NCBI RefSeq assembly: GCF_002117145.1
Contig: NZ_CP008743.1
Location: 868,001-932,000, forward strand
DNA length: 64,000 nucleotides
Origin: Candidatus Nucleicultrix amoebiphila FS5
GTDB lineage: Bacteria; Pseudomonadota; Alphaproteobacteria; Caedimonadales; Nucleicultricaceae
Direction of reading: 5' to 3'
The translations under genes were made by a program, and so were the position numbers. Within the stretch, counting starts at the first letter, position 1. Every line of letters starts with the position of its first letter. The notes beneath the pieces were generated by a model that was given only the letters and a program-made list of their open reading frames with translations, ran no database searches and had not been told where the DNA came from. Of the stretch, positions 1-64,000 are shown in pieces.

Positions 1-512
1 TTAGGAAATGTATTCTTGACGAATTCTATATAACGGCCTGGAGCATCTTCAAGACGCTGAGCACGTCCTAGATCTTTAGGCGCCGCCAAGTTACGCAACT
101 CCCCCTCAAAAACTCTCTTTTCAATCTCATGTTCTACTTGTTCTGAAAGTTTATAACCATCAGGACCAAAGAGTTTTATACCATTATCATGATACGGATT
201 ATGAGACGCGGAAATCATTACGCCTAGATCTGCTCTTAAAGAACGCACCAACATGGAAATCGCCGGTGTTGGCAAAGGCCCCAAAAGCATCACGTCCATG
301 CCAACGGAAATAAAACCCGAGGTTAGAGCTGGCTCAATCATGTAACCAGAAAGTCGCGTATCCTTGCCAATAATAACACGGCTACGATGATGAACATTGC
401 CGTTTTTAAAGTACTGCCCCGCTGCCACAGCCAAATGCATCATAACATCGGGAGTCATGGGTGGAACGTTGGCTGTTCCTCTTACACCGTCAGTGCCAAA
501 AAGCTTTTTCAT
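1..512 (-). CDS. glmM: Phosphoglucosamine mutase, N-terminal part (gene runs off the window)
   Basis: Converts glucosamine-6-phosphate to glucosamine-1-phosphate on the way to UDP-GlcNAc for peptidoglycan and LPS. The gene reads from an ATG at 512 down to the window edge, giving about the first 170 of some 450 residues. It opens with [11 protein letters not shown], typical of the family, and carries the phosphoserine active-site loop ISASHNP near residues 100-106. It lies 126 bases downstream of the ftsH stop on the same strand; ftsH-glmM is a common alphaproteobacterial order. Only the missing C-terminus is uncertain. Confidence 0.95.
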
Positions 513-638
513 CAAAAAACATCCTAATATTTCTGACACTCTGTCTCGATCAGATTAAGAAATCAAGATAAATCAGCCAAACTCAATAATCAAGCAGGTC
601 TTGACCTCTTTCACTCCTCATTTGAGTCAAGAAATGTC

Positions 639-2564
639 TTAAGACCCAGGCTGTCCTTGAGGATCCAATTTTGATGGACGGATACGCGTTGAACTCTTGC
701 GTGGAGGCGTAGAGTTTTTGGGCTTATCCATTGGTTTTGTTTTGGGAGTTTGCTTACGATCCAGTTTATCCCCACTCAAAATCTTTTTAATTTCATCGCC
801 TGAAAGGGTTTCATATTCCAACAAAGCTTTTGCTAATAAATGCAGTTTATCTTTGTTATCCTGAAGAACCTTTGTTGCTGCCTTATACGCTGTGTCAACA
901 ATACGCTTGGTTTCCTCATCAATAATCTGTGCCGTTGCTTCAGAAAACTGTTTTGTATGCCCCCCACCCATTGCAAACATGTCTTGATTCTGTGAGCCAT
1001 ACTTAAGAGGCCCTAACTTTTCGCTCATACCCCATTCAGTCACCATACGTCGTGCAATCTCTGTTGCATGATTAATATCAGAAGACGCACCTGTTGTTAC
1101 TTTATCAGGCCCAAAAATCATTTCCTCAGCAATACGTCCTCCCATGGCGACTTCAAGATCAGCCATTAGCTTACTTTTAGCCATGGACACTCGATCTGTT
1201 TCAGGTAAACGTACCACCATACCCAAAGCGCGTCCTCTAGGAATAATCGTGGCTTTATGAATTGGATCAGAATTTGGATTATAAAACCCAACAATCGCAT
1301 GACCACCTTCATGGTATGCCGTTAGCTTTTTTTCTTCATCAGTCATCACCATCGAACGTCGTTCGGGGCCCATCATGACTTTATCTTTAGCTTCTTCGAA
1401 ATCAACCATAGAAACAACACGCTTATTTTGACGTGCCGCAATCAGAGCAGCCTCATTCACGAGATTAGCTAAATCAGCACCTGAAAACCCAGGTGTACCT
1501 TGAGCAATCACTACGACTTTTACATCTGGCCCTAACGGTACTTTGCCCATATGTACTTTCAAAATCCCTTCACGGCCTTTTATATCTGGTAAAGGAACAA
1601 CCACTTGACGATCAAAACGACCGGGACGTAAAAGAGCTGGATCCAAAACATCAGGACGGTTCGTAGCAGCAATTAAAATAACGCCTTCATTGGACTCAAA
1701 GCCATCCATTTCCACGAGCAGCTGGTTGAGAGTTTGTTCACGTTCATCATTGCCTCCTCCTAACCCTACACCACGATGACGGCCGACAGCGTCTATTTCA
1801 TCAATAAAAATGATACAGGGTGCATTTTTTTTCCCTTGCTCAAAAAGATCACGCACGCGACTTGCCCCCACCCCCACGAACATCTCAACGAAATCGGATC
1901 CTGAGATAGAAAAGAAAGGCACATTGGCTTCACCAGCAATAGCACGCGCTAAAAGAGTTTTACCTGTACCAGGAGGCCCCACAAGCAGCACGCCTTTTGG
2001 AATCTTACCACCAAGCTTCTGGAATTTATGAGGATCTTTTAGAAAATCAACGACTTCTCGAACCTCATCTTTAGCTTCATCACAGCCAGAAACATCATTG
2101 AATGTAACTTTTCCCGCTTTTTCAGAAAGCAATCTCGCTTTAGATTTTCCAAAACCCAAAGCCTTGTTGCTGCCTGCTTGCATTTGACGCATAAACAGTA
2201 CCCATATACCAATAAAGAGCAACATAGGAAACCATGATAATAAAACACCCAAAAAGGAACTTCCTTCTGACTCAGCAGGTCCTGCAGACACACGAACTCC
2301 TTTGTCCGTCAACTTTTGAACCAAAGTAGGATCACTGGGTGCATAGGATGAGAACGTACGGCCATCCTCAAGACGGCCAGCAATGGCGTTGCCTTTAATG
2401 ATGACTTCTCTTACTGAACCTTTATCAACATCATCTAGAAAATCAGAATACGCGAGATTCACGTTAGACGATTGACTACGTCCACCCTGAAACATATTGA
2501 ATAGACCTATTAAAAAAAGCCCAGCGATAATCCACAAAATTATGTTGCGACCGTAATTATTCAC
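639..2564 (-). CDS. ftsH: ATP-dependent zinc metalloprotease FtsH
   Basis: Membrane-anchored AAA+ protease that removes misassembled membrane proteins and short-lived regulators. The 641-residue product has a first membrane segment at about residues 8-26, a periplasmic loop, and a second segment at about 107-125. The AAA domain follows with Walker A GPPGTGKT (196-203), Walker B IIFIDEID (251-258) and a second region of homology ending RPGRFDR. The zinc site HEGGH lies near 418-422. The C-terminus is Pro/Lys/Ser-rich and probably disordered. The start is GTG, with an AGGA motif about seven bases upstream. It lies directly downstream of tilS, as in many alphaproteobacteria. Confidence 0.98.
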
Positions 2565-2615
2565 TTTTAATCCTCATTTTGCCTTTCATTTAGAGTGTCC
2601 CTAATCTTTTACCAA

Positions 2616-3929
2616 TTATGCCCCATTAGTGTTAAGTAAAAATGAAAATGAATTGGTTAGAGGATACTTGGGCCTAAACCACCCCCTTAAGGGGGTGTCA
2701 TTAAGATTCTCATAGCATCCGAATCTGTATAGGTATTTTAGTTTATCCCTTTCAAAGAGGACTGGCAAGCCAAAAGCAACCTTTCTAGGCAGATATTTAA
2801 AGGCCGTTGAGCTTAAAACCTCTTTCTTCAACGGATTTTGAATTTGCTCTAAACAGGTAGTTTTACTAATCTTGTTTTCAAGATCATAAGATAAAAGAAA
2901 CCTATTATCAAAAACCGCAGAGTGTTTTTGTTGATCTTCCCTAGAGATAGCTGCCGTTTCTCTCATGACAAAAAGCATACTCTTTTTCAAAACAATCAAA
3001 CATCCACCAAGAGTGGCTGACTTAAACCCTAACGCATGGATTTGAATAAAAAGACGATCAAGAGCTTTACGTTTTGGCGCATAGTCCTCTGTACCTATTG
3101 TTTTGATAAGATTTTTCAAAATATCCTGCGCAAAAGCTTTTGGTAATTTGGCCCATGGTTCAAAAGATAATTGACCATAACCTTCAGGATACAAAGCTCC
3201 ATAAGAAGCATAAAAACAGGCTGCTAATCGTTGCCATAAGTTCCGCAATTGTCCTAATTTTTCAAGCAATTCTACACAACTATGAGCCTTTTTAGAAAAG
3301 TCTATCCCTTGACGAAGCTGACTGCGCGCAAATTTTGGATTTATGTTACTTGGGTCTTCAATCCAAGTCTGTGCTCTCTCGCGCAAATAAACGCGCAATT
3401 CTTCTTTTGAGAGAGCTAATAAAGGCCTTAAGACACGTAAATCCCTTTTAATAACTATTGAGCTCATCCCCGCCAAGCCATCTAAATCACTTGCTTTTTC
3501 CTGTCTTAATAAAAAAGTTTCGAATTGATCTTCGCAATGATGCGCCAAAAAGAGGTGTAAAACTTGGTTCTGTACGCACCAATCCTGCATTAGATTAACA
3601 CGTGCTACACGAGCGCTCATTTGTATGTGAGCTGTAGGCTTAGGTCCTCGCCAAGGCAAAATATGTGCTTCGATATGATGATCGTTGAGCCATGATTTCA
3701 CCGCTTCAGCTTCCGCTGAAGATTCTGGTCGCAAACCATGATCAACAATGAGTCCGCAAAGTCTTCCCTGATATCGTTCTAACCAACGCTGAAGTAACAG
3801 CGTTAATGCAAGACTGTCACTACCACCAGATACGCCAACCGCTACCACAGGTGCTTCTTCAAAGGGTAAGAAGCGTTCCATTAAAGAACTAAATTTTATC
3901 TCCAGAAAACCGTGGGCTACTTTGGACAC
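2616..3929 (-). CDS. tilS: tRNA(Ile)-lysidine synthase
   Basis: Attaches lysine to C34 of the tRNA-Ile with a CAU anticodon, so that it reads AUA. The N-terminal ATP-pyrophosphatase domain shows the PP-loop SGGSDS at about residues 34-39, then the DHGLRPES and HHCEDQ motifs of TilS. The 437-residue length matches forms with a C-terminal substrate-binding extension, although that half is divergent. The start is GTG. The first 13 bases overlap the end of cpoB, which suggests translational coupling. The next gene downstream is ftsH, 51 bases away. Confidence 0.95.
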   Translation of the reverse strand: MSKVAHGFLEIKFSSLMERFLPFEEAPVVAVGVSGGSDSLALTLLLQRWLERYQGRLCGLIVDHGLRPESSAEAEAVKSWLNDHHIEAHILPWRGPKPTAHIQMSARVARVNLMQDWCVQNQVLHLFLAHHCEDQFETFLLRQEKASDLDGLAGMSSIVIKRDLRVLRPLLALSKEELRVYLRERAQTWIEDPSNINPKFARSQLRQGIDFSKKAHSCVELLEKLGQLRNLWQRLAACFYASYGALYPEGYGQLSFEPWAKLPKAFAQDILKNLIKTIGTEDYAPKRKALDRLFIQIHALGFKSATLGGCLIVLKKSMLFVMRETAAISREDQQKHSAVFDNRFLLSYDLENKISKTTCLEQIQNPLKKEVLSSTAFKYLPRKVAFGLPVLFERDKLKYLYRFGCYENLNDTPLRGWFRPKYPLTNSFSFLLNTNGA

Positions 3930-5020
3930 TTCAATCCTTGGCGAGCACGTTCTGCCAATTTTTTCACATTAGCTGGAGTTTGCTTAAATTCATCCTGAAG
4001 CTGCTCAAGGGCTATACAAGCTTCCTCTTTCTTTCCCATTCCTTTTAAGGAAAGCGCCAGTTTTGCAAGCGCTTCAGGTCCTTTTGCAAAAGCTTCTTTT
4101 TGTATTTCTTTGTTTTGCGATTTTTTCGTTTTCATGACTTCTCGATGCTTTTGATAAGCTTCTGCAAAATTAATCGAGGCATTCTTAAAATCTTTGCGTG
4201 CAAAATATGTCTCTGCCAACCAATAACGCGCATTAATAGCTAAAGAGCTCTTTGGATGGTTTCTCAAAAAAGCTTTAAAGGCTGTTTCTGCCTTTTTATA
4301 ATCACCATCGCTTAGAAATTCCATGGCTCGTTCATAATCATCTTGATCTATTCCCGTTGGGAGAAAACTATCAGCTTTTCCCTTAAAAGCATCAGATGAA
4401 GAATTATCTTTTTCTTCTTCCTCATCCTCATCTTCATCATCGTCCTTTTCATCTTGCTCTTTCGTTGGAAGAGTCTTTTTAGAAGCAGCAGTCGGCTTCT
4501 TTTTTTGGTGAGGGTGTTTTAAAATATGTTCTTCTTTTATTGCAACTCCTTCATCATCCTCATGACTATCAATCTCTTGAGGTTGAGTTTTCTCAGATGC
4601 TTCAACTTTCTTTTCTGGTTGGGGTTGTTCTTCAACTTTTTTCTTCAAAAGCGGTTGAGGTTGCAAAGGTTTATCAGCATCAGGATTGTCAAGAATGTCA
4701 TCATCATCCATAATCACATCATCATCATATCGAGGAGCAAGTTGTTTAGGTCTCTCAATAGTCATTAATTTTTGATTCTGATGCGGCTCTTGACCTATCC
4801 CAGATTCTGTCGGTGTTTTAATAATTTTTTGTGGTACTTCAGGAGCATCAATTCCACTCTTTAACTCCTTATTTTCCTGGCGAAGCAATTGTATTTCTTG
4901 CTCCAATTTTTGTAGGCGTGTTTCTATGTCCGCCTTTTGAGCTTTAGCATCATAAGCTCCGATCAATAACACCGCTAAAATTAGAATAACATTGGATTTT
5001 TTCATCATACAAAAACTCAT
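3917..5020 (-). CDS. cpoB: Tol-Pal system periplasmic protein CpoB (YbgF) with a long acidic linker
   Basis: Periplasmic partner of TolA that coordinates outer-membrane constriction with septal peptidoglycan synthesis. A signal peptide ends near AKA-Q28. A short coiled coil (about 32-55, the TolA-binding trimer region in known homologues) follows. Then comes a long Pro/Lys/Asp/Glu-rich linker with an almost purely acidic run near 185-205. TPR-like repeats start at about 227. At 367 residues it is roughly 100 longer than E. coli CpoB, and the excess is in the linker. The start could instead be Met6, which gives a more typical MKK signal peptide; neither start has a clear ribosome site. A terminator separates it from pal. 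Confidence 0.9.
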   Translation of the reverse strand: MSFCMMKKSNVILILAVLLIGAYDAKAQKADIETRLQKLEQEIQLLRQENKELKSGIDAPEVPQKIIKTPTESGIGQEPHQNQKLMTIERPKQLAPRYDDDVIMDDDDILDNPDADKPLQPQPLLKKKVEEQPQPEKKVEASEKTQPQEIDSHEDDEGVAIKEEHILKHPHQKKKPTAASKKTLPTKEQDEKDDDEDEDEEEEKDNSSSDAFKGKADSFLPTGIDQDDYERAMEFLSDGDYKKAETAFKAFLRNHPKSSLAINARYWLAETYFARKDFKNASINFAEAYQKHREVMKTKKSQNKEIQKEAFAKGPEALAKLALSLKGMGKKEEACIALEQLQDEFKQTPANVKKLAERARQGLKCPK

Positions 5021-5175
5021 GCACTTAAAAATAAATATTAAAATTATGTTTATTTTAGACTTTGAAGGTAAAGAGAAAGACCTCTTCCGTCAATATTCAA
5101 GTGAGCTAACAGGCTATTCATTGAGAGGAGAATTTAAAAGCATCGGTTAATGCTAAATTTTGATCAAAACAATAA

Positions 5176-5207
5176 AAAAGCTAGCCAAGAAAACTTGGCT
5201 AGCTTTT
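5176..5207 (-). terminator. Rho-independent terminator after pal
   Basis: Perfect 14-base inverted repeat (5176-5189 against 5194-5207) with a four-base loop. Read on the minus strand, the stem is followed by six T residues and then ATTG. It lies 25 bases after the pal stop codon, so it should end or attenuate the tolQRAB-pal transcript before cpoB. cpoB then probably has its own promoter in 5021-5175. Confidence 0.85.
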
Positions 5208-5232
5208 AAAAGAATTCCTAAATCGTAGTGAT

Positions 5233-5736
5233 TTAGCGAATTACAGTCACAGCACGACGGTTTTTAGCCCATGCTTCAGCTGTATGTGCTGAATCTTCTG
5301 GGCGTGTCTTACCGTAGCTGATGATTTCGATGGTCTTTGCAGGCACGCCATGGGAAAGCAGAACTTTCTTTGCTGCGGCTGCGCGGCGTTGACCGAGCCC
5401 CATGTTGTACTCTTCAGTACCACGTTGGTCAGCATGACCTTCAACGATGACGTCAACAGATGGCCACTTCTTCAGCCATGCTGCTTGATTTGACAATGTT
5501 GTCTTAGCAGCGCTGTCGATGTGTGACTTGTTTGTATCAAAGAACACGCGATCGCCGACATTCTTTTGAAAGTCTTCGCGTGATCCTGGCACTGGACCTT
5601 CAGCGCTTGCTGATGGTGCAGGCCAATCACCGAATGTGTTGCCTTTCATGTCAGTGTCTTGCTTGTATGGTTCTGTGCTCTCGCAACCTGCAACGAGCAT
5701 ACCAATGGCTAATGCCCCTAATAATTTTTGACGCAT
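5233..5736 (-). CDS. pal: Peptidoglycan-associated lipoprotein Pal
   Basis: Outer-membrane lipoprotein that binds peptidoglycan and TolB, the outer-membrane end of the Tol-Pal machine. The lipobox LVAGC places the lipidated cysteine at residue 18. The OmpA-like peptidoglycan-binding domain occupies about residues 60-167 and contains the signature HADQRGTEEYN followed by GQRRA. At 167 residues it has normal family length. It lies 114 bases downstream of tolB, and a strong terminator follows it. Confidence 0.97.
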   Translation of the reverse strand: MRQKLLGALAIGMLVAGCESTEPYKQDTDMKGNTFGDWPAPSASAEGPVPGSREDFQKNVGDRVFFDTNKSHIDSAAKTTLSNQAAWLKKWPSVDVIVEGHADQRGTEEYNMGLGQRRAAAAKKVLLSHGVPAKTIEIISYGKTRPEDSAHTAEAWAKNRRAVTVIR

Positions 5737-5850
5737 GATAACTCCCTTTTCTCCTAAAATAATTTAAAGGTATCTTGTAATGTCAGGAAACCCAACAATC
5801 GAATTTCCAATAACTACATAACAATCGCTAAACAGTATAAAACGAAAGCC

Positions 5851-7176
5851 CTACGGGATCAAGGGGGACCATGCTGCAGTTATGGCCTCGTGTGGCGTTG
5901 GTACAACACGTTCGTTATATCCTGTAATATCGATTGTGTGAAGCTTGGCTTGTCCACTACGGTCTTCACGGGTGAACATGATAACACGCCCATTTGGCGA
6001 CCATGTCGGAGAATCAACCATGTAACCCTGAGTAATCATGCGCTCATCACTACCATCGGTTTTCATAACACCAATATAAAAAATACCATGATGTTGCTTC
6101 ACAAAGACGATTAAATCGCCTCGAGGAGACCAAACAGGAGAAAAATATTTTCCTTCCCCTTGACTAATTTGACGAGGAGATAAATCTGATGTCCCCATCA
6201 CATAAATTTGTGGCTTCCCCCCCCTATCAGAAACAAAAACAATTTGTGACCCATCTGGCGAGAAGCATGGAGATACATCAATAACGCCATCTTCTTGAGT
6301 TAATCTATTAACCTGACGTGAAGCCAAATCCATAAGATAAAGAGAACTTGTCCCTTCTAATGCATAGCTCATAATAAGTTTAGTGCCATCGGGAGAAAAG
6401 CGTGGGGCATAGGTCATCCCTGGAAAATGCCCCAAAATCTCATTTTGCTGAGTTGACATCTTCATCAGATAAATATTGGGCTTGCGATTTAAAAAGTTCA
6501 GATAAGCTACTAAATCCAAATTAGGTGACAAACGCGGTGTCAGCACAAGAGCTCTACCATCGCTCAAAATTCTATGATTAGCCCCGTCTTGATCCATAAT
6601 GGCTAAACGTTCAACGCGACGTTTACCCGTTTTAACACGCGATACATAAATAATTTTAGTATCAAAATAACCACTTTCTCCTGAAAGGCGTTGATAGACT
6701 TGATCTGCCACCTTATGGGCAATACGACGCCAAGTTTCAGATGTGGCTGTAAATGCATAACCGATGAGTTGACGCTCAGAATAAACATCAAAAAGACGAA
6801 ACTCCACGCGCATACGACCATCTGACGTTTGATGTACTTGCCCCTTAAGAAGAGCTTGGGCATTAATAGCACGCCAATCAGCAAAACGAATTTGCTCTTG
6901 AGAGGGTTGGCTTTGAATGAAAGCAGATGAATCAATAGGCTTAAAAAGTCCGGAGCTTTCCAAATCATTGCTGATCACACTAGCAATATTTTGACCCATC
7001 TGATTTGTTTCAGCTGTGTTCCCTGAAAAAGGAAGAACGGCTATGGGCATAGGCTGCATTGTTCCTTCGGTCACATCAACACGCATCTCTGCTTGGAGAG
7101 GAATCGCTCCGAACATAAGCGTCAATGCCAATAAAATTCTATATAGTCCTTGCATCTTCATCTCCATATTACTCAC
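5851..7176 (-). CDS. tolB: Tol-Pal system translocation protein TolB
   Basis: Periplasmic beta-propeller that binds Pal and the TolA C-terminus. After a signal peptide and an N-terminal domain there are at least four PD40 propeller blades, with motifs such as RFSPDGTKL, CFSPDGSQI, VWSPRGDLI and TWSPNGRVI. The first possible start is a GTG directly abutting the tolA stop at 7176. ATG codons at 7167, 7161 and 7155 are alternatives. The GGAG before the third of these and the compact signal peptide make residue 8 plausible. The coding frame is certain; the exact start is not. Confidence 0.96.
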   Translation of the reverse strand: MSNMEMKMQGLYRILLALTLMFGAIPLQAEMRVDVTEGTMQPMPIAVLPFSGNTAETNQMGQNIASVISNDLESSGLFKPIDSSAFIQSQPSQEQIRFADWRAINAQALLKGQVHQTSDGRMRVEFRLFDVYSERQLIGYAFTATSETWRRIAHKVADQVYQRLSGESGYFDTKIIYVSRVKTGKRRVERLAIMDQDGANHRILSDGRALVLTPRLSPNLDLVAYLNFLNRKPNIYLMKMSTQQNEILGHFPGMTYAPRFSPDGTKLIMSYALEGTSSLYLMDLASRQVNRLTQEDGVIDVSPCFSPDGSQIVFVSDRGGKPQIYVMGTSDLSPRQISQGEGKYFSPVWSPRGDLIVFVKQHHGIFYIGVMKTDGSDERMITQGYMVDSPTWSPNGRVIMFTREDRSGQAKLHTIDITGYNERVVPTPHEAITAAWSPLIP

Positions 7177-8031
7177 TTAAAACATCATTTTTGGATCAAA
7201 ACCAATAGTCATCTCTTTCCAAGACTCATACTTGTCCAGCGGCAATTTTAAAGGGCTACATTGGGGGCTTAAAATAGCCCTTAAAGCACTTTCCGCTGCT
7301 GTTCGAAAGAAAGGATCGCTCGCCATGCGCCCTGTGTCAACAATTTTAGCATCCCTCACAGTAGCATCAGGATTCATATGCACTTTTATATCCACCACGA
7401 GATTTTCAGCATCTCGAGCACCAGCCGGAATATTCCAACATTGTCCCAATTGTCGACGTAAGGCATCTAGCTGGCTCATAGTAAGTTTATCTCCTTTTTC
7501 TCCAGCTTCGTTAGACACTGCAGATTCTTCTTCCTCGTTCTCTTCAGCTTTTTTGTCGTCAGCTGTTGATTCTTTGAGCTCTTCTAAATTCTTCAAAATA
7601 GAATTAAAGCGATCAGCTGTCTTCTTCTTAGGCTCTTTTTTCTTTACTTCCTTTTTTTTCTCAATCTTTGGCTTAGGCTTCTCTTTTGGTTTTGGTTTTG
7701 GCTTTGGTTTTTCTTCTTTCTTTTCAATAGCCAAAGCTTCAGGCTCTTCTTCAGGTTCAGGTTCTGGTTCTGGCTCGGGCTTTGGTTCGGGCTTTGGCTC
7801 AGGCTTTGGTTCTGGTTTTGGTTCCGGTTTTGGCTCAGGCTTTGGATTTGGCGCGGGTTTTAAAACAGGATTTGGCGCTTGTGTTTTATCAGCAATCTCA
7901 ACCACATCCACTGCTAAAGGCAAAATCATTTCGGGACGCTTTGACGAAATCAAAGGCAAGCCAATAAATATAAGAAAAAAAATCACCAGATGAAGCAGGC
8001 CTGATAGTATTGCAGCCTTACGCATTTTCAT
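7177..8031 (-). CDS. tolA: Tol-Pal system protein TolA
   Basis: Inner-membrane protein that spans the periplasm and passes proton-motive-force energy from TolQR to TolB-Pal. One N-terminal membrane segment lies at about residues 8-28. A stiff linker of alternating Pro-Lys-Pro-Glu repeats (about 57-95) is followed by Lys/Pro/Glu runs (to about 138). The TonB/TolA-type C-terminal domain lies at about 185-284. The repeat is visible in the DNA as a run of near-identical six-base units around 7780-7850. It lies between tolR and tolB with almost no spacing. Confidence 0.95.
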   Translation of the reverse strand: MKMRKAAILSGLLHLVIFFLIFIGLPLISSKRPEMILPLAVDVVEIADKTQAPNPVLKPAPNPKPEPKPEPKPEPKPEPKPEPKPEPEPEPEPEEEPEALAIEKKEEKPKPKPKPKEKPKPKIEKKKEVKKKEPKKKTADRFNSILKNLEELKESTADDKKAEENEEEESAVSNEAGEKGDKLTMSQLDALRRQLGQCWNIPAGARDAENLVVDIKVHMNPDATVRDAKIVDTGRMASDPFFRTAAESALRAILSPQCSPLKLPLDKYESWKEMTIGFDPKMMF

Positions 8032-8034
8032 ATG

Positions 8035-8517
8035 TTAACCTGGATGTCCTGTGTTTTTCTTTCCATGGGAAGGTTTCCCCTGATGCATCTCAGTAATAAG
8101 TGCGACTTTTTTAAGACCTGCTGCATTAATAGCACCAACGACTTCCATGATTCGTCCATAAGGGATTTTCTGATCTCCACGCACAAAGATACGTGCATCT
8201 GGTTTTGTTTCTGTGATTGCTTTCAACCGCGAAATCATTGCTTCAACGTCCATTTGCGTTTCTTGTAAATACACACGACCTTCATTGTCGATGGAGACGG
8301 TTAAGGGCTCTATATTATCGCCAATCGCAGTTGCTTTAGTTTTAGGCAGATCAACAGGCACCCCAACGGTCAAAAGAGGCGCCGTCACCATAAAAATTAC
8401 TAAGAGCACAAGCATGACGTCCACCAAAGGAGTCATATTAATATCGCTCATCGTACCTTGACTTGCACGACGCCTTAAAGTTCTCATCGATGGTTTTGAA
8501 CCAAAACCGCCAGCCAT
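8035..8517 (-). CDS. tolR: Tol-Pal/biopolymer transport protein TolR (ExbD family)
   Basis: Part of the TolQR proton channel that energises TolA. The 160-residue protein has a single membrane segment at about residues 30-50, starting with the conserved MTPLVDVMLVLL. The proton-carrying aspartate is near residue 33. A periplasmic ExbD-like domain follows. Its stop lies three bases before the tolA start, and its start directly abuts the tolQ stop. Confidence 0.96.
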   Translation of the reverse strand: MAGGFGSKPSMRTLRRRASQGTMSDINMTPLVDVMLVLLVIFMVTAPLLTVGVPVDLPKTKATAIGDNIEPLTVSIDNEGRVYLQETQMDVEAMISRLKAITETKPDARIFVRGDQKIPYGRIMEVVGAINAAGLKKVALITEMHQGKPSHGKKNTGHPG

Positions 8518-9252
8518 TTACTCGACTCCCTCAAGTTGACGAGAAATAATCGCCATAAATTCATTCACAAAAGAATCCAAACGACCTGCGTAACGATTGA
8601 GCTCAGTTGAAATTTTATTATACGCTAACACAGCTGGAATAGCAGCAACCAAGCCAATGGCTGTTGCAAAAAGAGCTTCGGCAATCCCCGGTGCCACAAC
8701 TGCAAGGTTTGTGCTTTGGGACGCAGCAATACTTTGAAAACTGTGCATAATTCCCCATACAGTTCCAAATAATCCAATGAAGGGAGCGGTTGAGCCTACA
8801 GAGGCTAAAAAAGTCATTTGCTTTTCCAAATGATCCATTTCACGGTTTACAGTCACGTGCATCACTTTTTCAATGCGTTGTTGAAGTGTCGCTCTGAGAT
8901 CATGGGATAAACCTCCACGAGACTTGGTACTGGAACGACGCCATTCACGCATCGCCGCAGCAAACACAGCTGACATAGGATCTTTTGGTCGAGCTCCCAC
9001 GCGCTCAAACAGAGTATCTAAGGCCCCTCCCGACCAAAAGGCTTCTTCAAAATTATCTGCCTTAACGTTGAGAACACTAATCTTAGAAATCTTTGCAAAG
9101 ATAATTGTCCAGCTCCAAAAAGATGCCAAAAGAAGTACAATCATTACGATCTGCACAACCCAGTCAGCATTAAGAAACAAATCCCACATAGAAAAGCCTG
9201 TATTATGTACAGACTGCCCAACTGCTACAGAATCAACCGTCGTATTTTCCAT
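8518..9252 (-). CDS. tolQ: Tol-Pal system protein TolQ (MotA/ExbB family)
   Basis: Pentameric channel subunit of the TolQR energiser. The 244-residue protein has an N-terminal membrane segment near residues 33-55, a cytoplasmic helical region, and two further membrane segments. The conserved TAPFIGLFGTVWGI lies at the second segment and EALFATAIGLVAAIPAVLAYN at the third, as in ExbB/TolQ. It starts five bases after the ybgC stop and is followed immediately by tolR. Confidence 0.97.
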   Translation of the reverse strand: MENTTVDSVAVGQSVHNTGFSMWDLFLNADWVVQIVMIVLLLASFWSWTIIFAKISKISVLNVKADNFEEAFWSGGALDTLFERVGARPKDPMSAVFAAAMREWRRSSTKSRGGLSHDLRATLQQRIEKVMHVTVNREMDHLEKQMTFLASVGSTAPFIGLFGTVWGIMHSFQSIAASQSTNLAVVAPGIAEALFATAIGLVAAIPAVLAYNKISTELNRYAGRLDSFVNEFMAIISRQLEGVE

Positions 9253-9257
9253 CTTTC

Positions 9258-9713
9258 TTACTCGCTATGTTTCGTCAACTTCTCTTTAATAACTTGCTTT
9301 ACCTCATGGGGCAAAGGCACTGGTTTTAGTTTTTTAACATCAATAGTTGCCACAATTATTTTGATTTCCGCTAAAAGTTTGTCTTCACGCCATACATTCT
9401 GATCAAAATAAATACGTGTCGGCTTGACTTGAGAGATATCCGTTTGAATTGTTAATAAATCCCCTAAAAAGGCCGGCGCACGATAATCTACAATACACTG
9501 CCTTATAGCAAAAAATATGCCTTTTGGGTGTAAAATATTTGCAATATCATACCCATGCTCACGAAACATTTCTGTGCGTGCTCTTTCAGCAAATTTCAAA
9601 TAATTACTGTGATAGACAACTCCGCCAAGGTCGGTATCTTCAATATATACACGCACCTTATGGTAAAAGGGTGGTTCAGGCTTTAAAATCTTATGAATCG
9701 TAGCCATACTCAT
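9258..9713 (-). CDS. ybgC: Acyl-CoA thioesterase YbgC (Tol-Pal associated)
   Basis: Hotdog-fold 4HBT thioesterase that hydrolyses short-chain acyl-CoA or acyl-ACP; its role in the Tol-Pal cluster is not settled. The active-site stretch [19 protein letters not shown], with the catalytic Asp, lies near residues 23-41. [13 protein letters not shown] follows. The 151-residue length is normal. Its ATG overlaps the ruvB stop by four bases, which indicates translational coupling. tolQ follows five bases later. Confidence 0.95.
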
Positions 9714-10735
9714 TCTAATGTATCGATTTGGACCGCGCCTTTATCAAAAGCTAGCCCAAGGTAAGAATATGCATCTTTCGTCAAAACTCGTCCTCTAGGA
9801 GTACGTTGAATAAACCCCTGCTGAATCAAATACGGCTCTATCACTTCTTCTAAACTATCTTTTTGCTCAGAAAGAAGAGCTGCCAATGTGTCTGCACCAA
9901 CAGGACCACCCGAATATACAGTCGCAATACGCTCCAAGTAAAGCCTATCTAAACTATCTAATCCTCGCTTATCAACCCCCAATCTATTAAGGGCTTCATC
10001 TACGATAATTTTATCAATACTGGTCTTATTCAACACCTCTGCAAAATCCCGCACACGCTTTAATAAACGTCCAGCGATACGCGGTGTTCCACGAGATCGA
10101 TTCGCTATTTCAACGACACCATCTTTTGTCATAGACAAATTAAGAATCCGAGCACCACGAGCAACAATGGTCTCTAATTCTTGAGGTGTATAAAAATCTA
10201 AACGTAAGGGAATGCCAAATCGATCTCTTAAAGGCGATGTCATCAATCCTGTACGAGTTGTTGCTGCTACCAATGTAAAAGGAGGAAGATCAATACGAAT
10301 GGAACGAGCAGCGGGTCCTTCACCAATAATTAAATCGAGTTTAAAATCTTCCATCGCCGGATACAACACTTCTTCCACTGCCGGATTCAAACGATGTATT
10401 TCATCAATAAAAAGAACGTCTCGTGGCTGCAAATTCGTAAGAATCGCTGCAAGGTCTCCAGCCTTAGAAATAATAGGACCAGATGTGGCCCTAAAGCCAA
10501 CTCCCAATTCGTGAGAAATAATCTGAGATAGAGTTGTTTTCCCTAAACCTGGAGGGCCAAAAAATAAAACGTGATCCAAGGCTTCCTGTCGTTTTTTGGC
10601 AGCTTCAATAAAGATTTTCAAATTTTGACAGACTTGTTCTTGACCAATAAAATCCTTAAGAGATATTGGACGGAGCGTATTCTCCCCAAAATCTTCATGA
10701 AGTGTTTCTGGCGTTATAAGACGTTGTGGTTGCAA
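9710..10735 (-). CDS. ruvB: Holliday junction branch migration ATPase RuvB
   Basis: Hexameric AAA+ motor that pumps DNA through a RuvA-bound Holliday junction. Walker A is GPPGLGKT at about residues 60-67 and Walker B is FIDEIH near 107-112. The sensor region [17 protein letters not shown] and the C-terminal winged helix with [12 protein letters not shown] are typical. Its 341 residues match the family. It starts three bases after the ruvA stop and overlaps ybgC by four bases. Confidence 0.98.
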
Positions 10736-10738
10736 ATT

Positions 10739-11353
10739 TTATACCTTTGCCAATTTCGCAAGTCCAACCCGAACTAATTCTTCTACTGTACCATGCTCTG
10801 GATTTTTCTGAAGTGCAAATTGTACTGCTCTTTCAGCTTCAAAGTTTCGGTAACCAAGGTTAACAAGAGCTGAAACTGCATCTTGAAAAATATTATCAGC
10901 TTGAGAGCCCATCTTTTTGGTCAACGCAGGATGCATGTAAACAGGAGCCAAAGATTGCACTTTATCTTTCAATTCAGTCAGAAGCCGAGCTGCCAATTTT
11001 GGCCCAACACCATCGGCTCTTGAAAGAAATGTTTTGTCTTGGGAAGCAATCCCTTGAGCTAATTCAGCTGGTGTTCCAACGGAAAGAAGAGAAAGGGCAA
11101 CTTTCATACCAACCCCTTGAACACTTAAAAGCATCCGAAACCAATCACGTTCTTCCAAGTCCCAAAATCCATAAAGATGCATAAAATCTTCACGTACGAT
11201 CATGTCTGTGTGTAAAGCACATGCATGACCCATTTGAGGGATTTTATCGAGTGTTTTTGCAGAACAAAACACGTGATAGCCAACTCCCTGTACATCAAGC
11301 ACAATAGCATTCTCGAATCTGTGTTCAACAACCCCTTTTAACTTGGTAATCAT
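10739..11353 (-). CDS. ruvA: Holliday junction DNA-binding protein RuvA
   Basis: Tetrameric junction-binding protein that loads RuvB. The N-terminal OB fold begins MITKLKGVVEH, helix-hairpin-helix motifs lie in the middle (LLSVQGVGMKVAL and RADGVGPKLAARLL), and the C-terminal RuvB-contacting domain ends the protein. A longer reading from 11368 is possible, but 11353 is preferred for three reasons: family members begin with MI.KLKG; this ATG overlaps the ruvC stop as ATGA; and a GGGGA motif lies about eight bases upstream. This gives 204 residues. Confidence 0.96.
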   Translation of the reverse strand: MITKLKGVVEHRFENAIVLDVQGVGYHVFCSAKTLDKIPQMGHACALHTDMIVREDFMHLYGFWDLEERDWFRMLLSVQGVGMKVALSLLSVGTPAELAQGIASQDKTFLSRADGVGPKLAARLLTELKDKVQSLAPVYMHPALTKKMGSQADNIFQDAVSALVNLGYRNFEAERAVQFALQKNPEHGTVEELVRVGLAKLAKV

Positions 11354-11856
11354 GCAACTGTTCCCCATCGTTCCTGAGTTTGCAAAAAGTGCCCATGACA
11401 GATTGCGACAGCCAAAGCATCAGCAGCATCAACCTCCTGACAATTACTTGTCGGCAAAAGTCTTCGCACCATCATCAGTACTTGATCTTTTTCAGCATGT
11501 CCTACTCCCACCACGGTTTTTTTTACACGATTAGCCGAATACTCGCCAACCCTTAATCCGAACTGAGCTGGCGCCAACATTACAACACCACGCGCCATAC
11601 CAAGTTTTAACGTTGAAGTTGGGTTTTTGTTAACAAAAGTTTCCTCTACTGCTGCTTCACGGGGAGTATAACTCTGAAGAATGCTCATCAGCTTTTCGAA
11701 TAAAAATTTCAATCTTTCACTAAAATCAAGATCTTTGGGGGGAGAGACCGTACCGTGAGCCACATGCTTTAAAGAATTTCCTTGGCATTCAATCACACCC
11801 CATCCTGTACGAATGAGCCCTGGATCAAAACCAATTATTCTTAAAGAATGTGACAC
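11350..11856 (-). CDS. ruvC: Holliday junction resolvase RuvC
   Basis: Cleaves Holliday junctions symmetrically. The RNase-H-like fold shows the catalytic acidic residues: Asp11 in IIGFDPGL, the Glu of AVEETFVNKNP near residue 70, and the Asp pair in [13 protein letters not shown] near residue 140. The length of 168 residues is typical. It is the first gene of the ruvCAB set, starting ten bases after the yebC stop and overlapping ruvA as ATGA. Confidence 0.97.
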   Translation of the reverse strand: MSHSLRIIGFDPGLIRTGWGVIECQGNSLKHVAHGTVSPPKDLDFSERLKFLFEKLMSILQSYTPREAAVEETFVNKNPTSTLKLGMARGVVMLAPAQFGLRVGEYSANRVKKTVVGVGHAEKDQVLMMVRRLLPTSNCQEVDAADALAVAICHGHFLQTQERWGTVA

Positions 11857-11866
11857 CCTCTTATCC

Positions 11867-12616
11867 TTATTGGGTTAACTTCGTCAATATCGCCTCGTCA
11901 ACCTCATAGTTTGCAGCAACAGTTTGTACATCATCATTATCTTCCAAGGCATCAATGAGCTTAAAAAGACCCTTTGCTGTTTCTTCATCTAAAGGAACAC
12001 TTACATTTGGGCGCCAATCAAGCTTCGCCGCTTGAGGGTCGCCAAATTTTTTTTGTAAAGCCTCACGAACTGCATTCAATCTATCTGCAGCACACGTTAT
12101 TGTATGCCCTTCTGAATCAGAAACGATATCTTCTGCTCCTGCTTCTAGGGCTTCCTCAAACATTTTCTCAGGAGTTGATACGGAAGCTGGGTACCGTATG
12201 AGCCCTATACGAGAAAATTGAAAACTTACACTATTTGTTTCGCCTAAATTTCCGCCAAACTTTGTAAACGCAGCTCGCACATCAGAAGCGGTTCGATTAC
12301 GATTCTCTGTTAAGCATTCAACAATTAATGCTACTCCACCAGGCCCATACCCTTCATAGCGAATTTCCTGGTAATCAAGATCTTCATCTCCACCAGAAGC
12401 ACGTTTAATTGCTCGCGTCACAGTATCTTTCGGCATGTTAGCTTCCCTTGCCGAAATGATAGCAGCTCTTAAGCGGGGATTCGAATCAGGATCGCTTCCA
12501 CCTTCTTTTGCAGACACTGTAAGTTCTCGAATGATTTTTGTAAAAATCTTGGCACGTTTGGCATCTTGCGCGCCCTTACGATACATAATGTTTTTAAATT
12601 GGGAATGTCCAGCCAT
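11867..12616 (-). CDS. yebC: YebC/PmpR-family protein
   Basis: Member of the YebC/TACO1 family, described in different organisms as a transcriptional regulator or as a ribosome-associated factor easing translation of difficult sequences. The N-terminus [21 protein letters not shown] is the family signature (most members have HSKW.NI, so the Gln is a small variation). The 249-residue length is normal. It lies immediately upstream of ruvC, an association seen widely in bacteria, and probably heads the long operon. Confidence 0.95.
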
Positions 12617-12694
12617 AGGTTTTCAACACTTAACTAAATTAGATTAAACTTTTCAAAAGATCCCAAAGTGAGAGGATACAGTCAAGGATGTTTC

Positions 12695-13054
12695 TTATTC
12701 TGCTTCCACAATTTCTTCACCTGCAGATTCTATGGTAATTTCGCCACCAAAAGAACACATTAGGACTGAATCACTTGTCAGAACAGCCGTTTCTCCTTCA
12801 AATTTTGTTGTCATAGAACCAATCAACCATTCACCTGCCGGTTCCATAGTACAATCTGCATCTGACTCTTCGATCGCACTTAAAATGGTACAAGTTCCAA
12901 AACCCTCAATATTTGCTCCAAACTCATTATCTGTCACAAGAGCAACAATTTCTCCAGTAACATTAATTGTTACAGCTTCGATAGCAAGTAGAGAACAAGA
13001 AGAAGACCCCATGTCACACTTGAGTTCAGCAGCTTCTACCACAACATTAGACAT
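12695..13054 (-). CDS. PAAR-like protein, DUF4280 type
   Basis: A 119-residue very acidic protein without a signal peptide. Its pattern matches DUF4280 PAAR-like proteins: an opening LKC.MGS..C (Cys13, Cys20), V.ALVTDNEFGANI, then GFGTC (Cys55), a further Cys68, and a closing LMCSFGGEITI (Cys100). Family members form the sharpened tip on spike proteins of contractile injection systems (type VI secretion and phage-tail-like machines) and often carry or recruit effectors. An AGGAG motif precedes the ATG. No other injection-system gene is present here; its neighbours are yebC and petC. The family assignment rests on motif recognition only. Confidence 0.72.
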   Translation of the reverse strand: MSNVVVEAAELKCDMGSSSCSLLAIEAVTINVTGEIVALVTDNEFGANIEGFGTCTILSAIEESDADCTMEPAGEWLIGSMTTKFEGETAVLTSDSVLMCSFGGEITIESAGEEIVEAE

Positions 13055-13089
13055 GCTTACTCCTTATTATTTAAGAGTTAAAAGCACTA

Positions 13090-13842
13090 TTATTTTATAT
13101 GACGACGTACCCTCCTCAAGGCAAAATACATCATTACAGAAAAAACTGACAAGTAAATCAGAACTTTAATGCCAAGACGTTTTCTTGCTTCCATTTCAGG
13201 TTCAGCAGCCCAAGATAAAAAAGTCACGACATCATCTGCCATCTGCTCAACAGTTGCTTTTGTTCCATCAGTATACGTTACGAGACCTTCTTTTAAGGGC
13301 TCAGCCATGGCAATCTGATTACCTTGGAAGTAAACGTTATAATGCATTCCAGGATTTAAAGTTACTCCAGCTGGAGGCTCTTTGAAGCCAACAAGTAACG
13401 CTTTTACATAATCAGCCCCACCATTACGTGCCTTGACAATCAGCGATAAATCAGGGGGATAGGCCCCATTGTTTGCTGCTCGAGCTGCTTTTTCATTAGG
13501 ATAAGGTGAAACAAATGCATCTTGTGATTCAGCAGGGCGTGTTATCGATTCTCCTTCATCATTTAACGTGGGAACTTGATATTGCTTTGCTATGGCTTTG
13601 ACTTCCCCATGAGAAAAACCAAGATCACGTAAATTGCGATAACTCACAAGATTCATGGAATGACACGTTGAACATACTTCTTTATAGACCTGAAAACCTC
13701 TTTGCAAAGCAGCGCGGTCAAAAGTACCAATGGGACTTTTAAAACTCCAGTCGTTTTTTGGTGGAGGAGTATGACCTTCTCCACGCACAAAAGAAGATAT
13801 TCCGCAAAAGAGGAGGGTAAGAAAAACTGCTCTTAACTTCAT
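13090..13842 (-). CDS. petC: Cytochrome c1 of the bc1 complex
   Basis: Haem c subunit of ubiquinol-cytochrome c reductase; it passes electrons from the Rieske centre to cytochrome c. A signal peptide (about 1-21) is followed by the haem-binding CSTCH at residues 57-61. An axial methionine is likely in the [14 protein letters not shown] region. One C-terminal membrane anchor lies at about residues 225-243. The 250-residue length fits. Its ATG overlaps the petB stop by four bases, giving the usual petA-petB-petC order. Confidence 0.97.
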
Positions 13843-15107
13843 TTGCCTCTCCCTTGCTTTTTAGCATAGGCTTCATCAATACTTTTTGGTAAAGGCAGCG
13901 GCTTTTCAAAGCGACTCAACACAGGCAATACAGCGAAGAAGTGGAAAAAATAATAGACCGTTGCCAAGCGTCCAATAAAAAGAGGCCAACCTTCTGGTAA
14001 TTGAGATCCTACCCATCCCAAAGTTAAACAGGTCATAACAAAAACCCAGAATAACCATTTATAATAAGGTCTAAAATGCGCACTTCTGATGGGTGAACGA
14101 TCTAGCCAAGGCACCACAAACAGCACCAAAACAGCGCTGAACATTAAAATGACCCCTCCCAATTTGCTTGGAACAGACCGCAAAATGGCATAAAAGGGAA
14201 GGAAATACCACTCAGGCACAATGTGTTGAGGTGTTACTAAGGGGTCTGCTGGAATATAATTATCAGGTTCGCCAAAAAAATTCGGCGCAAAAAATACGAA
14301 ACCTGCCCATATTAACAAGAACACACCCAACCCAAAGCTATCTTTCAACGTATAATAAGGATGAAAAGGAATACTGTCTTTTGGTGTCTTTTTATCAATG
14401 CCTAAAGGATTATTCGAACCATGTTCATGGAGAGCAATCAAATGAAGCGCTACGACTGCAATAATTAAAAAGGGAATAAGGTAGTGCAAAACAAAAAACC
14501 TATTAAGCGTTGGGTTGTCGACTGACAATCCCCCCCAAAGCCAACTGACAATACTATCTCCAACAAGCGGAATCGCTGAAAATAAGTTAGTGATAACCTT
14601 TGCACCCCAGAAACTCATTTGTCCCCATGGAAGCACATACCCCATAAATGCTGTGGCCATCATCATCAAAAAAATCACAACTCCCAAAATCCAAAGCAAC
14701 TCACGGGGAGCTTTATAGGAGCCGTAATAAAGACCTCTAAAAATGTGCAAATAGACCACAATAAAAAACATAGAAGCGCCGTTCATGTGAATATAGCGAA
14801 TAAGCCAACCATAGTTTACATCACGCATAATACTCTCAACGCTACGAAACGCGTGGTCCACATGAGGGGTATAATGCATAGCTAAAAAAATGCCCGTCAA
14901 AATCATTATCACCAAAGTGATGCCTGCCAATGACCCCATATTCCAAAAATAATTTAAATTTTTAGGTGTCTTATATTCAACGAGATGCTTCTGCATAAAG
15001 CCGAACATCGGCAATCTATATTCAATCCAGTCGACAAGTGCTGCAGTTTTCGATTGCTTTTTTATGCCTTTTCTCGGTTTTGCACTCTTAGATTTTTTTA
15101 TTGCCAT
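13839..15107 (-). CDS. petB: Cytochrome b of the bc1 complex
   Basis: Membrane core of complex III, carrying both b haems and the quinol-oxidising and quinone-reducing sites. The 422-residue protein is highly hydrophobic. The haem-ligating helices contain [20 protein letters not shown] and [12 protein letters not shown]. The Qo-site PEWY motif appears as [13 protein letters not shown], and [17 protein letters not shown] is the other conserved Qo stretch. The N-terminus has an extra Lys-rich leader of about 20 residues. Its start overlaps the petA stop by one base, and its stop overlaps petC. Confidence 0.98.
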
Positions 15108-15712
15108 TACACTGCCTCCTCACCGATACGGATAGAGTGATCGCTTAAAAATCTATAGTGAGGCACTTCAAGATTTTTAGGAGCGGGGCCTTTGCGAATA
15201 CGTCCCGAGGTATCGTACTCAGAGCCATGACAGGGGCAAAACCAACCACCAAAATGGCCACGATTATCGCTGACTTTCTGACCAGAAGGAACGCAACCTA
15301 AGTGCGTACAAACCCCTATGACGACTAACCATTCGGGTTTTTGGACACGATCTTTATCAGCTTGAGGATCGACAAGTTCATTCATATTCACATTCACAGC
15401 CGCCTTTATTTCATCAGGGGTCCTGCGACGGATAAAAATTGGTTTTCCTTGCCACATTACAGTAATCGCTTGCCCCTCTTTAACTGGAGCCAGATTAACA
15501 TCCACAGAGGCTACAGCAAGAGCATCTGCAGCTGGGTTCATACTATCAATCAACGTCCAAGTCGCCCCAGCAATGCCGACTCCACCCATGGCAGAGGAAG
15601 CTAAAATTAAAAAATCCCTACGAGATTTTTTATTGTTTTCAATTTTTTGTATCGTTGTTTTGGACACGTTCCCCTCAAAAAGTTTTGTTGAGTCTTTGTC
15701 TTGTTTGATCAT
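15107..15712 (-). CDS. petA: Rieske iron-sulphur subunit of the bc1 complex
   Basis: Two-iron, two-sulphur subunit that takes electrons from ubiquinol. The N-terminus has a twin-arginine motif, [11 protein letters not shown], with the arginine pair at residues 31-32, followed by a hydrophobic anchor; export through Tat is therefore expected, and tatABC lies at 35 kb. The cluster ligands are in CTHLGC and CPCHGS, separated by a typical loop, and [12 protein letters not shown] closes the domain. The 201-residue length is slightly longer than usual because of an N-terminal extension. It is the first gene of petABC and is divergent from the next gene. Confidence 0.97.
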
Positions 15713-15805
15713 AGAATGTAATCTGAATGCAGACTTGAGTAAATAGCAAGACGCTTTTTCTGCATATTTTATTTAAAAAAGCGTCTCAAACACATCAAGG
15801 ATATT

Positions 15806-16837
15806 ATGGATCCAATTACACACGGATTTCTTGGCAGTACGATTGCTCAAAGCTTCACTCCTCGTTCCCTAGGCCTTCGGTTGATTGTGGTCGGCGGTCT
15901 AGTCGCCATGCTCCCTGATGTTGATATTATCGCCGACCCCTTTGTCGGAACTCTTGAAGGTCTTTTTTATCATCGTTGGATAACCCACTCAATATTTTTT
16001 GGTCCTATTGTAGGACCTTTTTTGGGATTTCTTTTATGGAAAATTTATGGAAAAAAATACTCACATGAACGCAAACCATTTTATTTCTTTATCTGGAGTT
16101 TGATTCTTTCTTTAGCTCTCTTGAGTCATGCCTTTCTAGATTGCTCAACAAGTTACGGCACTCAGCTATTTTCTCCTTTCAGCACTACCAGAGTTGCTGG
16201 GGATGCAGTAGCCGTCATCGATCCATTTTACAGTATTATTGTTTTCATTGCCGTTGTTTCTGGAATCGTTGCTATCAAACGCAAAAAAATCTCTCTAGCG
16301 CGGGGATTAGCTGTATCAGCTTTGATCCTTTCAACACTCTATTTAGGGTACGGTTATTGGATGAATCAGAAGTCCATTGCCTTAGCCAAAGCTGACCCCT
16401 CCATGAGCACTTTTGAGATTTACTCTTACCCGACACTTCTTCAGCCTCACTTTCATCGTCTTATTGCTATAAAAGAGAACCAAAGTTGTATTGCGTATTT
16501 TAATATTCTCCATCCTCCTCAAAAAATAAATTGGTCATGTCAAAATCAAGCTTCTGACCCTGAAGTAAAATCATTAGAAAATACTCACCAAGGACAGCTT
16601 TTTATTTGGTTTGCCATGGGAAAAGTCTTGAGAAAAACCACAAGGTTAGAGAATGGCGACAAGTTGGTCAAAATTTTAGATTTGCGCTATGGACTCGATG
16701 AAAAACATGAGATGTGGGGAATAGAAGGTCTTTTTGATCAAACTGGCATCTTAAAAGGACAGATTAAACATTATCACAATCGTCCTCCTTTAGAATGGTC
16801 CTATGTTAAAACGACACTCAAGAGATTATTCTCATGA
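15806..16837 (+). CDS. Membrane-bound metal-dependent hydrolase, YdjM/DUF457 family
   Basis: A 343-residue membrane protein of the family named as metal-dependent hydrolases, whose substrate is unknown. The family's histidine and aspartate motifs are visible: MDPITHGFLGS at the start, AMLPDVDIIAD near residues 35-45, HRWITHSIFFGP near 56-67, and SHAFLDCSTSYGTQLFSPF near 110-128. About five membrane segments occupy the first 190 residues. A soluble C-terminal region of about 150 residues follows. The gene overlaps the following metallopeptidase gene by four bases (ATGA). Confidence 0.85.
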   Translation: MDPITHGFLGSTIAQSFTPRSLGLRLIVVGGLVAMLPDVDIIADPFVGTLEGLFYHRWITHSIFFGPIVGPFLGFLLWKIYGKKYSHERKPFYFFIWSLILSLALLSHAFLDCSTSYGTQLFSPFSTTRVAGDAVAVIDPFYSIIVFIAVVSGIVAIKRKKISLARGLAVSALILSTLYLGYGYWMNQKSIALAKADPSMSTFEIYSYPTLLQPHFHRLIAIKENQSCIAYFNILHPPQKINWSCQNQASDPEVKSLENTHQGQLFIWFAMGKVLRKTTRLENGDKLVKILDLRYGLDEKHEMWGIEGLFDQTGILKGQIKHYHNRPPLEWSYVKTTLKRLFS

Positions 16838-17526
16838 TTCCAGAAGTATTAGATCATTGGCACCAAAAAGGCTTCCCTTTGGAACTCATGATTGCCCCTC
16901 ATCCTCGCGCCAAACGATTAAAACTACAGTTTGATCAACGTCGTCAAAATTTTAAACTCACCACGCCAGTACGTATCAAACCTGCCAAAATTTTAGATTT
17001 CTTAAAAGACTGTGAGGTATGGATTAAAAGACAGTTAGCTCAACGTATAGAGCGTCCTGCGATTCCCCAGGACATCACTTTGTTTGGTCAAACGCTGCAA
17101 TTAACATTTGCAAACAGAACGACGACGCATATTTGGGCAGATGAAAAAACACTTTATATATATGGACCTGAAGAACATCACCTTGAGAGTTTGAAGAAAT
17201 GGCTCAAGCAACAAGCAAAAAGCTATTTCCACCATAATGTTACCCTTTTTGCTGAACAACTAAACGTTACTTTTCAAAAAATTAGCATTAGAGATTCCAC
17301 AACTCGATGGGGGAGCTGTTCGTCTTCAGGCAATTTATCTTTTTCATGGCGCCTTATCCTAGCTCCTCTAGAAGTATCTCAATATGTTTGTGCACACGAA
17401 GTTGCTCATTTAAAGGAACTGAACCACAGTCATCGGTTTTGGCAATTGGTGAACACGCTGCACCCAAACCACAAACAATGTCGGCTTTGGCTCCGAAAAA
17501 ACACCCCATCACTCTTTGCTTTTTAA
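16834..17526 (+). CDS. YgjP-type (DUF45) metallopeptidase
   Basis: Belongs to the YgjP/DUF45 family of small SprT-like zinc metallopeptidases. The motif CAHEVAHLKELNHSHRFW near residues 188-205 supplies the HExxH zinc site and a third histidine ligand. The upstream stretch DSTTRWGSCSSSGNLSFSWRL is the other conserved block. The length of 230 residues is typical. The substrate is not known. It is translationally coupled to the upstream membrane protein through a four-base overlap and is followed by trmL eleven bases later. Confidence 0.88.
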   Translation: MIPEVLDHWHQKGFPLELMIAPHPRAKRLKLQFDQRRQNFKLTTPVRIKPAKILDFLKDCEVWIKRQLAQRIERPAIPQDITLFGQTLQLTFANRTTTHIWADEKTLYIYGPEEHHLESLKKWLKQQAKSYFHHNVTLFAEQLNVTFQKISIRDSTTRWGSCSSSGNLSFSWRLILAPLEVSQYVCAHEVAHLKELNHSHRFWQLVNTLHPNHKQCRLWLRKNTPSLFAF

Positions 17527-17537
17527 GGTTTAATGCT

Positions 17538-17996
17538 ATGAGACTCACCCTATTTCAACCTGAAATTCCTCAAAACACCGGCACTTTAATTCGTTTAGGA
17601 GCTTGTCTTAATGTACCCATTGATCTCATTGAACCCTGCGGTTTCGTGCTCACAGATAAAGGGTTAAAACGTGCAGGAATGGATTACATTGATTTAGCCG
17701 TCCTGAATCGTTACATATCGTGGAAAGACTTTATGGATAACAGACCTCTGGGACGTCTCATTTTTCTCACCCCAGAATCTCCTACCCCCTATCATTTATT
17801 TTCATTTAATCATAATGATACATTGCTTTTGGGAAGCGAAAGCACTGGCATTCCTCAAGAACTTTATTCTAATATGGATGCCACGGTGTCGATCCCCATG
17901 GTTCCGGAAAGACGCTCTTTAAACGTCGCCATTGCTGCGGCCATGGTTCTTGGTGAAGCCCTCAAGCAAACAAATTTATTCCCAAGGACCCTATAA
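17538..17996 (+). CDS. trmL: tRNA (cytidine(34)-2'-O)-methyltransferase TrmL
   Basis: SPOUT-family enzyme that 2'-O-methylates the wobble base of leucine tRNAs. The 152-residue product starts MRLTLFQPEIPQNTG. It carries the SAM-binding trefoil-knot sequences LLLGSESTGIP and SIPMVPERRSLNVAIAAAM near residues 95-140. The frame is open further upstream to 17307, but that part is the antifunctional frame of the preceding gene. The ATG at 17538 gives the family N-terminus, and an AAGG precedes it. Confidence 0.95.
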   Translation: MRLTLFQPEIPQNTGTLIRLGACLNVPIDLIEPCGFVLTDKGLKRAGMDYIDLAVLNRYISWKDFMDNRPLGRLIFLTPESPTPYHLFSFNHNDTLLLGSESTGIPQELYSNMDATVSIPMVPERRSLNVAIAAAMVLGEALKQTNLFPRTL

Positions 17997-18009
17997 AAGG
18001 AGAATAGAA

Positions 18010-18843
18010 ATGCAAAAAAAACGCGCTCAAGAATGGTTTGAAAATCTTCAAGATCAAATTTGTTTAGCCTTTGAATCCATTGAACAAGAGCACGCGGCAA
18101 AACACCCAGGCTTAACTCCGGGACGCTTTGAAGAAACCAAGTGGCAACACCCGCAAGGGGGTGGCGGACGTATGCGTGTCATGCGCGGCAACGTTTTTGA
18201 AAAAGTCGGAGTCAATGCTTCAACAGTTCATGGAGAATTTTCAGAAGACTTCCGTCATGAAATCCCTGGAGCTGATCAAGATCCAAAATTTTGGGCGAGT
18301 GGTATTTCCCTTGTTTCCCACATGGCATCGCCAATCGTGCCTGCTGTTCACATGAATACACGCCACATCGTCACGTCAAAATCGTGGTTTGGAGGAGGCG
18401 CGGATCTGACGCCTTATGTTCCTTTCGAGGAAGACCGTAAAGAATTTCATGACGCTTTTCAAAGCGCCTGCGACAAACATCATCCAGACTATTACACAAA
18501 ATATAAAAAATGGTGTGATGAGTATTTTTATCTTAAACATCGTCAAGAGCCTCGTGGCATTGGCGGTATTTTTTACGACTATCATAATTCAAATGATTGG
18601 GAGCATGATTTCGCCTTCACGCAAGATGTAGGCAAAGCCTTCCTCCACATTTACCCCAAACTTGTCAGACGACGCATGGAGTCGTCTTGGACACCAGAAC
18701 AACGTCAACATCAACTTCAACGTCGTGGGCGTTATGTGGAGTTTAACTTACTCTATGATCGTGGAACACGCTTTGGTTTGATGACTGGAGGAAATGTAGA
18801 AGCGATCTTGATGTCTATGCCTCCTGAAGTCAAATGGCCATAA
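18010..18843 (+). CDS. hemF: Coproporphyrinogen III oxidase, oxygen-dependent
   Basis: Decarboxylates coproporphyrinogen III to protoporphyrinogen IX using O2 in haem synthesis. The 277-residue protein shows the family blocks GGGGRMRVMRG, ASGISLVSHMASPIVPAVHMNTR, SWFGGGADLTPY and GGIFYDYHN, and ends with FGLMTGGNVEAILMSMPP. The frame is open upstream to 17932. The ATG at 18010 is chosen because AGGAG lies about eight bases before it and the upstream part overlaps trmL. An aerobic-only haem step fits the bc1 complex also encoded here. Confidence 0.97.
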   Translation: MQKKRAQEWFENLQDQICLAFESIEQEHAAKHPGLTPGRFEETKWQHPQGGGGRMRVMRGNVFEKVGVNASTVHGEFSEDFRHEIPGADQDPKFWASGISLVSHMASPIVPAVHMNTRHIVTSKSWFGGGADLTPYVPFEEDRKEFHDAFQSACDKHHPDYYTKYKKWCDEYFYLKHRQEPRGIGGIFYDYHNSNDWEHDFAFTQDVGKAFLHIYPKLVRRRMESSWTPEQRQHQLQRRGRYVEFNLLYDRGTRFGLMTGGNVEAILMSMPPEVKWP

Positions 18844-18995
18844 AAGCTGTTTTATTAAATTAAGACTGAAAGAAATAAAGTGGATGCGGTATAAAAACTC
18901 ATCTTTCATAGTCTCTTCATTTATAGAAAATTCAGCTAAATCAAAAGTGCTTGAACAAGCTTGGAATTATGCATTCTCTCAAGAAAAGAGGCTTG

Positions 18996-20021
18996 TTAGT
19001 GGCACGCTTCAAGCAGAAGCATGACTTGATAGGCCTCCTCTGCAAGAATGGGCGGAGGAGAGTTATTATCAATGGCCTTAGCTAGGGATTTATAAAATGT
19101 TGCATAATTCCCAGGAATTGTAGGAACCCTGGTATGTCGTTTATTAACACTCAGGATACCATGATTCTCTTCCTTATCTTGACCCCAGGTTTTACAAAGA
19201 GGGATTCTTCCTGCAATCAGGTCTTGTTCTTGAGGGTCTATTCCATATTTCAAGAAACTTCCGTTTGTCCCATGAAGTTGATAGCGTGGCCCTGGACTAT
19301 AAACGAGATTGCTAGCCTTTAGAATAACCCGCTTTGCTCCATACTTTAAAATTAAATGGACGTAGTCATCAGCAATGGCACCAGGCCTTTGTGTTATGAT
19401 ATCAGCATCAATAGCACTCGGCAGACCAAAAAGAGAGACGGCCTGATCGAGTAAATGAGAGCCTAAATCGTATAAAATTCCTGACCCAAGCCCTTCATTT
19501 TCTTTCCATCGTTGTGGATTAGGGAGCGGTCTATATCTGTGAAAGTGCGCTTCATATAAATAGATCTCGCCTAATACTTTTTCGGCGATGAGTTTTTTGA
19601 TGGTTAAAAAGTCTCCATCCCATCGTCTATTGTGATAAACGGTTAGAATTCGTTTTTGACGCTGAGCGATTTTGATAAGATCTTGAGCTTCTTTAGAATG
19701 AATCGTAAAAGGCTTATCAATCACAACGTGTTTTCCAGCTTCAAGAGAGGCTTTAGCCAATTCATAATGAGTTGTATTAGGAGTAGCAATCACAATTAAA
19801 TCTAAGGTTGGATCTTTAAGAACATTGGAAAAATCTGATTCAACCTGGGCTCTGGGAAGGGTTTCTTGAACTTTTTCAGCATTTGAGGAGACAACCCAGC
19901 ATAAATTGTAGTCTTCAAGAACATTTAAAAAAGGCGCATGAAAAGTCCTTCCAGAGAATCCAAACCCTACAAGGGCAACATTTATTGGGAGCTTGATGTC
20001 CATATCCTTTGCCTCTTTCAT
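18996..20021 (-). CDS. Gfo/Idh/MocA-family oxidoreductase
   Basis: NAD(P)-dependent sugar or inositol-type dehydrogenase family; the substrate cannot be told. The N-terminal Rossmann fold contains NVALVGFGFSGRTFHAPFL, close to the YdgJ/YhhX-like branch. The family's EAGKHVVIDKPF lies near residues 90-101, with the catalytic lysine in DKP. GSGILYDLGSHLLDQA contains the conserved Asp/His pair. At 341 residues it is full length. The start may be Met7, since the first six residues are not conserved in the family. It stands alone, convergent with hemF and divergent from recA. Confidence 0.88.
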   Translation of the reverse strand: MKEAKDMDIKLPINVALVGFGFSGRTFHAPFLNVLEDYNLCWVVSSNAEKVQETLPRAQVESDFSNVLKDPTLDLIVIATPNTTHYELAKASLEAGKHVVIDKPFTIHSKEAQDLIKIAQRQKRILTVYHNRRWDGDFLTIKKLIAEKVLGEIYLYEAHFHRYRPLPNPQRWKENEGLGSGILYDLGSHLLDQAVSLFGLPSAIDADIITQRPGAIADDYVHLILKYGAKRVILKASNLVYSPGPRYQLHGTNGSFLKYGIDPQEQDLIAGRIPLCKTWGQDKEENHGILSVNKRHTRVPTIPGNYATFYKSLAKAIDNNSPPPILAEEAYQVMLLLEACH

Positions 20022-20406
20022 TTTAAGAACAGCTTTTTCCTTAAATACCCACGGCTTCTTTTCTTTTTTGTTGTAGACCTTTTTTAAAGAAAATCACCAA
20101 GAAACTTTATTTTTGTAATATTTTGAATACCTAAGGTATACTTATTTAAAATTTTTTAAAGTAAATGTGTCATTACATCGTAGTTTTAATGATCTCGCTT
20201 CTTCGCATTATATTTCGTGATTCTTTCCTATTTTCAGACGTCTTGAGTCTTATATGCCCTAAACTCATATAAAGAAAATTTGCCAGTTGTTTTTTTGCAA
20301 GAAATGCTCTTAAGATGATTTCGATCACCATGGGGTGAGGATTATTTGCGCTTTCACTTTGCCCCATGTTAGGATGCCACCATCATAAAATTTAGGGTTC
20401 ATATCA
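20022..20406. other. Divergent intergenic region upstream of recA
   Basis: A 385-base AT-rich stretch between the divergent oxidoreductase and recA genes. It should contain both promoters. I looked for the direct-repeat SOS box known in many alphaproteobacteria (GTTC, seven bases, GTTC) and did not find it near recA. A 64-codon minus-strand frame at 20173-20367 has no recognisable features, and I do not call it a gene. Confidence 0.6.
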
Positions 20407-21483
20407 ATGGATAAGCAAAAAGCATTAGAAGCCGCTTTAAGTCAAATCGAAAAGGCCTTTGGCAAAGGGTCAGTTATGCGTTTAGGTCAACAAAAAATTG
20501 AAGAGGTTCAAGCCATCCCAACCGGGTCTCTTGGCCTTGATATTGATTTAGGTATTGGGGGCCTTCCCATAGGTCGTATCATTGAAATTTTTGGCCCTGA
20601 AAGCTCGGGGAAGACAACTTTGGCGTTGCATGTCATCGCTGAAGCGCAAAAAACAGGGTGTACCTGTGCTTTTATTGATGCCGAGCATGCTTTAGACTCC
20701 GTTTATGCGGGTAAAGTTGGTGTCTCTGTCGATAGTCTGCTGATCTCTCAACCAGATTCGGGCGAGCAAGCTCTTGAAATTGCGGATACTCTTGTGCGAT
20801 CAGGAAGCGTTGATGTTCTTGTTATCGACAGCGTTGCCGCTTTAGTTCCAAAAGCTGAACTCGAAGGCGAGATGGGAGATTCCCACATGGGATTACAAGC
20901 GCGCCTTATGAGTCAAGCTTTACGTAAATTGACAGGTTCCTGCAGCAAATCCAAATGCATGGTGATTTTTATCAACCAAATCCGTCACAAAATCGGTATT
21001 ATGTTTGGCAACCCAGAAACAACCACGGGTGGTAATGCCCTAAAATTCTACGCCTCTGTAAGACTTGATATTCGTCGCGTTTCTGCCATCAAGAACCAAG
21101 AAGATGTGGTTGGCAGCCAAACCCGCGTTAAGGTCGTGAAAAATAAAGTAGCGCCTCCCTTCAAGGTCGTCGACTTTGACATCATGTATGGCGAAGGTAT
21201 TTCTAAAGTCGGTGAACTCATTGATCTGGGCGTAAAGTATGAAATTCTTGAGAAATCAGGCTCTTGGTACTCTTACAAAGACCAGCGTATCGCCCAAGGA
21301 CGTGAAGCAGCAAAGGTCTTTTTAAAAGAAAATGCTGAGATGGCTGTGGAAATTGAAAATGCGATTCTGCAAAAGGTGGGTTTACCGTCACGTGTTGGAC
21401 ATACTTCAGAACCTACAAAGTCTGAGAAAAAGTCTAAAAAGGATGGGCGCGATACGAAAACAGAAACGGATGCAGCTGCATAA
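20407..21483 (+). CDS. recA: Recombinase RecA
   Basis: ATP-dependent strand-exchange protein for recombination and repair, and LexA co-protease. Walker [10 protein letters not shown] lies at about residues 63-71, Walker [10 protein letters not shown] near 138-146, and [21 protein letters not shown] is the L2 and catalytic region. The 358-residue length is usual, with a Lys-rich C-terminal tail. It is 41 bases upstream of alaS on the same strand, a common alphaproteobacterial pairing. Confidence 0.99.
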
Positions 21484-21523
21484 ACTTTTTAGAACTTACA
21501 TAAAATAAAGCGTTTATAAATCT

Positions 21524-24181
21524 ATGTGGACTACAGCGAAAACACGTCAATTCTTTTTGGATTATTTTTCCAGGAATGAGCATAAAATTGTTCCATCCAG
21601 TGGTCTCGTTCCTCGTAACGACCCAACCCTTCTCTTTACCAATGCGGGTATGGTGCAATTCAAAAATATTTTCACGGGTGCCGAAAAATCTTCATTTTCT
21701 CGAGCAGCCACCGCACAAAAATGCATTCGTGCCGGAGGTAAACACAATGACTTGGAAAATGTGGGGCATACAGCCCGCCATCATACATTCTTTGAGATGC
21801 TTGGTAACTTTTCTTTCGGCGATTATTTTAAAGATCGCGCCATTGAGCTTGCCTGGAATTTAGTAACAAAGGAATTTGGTATCGATGCAAAGCGTCTTTT
21901 AGTCACCGTTTATATTGACGATGACGAAGCTGCAAAACTATGGAAAAAAATTGCCGGTCTTAGCGACGATCGTATTTTACGTATTGCTGGATCCGACAAT
22001 TTTTGGGCTATGGGTGAAACAGGTCCCTGTGGCCCCTGTTCTGAAATATTTTTCGACCATGGCGATAAAATTCAAGGCGGACCTCCAGGCACACCTGAAG
22101 CTGATGGAGATCGCTTCGTTGAGATTTGGAACCTAGTTTTTATGCAATATGAAGATGCAGCGGATACAGAAGGAGCGATCAAGCGTCTTTCTCTTCCCAA
22201 GCCTTCCATTGATACAGGCATGGGGCTTGAGCGTGTATCTGCCGTTCTGCAAGGTGTCCATGACAACTATGACATCGACCTCTTTAAAAATATTATTCAG
22301 GTTATTGCCGAAGAATCAAAAGTTGCCTATCAAGGTCCCCAAACGCCTTCTCACCGCGTTATTGCTGATCATCTACGTTCCACTTCTTTTTTAGTTGCTG
22401 AAGGTGTAACGCCTTCTAATGAAGGACGGGGCTATGTTTTAAGACGTATCATGCGTCGTGCTATGCGACACGCCTATTTGATGGGACAAGAAGAGCCCTT
22501 TATTTATCGTCTTGTGCCAACTTTGATCAATGAGATGGGAGAAGCCTATCCCGAGCTTACCCAAGCCCGAGCTTTTATCACTGAAACAATCAAGCTTGAG
22601 GAAGAACGGTTCTTAAAAACGTTAGGTCGCGGCTTAAAACTTCTTGAAGAAGAATCAAAAGGAATTGCTCAAAACGGCAGTCTTGCAGGTGCTATCGCCT
22701 TTAAACTCTATGATACGTATGGCTTTCCCATAGACTTAACAGAAGATGTCCTAAAATCACGCGGTATTTCAGTCGAAATGCAAGGCTACGAAAAAGCCAT
22801 GGAGCATCAACGTCAAGAAGCCCGGGCAGCATGGGTTGGGTCTGGCGAACAAAAGACTGATCGCATTTGGTTTGATGTGTTTGAAAAAACTGGTCCTTCA
22901 GAATTTTTAGGGTACACAACCCATGAAGCTCAAGGGATTGTTCAAGCATTAGTTTTAGACAACAAAAGTGTCCCCCGCGCACAAAAAGGGGATATGGTCC
23001 ATTTGATTTCTAATCAAACACCTTTCTATGCTGAATCTGGTGGTCAAGTTGGTGATACAGGCATTATCCTTAGTGAAAAAAAGGCTTCCTTTGAAGTCGT
23101 TGATACTTTTAAACGCGCCGATGGATTGTTTGTCCACAAGGGAATCGTTAAGGATGGTTCCTTTGAAATAAACGATACAGTAACACTTAAGGTTGATGCA
23201 GAGCGCCGAACGCTCCTGCGCTCTAATCATTCTGCCACTCACCTTTTGCATGCAGTTTTAAGGAAGCATTTGGGCACTCACGTTGTACAAAAAGGTTCTC
23301 TTGTTGCTCCCGACCGTTTGCGTTTTGATTTTAGTTATCCAACACCTCTGTCAAAGGATCTTCTGCAATCAATTGAAGACGAAGTTAATTTCCTCATTCG
23401 CCGTAACACGGATACCGTTACGCATGTTATGAGCCCAGAAGAGGCTCAACATTCTGGAGCCCTTGCCCTCTTTGGAGAAAAGTATGGAGAAACCGTACGT
23501 GTGGTTTTTATGGGGGCGGGAGATCAAGATAAGTCTTATTCTATTGAATTTTGTGGTGGCACCCACGTCCATCACACAGGTGATATTGGCTATTTCAAAA
23601 TTATTTCAGAATCCGGCGTCGCAGCAGGCATAAGACGCATTGAAGCTTTAACTGGAAAAAGTGCAGAACAATTCATATCACAACGTCTTTCTATTCTCGA
23701 TCACATCGCCACTTCCTTAAAAGTAACTCCCGATAAGATCATTGAGCGCATTGAAGCGCTCCGTGAAGAACAAAAAAAGCTTGAACGCTCTCTTAAAGAA
23801 TTACGTGAAAAACGTGTTACAGGTGGCTCAGATGATGGTGATATCAAGATTATTGCAGGCATTAAATTAGTAAGTCATGTTAGCGATGAAACACCTGCGG
23901 GAGAATTAAAACCCATTGTTGACCAGCTCAAGAAAAAAGTTGGCTCTGGAGTTGTAGTTGTAGGGAGTAGTTTTGAAGGCAAAGCGTCGATTGTTGTAGG
24001 CATCACTGATGACCTCACCAGCAAGCTTGATGCTGTAAAATTTGTGAGACTTGTAGTACCGATCCTTGGTGGTAAAGGTGGAGGGGGGAGACCCGACCTG
24101 GCACAAGCTGGGGGTCCAGAAACGAGCAAAATTTCTACAGCAATCAGTGCAATCGAAAAAGCACTTGCAGAAGAAAAATAA
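21524..24181 (+). CDS. alaS: Alanyl-tRNA synthetase
   Basis: Charges tRNA-Ala. The 885-residue protein begins with the class II catalytic domain (FLDYFSRNEHKIVPSSGLVP and TNAGMVQFKNIFTG). The editing domain contains HSATHLLHAVLRKHLG and the zinc-binding CGGTHVHHTGDIG. The C-terminal DHHA1 domain ends GGKGGGGRPDLAQAGG. All expected modules are present in order. It lies directly downstream of recA. Confidence 0.99.
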   Translation: MWTTAKTRQFFLDYFSRNEHKIVPSSGLVPRNDPTLLFTNAGMVQFKNIFTGAEKSSFSRAATAQKCIRAGGKHNDLENVGHTARHHTFFEMLGNFSFGDYFKDRAIELAWNLVTKEFGIDAKRLLVTVYIDDDEAAKLWKKIAGLSDDRILRIAGSDNFWAMGETGPCGPCSEIFFDHGDKIQGGPPGTPEADGDRFVEIWNLVFMQYEDAADTEGAIKRLSLPKPSIDTGMGLERVSAVLQGVHDNYDIDLFKNIIQVIAEESKVAYQGPQTPSHRVIADHLRSTSFLVAEGVTPSNEGRGYVLRRIMRRAMRHAYLMGQEEPFIYRLVPTLINEMGEAYPELTQARAFITETIKLEEERFLKTLGRGLKLLEEESKGIAQNGSLAGAIAFKLYDTYGFPIDLTEDVLKSRGISVEMQGYEKAMEHQRQEARAAWVGSGEQKTDRIWFDVFEKTGPSEFLGYTTHEAQGIVQALVLDNKSVPRAQKGDMVHLISNQTPFYAESGGQVGDTGIILSEKKASFEVVDTFKRADGLFVHKGIVKDGSFEINDTVTLKVDAERRTLLRSNHSATHLLHAVLRKHLGTHVVQKGSLVAPDRLRFDFSYPTPLSKDLLQSIEDEVNFLIRRNTDTVTHVMSPEEAQHSGALALFGEKYGETVRVVFMGAGDQDKSYSIEFCGGTHVHHTGDIGYFKIISESGVAAGIRRIEALTGKSAEQFISQRLSILDHIATSLKVTPDKIIERIEALREEQKKLERSLKELREKRVTGGSDDGDIKIIAGIKLVSHVSDETPAGELKPIVDQLKKKVGSGVVVVGSSFEGKASIVVGITDDLTSKLDAVKFVRLVVPILGGKGGGGRPDLAQAGGPETSKISTAISAIEKALAEEK

Positions 24182-24236
24182 GTCGAGTTCTTTATTTTCC
24201 TGTTGTGACCACTAGAAGCTGTGCTATTTTTATTAC

Positions 24237-24899
24237 ATGCTTGATTTTAATGCACTGAGGGAGACCATGGTTAAGAGCCAAATTCTCCCTAATAAAGTTT
24301 CAAATCCTCTTCTCATTAAGGCCTTATCAACAGTGCCTAGAGAACTTTTTGTAAAAAAAGAGTATGAAAATTTGGCTTATGCTGATGGAATTCTCCCTCT
24401 TGATCACAATAGATCCATTATGCCTCCTCTCGTCTTTGCAAACCTGGTAGAAGCTCTCTCAATTCAGCCTGACGAAAATGTCCTCGATGTTGCTGCAGGA
24501 TACGGCTATTCTTCAGCCATCCTAGGTTTTCTCTCTAAGCTCGTGATCAGCTTAGAATCAGATCTTGATCGTTCAAAAATTGCTAAAAGACTGTTGGAAG
24601 AGCTTAACATTTTTAATGTGAAATCCGTCTCAAATCCTTTAAATAAGGGCTGGTTAAAAGCTGCACCTTATGATGTCATTATTCTTGAAGGCGTTGTTCA
24701 TGAAGTCCCATCAAAACTCTTTGAACAATTAAAAGATGGCGGGCGATTAGGGGCACTTATCGCGTATAACTCCTATGAAACCCCTCGAGCAACCATTTTC
24801 CATAAAACCAATAAAACTCTTACAAGAAAAATTGTTTTTGAAGCTGAAGCTCCAATGATCAAGGAGCTTGCACCTGTAAAAACCACCTTTGTACTATGA
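24237..24899 (+). CDS. pcm: Protein-L-isoaspartate O-methyltransferase-like protein
   Basis: SAM-dependent methyltransferase of the PCMT family, which repairs isoaspartyl residues in damaged proteins. The SAM-binding motif VLDVAAGYGYSSAIL is near residues 82-96, where most members have VLEIGTGSGY; the DVAAGYGY variant is common in the alphaproteobacterial copy beside tolC. MVKSQILPNKV and FVKKEYENLAYAD match family N-terminal motifs. It overlaps the next (rhodanese) gene by four bases and probably heads the pcm-rhodanese-tolC-popZ-valS run. Confidence 0.88.
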   Translation: MLDFNALRETMVKSQILPNKVSNPLLIKALSTVPRELFVKKEYENLAYADGILPLDHNRSIMPPLVFANLVEALSIQPDENVLDVAAGYGYSSAILGFLSKLVISLESDLDRSKIAKRLLEELNIFNVKSVSNPLNKGWLKAAPYDVIILEGVVHEVPSKLFEQLKDGGRLGALIAYNSYETPRATIFHKTNKTLTRKIVFEAEAPMIKELAPVKTTFVL

Positions 24900-25234
24900 C
24901 TCATCAACAAAAATACCCCCTTGAGTTATCTCCTCAAGAACTTCAAGAATTATGGGTCAACAATCCAACATTGCTCGTCCTAGATGTACGGGAAAAAGCC
25001 GAACTTCTATTATCAAGTATACAAGGAACCTCACATATTCCCATGAATGAGTTAACATTGAAGGGTCCGCTATTAAATCCTAAAAGCCATATTATAACTC
25101 TTTGTCATCATGGTTATCGCAGTCTCCAAGCTGCACTGTATTTTAGAGAATTAGGGTTTACAAAGGTTCAAAGCTTAAAAGGCGGCATTGATGCTTGGAG
25201 CCGCCTTATTGACTCATCGGTGCCATTGTATTAG
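24896..25234 (+). CDS. Single-domain rhodanese
   Basis: Small 112-residue sulphurtransferase-type protein. VLDVREKAELLLSSIQG is the family's N-terminal block. The active-site loop is CHHGYRS, with the persulphide-forming cysteine near residue 75. The end, SLKGGIDAWS, is typical. The sulphur acceptor cannot be told. It is coupled to pcm by a four-base overlap and lies 36 bases before tolC. Confidence 0.9.
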   Translation: MTHQQKYPLELSPQELQELWVNNPTLLVLDVREKAELLLSSIQGTSHIPMNELTLKGPLLNPKSHIITLCHHGYRSLQAALYFRELGFTKVQSLKGGIDAWSRLIDSSVPLY

Positions 25235-25270
25235 AAATAATGCTATTAAAAGGTAAGGCTAAAAAAACCC

Positions 25271-26761
25271 ATGAAACAAAATATTTCTTTGAAGAAACTA
25301 TTCTTAATTTCCTCAGCTGTCGTTGTTCTTTTAGAGCCCGTGGCAGCGCAAAGTCCAGAGCCAGAAAATCCTGAGATAGGTCTGCTGTATGCAGAAGAAA
25401 AGGCTGTTGAAAAAGTCTTACAATCAGGCATTCAACATGGGACTTTAACATCAGATCATCCCTTTATTACAGCTCTTACTCTTGCCTACCAGCAAAATAG
25501 TAACCTATTAGCTAAAATTCGGGAACAATATAGTGTTCACGAGGATGTATCTATTGCTCGGTCTGGATTCTTACCCAGCCTTTCTGTAACATCAAGTGTC
25601 GGAAAAAATTGGCAAGCCGTAGAAAGTCCTCCACCAGGTGGTGCTGCTCTCTCAAGACCTACAAGCGCTTCAGTTACATTAAAACAATCTCTTTATGCAG
25701 GTGGATCAACTCTTGCAAACACGAAGGCAGCTGAAATCGGAGTCCATGCAGGCCTAGAATCTTTCCGTTCAACTGAACAAGACGTTTTGTTATCTGCTGT
25801 GCAAGTTTATTTGGACCTCTGGTATAAAAGAGCAGCGGTTGAATTAAAAAAAACCCAAGTTAAAGTCCTAGAAAAGACATTAGAACAAGCCCTCGCTCAA
25901 GCCGAAGTTGGTGAAAAAACATTAACAGATGTTTCTCAAGCAAAATCAGCTTTAGCGCAAGCAAAATCAGAATTGATTGCGGCGGCACAAGATGCAAAAA
26001 CGGCAGAAGGTTCATATATCAATACCATTGGTTCACCCCCCACTGATTTAACGCCTCCTCCTGCTTTAGATGAAGCTATGGACACTCCCAAGACTAAAGA
26101 AGAAGCAATTAAAAAGGCAAATAAAGACCACCCAAATGTTGTGAGTGCTAATTACTCGTTGGCAGCAGCTAAGAAAGGTGTCGATGTCCGTGAAGGATTG
26201 CTTTTGCCAAGTGTGGATCTCAATGCAAATGCTGGGAGAGACTTACAATCAAGGGGCGCCCACAGTCGCAGCAATAGCGCTCAGGCAACTGTCTCTTTAA
26301 CAGTTCCTATCCTGAATGGCGGTGGTTCTGATTGGGCAAACTTAAGAAAAGCCTATCATGCAGAAGCACAAAAACGCGTAGAAGCACGTAAAGCTCTTCA
26401 ACAATCAACAGCTAATGCAATCTCTGCTTGGGAGTCTTGGGTCGGTGCAAAAAATAGAATTGCACAATTGACGGTTCAAGTACAAGCGGCAGAACTCAGT
26501 GTTCAAGGAGCGCGTCAAGAATCCTTGGTTGGGGAAAGAACACTGCTTGATGCTTTAATTACCGAACAGAACTTAGTTACTGCTCAAACAGAATTAGTAA
26601 AAGCTCAAAGAGATTATTTAATTGCTGGCTATACTCTTTTGAGTGCCATGGGATCCATGACGGCCAGAAATTTAAAGCTACCAACCACACAGCATGATGT
26701 TCAAGGCCATTATGATCTTGTTAATGATCGTTGGTTCGGAACGGCTGGCACTGATTATTAA
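25271..26761 (+). CDS. tolC: TolC-family outer membrane channel protein
   Basis: Trimeric outer-membrane exit duct for type I secretion and tripartite efflux. After a signal peptide ending near VAAQ there are two repeated halves of outer-membrane-efflux helices. Examples are ARSGFLPSLSVTSSVGKNW with VTLKQSLYAGG in the first half, and REGLLLPSVDLNANAGRD with VSLTVPILNGGG in the second. The 496-residue length is normal for the alphaproteobacterial TolC. No membrane-fusion or transporter partner is encoded in the window. Confidence 0.93.
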   Translation: MKQNISLKKLFLISSAVVVLLEPVAAQSPEPENPEIGLLYAEEKAVEKVLQSGIQHGTLTSDHPFITALTLAYQQNSNLLAKIREQYSVHEDVSIARSGFLPSLSVTSSVGKNWQAVESPPPGGAALSRPTSASVTLKQSLYAGGSTLANTKAAEIGVHAGLESFRSTEQDVLLSAVQVYLDLWYKRAAVELKKTQVKVLEKTLEQALAQAEVGEKTLTDVSQAKSALAQAKSELIAAAQDAKTAEGSYINTIGSPPTDLTPPPALDEAMDTPKTKEEAIKKANKDHPNVVSANYSLAAAKKGVDVREGLLLPSVDLNANAGRDLQSRGAHSRSNSAQATVSLTVPILNGGGSDWANLRKAYHAEAQKRVEARKALQQSTANAISAWESWVGAKNRIAQLTVQVQAAELSVQGARQESLVGERTLLDALITEQNLVTAQTELVKAQRDYLIAGYTLLSAMGSMTARNLKLPTTQHDVQGHYDLVNDRWFGTAGTDY

Positions 26762-26779
26762 ATAAGGACGATATGATTC

Positions 26780-27358
26780 ATGAAAGCCCCGTCTCCGGAA
26801 GATCAAAAAGTTGAGGAAATTTTAACGTCTATTCGCAGCATTATTGCCGAGGATATACATTATAAAACAGGAAAACCAATGAAGAAAACAGACCCCTCAT
26901 TGCCACTTCCGAGTAATAAAAAAGCTATTCTTGAACTTACCGATATGGTGCAACAGGATGGTTCTGTCGTAAATTTAAAACAAGACATAGTTTCCAGTCC
27001 CTCCATCGAAACCACCTCTCCAGAGAAAATATCACCAAGGCCTACGCCCGTTTCACAAAAAACCTCGACGCCCTTAAAAGGAGATTACCTTATGAAACAA
27101 AAGGAAGATATTCTCGCTCAAGAAACCACTGCAAAACTACAAGAGTCGTTCGATCAATTCAAAAGTGTTATTCAGAATCCTGAAATGCCGCACCAGGCTC
27201 CTCCCATTCACAGTGGCAATATTGGTAGTCAAACCTTTGAGAGTATCATTCACCAAATGTTACAACCCATGCTTAAAGAGTGGCTTGATGCTCACCTTCC
27301 TACCATCGTAAAATTTTTGGTGAGTGAACAGATTGAAAAAATTAAGAATAAAAAGTAG
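26780..27358 (+). CDS. popZ: PopZ-like polar organising protein (DUF2497)
   Basis: PopZ forms a polar condensate that anchors chromosome origins and recruits cell-cycle proteins in Caulobacter and relatives. The two conserved ends are present. The N-terminal helix has EEILTSIRSIIAED (about residues 11-24). The C-terminal oligomerisation region has MLQPMLKEWLDAHLPTIVKFLVSEQIEKI (about 161-189). Between them lies a Pro/Ser/Thr-rich disordered linker. The 192-residue length and the position directly before valS match the alphaproteobacterial locus. Polar function in this organism is inferred. Confidence 0.9.
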   Translation: MKAPSPEDQKVEEILTSIRSIIAEDIHYKTGKPMKKTDPSLPLPSNKKAILELTDMVQQDGSVVNLKQDIVSSPSIETTSPEKISPRPTPVSQKTSTPLKGDYLMKQKEDILAQETTAKLQESFDQFKSVIQNPEMPHQAPPIHSGNIGSQTFESIIHQMLQPMLKEWLDAHLPTIVKFLVSEQIEKIKNKK

Positions 27359-27410
27359 ATTGATTGTCGACTTTTTAAGTATCTAACCCCTAAATATTTA
27401 TGACGAGCCA

Positions 27411-30065
27411 ATGTTAAGCAAGACCTACCAGCCTCAAGAAATTGAGGCAAAAATTATTGATCTTTGGGAAAAATCAGACGTTTTTCACTTTGAAGACGAC
27501 CCTTCGAAACCTCCTTTTACCATTATTATGCCCCCACCGAATGTGACTGGCAGTCTTCATCTAGGACATGCGCTCACCTTTACACTCCAAGATATTTTAG
27601 TGCGTTATAAGCGTATGAAAGGGTATAGCGTTCTCTGGCAACCGGGCATGGATCATGCGGGTATTACAACTCAAATTCTGGTAGAAAAAGCTTTAGAGAA
27701 AGAAGGTCTACACCGACAGGATTTAGGTCGTGAAAAATTTGTTGAGCGTGTTTGGGCATGGAAAGAAGAATACGGCGGAATGATTTTCAAGCAACAGCGA
27801 CTCTTGGGATTTTCCCCAGATTGGAGTCGTGAACGCTTTACCATGGATCCTCATGCGTCTGAAGTCGTGATCAAAATATTCGTTTCTCTTTATCGAGAAA
27901 AGCTCATTTACAAAGACCAACGCCTTGTGAACTGGGATCCAAAGCTCCTTACCGCTTTGTCAGATCTTGAAGTGAAAAACATCGAAACAAAAGGAAAGCT
28001 TTGGTACATCCGCTATCCTGTTGTGGGAAGCGATGAATATATTACTGTGGCCACGACTCGACCAGAAACTCTCTTCGGAGATCAAGCTGTGGCGGTCCAT
28101 CCCAACGATGAACGTTATCATCATCTTCATGGAAAGTTTGCGCTTTTGCCCCTGAGCAATCGTGAAATTCCTATTATTACCGATGAATATTCCGATCCTG
28201 AAAAAGGAACAGGTGCAGTAAAAATCACTCCTGCCCATGATTTTAATGACTTTGAAGTAGGGAAGAGAAATAATCTTGAGCCTCTCAATATCTTTGATAT
28301 GCACGCCTGTTTAAATGAAAAAGTTCCTGAAGAATTTCAAGGGCTCGATCGTTTTGTGGCACGCAAAAAAGTTCTTGAAGCCTTAACTGAACTCGGCCTC
28401 TTGGAAAAAGAAGAAGATGTCGTGCACATGGTGCCTCATGCAGATCGTTTTTCAGGAGATATTCTTGAACCACGTATTACAGAGCAATGGTATGTGGATG
28501 CTGTTACCCTCGCCAAAGATGCCCTTGAGACTGTTAAATCTGGAAAAACTAAAATCGTCCCTGAAAGCTGGTCATCTACCTATTACCATTGGCTTGAAAA
28601 CATTCAACCTTGGTGTATTTCCCGTCAACTGTGGTGGGGACATCGTATTCCTGCTTGGTATGCTCCCGATGGAGAAATTTTCGTAGCTCACGATTCGACG
28701 GAAGCACACACGCTTGCCAAAAATCATTTTGGCCACGAGGTTTTTCTCGTACAAGATGAAGATGTTTTAGACACCTGGTTTTCTTCATCCTTATGGCCGT
28801 TCTTAACATTAAACTGGCCAGAAAAAAACAGTGTGTTGGAACGTCATTATCCCAGCGATGTCCTTGTCACCGGCTTGGATATTATTTTCTTTTGGGTTGC
28901 CCGTATGATGATGATGGGCATGCATTTTATGAAGAAGTCCCCGTTTAAAAACATCTTCTTACATGCCATGGTCCGTGATGAAAAAGGCCATAAGATGTCA
29001 AAATCAAAAGGGAACGTCATTGATCCTTTGGATGTTGTTGCAAAATTTGGGGGGGATGCCCTCAGATTTACAGTGGCCGCTTTAACAACCCCGGGCAGAG
29101 ATATTCGCCTCTCGGAATCTATTGTGGAAAATAATCGAAATTTTGCAACCAAGCTTTGGAATGCCACCCGCTTTTCTTTGCAAAATCAATGCGCATTAAA
29201 AGATGATTATGATCCTTCAACGTTAAATTCGCCCCTCAATCGTTGGATTGTCTCTGAAGTTGCAACGCTTAACCACGCTTTTGAAAACGCTCTCGATCGT
29301 TATCGCTTTGATGAGGCCGCTAGCCTTCTCTATCATTTCGTTTGGAGGACATTCTGCGATTGGTATATTGAATTTTCTAAACCCATTTTTATGGGATCGG
29401 CAGAGCAAAAAGAGCAAGAAGAAACGCGCGCGACAACCGCCTGGGTTCTGAAAATTATTTACCATATGCTGAACCCTTTCATGCCTTTTATTACGGAAGA
29501 GCTCTGGCAAGCTTTGAGCCCTCAGAGTGAGATGCTTGCTAAAGCACAGTGGCCGTTCAACGCACATAAAACAAAACAGCTAATCGATGAAAACGCTTCT
29601 AGCGATATTCGTTGGTTGATCACGTTGATTTCTGCAATCCGAACATCTCGCACAGAGCTTAATGTTCCACCAAGCACGATTCTTCCTTTACACGTGCGTG
29701 ATGCCTCTTCTCAATCTTTGTCTCGTATTGACAGATTTTTAGCTCTTCTCCAACGGTTGGCATTTGTGCGTTTTGATTCATCAGCTCCTGATGAGAAGTT
29801 AAAAGGCACAATTCAATGTGTTGTGCAAGAAGCTACGTATGTTCTTCCCATTGGCGATGTTCTGGATGTTAATAAAGAGCGTGCACGCCTTGAGAACTCT
29901 TTAAAAGACGTCATCAAGGATATCCAAGCCACGGAAAATAAACTGAACAATAAAGAGTTTGTGCAAAAAGCCCCTGAAGATATTCTTGAAAAGAATAAGG
30001 CACGTCTCAGTGAGGGCTTGGAAAAGAAAGTGAAACTTGAATCGGCTTTAGCTAATTTAAGCTAA
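27411..30065 (+). CDS. valS: Valyl-tRNA synthetase
   Basis: Charges tRNA-Val. The class I signature PPPNVTGSLHLGHAL lies near residues 41-55 and the second signature KMSKSKGNVIDP near 525-536. The editing domain (TTRPETLFGDQAVAVHP), the anticodon-binding region and a C-terminal coiled-coil arm (NKERARLENSLKDVI) are present. The length of 884 residues is usual. It is convergent with xthA, with only nine bases between the stops. Confidence 0.99.
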   Translation: MLSKTYQPQEIEAKIIDLWEKSDVFHFEDDPSKPPFTIIMPPPNVTGSLHLGHALTFTLQDILVRYKRMKGYSVLWQPGMDHAGITTQILVEKALEKEGLHRQDLGREKFVERVWAWKEEYGGMIFKQQRLLGFSPDWSRERFTMDPHASEVVIKIFVSLYREKLIYKDQRLVNWDPKLLTALSDLEVKNIETKGKLWYIRYPVVGSDEYITVATTRPETLFGDQAVAVHPNDERYHHLHGKFALLPLSNREIPIITDEYSDPEKGTGAVKITPAHDFNDFEVGKRNNLEPLNIFDMHACLNEKVPEEFQGLDRFVARKKVLEALTELGLLEKEEDVVHMVPHADRFSGDILEPRITEQWYVDAVTLAKDALETVKSGKTKIVPESWSSTYYHWLENIQPWCISRQLWWGHRIPAWYAPDGEIFVAHDSTEAHTLAKNHFGHEVFLVQDEDVLDTWFSSSLWPFLTLNWPEKNSVLERHYPSDVLVTGLDIIFFWVARMMMMGMHFMKKSPFKNIFLHAMVRDEKGHKMSKSKGNVIDPLDVVAKFGGDALRFTVAALTTPGRDIRLSESIVENNRNFATKLWNATRFSLQNQCALKDDYDPSTLNSPLNRWIVSEVATLNHAFENALDRYRFDEAASLLYHFVWRTFCDWYIEFSKPIFMGSAEQKEQEETRATTAWVLKIIYHMLNPFMPFITEELWQALSPQSEMLAKAQWPFNAHKTKQLIDENASSDIRWLITLISAIRTSRTELNVPPSTILPLHVRDASSQSLSRIDRFLALLQRLAFVRFDSSAPDEKLKGTIQCVVQEATYVLPIGDVLDVNKERARLENSLKDVIKDIQATENKLNNKEFVQKAPEDILEKNKARLSEGLEKKVKLESALANLS

Positions 30066-30074
30066 CATTTATAC

Positions 30075-30863
30075 TCATTTAAGCTGAATCCACAAAGGGG
30101 CATGATCAGAAGCCTGAGGTTGTCCGCGCACTTCAAAAGCAACCCCCCCATCTTCTAAAAGGTCTATAGCCTGAGGAGATAAGAGAAAATGATCAATGCG
30201 AAAGCCCAAGTTTTGTTGCCACGACCCTGCTCGATAATCCCACCAAGTAAAATGAGACCTTGGATCTTGGTGAGGCTTTAAGCCTATTTGTTTTTGTGCG
30301 TCATAAAGTCCCAGATGGACCAGCTTTCTAAATGCTGCCCGCTCTTGATAGCTACACAAAATTCGTTCTCTCTCGAATAAGCTCGGGTCGTAGACATCAT
30401 CCACTTCAGGGGCCACATTGTAATCCCCCCCCACACACAAGACCTCATTGTACGTCAAAAGCATTTTTAAGTGATCGTGAAGCCTTTCATAGAACCTGAG
30501 TTTATACTCATAGCTCTCACTCCCCACCTCTCGACCATTGGGAACATAGACAGACGCCACACGCGTCGTCCCAACCACCGCTTCGATATAACGTGCCGCT
30601 ATGTCAGCATCATCCCCCGGCAAACCTTCTTTTACGTCTTCAATGGGATTTTTCGCAAGGATGGCAACACCATTATACGTCTTTTGCCCCAAGACAGCGA
30701 CATTATAGCCCGCCTCTTCAAATTCTTGGCTTGGAAAAGCTTCTTTTAAACACTTAATTTCTTGTAAAAGCAGAATGTCCGGCCCAACATTTTTAATCCA
30801 TTCAAGGACCTGAGGCAGACGAACTCTAATAGAATTGACGTTCCATGTTGCTATTTTGGTCAT
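30075..30863 (-). CDS. xthA: Exodeoxyribonuclease III
   Basis: AP endonuclease and 3'-5' exonuclease of base-excision repair. The endonuclease/exonuclease/phosphatase fold shows TWNVNSIRVRLPQVLEW at the start, the metal-binding Glu in LLQEIKC near residue 36, the GGDYNVAPEVDDVYDP block with its catalytic Asp and Asn, and the terminal SDHAPLWIQL. The length of 262 residues is typical. It lies 22 bases downstream of the Fe-S carrier gene and is probably co-transcribed with it. Confidence 0.96.
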   Translation of the reverse strand: MTKIATWNVNSIRVRLPQVLEWIKNVGPDILLLQEIKCLKEAFPSQEFEEAGYNVAVLGQKTYNGVAILAKNPIEDVKEGLPGDDADIAARYIEAVVGTTRVASVYVPNGREVGSESYEYKLRFYERLHDHLKMLLTYNEVLCVGGDYNVAPEVDDVYDPSLFERERILCSYQERAAFRKLVHLGLYDAQKQIGLKPHQDPRSHFTWWDYRAGSWQQNLGFRIDHFLLSPQAIDLLEDGGVAFEVRGQPQASDHAPLWIQLK

Positions 30864-30885
30864 TATTGTTATGCCCTGTTAGACC

Positions 30886-31260
30886 TTAAATAATTGAAAA
30901 TGAATTTCCACATCCACATGAAGCTACAGCATTGGGATTCTTAATCACAAAGGCAGCACTCATCATATCTTCCGTATAATCAATCATAGATCCATTGAGA
31001 AAATTTAAAGAAGTTTCATCAGAGATGATTTTAACTTCACCCAAAGAAAAGACGATATCTTCATGACCAGGTTCTTTTTCAAATGAAAAGTTATACTGAA
31101 GTCCTGAACATCCGCCTCCATCAACGCGTACACGCAGCATGCCCTCGGTTTTTTCTAAAACTGTTATTTGATCAAAAGCCCTTTGGGTGACTTGCAAATT
31201 CAAATCACTTGAGGGATTAAGGGGAGTCATCTTTAAAATATCGTCTTTATTCATTTTCAA
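30886..31260 (-). CDS. A-type iron-sulphur cluster carrier (ErpA/IscA family)
   Basis: Carries Fe-S clusters to target proteins. The three ligand cysteines are present: one in GGGCSGLQYNF near residue 55 and two in the C-terminal CGCGNSF. The 124-residue protein is slightly longer than usual because of an N-terminal extension of about 15 residues. In alphaproteobacteria the copy beside xthA is usually ErpA, but ErpA and IscA cannot be separated on sequence alone here, so no symbol is given. Confidence 0.92.
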   Translation of the reverse strand: MKMNKDDILKMTPLNPSSDLNLQVTQRAFDQITVLEKTEGMLRVRVDGGGCSGLQYNFSFEKEPGHEDIVFSLGEVKIISDETSLNFLNGSMIDYTEDMMSAAFVIKNPNAVASCGCGNSFSII

Positions 31261-31350
31261 AAATATTCTTTGAAACCATTGGTAGATTTAGCATAGTGTG
31301 TTATGCAGAAATCATGTTGGACATAACAATTCTTTAGACTATAGCAACAA

Positions 31351-33108
31351 ATGCCCCAAAATCTCTACAAAACTTTTCGTGATGAAATCATTAAGATTAT
31401 TGATGCCCTTGTTCAAGAAAAAAAACTAAAGGCAGGGCTTGATACCAGTAAAGTCACCGTTGACCCTCCCCGAGAGTCTACCCATGGCGATTTAGCAACT
31501 AATGTGGCGATGGTTCTTGCAAAAGAAGCCAATCTATCTCCTCGGGATTTGGCTCAACTGGTCGAAGAAAAATTGAAAAATAATTCTTTTGTCACGCATA
31601 TTGAAATAGCAGGTCCAGGCTTTATCAATTTTTCTCTTCATCATGACTTCTGGGCTCAAGAAGTTAGGAACATTCTAAAATCTGGCATAAATTATGGCGA
31701 TTCAACTTTAGGAAAAGGGCATGCTATCAACGTAGAATATGCTTCTGTGAATCCCACGGGTCCTCTTCATATGGGCCACAGTCGTGTAGCACTTGTCGCA
31801 GACGTATTGGCCAACTTGCTCGAAAAAGCGGGACATCCTATACAGCGTGAATATTACGTAAATGATAGTGGGGGCCAAGCGCGTATTTTGGTATTGTCTG
31901 TCTATCAACGCTATTTAGAAGCCCTCGGCCATACCATTGGTCCTATTGATGGTTATCAAGGAGACTATTTAATTCCGGTGGGTCAAGCTCTGGCTAAAAA
32001 GTATGGAGATCAATGGGTTAATAAACCTGAAGAGCAATGGTATGAGACATTTCGCGCTTTTTCCATTGACGCCATGATGACACGTATTAAATCTGATCTT
32101 AATGATTTAGGAGTTTTTCACGACGTCTTTACATCCGAGCATAGCATTGTCAAAGAAGGCAAAGTAGAAGCTGCTTTTAAAGCTTTAGAAAATCTAGGAT
32201 TAATTTATCAAGGCATCCTAGAGCCTCCCAAAGGTAAAACCCCCGATGATTGGGAACCTCGTGAACAAACTTTGTTCCGTGCTGCTCAATTCGGCGATGA
32301 TGTTGATCGTCCCTTAAAAAAGTCTGATGGCAGCTGGACATATTTTGCCAACGATATTGCCTATCATTTTGATAAGTTTAATCGAGGGTCACCGACTCTT
32401 ATCGATGTTTTAGGCGCTGATCATGGCGGCTACGTAAAACGTTTATCTGCGGCGGTCACCGCGATCACTGAGGGAAAAGGACAAGCCATTGTTAAACTTT
32501 GCCAGATGGTTCGCTTCATTGATCAGGGACAAGTTTTAAAAATGTCAAAACGGGCAGGTGTTTTTGTCACTGTTCAAGAAGCTATCCAAAAAGTAGGTCG
32601 CGATGCGATTCGCTTCATCATGCTAACCCGCAAAAACGATGCTCCTTTAGACTTTGATTTTGATAAAGTGATAGAGCAAACAAAGGATAACCCTGTTTTT
32701 TATGTGCAATACGCTCACGCCCGTTGTCATTCTGTAAAACGTCATTTTTTGGGGACATTTCCCCACGTTGACTTAACTCCTGAAACCTTGGCAAGTCTTG
32801 ATCTCAAGGGTCAATTTCAAGATCTTGGTGAGCTTTCTCTTATAAAATTGATGGCCACATGGCCCCGCGTTATTGAGACCGCTGCGCTCACTTATGAACC
32901 CCATCGTATTGCTTTTTATCTATATGATGTGGCTTCAGCCTTTCATTCTTTATGGAACAAAGGCCGCGAAAATGAAGAATTACGGTTTATTTTACCCAAC
33001 GATGTTGAACTTTCACAAAAACGCTATTGCCTTGTCTACGCAGTCATGCTCATCATAGCATCAGGATTAAAAGTACTAGGGGTGCAACCTCTGGAGGAGA
33101 TGCGTTAG
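31351..33108 (+). CDS. argS: Arginyl-tRNA synthetase
   Basis: Charges tRNA-Arg. The class I signature appears as NPTGPLHMGHSR near residues 134-145 and the second motif as KMSKRAGVF near 398-406. The C-terminal DALR anticodon-binding domain includes VQYAHARCHS. The length of 585 residues is standard. Its stop codon TAG overlaps the GTG start of the next gene. Confidence 0.98.
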   Translation: MPQNLYKTFRDEIIKIIDALVQEKKLKAGLDTSKVTVDPPRESTHGDLATNVAMVLAKEANLSPRDLAQLVEEKLKNNSFVTHIEIAGPGFINFSLHHDFWAQEVRNILKSGINYGDSTLGKGHAINVEYASVNPTGPLHMGHSRVALVADVLANLLEKAGHPIQREYYVNDSGGQARILVLSVYQRYLEALGHTIGPIDGYQGDYLIPVGQALAKKYGDQWVNKPEEQWYETFRAFSIDAMMTRIKSDLNDLGVFHDVFTSEHSIVKEGKVEAAFKALENLGLIYQGILEPPKGKTPDDWEPREQTLFRAAQFGDDVDRPLKKSDGSWTYFANDIAYHFDKFNRGSPTLIDVLGADHGGYVKRLSAAVTAITEGKGQAIVKLCQMVRFIDQGQVLKMSKRAGVFVTVQEAIQKVGRDAIRFIMLTRKNDAPLDFDFDKVIEQTKDNPVFYVQYAHARCHSVKRHFLGTFPHVDLTPETLASLDLKGQFQDLGELSLIKLMATWPRVIETAALTYEPHRIAFYLYDVASAFHSLWNKGRENEELRFILPNDVELSQKRYCLVYAVMLIIASGLKVLGVQPLEEMR

Positions 33109-33884
33109 TGACCCAGACAAAGTGGAATAAAAGACCAACTTCGGTGCACACCCAGTTTCGGTCCTATTCCTATGGTCAGGAAAAATCGGGATTTTTTAGC
33201 TCTCCATTAAGAATTTTTTTGTTTCTTTTAGGATTCACTTTGCTCATAGGCGGTGGGTTTCTTTTTCTTAATTACAATCACTCAAAACCCACAACAACTC
33301 TCCCCATCATTTCTCCACCTGACACTCCTTTGAAAATTCGCCCCAAAGAGGGCTCTTCACGTCTGATCCCCCATCAAGAAAAAACCATTTATCAAAGCTT
33401 GGATCATAAGAAAGACAAAACCACTGAAACCAAAATTATTGAAAAACCTGAAGAGCCCATTATCCGACCTCCAGCGTTAAGTGAGAACTTTTTTGCTGAG
33501 CATATGGACACTCAAAATGATCATAATCCCACAGAATCAGACATTTCTTCTAAGGAAAACATTACAGTTTACGAACGCTGTCCTTACACCTTGAAAGGAG
33601 AGTCTCTTCCTTCTCATCCAAAATTGGCATCAATTAAATACTTTGTCTCTTTCAAAGGGTTTCAAAGTCACGACGAAGCCGAGTCTGCTTGGGGTCAAAT
33701 AATGAAGATGCCCGCTATAAAAAAAGATACATTGAGACTCGAAACATACTTTAGACGGGTCGATTTAGGATTCAGGCAGGGTATCGAACATCGTATCCTT
33801 GTAGGCCCCTTTGTTACTCTTGAGAAAGCCTTAAATTTTTGCAAAGTCTCTAGTCGTCAGTGTGTTGTCCAAGAAAGCTATTAG
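33108..33884 (+). CDS. SPOR-domain membrane protein
   Basis: A 258-residue inner-membrane protein. A short cytoplasmic head is followed by one membrane segment near residues 37-57, a Pro/Lys/Glu-rich periplasmic linker, and a C-terminal SPOR domain from about 180 to 255. SPOR domains bind denuded glycan at the septum. The start is taken as the GTG at 33108, which overlaps the argS stop in TAGTG with GGAGGAG about eight bases before it. The open frame extends upstream inside argS but lacks support. argS followed by a SPOR protein is a standard alphaproteobacterial pair. Confidence 0.88.
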   Translation: MTQTKWNKRPTSVHTQFRSYSYGQEKSGFFSSPLRIFLFLLGFTLLIGGGFLFLNYNHSKPTTTLPIISPPDTPLKIRPKEGSSRLIPHQEKTIYQSLDHKKDKTTETKIIEKPEEPIIRPPALSENFFAEHMDTQNDHNPTESDISSKENITVYERCPYTLKGESLPSHPKLASIKYFVSFKGFQSHDEAESAWGQIMKMPAIKKDTLRLETYFRRVDLGFRQGIEHRILVGPFVTLEKALNFCKVSSRQCVVQESY

Positions 33885-34017
33885 GTGATTAATCCCAATT
33901 AACTTGCAAGTGTTGACAGCGCCCGAGCCCTGCTGTTATTCACACCTCCAAGCGGATAATCCAGAGCCTCCCTCACTCCTGTAACTTCTTAAGATCGTCT
34001 TCTTTGATGCAGGCTCA

Positions 34018-34704
34018 CTAAAATTTTCTCTCCGGGGGCAGGATCATTTTAAATTTGGCCCCGTATATCAAATATCTCGAATACTCCTCTACTTGTTCTG
34101 CTAAATCTTGAGTCGTTTGACTATAATGTTTGATTCTATGATGATTTCCCCTGCGATCATCAAGAAAATCAAGTTCCTTTTTAGGAATTAATGTATTATG
34201 AATCAATTCTAGATAAGTGCTAGATGTGTAGTGATCTCTTACACACAGGTCTGCTTCCATTCTTAATTCCGTGTTTAAAGAATACAGGCCGTGAAACCTA
34301 TTGTTTTCTTCTTTAATTTCGAGAACCAACTCTACCTCTAACCCCTCATTTTTAAAGTCTTTAACTGAAATATTGAACGTTGGTTTTGTCTCCTTCTTTC
34401 CCTTTTTCCCCTCATCATGCACAGCACACGTGATATGATAGCCTCGGGCGTTAGGGAAATTCTTGGAAAGCATTGGCTGGAAGAATAGAGTTCTTGGCAT
34501 ACCTTTTCGATAGTTTTTTCTCACAAAAGCCTTTTGAGGGAGCGGCTTTGCTCTGCTCGCCGTACTCTTGACAGTGAGCCGACTAAAGTCTTTGATCACT
34601 TCCTCAACCAAGAAGAACGACCCGTGACTCTCGCCACTTCCTGCCCCCACGCATAACCCCAACATAATGAATATAAATTTTAGACGTCTACACTGCAGCC
34701 CCAT
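34018..34704 (-). CDS. Exported protein of unknown function
   Basis: I do not recognise this 228-residue protein. It has a basic start and a hydrophobic stretch (LKFIFIMLGLCVGAG, about residues 8-22) that looks like a signal peptide, then a mixed-charge soluble body. Two cysteines lie in the body (CAVHDE and LCVRDHY), which could form a disulphide. It stands alone on the minus strand between the argS-SPOR pair and tatABC. A family with nagZ and scpAB usually occupies this spot in alphaproteobacteria. The signal peptide and the length support a real gene; function is open. Confidence 0.6.
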   Translation of the reverse strand: MGLQCRRLKFIFIMLGLCVGAGSGESHGSFFLVEEVIKDFSRLTVKSTASRAKPLPQKAFVRKNYRKGMPRTLFFQPMLSKNFPNARGYHITCAVHDEGKKGKKETKPTFNISVKDFKNEGLEVELVLEIKEENNRFHGLYSLNTELRMEADLCVRDHYTSSTYLELIHNTLIPKKELDFLDDRRGNHHRIKHYSQTTQDLAEQVEEYSRYLIYGAKFKMILPPERKF

Positions 34705-34986
34705 GACTCTTTCTCCTGTTCTAAACGTTACACTTCACCCGCCAACTATTTTATGATTTTTTTAGAGTATGATATCTACTATTTGCATTTGTCAAGTTTT
34801 TTGTCAAATATGTGTCTTACTTCCCCTTGTACTCTTTTGCCCCCTGGTTTATTATTTTTTTTGATCCCTTAAACGCTTGGAGATCAAGATAGATTTGGCC
34901 TTCAAAAGATATAATAAGCGTTTTTTATTGCGCACATGTAGTAAGTTTTATATACAAACCAAGGAATTACTTTAGGAGTATTGTTA

Positions 34987-35199
34987 ATGGGATTAAGTTT
35001 AGGTCACGTCCTTCTTCTCTTGGTTGTCGTACTGATCATTTTTGGTGCAGGCAAATTACCCAAGGTGATGGAAGAATTAGCAAAAGGCATTAAGGCCTTT
35101 AAAGGAGGCCTTGAAGAAGAGCCTGTTCCTTCCAAAAATAATCCAAAGGTTTTACAGTCACGCTCAAATAAATCCCCAAGTAAAAAGAAAAAGAGCTAG
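34987..35199 (+). CDS. tatA: Sec-independent translocase subunit TatA
   Basis: Forms the pore-like assembly of the twin-arginine translocase. The 70-residue protein has one N-terminal membrane helix (LGHVLLLLVVVLIIFG), the conserved hinge FGAGKLP, an amphipathic helix (MEELAKGIKAFKGG), and a Lys-rich tail. A TTG at 34981 is in frame, but the ATG at 34987 lies at the right distance (about eight bases) from AGGAG and gives the usual N-terminus. It is followed by tatB three bases later. Confidence 0.95.
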   Translation: MGLSLGHVLLLLVVVLIIFGAGKLPKVMEELAKGIKAFKGGLEEEPVPSKNNPKVLQSRSNKSPSKKKKS

Positions 35200-35202
35200 T
35201 CC

Positions 35203-35505
35203 ATGTTTGACTTGGGCAGTTGGGGAGAAATTTTTATCATCGCCGTGGTCGCTTTAATCCTCTTAGGACCTAAAGAAATACCTGTGGTACTGCGTGCCTT
35301 GGGCCGTTGGATTGCCAAAGCTAAGAATTTAAGTAATGAAGTTCGCTCAACCCTGAATCATTTTATTCATCAAGGGGAATTTGAAGAATTTAAGAAATCG
35401 GCGAATATTTATACGCCTCTGCAAAATGATAATGATCCTTTAAAAAAGCCTATAATCAATGACAAAAAAACCATCAAGACTCCAAAAAGACGCGCTCGCA
35501 ACTAG
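35203..35505 (+). CDS. tatB: Sec-independent translocase subunit TatB
   Basis: Substrate-receptor partner of TatC. The 100-residue protein begins MFDLGSWGEIFIIAVVALILLGPKEIP, the standard TatB helix and hinge (Glu in the membrane segment, GPKEIP hinge). An amphipathic helix follows, then a short basic tail. The last 47 bases overlap the first possible tatC start in another frame. Confidence 0.94.
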   Translation: MFDLGSWGEIFIIAVVALILLGPKEIPVVLRALGRWIAKAKNLSNEVRSTLNHFIHQGEFEEFKKSANIYTPLQNDNDPLKKPIINDKKTIKTPKRRARN

Positions 35506-36244
35506 TCATGAGATGGCTATCGTTGATCATTTAATTGAGCTACGCCGTCGTTTACTCTATTCGGTGTTCGCTTTTTTTAGTGCCTTTTTAGTTTGCTATT
35601 ATTTTTCTGAAGAAATTTTTGCCTTCTTGATTCGTCCTCTCGCCGAGGCACTCAAAGATAAGGAAGGCCGTCGCTTAATTTACACAGGTCTGGCCGAAGC
35701 TTTTTTTACTTACCTCAAGGTGGCTTTCTTTTCTGCTGCCTTTCTCTCATTTCCCATTGTTGCAAATCAGTTGTGGATTTTTATCGCCCCTGGCTTATAC
35801 AGCCAAGAAAAGCGTGTCGCACTCCCCTTTCTTTTGGCAACCCCCATTTTGTTTTTCCTTGGAGCAGCCTTTGCGTACTACATCATTATTCCTCCAGCTT
35901 GGCAGTTTTTTCTTAATTTTGAAACCCACGGTACGTCAGAGACTCTGCCTATTCAATTAGAAGCGCGTGTCGGAGAATATCTTTCTATTATCATGCGTTT
36001 GATCATGGCCTTTGGTATTTGTTTCCAATTGCCAATTTTGCTTTTTCTGTTAGCACGTGTTGGCATTCTTCAGTATCAAATGCTTGAGAAATATCGTAAA
36101 TATAGTTTTATCATGATTTTGGTTGTTTCTGCCCTCTTAACACCGCCAGATGTTTTGAGTATGGTAGGATTGGCTTTGCCCTTGTATGGTCTTTATGAGA
36201 TTTCGATTTTATTAATTCGTTTGCTGGTAAAAACAAAGAAATAA
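35459..36244 (+). CDS. tatC: Sec-independent translocase subunit TatC
   Basis: Polytopic core of the Tat translocase that reads the twin-arginine signal. The 261-residue protein has six membrane segments. HLIELRRRLLYS follows the N-terminus, and FLFLLARVGI and ALLTPPDVLSM are family blocks. The first ATG (35459) gives a 47-base overlap with tatB. A second ATG at 35513, just after the tatB stop, would yield a 243-residue form that still contains all conserved parts. Neither has a strong ribosome site. The likely substrate in this window is the Rieske protein. Confidence 0.94.
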   Translation: MTKKPSRLQKDALATSHEMAIVDHLIELRRRLLYSVFAFFSAFLVCYYFSEEIFAFLIRPLAEALKDKEGRRLIYTGLAEAFFTYLKVAFFSAAFLSFPIVANQLWIFIAPGLYSQEKRVALPFLLATPILFFLGAAFAYYIIIPPAWQFFLNFETHGTSETLPIQLEARVGEYLSIIMRLIMAFGICFQLPILLFLLARVGILQYQMLEKYRKYSFIMILVVSALLTPPDVLSMVGLALPLYGLYEISILLIRLLVKTKK

Positions 36245-36259
36245 GTTTGGAGAGTTACG

Positions 36260-37546
36260 TTGCTCGATTTAAAGTGGATTAGGGAAAATCCCGATAAACT
36301 AGATGAAAATTTGAAGAAGCGTGGAGCGGAGCCTTGTTCGCCAAAAATTATCGCGCTTGATAAACAACACCGTCAATGTCAAACAGAGCTACAAGATTTA
36401 CAAAATCAGCGAAATGCTCTGGCCAAAGCTATCGGCCAAGCGAAACAACAAGGTCAAAATGCCGATGCGCAAGTTGCTGAAGCAGCAACCATTAAAGAAC
36501 GCATCCCCGTCCTTGAGAGTGAACTGCAAGTTTTGGATAATGAACTTTCTTTGATACTAGAGGTTTTGCCAAATATTTTAGAAGATGAAGTCCCCCTTGG
36601 AAGCAATGAACACGACAATAAAGTTGTTTTGTCCTGGGGAACGCCTAAAAGTTTCGATTTCACGCCGCAACGTCATGATGAAATCGGCACCAAATTAGGT
36701 CTTATGGATTTTGAATCAGCAGCTAAAATTTCTGGCTCTCGGTTTGTGATCTTAAAAGGTGCATTAGCTCTTCTAGAACGCGCTTTGGGAAATTTCATGC
36801 TTGATTTACATGTGCAAAAATTTGGGTATCAAGAAGTTTCTCCACCCTATTTAGTTCAAGATCGTGCTCTTTTTGGCACGGGACAGTTGCCGAAGTTTGG
36901 CGAAGATCTTTTCCGTACGACAAGCGACCATTGGCTTATACCAACGGCTGAAGTATCACTGACTAATATGGTACGTGAACAAATTATGGAAGAATCTATT
37001 CTTCCTCAACGATTTGTTGCACATACTCCTTGCTTTCGCTCAGAAGCAGGCGCTGCTGGCAAAGATACGCGCGGCATGATTCGTCAACATCAGTTTCATA
37101 AAGTAGAACTGGTCAGTATTACCCATCCCGATCATTCTGTAGATGAACACAAGCGCATGGTTAATGCTGCAGAGGAAGTTCTCAAACTGCTTGAGATACC
37201 CCATCGTATTATCATTCTTTGCTCTGGCGATACAGGAATTCAATCACGCAAAACTTATGACATAGAAGTCTGGTTGCCTGGAGAAGGTCTCTATCGAGAA
37301 ATTTCTAGCTGCTCAAATTGTGGTGATTACCAAGCGAGACGTATGATGGCACGTTTTAGACCTACTGATAAGGATGGCAAAAAATCCAACCCTCAATATG
37401 TTCACACCCTCAATGGCTCAGGAATTGCCGTGGGACGTGCACTTGTTGCGGTCTTAGAGAACTATCAAGAAAAAGACGGAACGGTTAAAATTCCACAAGT
37501 ACTCATACCTTATATGAATGGCTTAGAGAGGATAAAAGCCCTATGA
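36260..37546 (+). CDS. serS: Seryl-tRNA synthetase
   Basis: Charges tRNA-Ser. The N-terminal coiled-coil arm (about residues 25-105, Gln/Ala/Leu-rich) grips the variable arm of tRNA-Ser. The class II core contains TAEVSLTN, FRSEAGAAGKDTRGMIRQHQFHKVEL (motif 2) and LNGSGIAVGR (motif 3). The start is TTG with GGAGAG just upstream; this gives the family start LDLKWIRENPD. It overlaps surE by four bases (ATGA). Confidence 0.98.
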   Translation: MLDLKWIRENPDKLDENLKKRGAEPCSPKIIALDKQHRQCQTELQDLQNQRNALAKAIGQAKQQGQNADAQVAEAATIKERIPVLESELQVLDNELSLILEVLPNILEDEVPLGSNEHDNKVVLSWGTPKSFDFTPQRHDEIGTKLGLMDFESAAKISGSRFVILKGALALLERALGNFMLDLHVQKFGYQEVSPPYLVQDRALFGTGQLPKFGEDLFRTTSDHWLIPTAEVSLTNMVREQIMEESILPQRFVAHTPCFRSEAGAAGKDTRGMIRQHQFHKVELVSITHPDHSVDEHKRMVNAAEEVLKLLEIPHRIIILCSGDTGIQSRKTYDIEVWLPGEGLYREISSCSNCGDYQARRMMARFRPTDKDGKKSNPQYVHTLNGSGIAVGRALVAVLENYQEKDGTVKIPQVLIPYMNGLERIKAL

Positions 37547-38307
37547 CAAAGAATGTAAAGCCTAGAATTTTAATCTCCAATGATGATGGTATTAATGCCC
37601 ATGGCATTAAAGTTCTCGAAAAAATTGCTCATACTTTTACGGATGATGTTTGGGTCGTTGCTCCTGAAATTGAACATAGTGGCGCCGGTCATTCTCTCAC
37701 TTTACGTCGTCCCATTCGTGCTCGTAAAGTTTCGAGCCAACGTTATGCCGTTGATGGTACACCAACAGATTGCGTCATGGTGGCTCTCACAAAAATATTA
37801 AAAGATAATCAACCTACTTTAATGTTATCTGGTATCAATCATGGCATAAACATAGGCGATGATATTACGTATTCAGGAACAGTTGCAGCAGCCATGGAAG
37901 CAACATTATTGGGTGTCCCCTCTATTGCTTTTAGTCAAGCAGGTAAGAACGATCAGCCCATCAAGTGGAGTACGGCTGAACATTTTGCCACTGATATCAT
38001 TAAGAAATTAATAGCGAATCCCTGGCCTCCCTATGTATTAATTAATGTTAACTTTCCAGATGTGGTTTCTAGTTCAGTAAAAGGCATTCGCGTCGTGAAA
38101 CAAGGTGTTAGAACTGTGCGTGAAAATCTTTTGGATTGGTTTGATCCCAATGGGCAACCCTTTTATTGGATTGGTCCAAGAGACAGCACGCCCACAGAAG
38201 AAGGCACTGACTTGGAAGCCATTGCTAATGGTGAAATTTCAATCACCCCCTTGCATTTGGATCTGACTCATGAGAAAACTTTAAGGAATTTAAAGCAAGT
38301 TTTCTAA
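37543..38307 (+). CDS. surE: 5'/3'-nucleotidase SurE
   Basis: Metal-dependent nucleoside monophosphatase linked to stationary-phase survival. The family start RILISNDDGINAHGIKVL carries the metal-binding Asp pair, and HSLTLRRPIR, YAVDGTPTDCV and SGINHGINIGDDITYSGTVAAAMEA are conserved blocks. The length of 254 residues is normal. It is coupled to serS (ATGA overlap) and to the next gene (TAATG overlap). Confidence 0.97.
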   Translation: MTKNVKPRILISNDDGINAHGIKVLEKIAHTFTDDVWVVAPEIEHSGAGHSLTLRRPIRARKVSSQRYAVDGTPTDCVMVALTKILKDNQPTLMLSGINHGINIGDDITYSGTVAAAMEATLLGVPSIAFSQAGKNDQPIKWSTAEHFATDIIKKLIANPWPPYVLINVNFPDVVSSSVKGIRVVKQGVRTVRENLLDWFDPNGQPFYWIGPRDSTPTEEGTDLEAIANGEISITPLHLDLTHEKTLRNLKQVF

Positions 38308-39548
38308 TGAAATCCTGGTTATATATATCGTTTGTCATCCTCTTGTCGGCTTGTAGTGAGCGTGTTGGTCCACCTGCACATTTTTCCTATGGAACAGGTA
38401 CTGCAGCGCCGGCGATGAATCGCATGATGGTCATTGTCCAACAAGGTGAGACTTTGACACAAATTGCACAAAAATATCATGTATCGACCCGTGACTTAAT
38501 TATACTTAATCATATTCCTTCACCTTATAGTGTCCGACCTGGTCAACAACTTCTTGTTCCAAAAGTTCAGCACTTAGCGACGCTTTCAAAGCCATCTACC
38601 GCCCCAGTCGTTTCTTCTCACCCCCTAAGTCCTGTACCATCTGTCATCACACCCCAACCTCTCAAAACCGCAGAACCGTCTGTTCCTCAAAAAACGGAAG
38701 AGGAATGGGAAGATGTTGAAACGCTCGATCAAAAGAATCCAGATAAATCCACGTCAAACATTAAGGATCAAGATCTAAAGCCAGCAAAAAAAAACCTTAA
38801 AGAAGCTAAAAAAAAGGAAAAACATGACTCTAAAAAGAAAGAAAAAACCAGCAGCTTTAATGAAGCAGAGGAAGAAGATCCCTTTGAAAGCCTCCGAGGA
38901 GAAGAAATAAATCAGGAACTAAGCTCTTTTCGAAAAAAGAAAAACAAAGTTGAAAAGAAATCAGTAACCGAAACTCAAGAGCCTTTGCTTCAAAAAAATA
39001 AGACTCACTCCAAGTCCAAAAAGACTGAAGAGCCTCGTGTCGAAGAGCAGACTCCTCAGGAGGAATCTGTGAATGAAGAAGCCCCACTCTCAGAAACCAC
39101 TCAAGAATCAGGGGCAGAAACGAACGACGCAGCCACAGAAAAAGAATCGACTGAGCCAAAACTTTTCAATTTCTCGTGGCCCTTAGAGTCGACAGGGTCA
39201 ATTTTGATCCAATTTAACCAAAGCACAGAGGGTGCTAAAAATGATGGTATTAATATTAAAGCATCGCGCGGCACAAAGATTTTAGCTATTGAAGATGGGG
39301 TGATCGAATACAGCGCCAATGAAGTACGTGGTTTTGGCAATATCATTCTCATCAACCACGGCGGTGGATGGAAGTCAGCTTATTGTCATGCTGATAAAGT
39401 TTTAATCAAACAAGGAGATCGCGTAACGAAAGGGCAAACTATTGCGACTGTAGGCTCTTCAGGCTTTGTGAATACCCCACAGCTGCATTTTGAGCTGCGC
39501 AAAAATGCAAAACCCCATGATCCTCTTAAATATTTGAAGCAATCCTAA
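38307..39548 (+). CDS. NlpD-like LysM/LytM lipoprotein (degenerate M23 domain)
   Basis: Likely outer-membrane lipoprotein: a lipobox-like LLSACS places the cysteine at residue 16. A LysM peptidoglycan-binding domain (VQQGETLTQIAQKYHV, about residues 47-92) follows. A long Lys/Glu/Pro-rich linker leads to an M23/LytM domain at about 290-410. The zinc ligands of active M23 peptidases are missing: the first H...D motif reads NDGINI, and the final motif is QLHFEL instead of HLHFE. As for E. coli NlpD, it would therefore activate an amidase rather than cut peptidoglycan itself. It lies in the usual surE-nlpD-yajC position. Confidence 0.9.
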   Translation: MKSWLYISFVILLSACSERVGPPAHFSYGTGTAAPAMNRMMVIVQQGETLTQIAQKYHVSTRDLIILNHIPSPYSVRPGQQLLVPKVQHLATLSKPSTAPVVSSHPLSPVPSVITPQPLKTAEPSVPQKTEEEWEDVETLDQKNPDKSTSNIKDQDLKPAKKNLKEAKKKEKHDSKKKEKTSSFNEAEEEDPFESLRGEEINQELSSFRKKKNKVEKKSVTETQEPLLQKNKTHSKSKKTEEPRVEEQTPQEESVNEEAPLSETTQESGAETNDAATEKESTEPKLFNFSWPLESTGSILIQFNQSTEGAKNDGINIKASRGTKILAIEDGVIEYSANEVRGFGNIILINHGGGWKSAYCHADKVLIKQGDRVTKGQTIATVGSSGFVNTPQLHFELRKNAKPHDPLKYLKQS

Positions 39549-39630
39549 GGTTGGGGGTTGGCAATAACAGCTATTTGCGTTTAGAATCAGGCCAATTAAT
39601 TAGATAACATAGCTTAATGGAGCACAATGA

Positions 39631-40017
39631 ATGACCCTTTTAAATAATTTTTCTTTTATTTCTGAAGCCCATGCCCAAGGAGCGGGTGGTGCTGGTGGAA
39701 GCTTTGACATCCTTGGTTTTGCCGCCCCTCTTTTGTTTCTCTTTGTGGTCATGTACTTTTTTATTATTCGTCCTCAAAAGAAAAAGGAAGCTGAGCATCG
39801 TCAACTAGTTTCCAACCTGAGGCGTGGCGATAAAGTAATTACCTCAAGCGGCATCTTCGGTTCTGTGTTTCGCGTCGTTAATGACACGGAAATTGAGATT
39901 GAAATTGCGAATAATGTACAAGTACGCATGTTGAAGAGCATGGTGTCTCAAGTTCTCGCTAAAACAGAGCCTTCTTCAAGCGTGGTGAATAATAAGCCAG
40001 ATAAAAAGAAGAAGTAG
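39631..40017 (+). CDS. yajC: Sec translocon accessory protein YajC
   Basis: Small membrane subunit of the SecDF-YajC complex. The 128-residue protein has an Ala/Gly-rich N-terminus and one membrane segment (APLLFLFVVMYFFIIRPQ, about residues 32-49). The signature RPQKKKEAEHR then leads into LRRGDKVITSSGIFG. GGAG lies nine bases before the ATG. It is directly upstream of secD. Confidence 0.96.
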   Translation: MTLLNNFSFISEAHAQGAGGAGGSFDILGFAAPLLFLFVVMYFFIIRPQKKKEAEHRQLVSNLRRGDKVITSSGIFGSVFRVVNDTEIEIEIANNVQVRMLKSMVSQVLAKTEPSSSVVNNKPDKKKK

Positions 40018-40025
40018 AGGATTCA

Positions 40026-41603
40026 ATGGTTCAACTGCCCCCTTGGAAGGTCATATTAATTTTATTCGCGTGCGTAATCGGGGTCATTTTGCCCCTTCCT
40101 AATATTTTACCCGAGACTGTTCTAAACAAACTTCCAACGTGGTATTCGAACCAAAAAATAAGCTTGGGACTTGATCTCCAGGGGGGATCTCATCTTCTTT
40201 TAGAAGTAGATGTTCAGCATGCCTTAAAAGATCGTTTAGACAGTCTCCTTGAGGGAACGCGTAAAATTCTGCGCAGCGAAAAAGTAGGGTATTTAAATCT
40301 AGCGATCAACAAAGATGCTGTCAGTTTTAAATTACGTGACGCAAGTCAAGCAACGCTTGCGCAAAGCATCTTAAAGAAAGAACAAAGCGATGCAGATGTG
40401 AGCTACGACCCTCAACAAGAAACTGTTACTTTGCACTTTAAAGATATTGCTATCAGTGATCGTAAATATAAAGTTCTACAACAATCCATTGAGATTGTTC
40501 GAAAGCGTATTGATCAATTGGGAACCAAAGAACCCAACATTCAACGCCAAGGAGATGATCGAATTTTGGTTCAACTTCCCGGCATTGAAGATCCTAGCCA
40601 CGTTAAAGCTCTTTTAGGAAAAACAGCACAAATGACATTTCGTCTTTTGCATCCTGAATATCCCGAAGCTGCGATGTTAGGAGGAAATCCCCCGCCTGCC
40701 GGCACTGAAATTCTACCGGGTGAATCTAAAAGTAATGGTGGACAAATTCAGTATGTGGTTATGAAAAAAATTCTGCTCGGTGGCGATAGCCTTGATGATG
40801 CTTCAGTCAGTTTTGATGAGTATAATAGGCCCCAAGTGAACTTTAAATTTGATACGCCAGGGGGTCGAAAATTTGCTGAAATAACCCGTGATAACATTGG
40901 TCGCAGATTGGCTATTGTTTTGGATAATCAGGTCATAAGCGCTCCGGTAATCAACAGCGTTATCCCAGGCAATGGCGTTATTCAGGGACAGTTTAGCGTT
41001 CAAGAAGCAAATGACTTAGCACTCCTCATGCGGGCAGGTGCTCTTCCTGCACCTTTGACTGTCATCGAAGAACGCACAGTCGGTCCAGATCTGGGCGCTG
41101 ACTCAATTGCCGCCGGTCATCGTGCGACAATTATTGGCGTTTTGTTTGTGTTAGCCTTTATGCTTGTTTCCTACTCGCTCTTTGGCATCATCGCTAATTT
41201 GGCCCTCATTTTTAACTTAATTTTCCTCTTTGCAGCTTTGTCTGTTTTGGGTGCTACTCTCACGCTTCCTGGTGTAGCCGGTATCGCTTTAACTTTAGGA
41301 ATGGCTGTGGACGCCAACGTGTTGATCTTTGAGCGTATCAAAGAAGAAATTCGCTTAGGCCGCAAGATGGTCTCTGCCATTGATTCAGGGTTCAGGCAAG
41401 CCATGGGAACAATTATTGACTCGAACGTCACCACTTTGTTTGCGGCAGCTGCTCTTTATTTCTTTGGTACAGGCCCTGTTCGTGGATTTGCGGTCACAAC
41501 GGCTGTTGGCATTATTATCTCAATGTTTACAGCGATCTCACTGACACGACTTTTAATTGTGGGTTGGTTGAAGATTTTTAAACCCTCCAAGCTCCCCATT
41601 TAA
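40026..41603 (+). CDS. secD: Protein translocase subunit SecD
   Basis: With SecF, uses the proton gradient to pull exported proteins through SecYEG. The 525-residue protein has an N-terminal membrane segment, then LGLDLQGGSHLLLEVD, the periplasmic P1 domain with the SecDF blocks, and GRRLAIVLDNQVISAPVINSVI. Five C-terminal membrane segments contain GPDLGADSI and the conserved proton-path residues in GMAVDANVLIFERIKEE. It lies nine bases after yajC and 15 before secF. Confidence 0.98.
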   Translation: MVQLPPWKVILILFACVIGVILPLPNILPETVLNKLPTWYSNQKISLGLDLQGGSHLLLEVDVQHALKDRLDSLLEGTRKILRSEKVGYLNLAINKDAVSFKLRDASQATLAQSILKKEQSDADVSYDPQQETVTLHFKDIAISDRKYKVLQQSIEIVRKRIDQLGTKEPNIQRQGDDRILVQLPGIEDPSHVKALLGKTAQMTFRLLHPEYPEAAMLGGNPPPAGTEILPGESKSNGGQIQYVVMKKILLGGDSLDDASVSFDEYNRPQVNFKFDTPGGRKFAEITRDNIGRRLAIVLDNQVISAPVINSVIPGNGVIQGQFSVQEANDLALLMRAGALPAPLTVIEERTVGPDLGADSIAAGHRATIIGVLFVLAFMLVSYSLFGIIANLALIFNLIFLFAALSVLGATLTLPGVAGIALTLGMAVDANVLIFERIKEEIRLGRKMVSAIDSGFRQAMGTIIDSNVTTLFAAAALYFFGTGPVRGFAVTTAVGIIISMFTAISLTRLLIVGWLKIFKPSKLPI

Positions 41604-41618
41604 TATAAGGATAGACTT

Positions 41619-42536
41619 ATGAAAGGCTTTCAATTCGTTCCAGTTAATACGAACATCCCTTTTACAGGGACTATTCGCTATGTCTCTTATTTAATCTCTT
41701 TAATTATGGTTGTCGGATCCATTGGCCTCTTTTTTGTCAAAGGCCTCAATTATGGCATCGATTTCAAAGGCGGATTTCTTATTGAAGTTCGCACACAAGC
41801 TCCCGCTGATTTATCCAAAATGCGTGCAGAGTTAAATGCACTTAATTTTGGCGAAGCAAAACTTCAAGAATTTGGCAGTAATCGAGATGTCATGATTCGA
41901 ATTGAACGTCAGCATGGAGACGAAAAGGCCCAATCCGCTGCGTTAGAGAAAATCAAAGAGACGCTTGGTCCAGATGTGGAATATCGTCGTGTGGAAACCG
42001 TAGGTCCCAAAGTGAGCGCGGACTTGATTCGAAATGGTGGTTATGCTGTCGCTTTTGCGATTATTCTTATTCTACTTTACATCTGGATTCGATTTGAATG
42101 GCAGTTTGGTCTCTGCTGTGTCATCAGTCTTATGCACGATTGTATCAGCGTGGTTGGATTCTATTCTCTTTTTAACGTTGAGTTTAGCGAAACAGCTTTC
42201 GTAGCAATTCTCACGACTCTTGGCTATTCGGTCAACGACACGGTGGTGATTTATGACCGTATTCGTGATAACCTACGTAAATATAAAAAGACACCTCTCA
42301 ATGAACTCGTGAACCGCAGTACCAATGAGACTTTATCCAGAACAGTGATGACCTCTTCAACTACAATGATGGCTCTTCTTGGTCTATACTTCTTTGGTGG
42401 ACCTGTGATTTCGGTATTTAGTCTCCCTATCTTAGTGGGTATTTTTGTAGGCACTCTTTCTTCTATCTTTGTCAGTGCCAACTTGCTTTTGCATTTCAAC
42501 ATTCGTCGTCAAGATGTTGAACAAACTGCTAATTAA
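41619..42536 (+). CDS. secF: Protein translocase subunit SecF
   Basis: Partner of SecD. The 305-residue protein shows LNYGIDFKGGFLIEVR after the first membrane helix, VGPKVSADLIRNGGYAVAFA, and LTTLGYSVNDTVVIYDRIRDNLR, which is the SecF form of the proton-conducting motif. Six membrane segments are expected. A hairpin terminator follows the stop by about five bases. Confidence 0.98.
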   Translation: MKGFQFVPVNTNIPFTGTIRYVSYLISLIMVVGSIGLFFVKGLNYGIDFKGGFLIEVRTQAPADLSKMRAELNALNFGEAKLQEFGSNRDVMIRIERQHGDEKAQSAALEKIKETLGPDVEYRRVETVGPKVSADLIRNGGYAVAFAIILILLYIWIRFEWQFGLCCVISLMHDCISVVGFYSLFNVEFSETAFVAILTTLGYSVNDTVVIYDRIRDNLRKYKKTPLNELVNRSTNETLSRTVMTSSTTMMALLGLYFFGGPVISVFSLPILVGIFVGTLSSIFVSANLLLHFNIRRQDVEQTAN

Positions 42537-42541
42537 ATAAA

Positions 42542-42570
42542 AAAGGACACTGAGAATCTCAGTGTCCTTT
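42542..42570. terminator. Bidirectional hairpin between secF and the LuxI-like gene
   Basis: Perfect 13-base inverted repeat (42542-42554 against 42558-42570) with a three-base loop. On the minus strand it is followed by six T residues and ATTT, a strong terminator for the gene at 42594-43172. On the plus strand only three T residues follow, so termination of secF here is possible but weaker. Confidence 0.85.
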
Positions 42571-42593
42571 AACTTTCCCTCAATAACTCTTTC

Positions 42594-43172
42594 TTAGCAA
42601 GCCAATTGTGGGTGTGACATTTCTTGAATTCTTAAGGACTTTAGAATTTCCAAAGGATTGCGTGCTTTCAATTGCAAATCGAGAATGCCCATAATAACGG
42701 GGGATGTTTCAAACTTCTCTATTTTCATTTCCGTATGGAATGACCATTGCCCAAGAAAACGCAGTTCTTGATGTAAGTTTTTAGGATGGTGCGTTACAAT
42801 CATTTTAGCTCTTTTTTCAACGGCAAAATCCTGTAATCCTTTGTAAAGTTCACTATAAAATTTCTTAATTAACTTTTGTGTCTCATCTTGATGCACATCT
42901 TCTTCTTGCAATCCCTCAATATCAAAGAAAACTTGTGAACATTCCCACACATTCTCTTCTCTCACCAAGCCAGCCGCAAATCTCTCAGTACGTGAAATTT
43001 TAGACTGTGTAATGGGCTGTAGTTTTGCACCCCCAATTAAACCCGATGATCGATCAATATAAACCACATAGGTCGTGTCGGTATTTTTTGTGGATTTTTT
43101 CTTCTCCCTCCCAAGAGAAGAAAATAATCCAGAAGTACTACTTGAAACTTCTTTAGTAATAAATTGCAACAT
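42594..43172 (-). CDS. LuxI-like (acyl-homoserine-lactone synthase fold) protein, N-terminally short
   Basis: A 192-residue protein that I align by eye to the LuxI family. DTTYVVYIDRSSGLIGGAKLQPIT matches the LuxI block D..YLV..D..G.V.G..RLLPT. VWECSQVFFD matches the block .WE.SRF.VD. The C-terminal half, with LQDFAVEKRAKMIVTHHP and LRFLGQWSFH, matches the rest of the acyltransferase fold. Two features argue against normal synthase activity: the N-terminal Arg-Phe-Trp region of LuxI is absent, and the conserved Arg of SRF is Gln here. The start is the ATG at 43172, seven bases from AGGAG; the ATG at 43178 lies against that motif. No luxR-type gene is present in the window. Confidence 0.55.
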   Translation of the reverse strand: MLQFITKEVSSSTSGLFSSLGREKKKSTKNTDTTYVVYIDRSSGLIGGAKLQPITQSKISRTERFAAGLVREENVWECSQVFFDIEGLQEEDVHQDETQKLIKKFYSELYKGLQDFAVEKRAKMIVTHHPKNLHQELRFLGQWSFHTEMKIEKFETSPVIMGILDLQLKARNPLEILKSLRIQEMSHPQLAC

Positions 43173-43178
43173 AACCAT

Positions 43179-43924
43179 CTCCTATAAAATATAAACTGTT
43201 GAGCAGAAGATCTCATACAAAAAATACTTTTTCAATCTTAGATTTTCGAAGACAATCTATTCATAAAACGAATAGTTGAAACTACAAATACTTTTTCTTT
43301 TCATTGTTATTTCTCTACTACAATGATCGCACAACTAAAGAAGGTTTAACGTTGGCTGCTCTTGATTGGGATGCGACGATACGCTTTAAACGATATCTCT
43401 TCGTTGCAAACATGATCGCGGGATTCCCTTTCCAAGGGCAAATTTTTTTATTTTCTTTTTCCAAGATTTTGTCTCTGCAAGCGCCTTTGTTCATAAGGGT
43501 TTTCAGAGGTCGTGTGCATTTTTTTTAATCTTTTTTCTTGGTCCTTTTTGCCCTTTAGGCGTATAAATACCCTTATGTTTGTTCTGCAGAATAACATTTA
43601 CCCTTGTCTCTCCCCAAGAGAGACTGGAGTAAGATACGTTAAAGAAGTAATAGGTCATTAAGATCTTAAGACCACACAGTAAACGATCTTTTAAAAGGAA
43701 GAGGGTTAGTTGTCCGCCGGCCCAGGACCTTTTAAGAAGATTTTTAGAGTGTTAAAAGAATTTTTCCCCGGGGAAAGAGCTTCGAAGAGAGAAGATTTGA
43801 GAGAAGAGTCTCCCTTTGAAAACGGTATCATGCTCTTTCCTCCCTCAGCGTCCTGAGCCACCCAGGCGATGGGGGAGTGAAAGAGTCATCACCCAAGAAC
43901 AATAAAAAAACATCGTCAGAAAAT
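43179..43924. other. Long non-coding stretch upstream of the palindromic repeats
   Basis: About 750 bases with no convincing gene; a 74-codon plus-strand frame at 43304-43528 has no motif. Visible structure includes the dyad CTATTC/GAATAG at 43257-43275, about 80 bases upstream of the LuxI-like gene; a GTCTCT/AGAGAC hairpin near 43606-43625; and a TTTCCCCGGGGAAA palindrome near 43767. The stretch 43600-43870 is less AT-rich than its surroundings and could encode a structured RNA, but I recognise none of the standard ones (RNase P, SRP, tmRNA, 6S). Confidence 0.5.
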
Positions 43925-44205
43925 GTCATCGCGCCGATTCTTTCAGAACCGCGGCAATTCAGCGTGCTTATTGGTAACCAAACCACGTCTCTGCGAGGCC
44001 CCTTGGCCGCGGCAGTCCATATTGCTTATTTAACTGGATCACGTCGCTTCGCTCGTGATGACGCACTTCTATAGGCCGTCATCGCGCCGGTCTTTCAGAA
44101 CCGCGACGCTCCAGCGTGTTTATTGGTAACCAAACCACGTCTCTGCGAGGCCCCTTGGCCGCGGCACTCTCGCTTGTTGTGCTGGATTGCGTCGCTCGTC
44201 AAGGC
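43925..44205. repeat. Two copies of a GC-rich palindromic intergenic repeat
   Basis: Copy 1 (43925-44062) and copy 2 (44078-44205) share about 88 bases almost exactly, starting GTCATCGCGCC and ending CCGCGGCA. Each then has a CTGGAT...CGTCGC...CGCTCGT tail. Internal dyads include TTGGT-A-ACCAA and a GGCC-CCTT-GGCC hairpin. The tail resembles the dispersed short palindromic repeats found between genes in many alphaproteobacteria. The composition differs sharply from the surrounding AT-rich DNA. No coding function is seen. Confidence 0.8.
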
Positions 44206-44324
44206 TATTCCCCATCTATTGAGCATGATTTTTGCGTGTATTTATCTCGCCATTTGAACCTTTTGATCTAATTTTTATCAATTTTTAATCAAAGGCTCGT
44301 AAAATTAAAGGGTGAGGAGACCCT

Positions 44325-45239
44325 ATGGATTGGGATAAGTTGAAGTTATTCTACATCACCGCAAAGATCGGCAACATTTCAAAGGCTGCTCGAGAGCTGA
44401 ATGTTACCCAATCTGCCCTTAGTCGGCGCATATCAAGTCTTGAAGAAGACTTAGGTACGCAGCTTTTAAACCGTCACTTAAGAGGGGTGACGTTAACCTC
44501 TCAAGGAAAAGCTATTTTTCCTGAACTAGAAAAAGCCTTTAATAAACTTGAATCTCTCAATCAAATCATCCAATCCATGGATAATACTCTTGCAGGCGAT
44601 CTACGCATTGCGTCGAACTTTGGGTTTATTGATACTTGGCTCAACTATTATCTTCCTGATTTTATTAAAAAGCACGCCGAGATTAGACTATCCGTTCTTG
44701 TCAAAGAAAAAATCGTCGACCTTATTGATGAAGGTATTGATCTCGTCATTACGAGCTTCTTTCCCGATTCACCTCTCGTTGAAAAAGAATTTTTGATGAG
44801 CTGGAACCGTTGTCTTTATGCGAGCGAAGGATATCTCAAACAGTTTGGCATTCCTAAAACCGTCCAAGATCTCAGTCATCATCGGCTAATCAGCTTTGGT
44901 GAGAGCAAATCCTTTCTTCATGAAGATAGAGACTGGCATTTAAAAATTGGTACTGAACCTGGCGAAAGACGCGAGCCATATCTCGCGATTAATTCTATGC
45001 GTGCCATGTTGACAGCGGCCCAAAATGACATAGGCATCATAAGTTTTTCTCAAGAATCACTTCTATTGAAAGATACCAACTTGATCCGCGTATTACCTGA
45101 GATTCAAGGTCCTCATATTGATATTTTTATGGTTTATCTGAAACAGCAGGAAAGCCTTGAGCGCCTTAAGATCTTTCGTAATTTTCTTAAAGAACAAGCA
45201 GAAAAAACAAAAATTACGCCGGGCATTAAACAACCGTAA
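44325..45239 (+). CDS. LysR-family transcriptional regulator
   Basis: A 304-residue regulator with the N-terminal winged helix-turn-helix typical of LysR (LKLFYITAKIGNISKAARELNVTQSALSRRISSLEEDLG, residues 5-43). A C-terminal periplasmic-binding-like effector domain runs from about residue 90. The target genes are not clear. The neighbouring upstream DNA is the repeat-rich non-coding region, and downstream the gene is convergent with addA, overlapping its end by 14 bases. It may be autoregulatory, as LysR proteins often are. Confidence 0.93.
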   Translation: MDWDKLKLFYITAKIGNISKAARELNVTQSALSRRISSLEEDLGTQLLNRHLRGVTLTSQGKAIFPELEKAFNKLESLNQIIQSMDNTLAGDLRIASNFGFIDTWLNYYLPDFIKKHAEIRLSVLVKEKIVDLIDEGIDLVITSFFPDSPLVEKEFLMSWNRCLYASEGYLKQFGIPKTVQDLSHHRLISFGESKSFLHEDRDWHLKIGTEPGERREPYLAINSMRAMLTAAQNDIGIISFSQESLLLKDTNLIRVLPEIQGPHIDIFMVYLKQQESLERLKIFRNFLKEQAEKTKITPGIKQP

Positions 45240-48200
45240 GTGTCGCCGTTTCCGTCCACAAAATATAAGCTTCAACGGATTTATTTGGGTAAAGGCCGCG
45301 CACAAGTTTTTTATAGAGTTCTAGTTGAGCAACATATTCTCGTGGAACTTCTTTTCTTTGATGACACGCAGAATTTTGATCCGATTTAAAATCAACAATA
45401 AGCACCCGCTCATTTTCAATGATTAATCGATCAATCTGAGCATTCACGATCTCGCCCTCCACCTTTCCAGTAAGAGGCACTTCCCCATAGCCATTCGCTT
45501 GAAACAGATGGGAAAATTTTGGATCCTTAAGAATACCATGAACTTTAGAATAAAGTTCTTGCCATTGATCCTTCATATCAAAATCTACTATCAGAAGACG
45601 CGCGGTTTCTGACCAATCTTGTTCAGGAATTGAGGGAAGTACTTCTAACAATTTATGAATAAGAAGGCCACGCTTGTAACGATGATCTTTAAGAGCGAAC
45701 TGTGTCGCTTCCTGAGAATCAAGAGCTGCAGATGGTCGTTTTGGAGGCAGCGTCCCCTGTTCAACTGTAGGCTTTATAAAAAGCCAAGCGGGCTCAGGTT
45801 CAGACTTCCTCGCAACACCCAAAGACTTCTCTTCAAACAAAGGGGTAACTTTTTGGCTCTCTCTTATTTGTAAAACGGTCCCTTCTGACAAATCAAAAGA
45901 ATGCGCTAATGGAACCAGAGCATTGGTCATCACTTCGTACCAGTTACCTTCGGCTGATGATCGTTGTCCCTCATAGCCACAAATATAAAGACGATCCTCT
46001 GCTCTTGTCATCGCAACATAAAGGAGACGATAATATTCCTCTATTTTCTTTTTTTGTAGGGCTTGCCGTAAAACAGAAGTTTGCTCTATATCCTCATCCA
46101 TTCGAGGATTCCATATCCAGCCAACAGATGAAGGTAGCCAATCTTCACGCACTTGCGGCACACGCGTTGTATCGGGCAAAAAGACAATCGGTGATTGTAA
46201 ACCCTTTGCACCATGTATAGTCATTACGCGAACTTCATTTCTGCTGTGCCCCATAAAATCACGTTTTACATCGATCTTTTGTCCTTTCATCCAATAGACA
46301 AATTTCTGCAAACTAAAGACTTCACGCTCTTCAAAATTTATTGCAAGACTGAGTAATTCCTCAATCACATCTCTGACCTCTAAACCCAAGCGTCCTTGAA
46401 ATTTTTTCCAGCCTTCGAACTCGTTAAGGATTTTGGACAAAAGACTATAAGGTCCCATAAAATCAACACTCTTTAACAACTCTCTTAGAATAGTTGATTC
46501 AAAAGAAAATTTCGGGTGCTGCTTCAAACGTTGCCAAAGACTCTCTTTCCCCCGATCAAAACACAATTCAAATATCTGTTCTTCATTCAAACCAAAGAGG
46601 GGACTTTTAAGAACACACGCCAAATGAAAATCATCTTCAGGGAGCAACAAAAATTCGCATAAAGCCAAGAGATCTTGTACAGCGATATTTTCCAAAAGTT
46701 GCAAACGATCAGCACCCGCTACAGGAATTTTATGAGATTTAAGAGCGCGAATTACTTGATATAAAAAGGAACTGCGTCTCTGCACTAAAATCATGATATC
46801 GCGCGGCTCAATAGCTCTTCCTTTTGCAGGAAGTCTCTCACCATTTTTCAACCAAGTCGAAATTTTTTTAGCAATTTGCTTAGCCAAACTATGAGAGGTA
46901 GAATTTCCCCCCTCTAACATTTCTGCCGTTGGTTTAAGGAGAGGCCAGATTTCAACTAAGCCCCCTTGCTCTTCTCGCGTACTTTCATGAAATGGAACAT
47001 TAAAAAGATTTTGAAAAGTCGCATTGACCGCTTTTAAAACAACAGGGGAAGAACGAAAAGAATGCTGTAACGTTACATCCGACCAAGTCTTTTTTATCCT
47101 ATTTGATTTTTCAGAAAAACTATCCCTTACTTTTTGAAAAATATCCGGATCTGCTCCTTGAAAACTAAAAATAGATTGTTTTTCATCACCAACAGCAAAA
47201 AGAGTACGATTGACCTCACGAGCGCCCTTACCGGCAAAGAACTCTTCGACTAAAGCTTCAACGATGGCCCACTGCTCCACATTAGTATCTTGAGCTTCAT
47301 CTACCAAAATGTGATCAATTTCTGCATCAAGCTTATAAAGAATCCAATCGCGCATATCTTGACATTGCAGTAGCCTTAGGGTGTGAGAGATCAAATCGTT
47401 ATAGTCAAGGGCAGCCGATTGCTGTTTTAAGGAAGTGTATTTCTCTCTTAATGAACTGCCAATTTTCATCAAAGCCGAAGAAATATTTTTTATAGTTTCA
47501 GCTTTTCTCATTTGCTCATAGAGTGATATTCTTTGAGCCTCTGCTTCAAATAGATCTCTAATCCCGGGATAATTTTCGGTTATTTTTTTGCTCAAAAGAC
47601 GTGCACGCTGCTGACCTTGTTGGTTCAGAAATATTTGAAAATAATCGCGTCTTCTTTGGTATAAATTTTCACTGTGCAAAATTTCCTTTAAAAGAAGAGC
47701 TCTTTTCTGATCTTCTACTCCCCCATTTATCATTATTTCAGCAGCATTTTTTAACTCTTCACCAGGGATCTCAGTATACCAAGGAAGAAGATCTTTTATG
47801 TCTAGATATTCCTTTAATGTTTTTTCACCATAAGAATGAACGTTCTTCTCAAGAGCGATTGAGGTTAGAAAATCTTTTAATTTATCAAAAGAAAATGAAA
47901 GCGCTAAAACGTCAAAATCCTTTTTATTTTTGTTCCCCTCACCTACAATATCTTCAAAAGCTTTTTCAATGAGTCCATGAGATTCAGCCTCATCAATAAC
48001 TTTAAAATGCGGAGTTATTGCGGCTTCTAAAGGAAAACGTTTTAATAAGGCTTGGCAAAAGCTATGAAGTGTTTGAATTTTAAGAGAATCTGTCCCATCA
48101 ATAATTTTGCAAAAAAGACGGCGGGCTCTTTCTAGCTGTACTTCTGATGGCTGACTACCAAAAAGAGATGTCAAATCTTTCACAACGAACTCTTCGTCCA

Positions 48201-48435
48201 TTGTCGCCCAAAGCCCCAAGCGTTCAGTCAATCGATGCAACATTTCTGCAGCAGCAGCTTTTGTGAACGTAATGCCCAAAATATGCCCAGGATCTATATT
48301 TTCTAAAAGCAGCAATAAAATTCGATCCGTCAGAATTTTAGTCTTTCCTGTCCCAGCCGACGCTGAAACCCAGACATGGGACTGCGTGTTGAGAGCCTGA
48401 CGTTGTGATGCTAAACTTAAAGAATGCTGAGCCAT
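45226..48435 (-). CDS. addA: Double-strand break repair helicase AddA
   Basis: UvrD-like helicase-nuclease that processes DNA ends for RecA, the alphaproteobacterial counterpart of RecBCD. The 1069-residue protein has Walker A SASAGTGKT (24-32), DEAQDTN near residues 375-381, further helicase motifs (GDEKQSIFSFQGA and LLYVAMTRAEDRLYI), and a C-terminal PD-(D/E)XK nuclease with VLIVDFKSD and YVAQLELYKKLV. Its first 19 bases overlap the end of addB. Confidence 0.96.
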   Translation of the reverse strand: MAQHSLSLASQRQALNTQSHVWVSASAGTGKTKILTDRILLLLLENIDPGHILGITFTKAAAAEMLHRLTERLGLWATMDEEFVVKDLTSLFGSQPSEVQLERARRLFCKIIDGTDSLKIQTLHSFCQALLKRFPLEAAITPHFKVIDEAESHGLIEKAFEDIVGEGNKNKKDFDVLALSFSFDKLKDFLTSIALEKNVHSYGEKTLKEYLDIKDLLPWYTEIPGEELKNAAEIMINGGVEDQKRALLLKEILHSENLYQRRRDYFQIFLNQQGQQRARLLSKKITENYPGIRDLFEAEAQRISLYEQMRKAETIKNISSALMKIGSSLREKYTSLKQQSAALDYNDLISHTLRLLQCQDMRDWILYKLDAEIDHILVDEAQDTNVEQWAIVEALVEEFFAGKGAREVNRTLFAVGDEKQSIFSFQGADPDIFQKVRDSFSEKSNRIKKTWSDVTLQHSFRSSPVVLKAVNATFQNLFNVPFHESTREEQGGLVEIWPLLKPTAEMLEGGNSTSHSLAKQIAKKISTWLKNGERLPAKGRAIEPRDIMILVQRRSSFLYQVIRALKSHKIPVAGADRLQLLENIAVQDLLALCEFLLLPEDDFHLACVLKSPLFGLNEEQIFELCFDRGKESLWQRLKQHPKFSFESTILRELLKSVDFMGPYSLLSKILNEFEGWKKFQGRLGLEVRDVIEELLSLAINFEEREVFSLQKFVYWMKGQKIDVKRDFMGHSRNEVRVMTIHGAKGLQSPIVFLPDTTRVPQVREDWLPSSVGWIWNPRMDEDIEQTSVLRQALQKKKIEEYYRLLYVAMTRAEDRLYICGYEGQRSSAEGNWYEVMTNALVPLAHSFDLSEGTVLQIRESQKVTPLFEEKSLGVARKSEPEPAWLFIKPTVEQGTLPPKRPSAALDSQEATQFALKDHRYKRGLLIHKLLEVLPSIPEQDWSETARLLIVDFDMKDQWQELYSKVHGILKDPKFSHLFQANGYGEVPLTGKVEGEIVNAQIDRLIIENERVLIVDFKSDQNSACHQRKEVPREYVAQLELYKKLVRGLYPNKSVEAYILWTETATLTVV

Positions 48436-51251
48436 TCTGCATTCCTTGCTAAATGTGGATAAAGAGTTTTTTCTGCTGTTAAAGGCGGGCGATAGGCCGT
48501 ACTTGGATCGTCATAGTATTCTACAAGATACCGCAAACGCTTCTGCGCTTCTTGGATAAGATGATCAACATCTCCTAACTCAACAACGGCTTCATCCTGT
48601 TCGGTCTGCAACTGCCAATATTCTAAGCCAATAACTTTGGTAGCTGACACCCTGTCGCTTAATGCTCCTCTTTGCACCAGAAGACCCTCTAACGGTAATT
48701 GTAGCGCGTTTTGTTTTTGCACTTCAGAATAGGAAGGAGCTTTGCCGGTTTTATAATCAATAAGTTTAACAGCCTGCCCTTCATGGAGTTCTAGGTGATC
48801 TATTTTTGTTGTCAGGGTAAATCCTGGGATCACTTCATTAGCCCCTTGTATTTCAGCATAAATAGCTTTTACATGTGATCGTTGCGTTATGATTTTAAGA
48901 AAATTTTCTGCAACTTTTCTAAAACGGGGCATCCAATAATAAGTGACTTTTGGATGCCGCGTGTGGGGCGCGAAAAATTCCATTCCCAAACTCTCTAAAT
49001 TTTCTAGAGTCAGATCTTTCAGTTTTGTGGACTTTTCAAGAACCTTATGGACAACTGATCCAAAAAAAGCCTCATTCAACTCTAGACCCAATTCAGAGAG
49101 AGGACGTAACTTCAGAATCTCATCCACATAAAGTCCATAAGGATCTTTACTCAAAAGATCGATTTGCGTAACACGTAGTTTTTTGGGTCTTGCACTCACT
49201 GGAGGACATGCCTTCGGGCGCTTAACTGAGACAATTTCTTTTGGCTGATCAAGGAGATGTCTCCATCCAAGCCAATTTTGCGCAGGGTATATTGTAGATT
49301 CTTTGTCGACACCTTTGAGCACAGTCTTAAGACGTAAAACCCACCGAGATGGAAAAGTAGGAGTTCCTTGAGAGCGCTGTGAACGAGACAAGTAAACTTC
49401 ATCACATTGCAAAAACTGGCAGAAATCATGAGCCATAAATCCGATATTTTGTTCAGAATCTGGTAGACCTATTTGTGTCTTCATCGTGTTACTTAGCCAG
49501 GGACTTTCTGATTTTCCCTTGGGCCAGACTCCTTCATTAAGCCCTCCTAACACCACCACATCTGGTCGCATAAGACGCGCTTCTAAAGGACCATAAATGA
49601 AAAGTCTTGGGTGATGACCCCAGGGCTGTCGAACGCGTTCAGAGGCTAAAAAGTTTTGCAAAAATCCTGGGTAATCTTCAGCGCGAAGGTCTGTAAAGTC
49701 AGATGCAGATTTTAACAAGTTCTCAAAAAAATCACGGGATGCTTGACCAATATCATCTTGCCAAAGCGAGAATCCCGTTTCATCTTGATGTCTTTTGGAA
49801 GCAGCATCACAAAACTTCACATGGACTTCGATAAGAAACTTAAGACTTGTCGCCTTCTGTTTTTGTAGTTGCCAAGCATGTTGAGCATCCTCAACAACCC
49901 GACTCCATAGTGAGTGATAGCATTCGATCCTACTAGGATCCCCCTTTAATTCTTTGCCCCTTAAATAATTTTTCTCAAAATCACGGCTTTGAGACCTGAT
50001 CAGTTTTGTAGACATCCCAAAGCGACAAAAAGGATGTTTGAGAAAACTAAGAAAAGTTACACTATCAAATTCCTTAAAGAGAAGCGCGGCTGAAAGAGCA
50101 AAGAATCGTCCATGGAGTGTTTCACACAACCTTGTTCCTGCTGAATCATCTACAGACAATCCCCAGCGACGTAAATGCACCAATACTCTTTTGGCCAAGG
50201 TACGATCCGGCGTGATCAAGGCTCCTGTTTTTTGGGGAGCTTCTAAAACTCCTCTTAAGATCATTGCCACACTTGAAGCTTCTTCTTCATCATTACTAAC
50301 CTCAAGCAACGTTATTTTTTTTAATGCCCCTTCTTCGATGAGATCTTTTGTTTTTGCATTTCTCAAGTCATAGGGATGAAATATATTTTGAAAAAGTTGC
50401 TGTCTTGAGGAAACGTTAGAACCAAGACTCCAATTTTTAATATCTGATCGTGTGATATCCATGATTTTGAGGAGTCTTGAAAGAGCATACTGGGGATGGG
50501 AATAGGGCAAACTTTGCCAATGTGCCTCATCTAAAGTGTGATCAAGGCCGGGTATCAAAATGAGGCCACGCGGCAAATCTTTAATAGATTTCAACAACCG
50601 AGCAACACTCGGGAGTGTTCCAGTTAATCCAGCCCCAATGATTGGAGTTTTGGGAGGCTCTTTCTGCCAAGACTCTGTCAATTTTTCAAGAATAATTGTA
50701 CGTCGATATGCCGGATCCATAACATTTTTTTCTTTTAGAATACGCGGCCATTTATCCGTTAAAACTTCAAAAAAATTGAGAATTTTTTGCCAATGTTCTG
50801 CATAAACTTCCGGAACAATTTTTTTGAAATTTGTAAGCTGTACTCCCTCATCTCCAGCTTCATCTAACAATTCAATCAGTGAGGACGCCAATTGCATAGC
50901 ATCATTGTAACTGACCCCTAAGATCTTTTGTCCTGCTTCATACACAAGCTTACTTAAAAGACCTAAACGAGAAAAAGCATTAACAGCTGGGACAAGATCA
51001 CGCTGATAGTGTACGGGCAGCAAATCGTTGGGAATATCTGTAATAGGAATCATTCGCGGTAAAACGATAGGATGATTTTGACTCAAACGTCCTACATTCT
51101 CCGTTAAATGGCGACACGCACGTCGGGTAGGCAGAAAAATAAGTGTCTTTGCATTATGCAAGGGATCTTGCTTGGCGCCATGAATCAAAAATTGAGACAA
51201 AGTCTCTAAAAAAGTCTCTCCTCCTGGTACATTGAATACGCCCTTATCCAT
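48417..51251 (-). CDS. addB: Double-strand break repair protein AddB
   Basis: Partner of AddA, with an inactivated helicase-like core and a second nuclease domain. The 944-residue protein contains TLIFLPTRRACRHLTE near the start, VVVLGGLNEGVWP in the middle, and a C-terminal nuclease with VKLIDYKTGKAP. The frame is open upstream to 51326, inside tsaE. I take the ATG at 51251, which overlaps the tsaE stop by eight bases and gives the family's start with FNVPGGETFLE. It is coupled to addA by overlap. Confidence 0.95.
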   Translation of the reverse strand: MDKGVFNVPGGETFLETLSQFLIHGAKQDPLHNAKTLIFLPTRRACRHLTENVGRLSQNHPIVLPRMIPITDIPNDLLPVHYQRDLVPAVNAFSRLGLLSKLVYEAGQKILGVSYNDAMQLASSLIELLDEAGDEGVQLTNFKKIVPEVYAEHWQKILNFFEVLTDKWPRILKEKNVMDPAYRRTIILEKLTESWQKEPPKTPIIGAGLTGTLPSVARLLKSIKDLPRGLILIPGLDHTLDEAHWQSLPYSHPQYALSRLLKIMDITRSDIKNWSLGSNVSSRQQLFQNIFHPYDLRNAKTKDLIEEGALKKITLLEVSNDEEEASSVAMILRGVLEAPQKTGALITPDRTLAKRVLVHLRRWGLSVDDSAGTRLCETLHGRFFALSAALLFKEFDSVTFLSFLKHPFCRFGMSTKLIRSQSRDFEKNYLRGKELKGDPSRIECYHSLWSRVVEDAQHAWQLQKQKATSLKFLIEVHVKFCDAASKRHQDETGFSLWQDDIGQASRDFFENLLKSASDFTDLRAEDYPGFLQNFLASERVRQPWGHHPRLFIYGPLEARLMRPDVVVLGGLNEGVWPKGKSESPWLSNTMKTQIGLPDSEQNIGFMAHDFCQFLQCDEVYLSRSQRSQGTPTFPSRWVLRLKTVLKGVDKESTIYPAQNWLGWRHLLDQPKEIVSVKRPKACPPVSARPKKLRVTQIDLLSKDPYGLYVDEILKLRPLSELGLELNEAFFGSVVHKVLEKSTKLKDLTLENLESLGMEFFAPHTRHPKVTYYWMPRFRKVAENFLKIITQRSHVKAIYAEIQGANEVIPGFTLTTKIDHLELHEGQAVKLIDYKTGKAPSYSEVQKQNALQLPLEGLLVQRGALSDRVSATKVIGLEYWQLQTEQDEAVVELGDVDHLIQEAQKRLRYLVEYYDDPSTAYRPPLTAEKTLYPHLARNAEWLSIL

Positions 51252-51696
51252 GAGCGTTCTCAAGTGTTTTGATTGTTTTAATCCAATGTCCTGTACCCGA
51301 AAGCTCAATACTATGATCTTGAGCATCCATAGACAAAGTTAATGTGTTGGTAAGCTCAAGTTTTGGAAGTCGTTCAGGCCATTCAATGAGCACAATCCCT
51401 CCGCCTAAAGCTTCTTCCAGACCTAATTCCCATATTTCTTCAGAATGTTTTAGACGATATAGGTCAAAATGCCAAATCAATGCTTTTGTGGATTCATAAG
51501 TTTGTACAAGAGTGAAGGTTGGACTGGGCACGTCTATCTCATGCCCCATCAGTGCGCGCACAAAACCCCTCGAAAATTCTGTTTTTCCGGCGCCTAAATC
51601 TCCCTTAAGCAAAAGCACATCTCCTGGCTGACTCTTTTCAGCCACTGCAGCAGCAAAAGCATAAAGCTCTTTTACAGAAGTGGGTTTAATACGCAT
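51244..51696 (-). CDS. tsaE: tRNA threonylcarbamoyladenosine synthesis ATPase TsaE
   Basis: ATPase that, with TsaB and TsaD, makes t6A37 in ANN-decoding tRNAs. The 150-residue protein has Walker A LKGDLGAGKTEFSRG near residues 32-46, then PSPTFTLVQTYE and HFDLYRL, the standard TsaE blocks, and VLIEWPERL. In many alphaproteobacteria amgK and murU stand between tsaE and addB; here addB follows directly with an eight-base overlap. Confidence 0.95.
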   Translation of the reverse strand: MRIKPTSVKELYAFAAAVAEKSQPGDVLLLKGDLGAGKTEFSRGFVRALMGHEIDVPSPTFTLVQTYESTKALIWHFDLYRLKHSEEIWELGLEEALGGGIVLIEWPERLPKLELTNTLTLSMDAQDHSIELSGTGHWIKTIKTLENAHG

Positions 51697-51782
51697 CGCC
51701 CTCGATCTTAAATTTGTTTCTTATTACTTCCTAGCGCCAATAAGTTGACAGCGCAAATCCAAAAATCTATGCTGCAGTATAT

Positions 51783-51865
51783 TCTCATCGGGGTGCCCAT
51801 AGGGGGCTGAGAGGTTTTCCAACCCGTGAACCTGAACCAGATAATGCTGGCGGAGGAAATTGAGA
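51783..51865 (+). promoter_or_regulatory. TPP riboswitch (THI box) in the leader of the MFS transporter gene
   Basis: The conserved core is clear: GGGGTGCCC at 51790, GGCTGAGAGG at 51805, AACCCGTGAACCTGAACCAG at 51821, then ATAATGCTGGCGGAGGAAA at 51841. The final GGAGG is also the ribosome-binding site of the gene that starts at 51865. An outer stem can form between TCTCA (51783-51787) and TGAGA (51861-51865), which would take in the first base of the ATG. TPP binding should therefore block translation initiation. The core match is certain; the outer pairing is my inference. Confidence 0.95.
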
Positions 51866-53178
51866 TGACAACCATCTATTCTGATACTATTACTTATCAT
51901 TCAAAGGTCTACGGCCGTAAACATCGCTACAGTATTATTATTGGCAATCTGCTAGAGCATTTTGATTCATCCCTTTATGGCTTTTTAGCGCCTATTTTAG
52001 GGAAACTATTTTTCCCCAATTTTTCGCCCCTTTACCAGCTGATCTTAACATACAGTGTTTTTGCAGTTACTTTTATTGCGCGACCTTTAGGCGGTGTATT
52101 TTTTAGCAAATTGACCTATCGCTATGGTCCTTTAAAGGCTCTCTCTTGGACACTTATTGGTGTTGCCCTTGCCACAGGCCTTATGGGGCTAATCCCTGGA
52201 GCAGAACAAATTGGTATCTTGGCGCCCATTCTTTTAGTAAGCACGCGCTTTTTTCAGAGTTTTTGCGCGGCTGGCGAAAATACCATTGCGGGATATTATC
52301 TTATAGAAAAATGCCAAAAGCACCAGCAAGTCCCCTTAACCAGCATTTATCAAAGCTCAACGGTTTTGGGAATCCTAGCAGCTTCGTCGTTGAGTGCTTT
52401 AATTGTCGCCTCTCCCGATTCTCAGAATTTATGGCGTATACCCTTTATTATTGGCTTTCTCGTGGGACTTTGCGGTTTGTGGATGCGATTTCAGTTAAAA
52501 GACGATCGCCCTCTCTCCGCTTTCAACATTGCCTTACCTTATGGGGCGTTCTTAAAGCGCATTAAAGCTAACTACAAACTGATTATTTGCTTTATCCCCA
52601 TTTACGGGCTTTCATATTTAACCTATTCATTTATTTTTGTTTTTTTGAATCCCTATCTTCCGCAAATCAGCTCTCTTTCTCTGCCAAGTCTTATGAACCA
52701 GTCGAGTAGTCTGCTATGGCTCGACGCCCTTATTATGCCACTGGTTGCGCTCACGATCAGGCAATTGAATTGGCAACGTGTGATGATTGGATGCGCTTTG
52801 TTATTCTTAGTAAGCACTTGCGCCCTTCTTGGCTTTTTCCAGGGGCTATCGCTTATGGAAGTCTTTATTTGGCGCGCATTGATGGTTATTGGTGGCGTTG
52901 GTTTTTCTGCTGCTTTAATTCCTTGGGCTGCTAGCATTTTTCCTGATCAAGATAAATATCTTATCCACAGTATCAGTTATGCCATCGGATCTGAGACCTT
53001 TGGACGTACGACTCCCGCCATTTGTCTTTGGATTTATAGCTTAACGAATCATCCTTCAAGCCCATTGCTCTATGTTGCAGGGGTGATCTTTATGACTTTT
53101 TGTTGTTTTGGCTATTTATATCGCACCTCAGAGAATCAATCCGTTGACGCAAGCCAGTTTTCCCTAGACAAGCTTTAG
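51865..53178 (+). CDS. MFS transporter under TPP riboswitch control, candidate thiamine importer
   Basis: A 437-residue polytopic membrane protein of the major facilitator superfamily, with about twelve membrane segments. The metabolite:H+ symporter-like features IGNLLEHFDSSLYGFLAPI (first helix) and FIARPLGGVFF (between helices 2 and 3) are present. Placement under a TPP riboswitch suggests import of thiamine or a precursor. The family alone would not tell the substrate. The start is the ATG at 51865, which uses the riboswitch GGAGG as ribosome site; an in-frame upstream ATG at 51826 lies inside the riboswitch and is rejected. Confidence 0.85.
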   Translation: MTTIYSDTITYHSKVYGRKHRYSIIIGNLLEHFDSSLYGFLAPILGKLFFPNFSPLYQLILTYSVFAVTFIARPLGGVFFSKLTYRYGPLKALSWTLIGVALATGLMGLIPGAEQIGILAPILLVSTRFFQSFCAAGENTIAGYYLIEKCQKHQQVPLTSIYQSSTVLGILAASSLSALIVASPDSQNLWRIPFIIGFLVGLCGLWMRFQLKDDRPLSAFNIALPYGAFLKRIKANYKLIICFIPIYGLSYLTYSFIFVFLNPYLPQISSLSLPSLMNQSSSLLWLDALIMPLVALTIRQLNWQRVMIGCALLFLVSTCALLGFFQGLSLMEVFIWRALMVIGGVGFSAALIPWAASIFPDQDKYLIHSISYAIGSETFGRTTPAICLWIYSLTNHPSSPLLYVAGVIFMTFCCFGYLYRTSENQSVDASQFSLDKL

Positions 53179-53228
53179 AAAAAACCATTAAGTAAGAACA
53201 TATTCACCCTTATAAATTGCGATCGTTT

Positions 53229-53825
53229 ATGGAAGAATTTTTTAAAGAATATCAATTTTTAGGCTATCTCATTGTCCTTTTGGGCTCCTTTGTTGAAGGA
53301 GAGTCGGTCGTTCTCACAGCCAGTGCTTTCTCTTATAAGGGCTATTTTTCCCTCCCCCTTCTTATGGTCATTTCCTTTTTAGGGACTTTGTTTGCTGATC
53401 AGCTTTTGTTTTACATTGGGCGTTTTTATGGCCCCAATCTTATTGAGCGTTATCCAACGCTGAAAGAAAAATCAAAGCGCGTTTTTGAACTTCTGCATAA
53501 ATACAATGTGGGATTCATTTTGTCATTTCGCTTTATTTATGGCATTCGCATCGCCAGTCCCTTAATTATCGGTGCCAGCGGTATCAGCATCAAACGCTTT
53601 ACGATTCTTAATGTGATTGCAGCCTTTATCTGGTCAGTGTTGAGCTGTTTAGCCGGGTATACTATTGGCTATTTTGCCGCTGACTTTGTTGAAGAAATGA
53701 TTATGAAGATTTTGCACTTAGAAAAAATGGCGCTGGGGATTCTTGGGGCCATTGTCGTCGTCGTTTTTGGCATTATTTATATAAAGAAAAAGTTTTTCTC
53801 ATCAAAACCAAAAAACACCAATTGA
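53229..53825 (+). CDS. DedA-family membrane protein
   Basis: DedA/SNARE-associated (VTT-domain) membrane protein; members act in membrane homeostasis and undecaprenyl-phosphate or lipid flipping. The 198-residue product has GSFVEGESVVLTASAFSYKGY near the N-terminus, DQLLFYIGRFYG and FRFIYGIRIASPLIIGASGISI as the family's re-entrant loop motifs, and several membrane segments. A TTG at 53217 is in frame; the ATG at 53229 is preferred. Neither has a clear ribosome site. The function here is inferred only from the family. Confidence 0.88.
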   Translation: MEEFFKEYQFLGYLIVLLGSFVEGESVVLTASAFSYKGYFSLPLLMVISFLGTLFADQLLFYIGRFYGPNLIERYPTLKEKSKRVFELLHKYNVGFILSFRFIYGIRIASPLIIGASGISIKRFTILNVIAAFIWSVLSCLAGYTIGYFAADFVEEMIMKILHLEKMALGILGAIVVVVFGIIYIKKKFFSSKPKNTN

Positions 53826-53868
53826 CCGACTTCTAAGAGGGCGTTACATTCCCTCCATGCTCAAAACT

Positions 53869-53942
53869 GGCCGGGTGGCAGAGTGGTTATGCAGAGGACT
53901 GCAAATCCTTGTACGTCGGTTCAATTCCGGTCCCGGCCTCCA
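53869..53942 (+). tRNA. tRNA-Cys (anticodon GCA)
   Basis: The 74-base gene folds as a cloverleaf: acceptor stem GGCCGGG pairs with CCCGGCC (53932-53938), the anticodon arm AGGACTGCAAATCCT carries GCA, and the T arm contains GGTTCAATTCC. The discriminator is T, as expected for tRNA-Cys, and CCA is encoded. It lies 44 bases after the DedA gene and 60 before tRNA-Asn. Confidence 0.97.
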
Positions 53943-54002
53943 TTTTGAGCTTGCCTTGGCTTTCTGAGTCTGCTAGAGAGCCATGTGTAAGTATAGTCGT
54001 GA

Positions 54003-54078
54003 TCCCCGGTAGCTCAGTCGGTAGAGCAAGTGGCTGTTAACCACTGGGTCGGCGGTTCGAGTCCGTCCCGGGGAGCCA
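54003..54078 (+). tRNA. tRNA-Asn (anticodon GTT)
   Basis: The 76-base gene has the acceptor stem TCCCCGG pairing with CCGGGGA (54068-54074), D arm AGCTCAGTCGGTAGAGC, anticodon GTT, T loop GTTCGAGTCC, discriminator G and encoded CCA. A GAAAAAG-CTTTTTTTC run at 54084-54099 could end transcription. The accessory Fic/AbiE island begins about 100 bases downstream. Confidence 0.97.
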
Positions 54079-54186
54079 ATCCTGAAAAAGCTTTTTTTCA
54101 CAAAAACCCAAAGTTTAAAAATTTTTAGTGCCGCATGTCGAGTCCTAAAAATAAATCAAACTCTTGTAAATTAGTCCTCTTCATTC

Positions 54187-54280
54187 CATTAACATTTTCT
54201 TTATTGTAATAAAGTGATCTTAATTGCATTAACATTTTCCTTATTGCAATAAAATGCGCTAAACTGCATTAAGAAAAGTG
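54187..54280. repeat. Tandem 40-base repeats upstream of fic, operator-like
   Basis: Two close copies of a 30-base unit start at 54187 and 54227 (CATTAACATTTTC followed by TTATTG.AATAAA), and a third, partial CATTAAG start lies at 54267, so the spacing is exactly 40 bases. Each full unit contains the dyad TTTATTGTAATAAA or TTATTGCAATAA. The array ends just before the fic start at 54303, so these are likely binding sites for a regulator. They are too few and too AT-rich to be CRISPR repeats. Confidence 0.65.
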
Positions 54281-54302
54281 TGATTGCAGGAAAGGTTACA
54301 CG

Positions 54303-55442
54303 ATGACATTTGGCAGTTTTAAAGAAATTTCTGGGCATGGAGAAAGCTACAAATGCTATGTGCCAGGCCACTTAACCAAAAATCTCATCGATATCAGTAA
54401 GTTTCAAGGACTCCTTGATCAAGCCAATCAAGCGTTAGGTAGAATTGACGCGCTCTCTGAATTCATACCCGATATCACTCTCTTTATCTATTTGTACGTA
54501 AGAAAAGAAGCTCTCCTGTCTTCTCAGATTGAAGGAACGCAATCTTCTCTCGCTGACCTCTTTATGTTCGAAAACAATCTCTCTCCTTCTGTAGCAGCAT
54601 CGGATGTAGAAGAAGTAACCAATTATGTAAATGCCATCAATTATGGTCTAAAAAGGATCCAGGAACTCCCCTTCTCTCTAAGGCTCATTAAAGAAATCCA
54701 TAAGGTCTTAATGAAAGGTGTGAGAGGGCAAGATAAAAACCCTGGTGAGTTTCGAATCTCTCAGAATTGGATAGGAGGAAGCCGTCCTGGTAATGCATTG
54801 TATGTTCCTCCTTCCCCTGATTTGGTTATTCCTCTCATGGGCGATCTTGAAAAATTTATTCATTTGGAAGATGCGGGACTTCCCGCTTTAATTAAAATTG
54901 CATTCACTCACGTTCAATTTGAAAGCATCCATCCTTTCCTCGATGGCAACGGAAGAATTGGAAGATTACTTGTGACTTTGTTATTGTGTAACTGGAAAAT
55001 TCTAAAACATCCCGTTTTATATATCAGTTATTTTCTCAAAGCAGAGAGACAAAAGTATTATGACTTATTACAAAAATTAAGAATGGAGAATGATTGGGAC
55101 AGTTGGATTTCATTCTTCTTAAAAGGTATTATTGAATCATGCCAAGATGAAATCTTTGCTACAAAACGTCTCTTAAAAACCCTGCAGGAAGACACACAAA
55201 AAATATCAAGTTTAAGATCTGGCGCAGTAAGAGACGTGTTTGACCATCTCAAAAAACATCCCGTTACAAATATCCCAACAATAAGTGCTCATTTAAAAAT
55301 TACGCAACATACTGTCCTGTCGGCATTAAACAAATTGGAAGAGATGAACATTGTGAGGGAAATCACAGGAAAACAAAGAGGCAAGATTTATACTTATGAT
55401 AAGTATATTCATATTCTTTCCGAGGGGACTGAGCCTTTGTAG
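54303..55442 (+). CDS. Fic-family AMP-transferase-like protein with internal inhibitory motif and C-terminal winged helix
   Basis: A 379-residue Fic protein. The catalytic motif HPFLDGNGRIGR lies at residues 210-221, with the catalytic His and the Mg-binding Asp present. The N-terminal domain carries the inhibitory motif SSQIEG at residues 73-78, matching the (S/T)xxxE(G/N) of self-inhibited Fic enzymes (class II arrangement, inhibitory helix N-terminal). The C-terminal part (about 300-370) looks like a winged helix, with ISAHLKITQHTVLSALNKLEEMNIVREI. It could thus bind its own operator repeats. AMPylation is expected from the motif; the target is unknown. Confidence 0.9.
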   Translation: MTFGSFKEISGHGESYKCYVPGHLTKNLIDISKFQGLLDQANQALGRIDALSEFIPDITLFIYLYVRKEALLSSQIEGTQSSLADLFMFENNLSPSVAASDVEEVTNYVNAINYGLKRIQELPFSLRLIKEIHKVLMKGVRGQDKNPGEFRISQNWIGGSRPGNALYVPPSPDLVIPLMGDLEKFIHLEDAGLPALIKIAFTHVQFESIHPFLDGNGRIGRLLVTLLLCNWKILKHPVLYISYFLKAERQKYYDLLQKLRMENDWDSWISFFLKGIIESCQDEIFATKRLLKTLQEDTQKISSLRSGAVRDVFDHLKKHPVTNIPTISAHLKITQHTVLSALNKLEEMNIVREITGKQRGKIYTYDKYIHILSEGTEPL

Positions 55443-55579
55443 GAGTGCCGTTAATTACATCTGCACGTCTACATCTCATGGAGTGAGAAGAGGATCCTTT
55501 AATGTACCATTGTCGTAGTTAGCCTAAAAAGATCCGCGTATTCCGCTTACCTCTTATTCACAAAATGCTTACCACTATA

Positions 55580-55712
55580 GTGCATATAATACGCAATTAT
55601 TCCCACATTAAGGGTATTACTGCGCTTTATATGCACTAATTCAGTTGCATTAAGTATATTACATATGTCATTATTCTTATATTAGTGGAATTACTGCGAT
55701 TATAATGTACTA
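55580..55712. promoter_or_regulatory. Nested repeats upstream of abiEi, probable autoregulatory operator
   Basis: A large inverted repeat (55580-55595 against 55621-55636; 14 of 16 bases pair, starting GTGCATATAA) has a 25-base loop. A 43-base segment is repeated directly with 74-base spacing (55596-55638 and 55670-55712; both contain TTACTGCG and end ACTA). The second copy ends at the ATG of abiEi. AbiEi proteins studied elsewhere repress their own promoter by binding inverted repeats, so this is the expected operator. Confidence 0.6.
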
Positions 55713-56512
55713 TGTCTACCATATCAGGTCTTGGAAAATTAGATAGGGAGCAACTTTCATCAATTTTGAGGGAAGCAGAAAACGTCATTTCAGTTGAACA
55801 AGCCTCTGAAATTTTAGGAGTTTCTCGACACCTAGCTGGAAAGCAATTAGCTCGATGGTGCAGCAAAGGATGGTTATCTCGCATTAAACGAGGGGTGTAT
55901 ATCCCTGTTCCCCTAGAATCAAAAGTGACTGATGTATCTTTAGAAGATCCATGGATCATCGCAGAAAAGTTATATAGACCTTGCTATGTTGGAGGTTGGA
56001 GTGCAGGAGAATACTGGGGGCTAACAGAGCAAATTTTCCGAACCCTTCTCATTAAAACAACCCAAAAACCGCGCAACCTTCATCCAGTAATGAACGGTAC
56101 ACCCTTTATGCTTATTACAACCTCTCCAAATGCAATGTTTGGGTTGAAACCTGTGTGGAGAGGCCAGATTAAGGTTATGGTATCGGACCCCACGCGAACC
56201 ATTATAGATTTTTTGGTTGACCCTAAAATTGGGGGGGGAATTCGAACAACAACAGATATGCTGAAGGAATATTTGCAATCTGAGCATAAGAATCTTTCTT
56301 TAATGATTGAATATGCTACCCAACTTGCTAATGGAGCTGTTTTCAAGAGGTTGGGATTTTTACTAGAAATGTGTGTTCCTGAAGAAACGGCAACTATTGA
56401 AGCTTGTTCAAAACATCTAACTAAAGGAAAAAGCAAGCTGGACCCTCAATTGAGCGCAGATAAGCTCATAACAAAATGGCGTTTGTGGATACCGGCTAAC
56501 TGGAAATACTAA
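55712..56512 (+). CDS. AbiEi-type antitoxin (type IV toxin-antitoxin)
   Basis: Antitoxin and repressor of an AbiE system. The 266-residue protein opens with a winged helix-turn-helix (SVEQASEILGVSRHLAGKQLARWCSKGWLSRI), followed by KRGVYIPVPLE and a C-terminal domain with YRPCYVGGWSAGEYWGLTEQ, the pattern of AbiEi-family proteins. The start ATG lies within the repeat region. The toxin gene follows one base after the stop. In known AbiE pairs the antitoxin acts on the toxin's effect without direct binding, hence type IV; this is family knowledge. Confidence 0.88.
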   Translation: MSTISGLGKLDREQLSSILREAENVISVEQASEILGVSRHLAGKQLARWCSKGWLSRIKRGVYIPVPLESKVTDVSLEDPWIIAEKLYRPCYVGGWSAGEYWGLTEQIFRTLLIKTTQKPRNLHPVMNGTPFMLITTSPNAMFGLKPVWRGQIKVMVSDPTRTIIDFLVDPKIGGGIRTTTDMLKEYLQSEHKNLSLMIEYATQLANGAVFKRLGFLLEMCVPEETATIEACSKHLTKGKSKLDPQLSADKLITKWRLWIPANWKY

Positions 56513-56513
56513 C

Positions 56514-57719
56514 ATGATCTCTAACAAAAATTTAATGACCTTAGCAGGGGAATTTAGCCTAGATGTGAATGTAGTCGAGAAGGACTACGTACTTGGTTGG
56601 TTACTCGCTGCAATTAATAACCATCGTTTCTTATCTAATAAGTGGATCTTCAAAGGAGGAACATGCCTTAAAAAATGCTATTTTGAGACCTATCGTTTTT
56701 CTGAAGACTTAGACTACACACTAATTGATGAAAGCCAAATTGACGTTGATTTCTTGACGATGTGCTTTAATGATATTGCACCATGGCTTTATGACGTTGT
56801 TGGAATTGAGATTCCCAAAGAAACCATTCAATTCAAAATTAGAGATAATAAAAGGTCTGCTGAAGGAAAGGTTGGCTATATAGGGCCTATGCAGCGTAGA
56901 CGTGCTCCTGCTCGCATAAAATTAGATTTAACTGTGAATGAACTTGTTGTAACAAGCCCAGACCTACGATTAGTTCACCATCCATACAAAGACAATCCAG
57001 AAAGTGGCATTAAAAGTTATTGCTATAGTTTTCCAGAAATTTTTGCCGAGAAGCTAAGAGCATTGGGTGAGCGGGCACGACCAAGAGATTTATATGATGT
57101 CATTCATCTTTTTCGCCATGCTAACCAGGCTGAAACTGGCGAACAGGTCTTTGAAGTTCTCAAGAAGAAATGCGAATTCAAATCCATTTCTGTTCCCACC
57201 CTAACCTTTATGGAAAACCATCCTAAAAGAGACGAACTCAGAGCAGAATGGGAAAACATGTTAGGCCATCAGCTTCCTGCCTTGCCGAATTTAGATGATT
57301 TCTGGCAAGAGTTGCCCAACGTTTTTAATTGGTTGGAAGGTAAAGGCAATAAACTAAAATTGGATTTGTTCCCATTCCAGAAGAAGGATATGGACCTCAC
57401 TTGGCAACCGCCAAGCATGATTAGCCCCTGGAACACAACAATACCTTTAGAATTAATTCGTTATGCTGCAGCGAATCACTTATGCGTGGAAATAACATAC
57501 AAAAAGAAAGATCAAACAATTAAAAACTATTTAATTGAACCATACGAATTAAAAAGAACAAAAGATAGAAAACTATTGTTATTTGCAGTTAAGCTTCCTT
57601 CAAATGAGCCAAGGTCATTTTTAATTGAAGGCATCCAAAGTGTAAAAGCAACCGAGAAGCACTTTACTCCTCAGTATTTTATTGGATTGACGCCTTTCTC
57701 GTTGGGCCGTTCAACCTAA
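56514..57719 (+). CDS. AbiEii-type nucleotidyltransferase toxin with a C-terminal WYL-like domain
   Basis: A 401-residue protein. The nucleotidyltransferase core is clear: FKGGTCLKK near residues 46-54, the metal-binding SEDLDYTL at 63-70, and AEKLRALGERARPRDLYDVIHL near 175-200. AbiEii homologues transfer nucleotides to tRNA 3' ends and stop growth. Most end soon after about residue 280. Here a further part from about 310 to 390 (LIRYAAANHLCVEITYKKK, IEPYELKRTKDRKLLLFAVKL, SFLIEGIQSVKATEKHF) matches the WYL-domain pattern, a ligand-sensing fold in defence regulators. The AbiEii call is firm; the WYL call is by motif. Confidence 0.87.
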   Translation: MISNKNLMTLAGEFSLDVNVVEKDYVLGWLLAAINNHRFLSNKWIFKGGTCLKKCYFETYRFSEDLDYTLIDESQIDVDFLTMCFNDIAPWLYDVVGIEIPKETIQFKIRDNKRSAEGKVGYIGPMQRRRAPARIKLDLTVNELVVTSPDLRLVHHPYKDNPESGIKSYCYSFPEIFAEKLRALGERARPRDLYDVIHLFRHANQAETGEQVFEVLKKKCEFKSISVPTLTFMENHPKRDELRAEWENMLGHQLPALPNLDDFWQELPNVFNWLEGKGNKLKLDLFPFQKKDMDLTWQPPSMISPWNTTIPLELIRYAAANHLCVEITYKKKDQTIKNYLIEPYELKRTKDRKLLLFAVKLPSNEPRSFLIEGIQSVKATEKHFTPQYFIGLTPFSLGRST

Positions 57720-58010
57720 TGTAACGGTTATTTAAGGGGATGCCTAGCTCATCAGGAGGAGGATGTTCTCGTGACGAGAATACTTGGATAGCTTCTCTTC
57801 TGACTACACTAATGCTCTACTAAACAAAAACGCTTAGATATTTCCCAGTGTTGAAAGTTGGATGAGGCTGTCTAATACAGTTGAAAATTCGCAACACTTT
57901 CAGCAATCGCATAACTCATTGTTTTTACGCATAAAAAATTCGATCAAATTTTAATAAATTACGTCGATTCTATGGTAAACTTTTAAAAAAATTTGGGAGA
58001 CACCATAGGC

Positions 58011-59228
58011 ATGCAGTTCGTTAATTCATTGAAAATCCGACGTTTTTCTTTAACAAAACTTTCTTTATTTTTCATAGTTGGGTTGATGTACACACACGGC
58101 GCACAAGCGCGCAATGGTCTTTTCCCTCATTTCGTAGGAACACATGGTATGCTGAGTGGCGCAGGAACGGCGCTTCCTCTTGATGCCTCCAATGTTATTG
58201 CAAACCCCGCACATATTGGACGCTTACCAACGCATGTGGCACTATTCCAAGGCGTTTTTAATCAAGATCAATCTCTAGATTCATCATCAGCCCTTCTTGG
58301 AAATCCGATTGGAAAGCAAAAAAATCGTTATAAAACGCTCTTTGTTAATGATGCGGGATTTAACTATCGCATTAATGAAAAATGGGCTTTTGGTATCGGA
58401 ATGTCTGGGGGGGGCGGCTTTGTTGCCTTCAAGTCTGCGACCAGAAATCCTGGTGCACTCAACCCACCGAACGGCAACTTTGACAATGAAGCTGTTAATC
58501 GCGTCATATTAACTGCGCCAACACTTGCGTATAACCCAACAAAAGGTCAATCGTATGGGATAAGCTTGCTCGTCGGATATTCAGACTTTTGGATGAACTT
58601 AGGCCTCCCCAATGGACAACAGATCAGCGGACAGCTTCAATCCAATAAAGTTTTTGGGGTTGGTGTTCGCATTGGAGGCATGTGGGATGTCAATAAATAT
58701 CTGACGATCGGATCTTCTGCCGCAACGCCTGTTTTCTTTGCAAAGTATAATAAATATCCCGAGTTTCAAGATGCTTATGAAATCCCTGCAACCTTTCGTT
58801 TTGGAATTGCTGTACATTTCAATCCTCAAACAGATTTTGTTTTGGATTTCAAAGGTATTTACTGGGGCAAAGTAAACTTTTTACACAAAAATCTAGGCTG
58901 GGGAAACCAAGCGATTATCTTAACGGGTATTCAACATAAATTTACAGACTCTCTAACAGTCGGCATTGGATACAATTATGGAAAATCGCCGATTTATGAG
59001 AATAAAGTTTTCTTTAATGCTTTGAGTATTCCCTTAGATGAACATCATATCAGCGGAGGTGTTCGTTATAAAGTTACTGAAAGCGTCGAACTCATTGGTA
59101 TTGGTTATTTTATTCCCCATAAAAAAATGACTGATGATGGCACATCCATGCCAGGAGGCGTCAGCAGAGGGGCCACTATAGAAAGTAGAACGATCGGTGG
59201 AACCTTAGGACTTAGAGTTAATTTTTAA
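58011..59228 (+). CDS. FadL/OmpP1-type outer membrane porin
   Basis: Outer-membrane beta-barrel of the FadL/OmpP1 (long-chain fatty acid transport) type. A signal peptide ends near GAQA-R. The early motif GTHGMLSGAGTALPLDASNVIANPAHIGRLP is typical for the family's hatch region. Many alternating hydrophobic strands follow, and the last residue is Phe, as required for barrel assembly. The start at 58011 (405 residues) has GGGAGA ten bases upstream; an in-frame TTG at 57993 lies at that motif. A 7-base perfect dyad (TTCTCGT/ACGAGAA, 57766-57780) lies in the 290-base upstream gap. Confidence 0.85.
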   Translation: MQFVNSLKIRRFSLTKLSLFFIVGLMYTHGAQARNGLFPHFVGTHGMLSGAGTALPLDASNVIANPAHIGRLPTHVALFQGVFNQDQSLDSSSALLGNPIGKQKNRYKTLFVNDAGFNYRINEKWAFGIGMSGGGGFVAFKSATRNPGALNPPNGNFDNEAVNRVILTAPTLAYNPTKGQSYGISLLVGYSDFWMNLGLPNGQQISGQLQSNKVFGVGVRIGGMWDVNKYLTIGSSAATPVFFAKYNKYPEFQDAYEIPATFRFGIAVHFNPQTDFVLDFKGIYWGKVNFLHKNLGWGNQAIILTGIQHKFTDSLTVGIGYNYGKSPIYENKVFFNALSIPLDEHHISGGVRYKVTESVELIGIGYFIPHKKMTDDGTSMPGGVSRGATIESRTIGGTLGLRVNF

Positions 59229-59397
59229 GGTTAATGCGTGAATATCACGGGTTAGTTTGTCCTTAATATGCTTTCAATTTTATTAAGGATAAATTAACCA
59301 CTCCTCTCTAATACTAATTTAACTCTTAGGGTAACAATATCTCCGTATCTGAGAGTATTGAAAAATATTCATCGTATAAATCAGGAGGACTTTCATC

Positions 59398-60246
59398 ATG
59401 TTAGCTCAAGCTCAACCTAAACCTTCAAATCAAAGCGATCCATCTTGGTGGTGGCAGAATCAGGCATCTTCTCGTGCATGGCAAAACCAAGCCCCACAGT
59501 GGTGGTGGCAGAATCAAGCGCCTCAATGGTGGAATTGGCAACATCAAGCCCCCCAACAATGGCATGGCTGGCAGAATCAAGCCCCACAGTGGTGGAACTG
59601 GAATAATCAAGCTCCTCAACAATGGAACAGTTGGCAAAACCAAGCAAACCCCAATTGGTGGTGGCAGAACCAAGCCCCCCAACAGTGGCATGGCTGGCAG
59701 AATCAAGCCCCACAGTGGTGGAACTGGAATAATCAAGCTCCTCAACAATGGAACAGTTGGCAAAACCAAGCAAACCCCAGTTGGTGGTGGCAGAACCAAG
59801 CCCCTCAAGCATGGTGGAATCCAGCATGGAAAGAAGATAATGTAAAAAATTTTCCCGGCTATGGTGGTGGTGATGGACCTGGGTCAAATAATCCTTGGCC
59901 AGCTAATGGGTGGCAAAGTTGGAATTTTTACAAAGGAGAAGGGGCCTGGTGGGCTTCTCAAGGGTTCGCTGTTAAGTATTGGGATAATGACACGGAAACA
60001 ACTATTGAATGCTATATCCCCGGTATTAATGCTGAAAATTGTGAACTAACAACATTTGGAAATGACGTCAGGATTCGTCTTGTTGGTCAAGAAAATCAAG
60101 GCTACATCAATCTTTCTCTTCCTCCTTATGCTGATACAACGCGCATAGCCGCAACTGCTGCTAAGGAGCTTTTGAAGATTACTGTTCCGACACGTGCAGA
60201 AATCACAAGCAACATTAAAAAATTCAAGCCTAGCAAGGCTAAATAA
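59398..60246 (+). CDS. Trp/Gln/Asn-repeat protein with a C-terminal Hsp20-like domain
   Basis: A 282-residue protein in two parts. Residues about 15-145 are repeats rich in Trp, Gln, Asn, Ala and Pro, with units such as WQNQAPQWW and NNQAPQQWNS. A Gly-rich stretch (about 155-175) follows. The C-terminal part (about 185-282) resembles an alpha-crystallin/Hsp20 domain: TIECYIPGINAENCELTTFGNDVRI matches the ADLPG-type block, and LSLPPYADTTRIAATAAKELLKITVP matches the final LP..vd...i.A...G.L.I..P block. No signal peptide is seen. AGGAGG precedes the ATG by nine bases. I know of no named family with this layout. Confidence 0.8.
   Translation: MLAQAQPKPSNQSDPSWWWQNQASSRAWQNQAPQWWWQNQAPQWWNWQHQAPQQWHGWQNQAPQWWNWNNQAPQQWNSWQNQANPNWWWQNQAPQQWHGWQNQAPQWWNWNNQAPQQWNSWQNQANPSWWWQNQAPQAWWNPAWKEDNVKNFPGYGGGDGPGSNNPWPANGWQSWNFYKGEGAWWASQGFAVKYWDNDTETTIECYIPGINAENCELTTFGNDVRIRLVGQENQGYINLSLPPYADTTRIAATAAKELLKITVPTRAEITSNIKKFKPSKAK
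59541..59810 (+). repeat. 126-base tandem DNA repeat inside the Trp/Gln-repeat gene
   Basis: Two consecutive copies with a period of 126 bases (42 codons) are almost identical: for example GCCCCACAGTGG occurs at 59581 and 59707, and CAAGCCCCCC at 59545 and 59671. Within each copy are shorter, less exact repeats of about 9-11 codons. Near-identity at synonymous positions indicates a recent duplication, so the copy number is likely to vary between strains. Confidence 0.9.
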
Positions 60247-60256
60247 AGAAACTCAT

Positions 60257-60293
60257 AAAAAAGGCTGAACCCATGAAGAGCTCAGCCTTTTTT
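60257..60293 (+). terminator. Rho-independent terminator after the Trp/Gln-repeat gene
   Basis: AAAAAAGGCTGA (60257-60268) pairs perfectly with TCAGCCTTTTTT (60282-60293) around a 13-base loop. It begins 11 bases after the stop codon. The A run at the foot of the stem also makes it usable from the opposite strand. Confidence 0.85.
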
Positions 60294-60338
60294 GTATAGA
60301 GTTAACAAGAACATATATATTTAGAATTCATAGTAAAA

Positions 60339-61589
60339 ATGAAGAAAATACTCTTATTGTGTGCAGTACTAGAAACTTTTTTATCAACACCTGTTTTTTC
60401 TTCTGCTATTGGAATAACGCCAGATCCTGGACAGCACATATTCCAAAATGTCACAAAAATAGATGATGGACTATATACATCTCCTATGACAGATCAACCA
60501 GGGTTACGTCTTGTCATGGAGAAAATTACTGGCTTTAATATAGTTGCATGGAAAAAATATCTTGAAGTTCAAAACGCTCCTCGCGTAGTAGGCGCAGTAA
60601 AAAGTTTAGTAACTGGCACAGGGAAACACGTACAAAAAGGTAATATATCTGATGGCTCTGGCTATGCGCTTAGAGTTTTAAACAGTGTTTCAATAGAATC
60701 AAATGAAGTGTGGATGGCTTACATCACATCAGATTCAACGGCACGTCACATAACACTGCCCATCGATTATCAAGCAGGAAGAGAATATATGTTTCGAGAT
60801 AAAAGCTCTTTCCCCTACAATCTTAAAATGTATATGACAGTGACTTCTTCTCCTAATGCTTTGCTCACATCACACCTTGGCATAACGGTATCTGCCGAAG
60901 GTGTTTTCACTGGACGACCAAAGGGAGTTTCCGTAGATTTGCATGCCTTTGCAGCTAAAGTTATGTTGATAAGAAACCCTAAACGTCGCTTCATGGTCAA
61001 CGCTCCCGTTGAAGCCATGACGCAAATTTTGACGAAAGCGTTGCCTTCGGATTCTCTTTCTATGGGAACAAGAGAAATGCAAGATCATATAAAAAAGTAT
61101 GATTATATGGAATTAAGCGAATTAAAGGAACAACACCCAGAAATTTATCAAAAAATTCTAGAAAAAAGCAAACAAGAAACAGATCGAGAAATGGAAAAGC
61201 TTTCTATCAATGAAGCTGAAAGAAAAGGAGTATACGATAGACTTTTGCAAAAAAATTTGCACGAGTCTTTCGAAGAGTTTAAAACGCCTTGGAATTGGGA
61301 CAACGTCCACAAAGAAGCACCAGGCGACTTAGAGATGCAACGCATACTGTCTCGTGAGAAAATGCACAAGCGTATGAGTGATCATCCTCCTATTATTTCT
61401 ACCCAGGGAAAAAGTTTAACATCAATGAGTCACGGGATAACCATTTCTCACCCGGCTTCTCAATTTCACTTGGAAGTTAAGAAAGGCGATAAAGATTACA
61501 ATTGGCTTTCTACAAGAGTCTTTGATCCTGCTACGTCTGCGCAGCATCCAATAGCAGTGGACTTAAATAAATTAGCCCATTCAAAATAA
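60339..61589 (+). CDS. Exported protein of unknown function
   Basis: I do not recognise this 416-residue protein. It starts with a signal peptide (MKKILLLCAVLETFLSTPVFSSA, cleavage likely near residue 21-23). A mostly beta-rich N-terminal half runs to about residue 220. A highly charged helical region with coiled-coil character (ELKEQHPEIYQKILEKS and MEKLSINEAERKGVY) lies at about 245-330. A His/Ser-rich C-terminal part follows. Export and lack of enzymatic motifs fit a structural, adhesive or host-directed protein, but this is speculation. It follows a terminator, so it has its own promoter. Confidence 0.7.
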   Translation: MKKILLLCAVLETFLSTPVFSSAIGITPDPGQHIFQNVTKIDDGLYTSPMTDQPGLRLVMEKITGFNIVAWKKYLEVQNAPRVVGAVKSLVTGTGKHVQKGNISDGSGYALRVLNSVSIESNEVWMAYITSDSTARHITLPIDYQAGREYMFRDKSSFPYNLKMYMTVTSSPNALLTSHLGITVSAEGVFTGRPKGVSVDLHAFAAKVMLIRNPKRRFMVNAPVEAMTQILTKALPSDSLSMGTREMQDHIKKYDYMELSELKEQHPEIYQKILEKSKQETDREMEKLSINEAERKGVYDRLLQKNLHESFEEFKTPWNWDNVHKEAPGDLEMQRILSREKMHKRMSDHPPIISTQGKSLTSMSHGITISHPASQFHLEVKKGDKDYNWLSTRVFDPATSAQHPIAVDLNKLAHSK

Positions 61590-61836
61590 ATATTTATTAA
61601 ACGAGGGAAGAACACCCGCTTAACTTTTTTCCTGCGGTCTTCCAAATTTAACTTTACAATAAATAGTAATGGATATGAGAAGATCCCCACAGAAACCAAT
61701 ATCATCACCCTATAATCCAAATTTTGAAAGAGAATCTGTGTCAAGAAATTCATCTGACCATAGATACTTAAGATACACAGAACATAAAATTTACCTAAAA
61801 AAGGTTTCGAATTTAATTGCCATCACTTAGCTCTAA
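61590..61836 (-). pseudogene. Possible remnant of a membrane-protein gene
   Basis: Downstream of the ABC-F gene on the same strand, a frame without its own clear start encodes a hydrophobic stretch (about 61828-61610). It includes FLGKFYVLCILSIYGQM and then LVSVGIFSYPLLFIVKL, followed by a basic segment. It runs on into the end of the neighbouring exported-protein gene. This looks like two membrane helices from a decayed gene, but no family is recognised. I see no other gene in this gap. Confidence 0.3.
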
Positions 61837-61839
61837 AAC

Positions 61840-63261
61840 TTAATAATCCCCGTTAATTTTGAAATACGTATCCACCCCAACCTCCTCCAGGAAATCAGCA
61901 TCATGAGAAATCACAATCATAGCTCCGGGATAAGCTTTCAGAACTTGGATAACATGTTCGCGTGTTTCTAAATCAAGATTATTGGTGATTTCATCAAGGA
62001 TCAGGAGCTTTGGGCTACAGGCTGCGATTTGTGCTAAACTCAGCCTTGCTTTTTCCCCACCAGATAAAGCACGAATAGGGCTATTTACCTCCTCATTTTT
62101 ACGGAATAGAAAATCATTTAGGTGGCACCTTATTTTAGCATGAGACCAATAGGGCGCGCGTTCTGATATTGTCTCAAGCACGGATTTATGGGGCTGAAGA
62201 GTGCTGTAATGTTGATCGAGATAGCCGATGTCTTCTCTTTTGATAACAAGCCAGTCTCCGGTTTTATAGACTGTATCATCACCAAGGATGGCTTTAATCA
62301 AAGTCGATTTTCCACTCCTGTTATCGCCCGTGATAGCCATACGTTCATCGCCAGAAAGATTGAGGCTAATTCCTGATAAGAGCGGGACATCTATAGAATA
62401 CCCAACGGATCCATTTCCAATTTGTATAAGCGTTCGAGCACCTACTTCGGAACTCCCAATAGAAAATTTAGGAATGATGATTTCTGGGATACGAAGTTCA
62501 GCTAAGCTTGCTATTAAATCATATTTACGCTTATCAATAGAAGATTTCTTACGTCCTGAAGTTTCCTCAGCACGCAGCGCTTTGCTTTTACTTACGATAG
62601 TTGGCCATTTACGCTGATCGATGCTTTTCTCGCCCTTGAGCTTGCTTTTGGCAGCTCGTTGTTGCTCTTGCATCAGCTTATGGTGCATATCCTTTTTCTG
62701 GCGATTTAGAAGCGCCAGCTCGCTTTCAATGGATGCACGCTTAAGTTTAATTTCATAAATATAATTGTCATAATTACCGGAAAATACATGGATATTCCCG
62801 TTATCGATGTGCCAGAGCTTATCAATACAAATACTCAGAAGTTCTGTATCATGAGACACAACAATCAGTGTACCATGGTAATTTTGCAGCATCCGCATCA
62901 AGCTTTTTCGATTGCGGCGATCTAAATGATTGGTCGGTTCATCTAGCAATAGAACGTTTGGATCAAGGCTTAAGGCTTCTGTCATAACCCTGTTTAAGCG
63001 TTCACCACCACTTAAGTTGACGTGATCTTCAATGACTTGGGGAACGTAGCCAATAATCAAATCCTCACTATGTATAATGGCCCCATCAGAAGAGTCAAAA
63101 TAGCCCGCTATTATTTTCAATAATGTTGATTTACCGCTGCCATTTCTGCCGATGATCCCAATGCGACTACCATAAGCAATCTGGAAATTGAAATTGTTAA
63201 AACAGGTTTTGTGGGAAAAAGATAGATCAAGGCTTTTGATTTGAATGGGTTTATGCATCAT
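61840..63261 (-). CDS. ABC-F ATPase, arm-less, resembling antibiotic-resistance ABC-F proteins
   Basis: A 473-residue protein with two ATP-binding domains and no membrane segments, hence ABC-F: these act on ribosomes. The first domain has Walker A GRNGSGKST (38-46), the Q-loop YVPQ near 72-75 and LSGGE at 83-87; only about seven residues separate the last two, so the arm and most of the helical subdomain are absent. The linker between the domains is long and charged. The second domain has GDNRSGKST, then ALSGGEKARL and LILDEITNNLDL. A short first domain and a long linker are features of resistance factors of the Vga/Msr/Lsa kind. Actual resistance is inferred. Confidence 0.85.
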   Translation of the reverse strand: MMHKPIQIKSLDLSFSHKTCFNNFNFQIAYGSRIGIIGRNGSGKSTLLKIIAGYFDSSDGAIIHSEDLIIGYVPQVIEDHVNLSGGERLNRVMTEALSLDPNVLLLDEPTNHLDRRNRKSLMRMLQNYHGTLIVVSHDTELLSICIDKLWHIDNGNIHVFSGNYDNYIYEIKLKRASIESELALLNRQKKDMHHKLMQEQQRAAKSKLKGEKSIDQRKWPTIVSKSKALRAEETSGRKKSSIDKRKYDLIASLAELRIPEIIIPKFSIGSSEVGARTLIQIGNGSVGYSIDVPLLSGISLNLSGDERMAITGDNRSGKSTLIKAILGDDTVYKTGDWLVIKREDIGYLDQHYSTLQPHKSVLETISERAPYWSHAKIRCHLNDFLFRKNEEVNSPIRALSGGEKARLSLAQIAACSPKLLILDEITNNLDLETREHVIQVLKAYPGAMIVISHDADFLEEVGVDTYFKINGDY

Positions 63262-63298
63262 AATTTCTCTCTATAAAAGTGATTTTAAGGACTGAGTA

Positions 63299-63358
63299 AC
63301 AAAACAATGCGCATCTGCTGATTATTGTTTTGTGCCCTAAAATTCAGGGCAATTTTAG
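63299..63358 (-). promoter_or_regulatory. Two-hairpin leader of the ABC-F gene, possible attenuator
   Basis: On the minus strand the leader contains CTAAAATT-GCCCTG-AATTTTAG (63358-63337) and then a perfect 10-base inverted repeat ACAAAACAAT...ATTGTTTTGT (63333-63299, 15-base loop). About 37 bases then remain before the ATG. The GCCC/GGGC elements inside the first structure allow alternative pairing. A TATAAT-type -10 lies at 63393-63398. Drug-inducible leaders are known for resistance ABC-F genes. The pairing is seen directly; the regulatory role is inferred. Confidence 0.45.
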
Positions 63359-63451
63359 AGAATGATTTTCATGATACGTAAAACCTCTACAAATTATATG
63401 CGTATGTAAATATGTTTAGCCTCAGAAGGCAATAACTTTATTCAGCTCAGT

Positions 63452-64000
63452 TTAAGAGCTCCCAGTTTTAGCATAATGGGCCATTCTTGAAGTAAGATAT
63501 TCCATCATACGCCATCCTTCCCAAAGAACAGCGCGCATTTCGTGAAGATCAATATTTGGTGATGCTTTAAGAATTTCAAAGCCCATTTTTGTATGTTCTT
63601 CATCAAGCTCACTATGAAGTTTAAAGTGCGTCGCTCCAGGGAAATGCGTTTGCGCTTCACTATGAAAGATGTGGGAAGCAGCTTCAAGAACACAATGCAT
63701 CAAAACCGTTTTCTCTTCAGGACTTCCTGATAAAGCGCGTTGATAAAACCAACTTGCTGCAGCATCGAGAATAGGATCCCAGAGAGAAATAGGTTTATCC
63801 CCCTGAGGGATGATAATTCTTTATTATGGCCTGCTTCTTCTTCCCAGTGTTGCTCAGCTAACATTTGAAATGCTTTTGGACTGCCCGCTGCAACACGTGC
63901 TGCTAAAATTCTTTGAAACCAGTCGGACCAAAAATTAAGTGCTTCTAAGAGTCGTTCACGCACTTCTTTTTTCTTGATGTGATCTGAAGCGAGTAATTTC
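63452..64000 (-). pseudogene. Haem-oxygenase-like (diiron/TenA-type fold) gene, split by a frameshift and cut by the window edge
   Basis: Two frames on the minus strand are parts of one protein. The upstream part (from beyond 64000 to about 63808) ends in AEQHWEEEAGHNKELSSLRG. The downstream part continues as DKPISLWDPILDAAASWFYQRALSG and on to the end at 63452 (HSELDEEHTKMGFEIL). The switch lies in a run of five G (63808-63812); one additional G would restore a single frame. The E..H and DEEH motifs suit the haem-oxygenase-like metal-oxidase superfamily. The break may be a true mutation, a sequencing error in the G run, or a programmed -1 shift. Confidence 0.7.

Follow-up and report, generated by a model that had tools for sequence, protein, structure and literature searches.

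We identified the gene at 42594..43172 on the minus strand of the window (the whole stretch of 64,000 nucleotides that was analysed) as a member of a previously unnoticed and undescribed branch of LuxI proteins, seen in Alphaproteobacteria that are uncultured and mostly have small genomes. The catalytic residues indicate that this family very probably makes no acyl-homoserine lactones (AHLs), and it has probably taken on another role instead of falling into decay. We see a roughly even chance that the branch is LuxI-derived, is without AHL synthesis and consists of working, regulated genes that likely encode an acyl-handling enzyme with an acceptor other than S-adenosylmethionine (SAM).

The gene and its LuxI relatives

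The ORF at 42594-43172 is a real gene encoding 192 aa, as read from the sequence and from the paralogue and profile evidence. Its full extent is 42594-43178 (−), with an in-frame ATG at 43178 that would add the residues MV; AGGAG at 43179..43183 (−), read from the sequence, lies 6 nt before the ATG at 43172 and is probably its ribosome-binding site. The gene is convergent with secF of the yajC-secD-secF genes (39631-42536, named by eye), and 58 bp separate their ends. Within this gap, a 29-bp dyad at 42542..42570, read from the sequence, is probably a terminator common to both. In another locus, the LuxI-like gene L074:8009-8629, whose product scores above the Pfam cut-off, is divergent from yajC-secD-secF, with the window member lying at the opposite end of that operon.

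Searched alone, the window protein matched no Pfam family, except for a chance row at E 0.17, no NCBIfam model, and nothing among PDB sequences at E below 0.08. Its own genome, a single contig of 1.84 Mb, encodes a paralogue (L007) at C1:357166-357681 that is 37% identical over 132 residues and scores 22.6 bits against PF00765, at which the cut-off is 24. The profile of the window protein and this paralogue aligned with ten canonical LuxI proteins at 97.4% and E 1.3e-11 (hhalign), while family profiles of 14 and 26 members aligned with ten ordinary LuxI proteins at 95.9%, E 6.4e-9, and 98.7%, E 2.2e-16, respectively; these E-values are from single comparisons, and the alignments span the whole length. 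Against PDB, the family profile retrieved five sequences at E≤1, all of them AHL or coumaroyl-HL synthases, with TofI as the best (E 7e-6). PF00765 matches 3 of the 26 family members, a G155 member (L074/L017) scoring 25.8 bits and so passing the cut-off, and none of the 26 has a match to another Pfam family; the TraI-type AHL-synthase models of NCBIfam also match 3/26, for which they are the best models. By profile, then, the LuxI resemblance of the window protein appears real, and it is invisible to single-sequence searches. The initial annotation had proposed this relatedness and had named the lack of any profile match as what would speak against it; a match was obtained both with the paralogue and with the family. 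In a tree of 43 rows, canonical LuxI and the LuxI-like family split at 100/99 support; the place of the window protein inside the family is unsettled, with the paralogue nearest.

The search for homologues in related bacteria, suggested at the outset, yielded the paralogue and some 30 relatives from other alphaproteobacterial genomes. With the single protein, relatives were detected in 5 of 93 genomes, its own included. The profile matched 18/385 genomes of the class, where, with ORFs judged by eye, 7 carried the short family, 10 ordinary LuxI and one (L026) a weak unrelated match (E 4e-4). Relatives were also present in 6 of 10 genomes of the order and in 13 named loci, all metagenome-assembled and assigned to Alphaproteobacteria or Proteobacteria. 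In the phylum sample, 2/398 genomes matched besides the own genome, both with an ordinary LuxI and an adjoining LuxR-like gene (by eye). In one genome the family has up to eight copies. The 93 genomes of the single-protein search yielded no close ortholog of the window gene, and neither did the contig scan, in which the window protein alone gave 68 pattern matches with no relative among them. Plasmid copies of the window protein were not found either, and a plasmid search with L017 returned one Mesorhizobium AHL synthase. The initial annotation had missed the paralogue and the family, as well as a divergent LysR gene and the setting of relatives in mobile elements. Literature searches on AHL synthases in Holosporales, LuxI in Paracaedibacter and LuxI pseudoenzymes returned nothing on such a family, and the accessible part of a 2025 review of Holosporales nowhere mentions quorum, LuxI or LuxR.

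Catalytic residues, predicted fold and selection

Ten LuxI-defining residues, whose numbering we take to follow EsaI, were compared in 30 family rows, some of which are near-identical orthologs, and 10 canonical rows. Each is kept in 9-10 of the 10 canonical rows. In the family, by contrast, the N-terminal residues R24, F28 and W34 are kept in 6, 3 and 0 of 30 rows, the acidic-block residues E43, D45 and D48 in 6, 6 and 15, and R68, F82, E97 and R100 in 9, 0, 17 and 1, respectively. At Trp34, all 30 family rows show a gap, the loop being deleted. In the window protein, R24, F28 and W34 are absent, Lys stands at R68 and Gln at R100, and of the ten positions E97 is kept, as is E43 if an uncertain alignment is correct. 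The missing N-terminal Arg/Phe/Trp block and the change of the SRF Arg to Gln, both read earlier from the sequence, were thus recovered in the alignment. Since the Trp34 loop is gone in 30/30 rows and Arg100 is kept in 1/30, both are traits of the family; to these the window protein adds a further shortening, its N-terminus being about 12 residues shorter than is usual in the family and the most reduced of all. Member L017 keeps D45, D48, R68, E97 and R100, and the acidic E/D/D block is partly retained in both L017 and the paralogue L007. As the loop is deleted and most residues of the SAM/AHL site are lost, it is very probable that AHL synthesis was lost with them.

An AlphaFold2 model made from the window protein and 13 relatives reached a mean pLDDT of 63.5 and a pTM of 0.60; ten-residue pLDDT means were 54-85 for residues 31 to 140, and the C-terminus is unreliable. 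In this model of moderate confidence, strands and helices follow the order of the GNAT/LuxI fold, in agreement with the fold first proposed. Foldseek gave no row at E≤0.001; LasI, TofI, EsaI and a number of GNATs appeared at E 0.01-0.1, the top row being 7byy, a structure titled bacterial toxin (E 0.014). With VIA-align, LasI gave Z 8.3 over 147 residues at 5.2 Å, Naa60 8.6, TofI 8.2, FeeM 8.0 and EsaI 7.9. The LuxI and GNAT scores are tied, and therefore the fold alone does not decide between the two. The GNAT CoA loop carries the motif [QR]xxGx[GA], which is absent from the window protein and from 28 of the 30 family rows.

The family is under purifying selection, as shown for ortholog pairs of the relatives. 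Two G004/G007 pairs had dN/dS of 0.07 and 0.066 and a G001/G008 pair 0.27, while one pair was saturated at synonymous sites, with pN/pS of 0.16. Values of about 0.07 argue against decay.

Neighbouring regulators and conjugation genes

A LysR-type regulator gene (44325..45239, +; PF00126 with 72 bits, and PF03466) lies upstream of the LuxI-like gene and divergent from it, across a gap of 1147 bp (1.15 kb). The two may be partners. Within the gap are two copies, about 85% alike, of a direct repeat of approximately 120 bp (43925-44048 and 44078-44196), and the closest LysRs, from G014/G329, adjoin a transporter gene, not a LuxI-like gene; for these reasons the pairing here may be a coincidence. 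The idea of one LysR clade tied to all LuxI-like copies was rejected, as the adjacent LysRs were not one clade in the comparison. Also between the two genes, 43745-43890 (+) holds a long G+C-rich hairpin, folds better than its shuffles (z −3.3, 0/200) and may be a small RNA gene. A known RNA family was rejected for this intergenic region, at which the Rfam search gave no match of weight (best E 0.27).

The 19-base dyad reported earlier upstream of the gene, CTATTCATAAAACGAATAG, is present at 43257..43275 and is no better than chance: 143 of about 63,980 19-mers in the window equal or beat its score, and an equal arm was found in 50/100 shuffles of the 200-bp upstream region. Its reading as a Lux box was thus rejected. 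An operator common to the whole LuxI-like family was rejected too, since the best upstream dyad was above the shuffle level in just four loci (reached by 0/100 shuffles in L049, 3 in L050, 3 in L057 and 0 in L058); it was reached by 8 to 100 of 100 shuffles in L051-L054, L056, L064, L067, L076 and the window.

No LuxR was found in the 64,000-nt window, in keeping with the initial annotation, which had noted no LuxR partner nearby. The one Autoind_bind protein found in the genome (C1:201152-201820, or L090:7153-7821) lies about 0.7 Mb from the LuxI-like gene; it is a lone PF03472 protein (41 bits) with no LuxI gene beside it and no LuxR HTH by Pfam. An adjacent luxR is common for LuxI, though not strict, and the window gene has none. 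The ordinary LuxI genes that we met (L071, L092 and L093) had an Autoind_bind or LuxR-like neighbour (partly read by eye). In G006, from the same order, the ordinary LuxI gene L071:8010-8714 has a convergent Autoind_bind gene, and one member of the short family is found elsewhere in that genome.

Other regulators are frequent next to the family. Among 28 members in ten genomes, counted by hand, 12 lie within 1.5 kb of a divergent LysR or XRE gene, while random placement expects about 0.16 for either and 0.09 for LysR. Six have a divergent LysR HTH within 1.5 kb upstream (G000, G004, G007, G014, G155 and G329), and six further members have an HTH_26 regulator within that distance (G014, G329 and four in G249). 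As G004/G007 and G014/G329 are ortholog pairs, these amount to about eight independent cases. In G001 and G008, the LysR gene is further away, with other genes between. The nearest upstream gene of at least 100 aa is a divergent LysR, XRE or LuxR-HTH gene in 17/33 non-canonical rows, which are not independent because orthologs were counted more than once, versus 4/424 background genes. This background figure is a minimum, as the neighbours themselves served to seed the regulator models; the count excludes the duplicates L063 and L085-L087 and loci truncated by a contig end. An adjacent regulator is missing in about half of the family, including the own-genome paralogue, which is the closest relative. 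The XRE neighbours of different paralogues are related over their full length, being 25-68% identical to that of L049. In G329, two copies lie opposite giant LuxR-HTH/NB-ARC/TPR proteins, in one case at a distance of 1.6 kb. Regulators of about 1,200 aa with a LuxR-type HTH, NB-ARC and TPR were seen at L073:9086-12814 and L072:2480-6136, divergent from LuxI-like genes. The gaps between family members and their divergent regulators are about 100-1600 bp.

In G006, G329, G249 and L059, the LuxI-like gene adjoins F-type tra genes and a gene that belongs to no known family, in some cases with ssb as well. Pfam confirmed TraL, TraE, TraK and TrbI-like/TraB in L059, and TraE and TraC in L070, where TraK was just below the cut-off. 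At L059:7528-14658, L072:7250-14318 and L070:768-10834, the LuxI-like gene heads an F-type conjugation operon; the adjoining gene of no known family has 430-620 aa, and ssb is also present in L059 and L072. The window gene is outside such a setting, the one traE of its genome being 116 kb away.

Alternative readings and known systems

In the preferred reading, the branch keeps the LuxI/GNAT fold minus the Trp34 loop and most residues of the SAM/AHL site. Its members are working genes, as purifying selection shows for relatives, and are often single and divergent from an HTH regulator (LysR, XRE or LuxR-HTH/NB-ARC) or else the first gene of an F-type conjugation operon. Most likely, the protein would be a regulated acyl-handling enzyme, with an acyl-ACP-like donor, an acceptor other than SAM and an acyl product that is not an AHL; the regulator next to it would control the enzyme or sense its product, as the fold and the gene layout suggest.

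The proteins could also be pseudoenzymes, in which a dead LuxI fold binds a protein (a regulator or the conjugation machinery) or sequesters an acyl ligand. This is doubtful, although the catalytic loss is family-wide (W34 and F82 kept in no row, R100 in 1/30, D45 in 6, R68 in 9 and E97 in 17), the neighbouring regulators are diverse and selection is purifying; E97 persists in 17/30 rows, including the window's, and L017 keeps five of the residues, so some members may be active. That the family still makes AHLs or AHL-like products, with SAM bound in another way, seems quite improbable, as the window protein lacks R24, F28, W34, R68 and R100 and has no LuxR partner, while the three ordinary LuxI genes had an Autoind_bind or LuxR-like neighbour. 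On the other hand, LuxI ancestry by profile and the acidic residues retained in L017 and L007 would fit it, and LuxI solos that make AHL without LuxR exist elsewhere, according to the available part of PMC13136126.

Two other readings are less probable still. The initial annotation offered a decayed synthase or a repurposed acyltransferase. A decaying gene that is leaving the genome would agree with the strong N-terminal reduction of the window protein (about 12 residues) and with its lack of single-sequence matches in Pfam and NCBIfam, but we consider it very unlikely: the frame is open and has a ribosome-binding site, the losses are common to the family across several alphaproteobacterial families, with open frames, and dN/dS is about 0.07 in relatives. 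Repurposing, on the other hand, is favoured, with acyltransferase activity as a putative function. Finally, a GNAT-type toxin with an HTH antitoxin is suggested by the GNAT-like fold, by 7byy as the top Foldseek row (E 0.014) and by the XRE neighbours of some relatives. It is extremely improbable, given that the regulators are divergent at about 100-1600 bp and not in a co-directional toxin-antitoxin operon, that the CoA-loop motif is absent from the window protein and 28/30 rows, and that the profile evidence favours LuxI over GNAT.

A further proposal, which we regard as unlikely, is a second, SAM-independent LuxI lineage that makes a non-homoserine acyl signal, is spread in part by F-type conjugation and is wired to adjacent divergent regulators. 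If true, it would represent quorum-sensing-like control without LuxR in Alphaproteobacteria that are uncultured and perhaps host-associated. Making AHLs is regarded as a conserved property of LuxI proteins, and a selected branch without the SAM machinery, attached to non-LuxR regulators and conjugation operons, would be a signal synthase turned to another job. Such a branch would also offer a candidate that can be tested for chemical signalling in bacteria where little of it is expected.

Among known systems, GNAT N-acetyltransferases have the fold of the window model (Z up to 8.6), but most of the family lacks their CoA-loop motif and no Pfam GNAT match was found in 26 members. FeeM-type N-acyl amino acid synthases, which use acyl-ACP and form a non-AHL product, share the fold as well (Z 8.0); the likeness is at the fold level, as no search matched them to the LuxI-like family by sequence. 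The closest likeness is to the LuxI AHL synthases (PF00765), and within them to the TraI subgroup, by full-length profile homology, by the one member above the Pfam cut-off and by the three for which TraI models are the best. The family differs from them in the absence of the Trp34 loop (30/30), of F82 and of R100 (kept in 1/30), and in having LysR, XRE or NB-ARC-LuxR-HTH regulators as neighbours in place of a LuxR partner. For those relatives that head tra operons, the known parallel is plasmid traI, a LuxI gene beside transfer genes, according to the available part of PMC5977203.

Follow-up and report, generated by a model that had tools for sequence, protein, structure and literature searches.

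Small heat-shock proteins (sHSPs) commonly follow a logic in which the N-terminal arm serves the chaperone through oligomerisation and client capture. Their N-terminal regions are generally disordered and enriched in aromatic residues (PMC11855743). In yeast, the aggregase activity of Hsp42 depends on an N-terminal extension that combines a prion-like domain with a disordered region (PMC13287201). According to a 2025 review, Hsp42 has no homologue in bacteria (PMC11855743), and we found no bacterial prion-like sHSP described in the literature that we searched.

The window, by which we mean the whole stretch of 64,000 nucleotides analysed here, encodes a protein of 282 amino acids (59398..60246, + strand, ATG start) in which a putatively prion-like arm precedes an Hsp20/alpha-crystallin domain (ACD). 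The protein resembles Hsp42 in this order of a disordered prion-like extension and an ACD (PMC13287201, PMC11855743), and yeast, like the genome of the window, has more than one sHSP per cell. It differs from Hsp42 in being bacterial, in having tandem Trp/Gln/Asn units of 9–11 residues, and in lacking a loop of beta6 length, the beta7 Arg, and the IXI motif. We expect no sequence relation between the two arms and claim no common descent; the nearest relatives that we found are bacterial. The reading that we favour, and to which we give an even chance, is that of a divergent bacterial sHSP whose prion-like arm would drive assembly and client sequestration by analogy with Hsp42. An earlier note on this DNA knew of no described family with this architecture. 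That was overstated, given the precedent of yeast Hsp42 (PMC13287201). However, the review places no Hsp42 homologue in bacteria (PMC11855743), and the window protein scores below the cut-off of every model in Pfam and NCBIfam.

The gene and its repeat arm

The gene looks like a transcription unit of its own because it has both a strong Shine-Dalgarno sequence (AGGAGG, 59383..59388, +, 9 nt 5' of the ATG, read directly from the sequence) and a strong intrinsic terminator, a stem-loop followed by a U run (60255..60295, +; −16.9 kcal/mol and z = −4.6 by fold computation). The loop of the terminator exceeds 8 nt; a simple scan missed the stem-loop and folding found it. The ribosome site, the terminator, and the intact frame on which the earlier note had relied are all present. 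A chance ORF or a frame artefact was ruled out by the C-terminal homologues, the codon-position pattern, the Shine-Dalgarno sequence, and the terminator. The antisense ORF at 59417-59887 (−) was considered a shadow cast by the repeat and not a gene. On one side the gene has a gene for a FadL-type outer-membrane protein and on the other an unknown gene. Directly 3' of it, 60339-61589 (+) encodes a protein of 416 aa whose start resembles a signal peptide and which has no Pfam family. We found no heat-shock-type promoter 5' of the gene: CTTG-N-CYTAT has no match in its vicinity, and matches across the window occur at chance level.

Composition, repeat units, and the full-length AlphaFold model delimit the arm as residues 1–145 (59398..59832, +). 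Its main residues are Q (26.2%), W (22.8%), N (15.9%), A (11.7%), and P (10.3%), and it is nearly uncharged (3 Lys/Arg, 1 Asp/Glu). When the 51 window ORFs that reach 150 aa or more (ATG to stop, six frames) are compared, the whole protein ranks first by far both in Trp (13.8%; the next has 3.6% and the mean is 1.6%) and in Asn plus Gln (27.7%; the next has 11.1%). Autocorrelation against composition shuffles gives z values of 5.0 at lag 10, 9.7 at lag 21, and 10.8 at lag 42: the arm is organised in a unit of 10/11 residues, a pair of 21, and a block of 42. Cutting it at [N/H]QA yields units of 9, 10, or 11 residues, such as PQWWNWNNQA and PQQWNSWQNQA. Composition and periodicity thus agree with the low-complexity Trp/Gln/Asn/Ala/Pro array in units of 9–11 residues that had been noticed earlier. 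Residues 52–93 (59551..59676, +) and 94–135 (59677..59802, +) form a tandem duplication of 42 codons that differs at 2 of 126 bases. The other units of equal length show 40, 24, and 84 differences at codon positions 1, 2, and 3 (these comparisons are not independent), a third-position excess that fits selection on the protein.

In the full-length model, almost all of residues 1–144 have a pLDDT <50, and residues 1–172 combine low pLDDT with almost no structural elements. The arm is followed by a linker rich in Gly, Asn, and Trp (residues 146–187, 59833..59958, +), recognised by composition and with mostly low pLDDT. Judged on composition alone, the arm would be a prion-like extension ahead of the ACD. 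The protein is probably cytoplasmic because a hydrophobic signal sequence is absent, Ile, Leu, and Val making up 1% of residues 1–191. Residues 1–187 match no known repeat family in Pfam or NCBIfam, and searches of its own genome and of eight others gave no further copies of the arm. A search of 385 genomes of the class gave weak matches only (E of about 1e-3 to 7e-3 over 35–41 residues), which we set aside because composition alone yields such scores.

The arm might also belong to an ordinary sHSP, expanded neutrally by replication slippage and with no function beyond that of a normal arm. This would account for the recent duplication of 42 codons and for the completely different arm sequences of the relatives described below, and disordered, aromatic-enriched N-terminal regions are in any case general among sHSPs (PMC11855743). 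We nevertheless consider it quite unlikely. The arm has retained 33 Trp in 145 codons, though TGG is a single mutational step from a stop codon; the differences between units are concentrated at third codon positions; and a separate array of 11-residue units containing Trp recurs in a relative from another order (L003).

The C-terminal domain

The domain that we assign to the ACD covers residues ~188–266 (59959..60195, +), as indicated by model, profiles, and alignment. By itself, the window sequence scores 13.2–15.7 bits against PF00011, below the cut-off of 20.8 (residues 147–282 reach 15.7 bits with Pfam HSP20). Single-sequence AlphaFold, used with no alignment on the 107 C-terminal residues, produced a model with nine strands (pTM 0.62, mean pLDDT 70). 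The top 11 Foldseek matches of this model were sHSPs, and VIA-align matched it to a Xylella Hsp20 with a Z of 9.6 and an rmsd of 2.2 over 78 residues. CS/p23-like domains (Sgt1, Ncb5or) have a similar fold, with VIA Z values of 8.8–9.0, and also have a short loop in place of beta6. We favour Hsp20 over CS/p23 because the sequence profiles point to the former. The Pfam matches up to E=10 include HSP20 but no CS model. A profile of the four-member family matches MjHSP16.5 at 2.7e-4, with PDB matches that are mostly sHSPs, and picks up ordinary Hsp20s across the phylum at up to 1.3e-9. One relative, L006, passes PF00011 alone (24.9 bits, cut-off 20.8).

By predicted fold and by profile, the C-terminal half is a genuine Hsp20/ACD and the protein belongs to the Hsp20/ACD superfamily; it also has the variable, disordered N-terminal region ahead of the ACD that is a feature of this superfamily. 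The proposal of an Hsp20-like C-terminal half survived the refutation test that the earlier note had set for it, as the model shows an alpha-crystallin fold with sHSPs as top matches. With bacterial Hsp20s of PF00011 (IbpA/HspA type), the protein shares the ACD fold, the closing A...(N/D)..L.I..P block, and profile homology. It differs from the ordinary Hsp20s compared in the length of its arm, ~187 residues including the linker versus ~36–53.

The window protein departs from typical bacterial sHSPs in having lost three features that normally help to organise them: the beta6 loop, the beta7 Arg, and the IXI motif. The beta6 strand is swapped for dimerisation in bacterial, archaeal, fungal, and plant sHSPs (PMC11855743). 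Between beta5 and beta7, the four family members have 11 (window protein), 17, 19, and 20 residues versus 25–27 in ordinary Hsp20s, so that the strand is missing or vestigial in the family; the AlphaFold model of the window protein has no strand between beta5 and beta7. All four family members lack the Arg of beta7 (R107 of MjHSP16.5), which contributes to the quaternary organisation of MjHSP16.5 (PMC3638399). Of the seven ordinary Hsp20s compared, six carry it and L017 has His in its place. About 90% of sHSPs have an IXI/V motif (PMC11855743), and the IXI motif is required for oligomerisation of MjHSP16.5 (PMC3638399). At this position, in the C-terminal extension (residues 267–282, 60196..60243, +), the alignment has F-K-P in the window protein and I-K-V in L006. 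We do not place the window protein in the bacterial-type, beta6-swapped subgroup of sHSPs. Metazoan sHSPs also have no separate beta6 strand (PMC11855743), but their extended beta6+7 strand and conserved Arg are not evident in the window protein.

Relatives, their arms and their genomes

Among 57 related genomes, we found two relatives, L002 (E 3e-18) and L003 (2.5e-16), both from a single genome within the window's class. A profile of these first members identified a third, L006, across 385 genomes of the class. The family totals four proteins in 3 of the 385 sampled genomes. In the tree, these proteins group as a single clade (100/99 support) that excludes the two ordinary Hsp20s also encoded by the window protein's own genome. 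L006 is the sole Hsp20 match in its genome. The family is absent from the other 9 genomes of the window's order, from 2 other genomes of the family of L002 and L003, and from 16 other genomes of the order of L006. GTDB-220 contigs, viral contigs, plasmids, and phages gave no relatives; this absence is weak because pattern scans require exact short matches.

All four members have a long low-complexity N-terminal arm, the sequence of which differs completely between relatives while the C-terminus is conserved. The arm of the window protein has, in the family comparison, 36% N+Q, 22.5% aromatic, and 5% charged residues. Those of L002 and L006 are rich in N/Q/G/S/T, with 6.3% and 1.7% of charged residues, respectively, whereas the arm of L003 has only 8.7% N+Q and 14% charge. 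The relatives' arms are also far less Trp-rich (1.2–3.6%). The term 'prion-like' consequently fits the members unequally. L003 carries an in-frame tandem array of the 11-residue Trp unit TWDKPAYQSIP (33 bp x 4.5). Its open frame extends 5' of the first ATG, through the array and into the contig end, and the start of the array lies beyond the contig. The array is probably translated, since the frame is open and the junction looks similar by eye (NPAWKED in the window protein, TPVWKDM in L003). Two orders thus have an 11-residue array containing Trp ahead of the ACD, but the sequences of the units differ.

The patchy distribution of the family in small genomes (1.8–2.0 Mb, a size that suggests intracellular symbionts) and the very fast divergence of the N-terminus next to a conserved C-terminus would fit a protein that is delivered into a eukaryotic host or is active inside one, and whose repeat would be a host-facing, fast-evolving module stabilised by the ACD. 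Such a role is very unlikely in our view, as we see neither a signal peptide nor a transmembrane segment in the window protein, and its sHSP domain is of the ordinary, cytoplasmic kind.

The window gene and its relatives have no gene neighbourhood in common. The relatives adjoin metabolic or stress genes: msrA/msrB, a gene for a CBS protein, and TerC. The msrA and msrB genes (PF01625, PF01641; 927-2050, −, of the L003 locus) lie beside the relative, a possible link to oxidative stress, and a second short tandem repeat with SEIRDQR units is found near the relative's gene at 2059-2250 (+). In the window's own genome, one of the ordinary Hsp20 genes adjoins a gene (L012 1895-2836, −) whose 313-aa product has a tail of tandem TTTPAGD.

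These neighbourhoods also bear on a structural role, for which the Hsp20-like spore-coat proteins of Bacillus offer a comparison. In a resistant or infective form of the cell, the arm would then make up a stable inclusion or matrix, with the ACD co-opted as an assembly module and not acting as a chaperone. The loss of normal sHSP contacts, the two ordinary Hsp20s already present in the genome, the failure to find a heat-shock promoter, and repeats that can change length through duplication are all compatible with this. We regard it as doubtful because the ACD fold and its core residues are kept, the relatives lie beside metabolic and stress genes and not in structural operons, and no known coat family was matched in Pfam or NCBIfam.

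Proposed mechanism and other loci of the window

If the protein is a divergent sHSP with an Hsp42-like arm, as we favour, stacking of the arm's Trp residues and hydrogen bonding of its Gln and Asn would lead to self-association into gel-like or condensed assemblies. The arm would capture unfolded proteins, and the ACD would give specificity and keep the deposits accessible to disaggregating chaperones. The outcome would be a sequestrase ('aggregase') resembling yeast Hsp42 and separately evolved. A long, sticky arm next to an ACD with weak contacts should make assembly arm-dependent; self-assembly and client capture by the window protein are suggested here by analogy. The ACD might also cap or control assemblies made by the repeat, as the earlier note proposed. 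Because the genome has two ordinary Hsp20s, the window protein need not carry out protein quality control. More tentatively, and at somewhat less than an even chance, the four proteins may represent a patchy family of bacterial prion-like sHSPs in which the oligomer contacts of the ACD were given up and a fast-evolving repeat arm took over assembly, resulting in an independently evolved sequestrase or condensate scaffold with material properties set by repeat number.

Among sHSPs, aggregase activity that works through a prion-like arm is known from a single yeast protein. The Trp/Gln/Asn arm of a bacterial sHSP would make it simple to test whether such an arm suffices to turn an ACD into a sequestrase. 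Its naturally occurring repeat units, together with the dissimilar arms of the relatives, make up a ready-made series for 'sticker and spacer' studies of Trp, a residue that, to our knowledge, is seldom used in natural low-complexity domains.

Several other loci of the window deserve mention. An AbiEi/AbiEii-type toxin-antitoxin pair is encoded at 55712-57719 (+). Its AbiEii protein has an extra C-terminal WYL domain (residues 312–378, just above the Pfam cut-off), which is, as far as we know, an unusual addition. A protein with the Fic motif HPFLDGNGRIGR is encoded at 54303-55442 (+), just 3' of two tRNA genes (Cys, Asn) and 5' of the AbiE pair, and may mark a small island. Finally, a TPP riboswitch (51779-51876, +; Rfam RF00059, 59.3 bits) overlaps the listed GTG start (51826) of an ORF for a 450-aa MFS-like transporter. 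The true start of this transporter, which may carry thiamine or a precursor, is probably further downstream.
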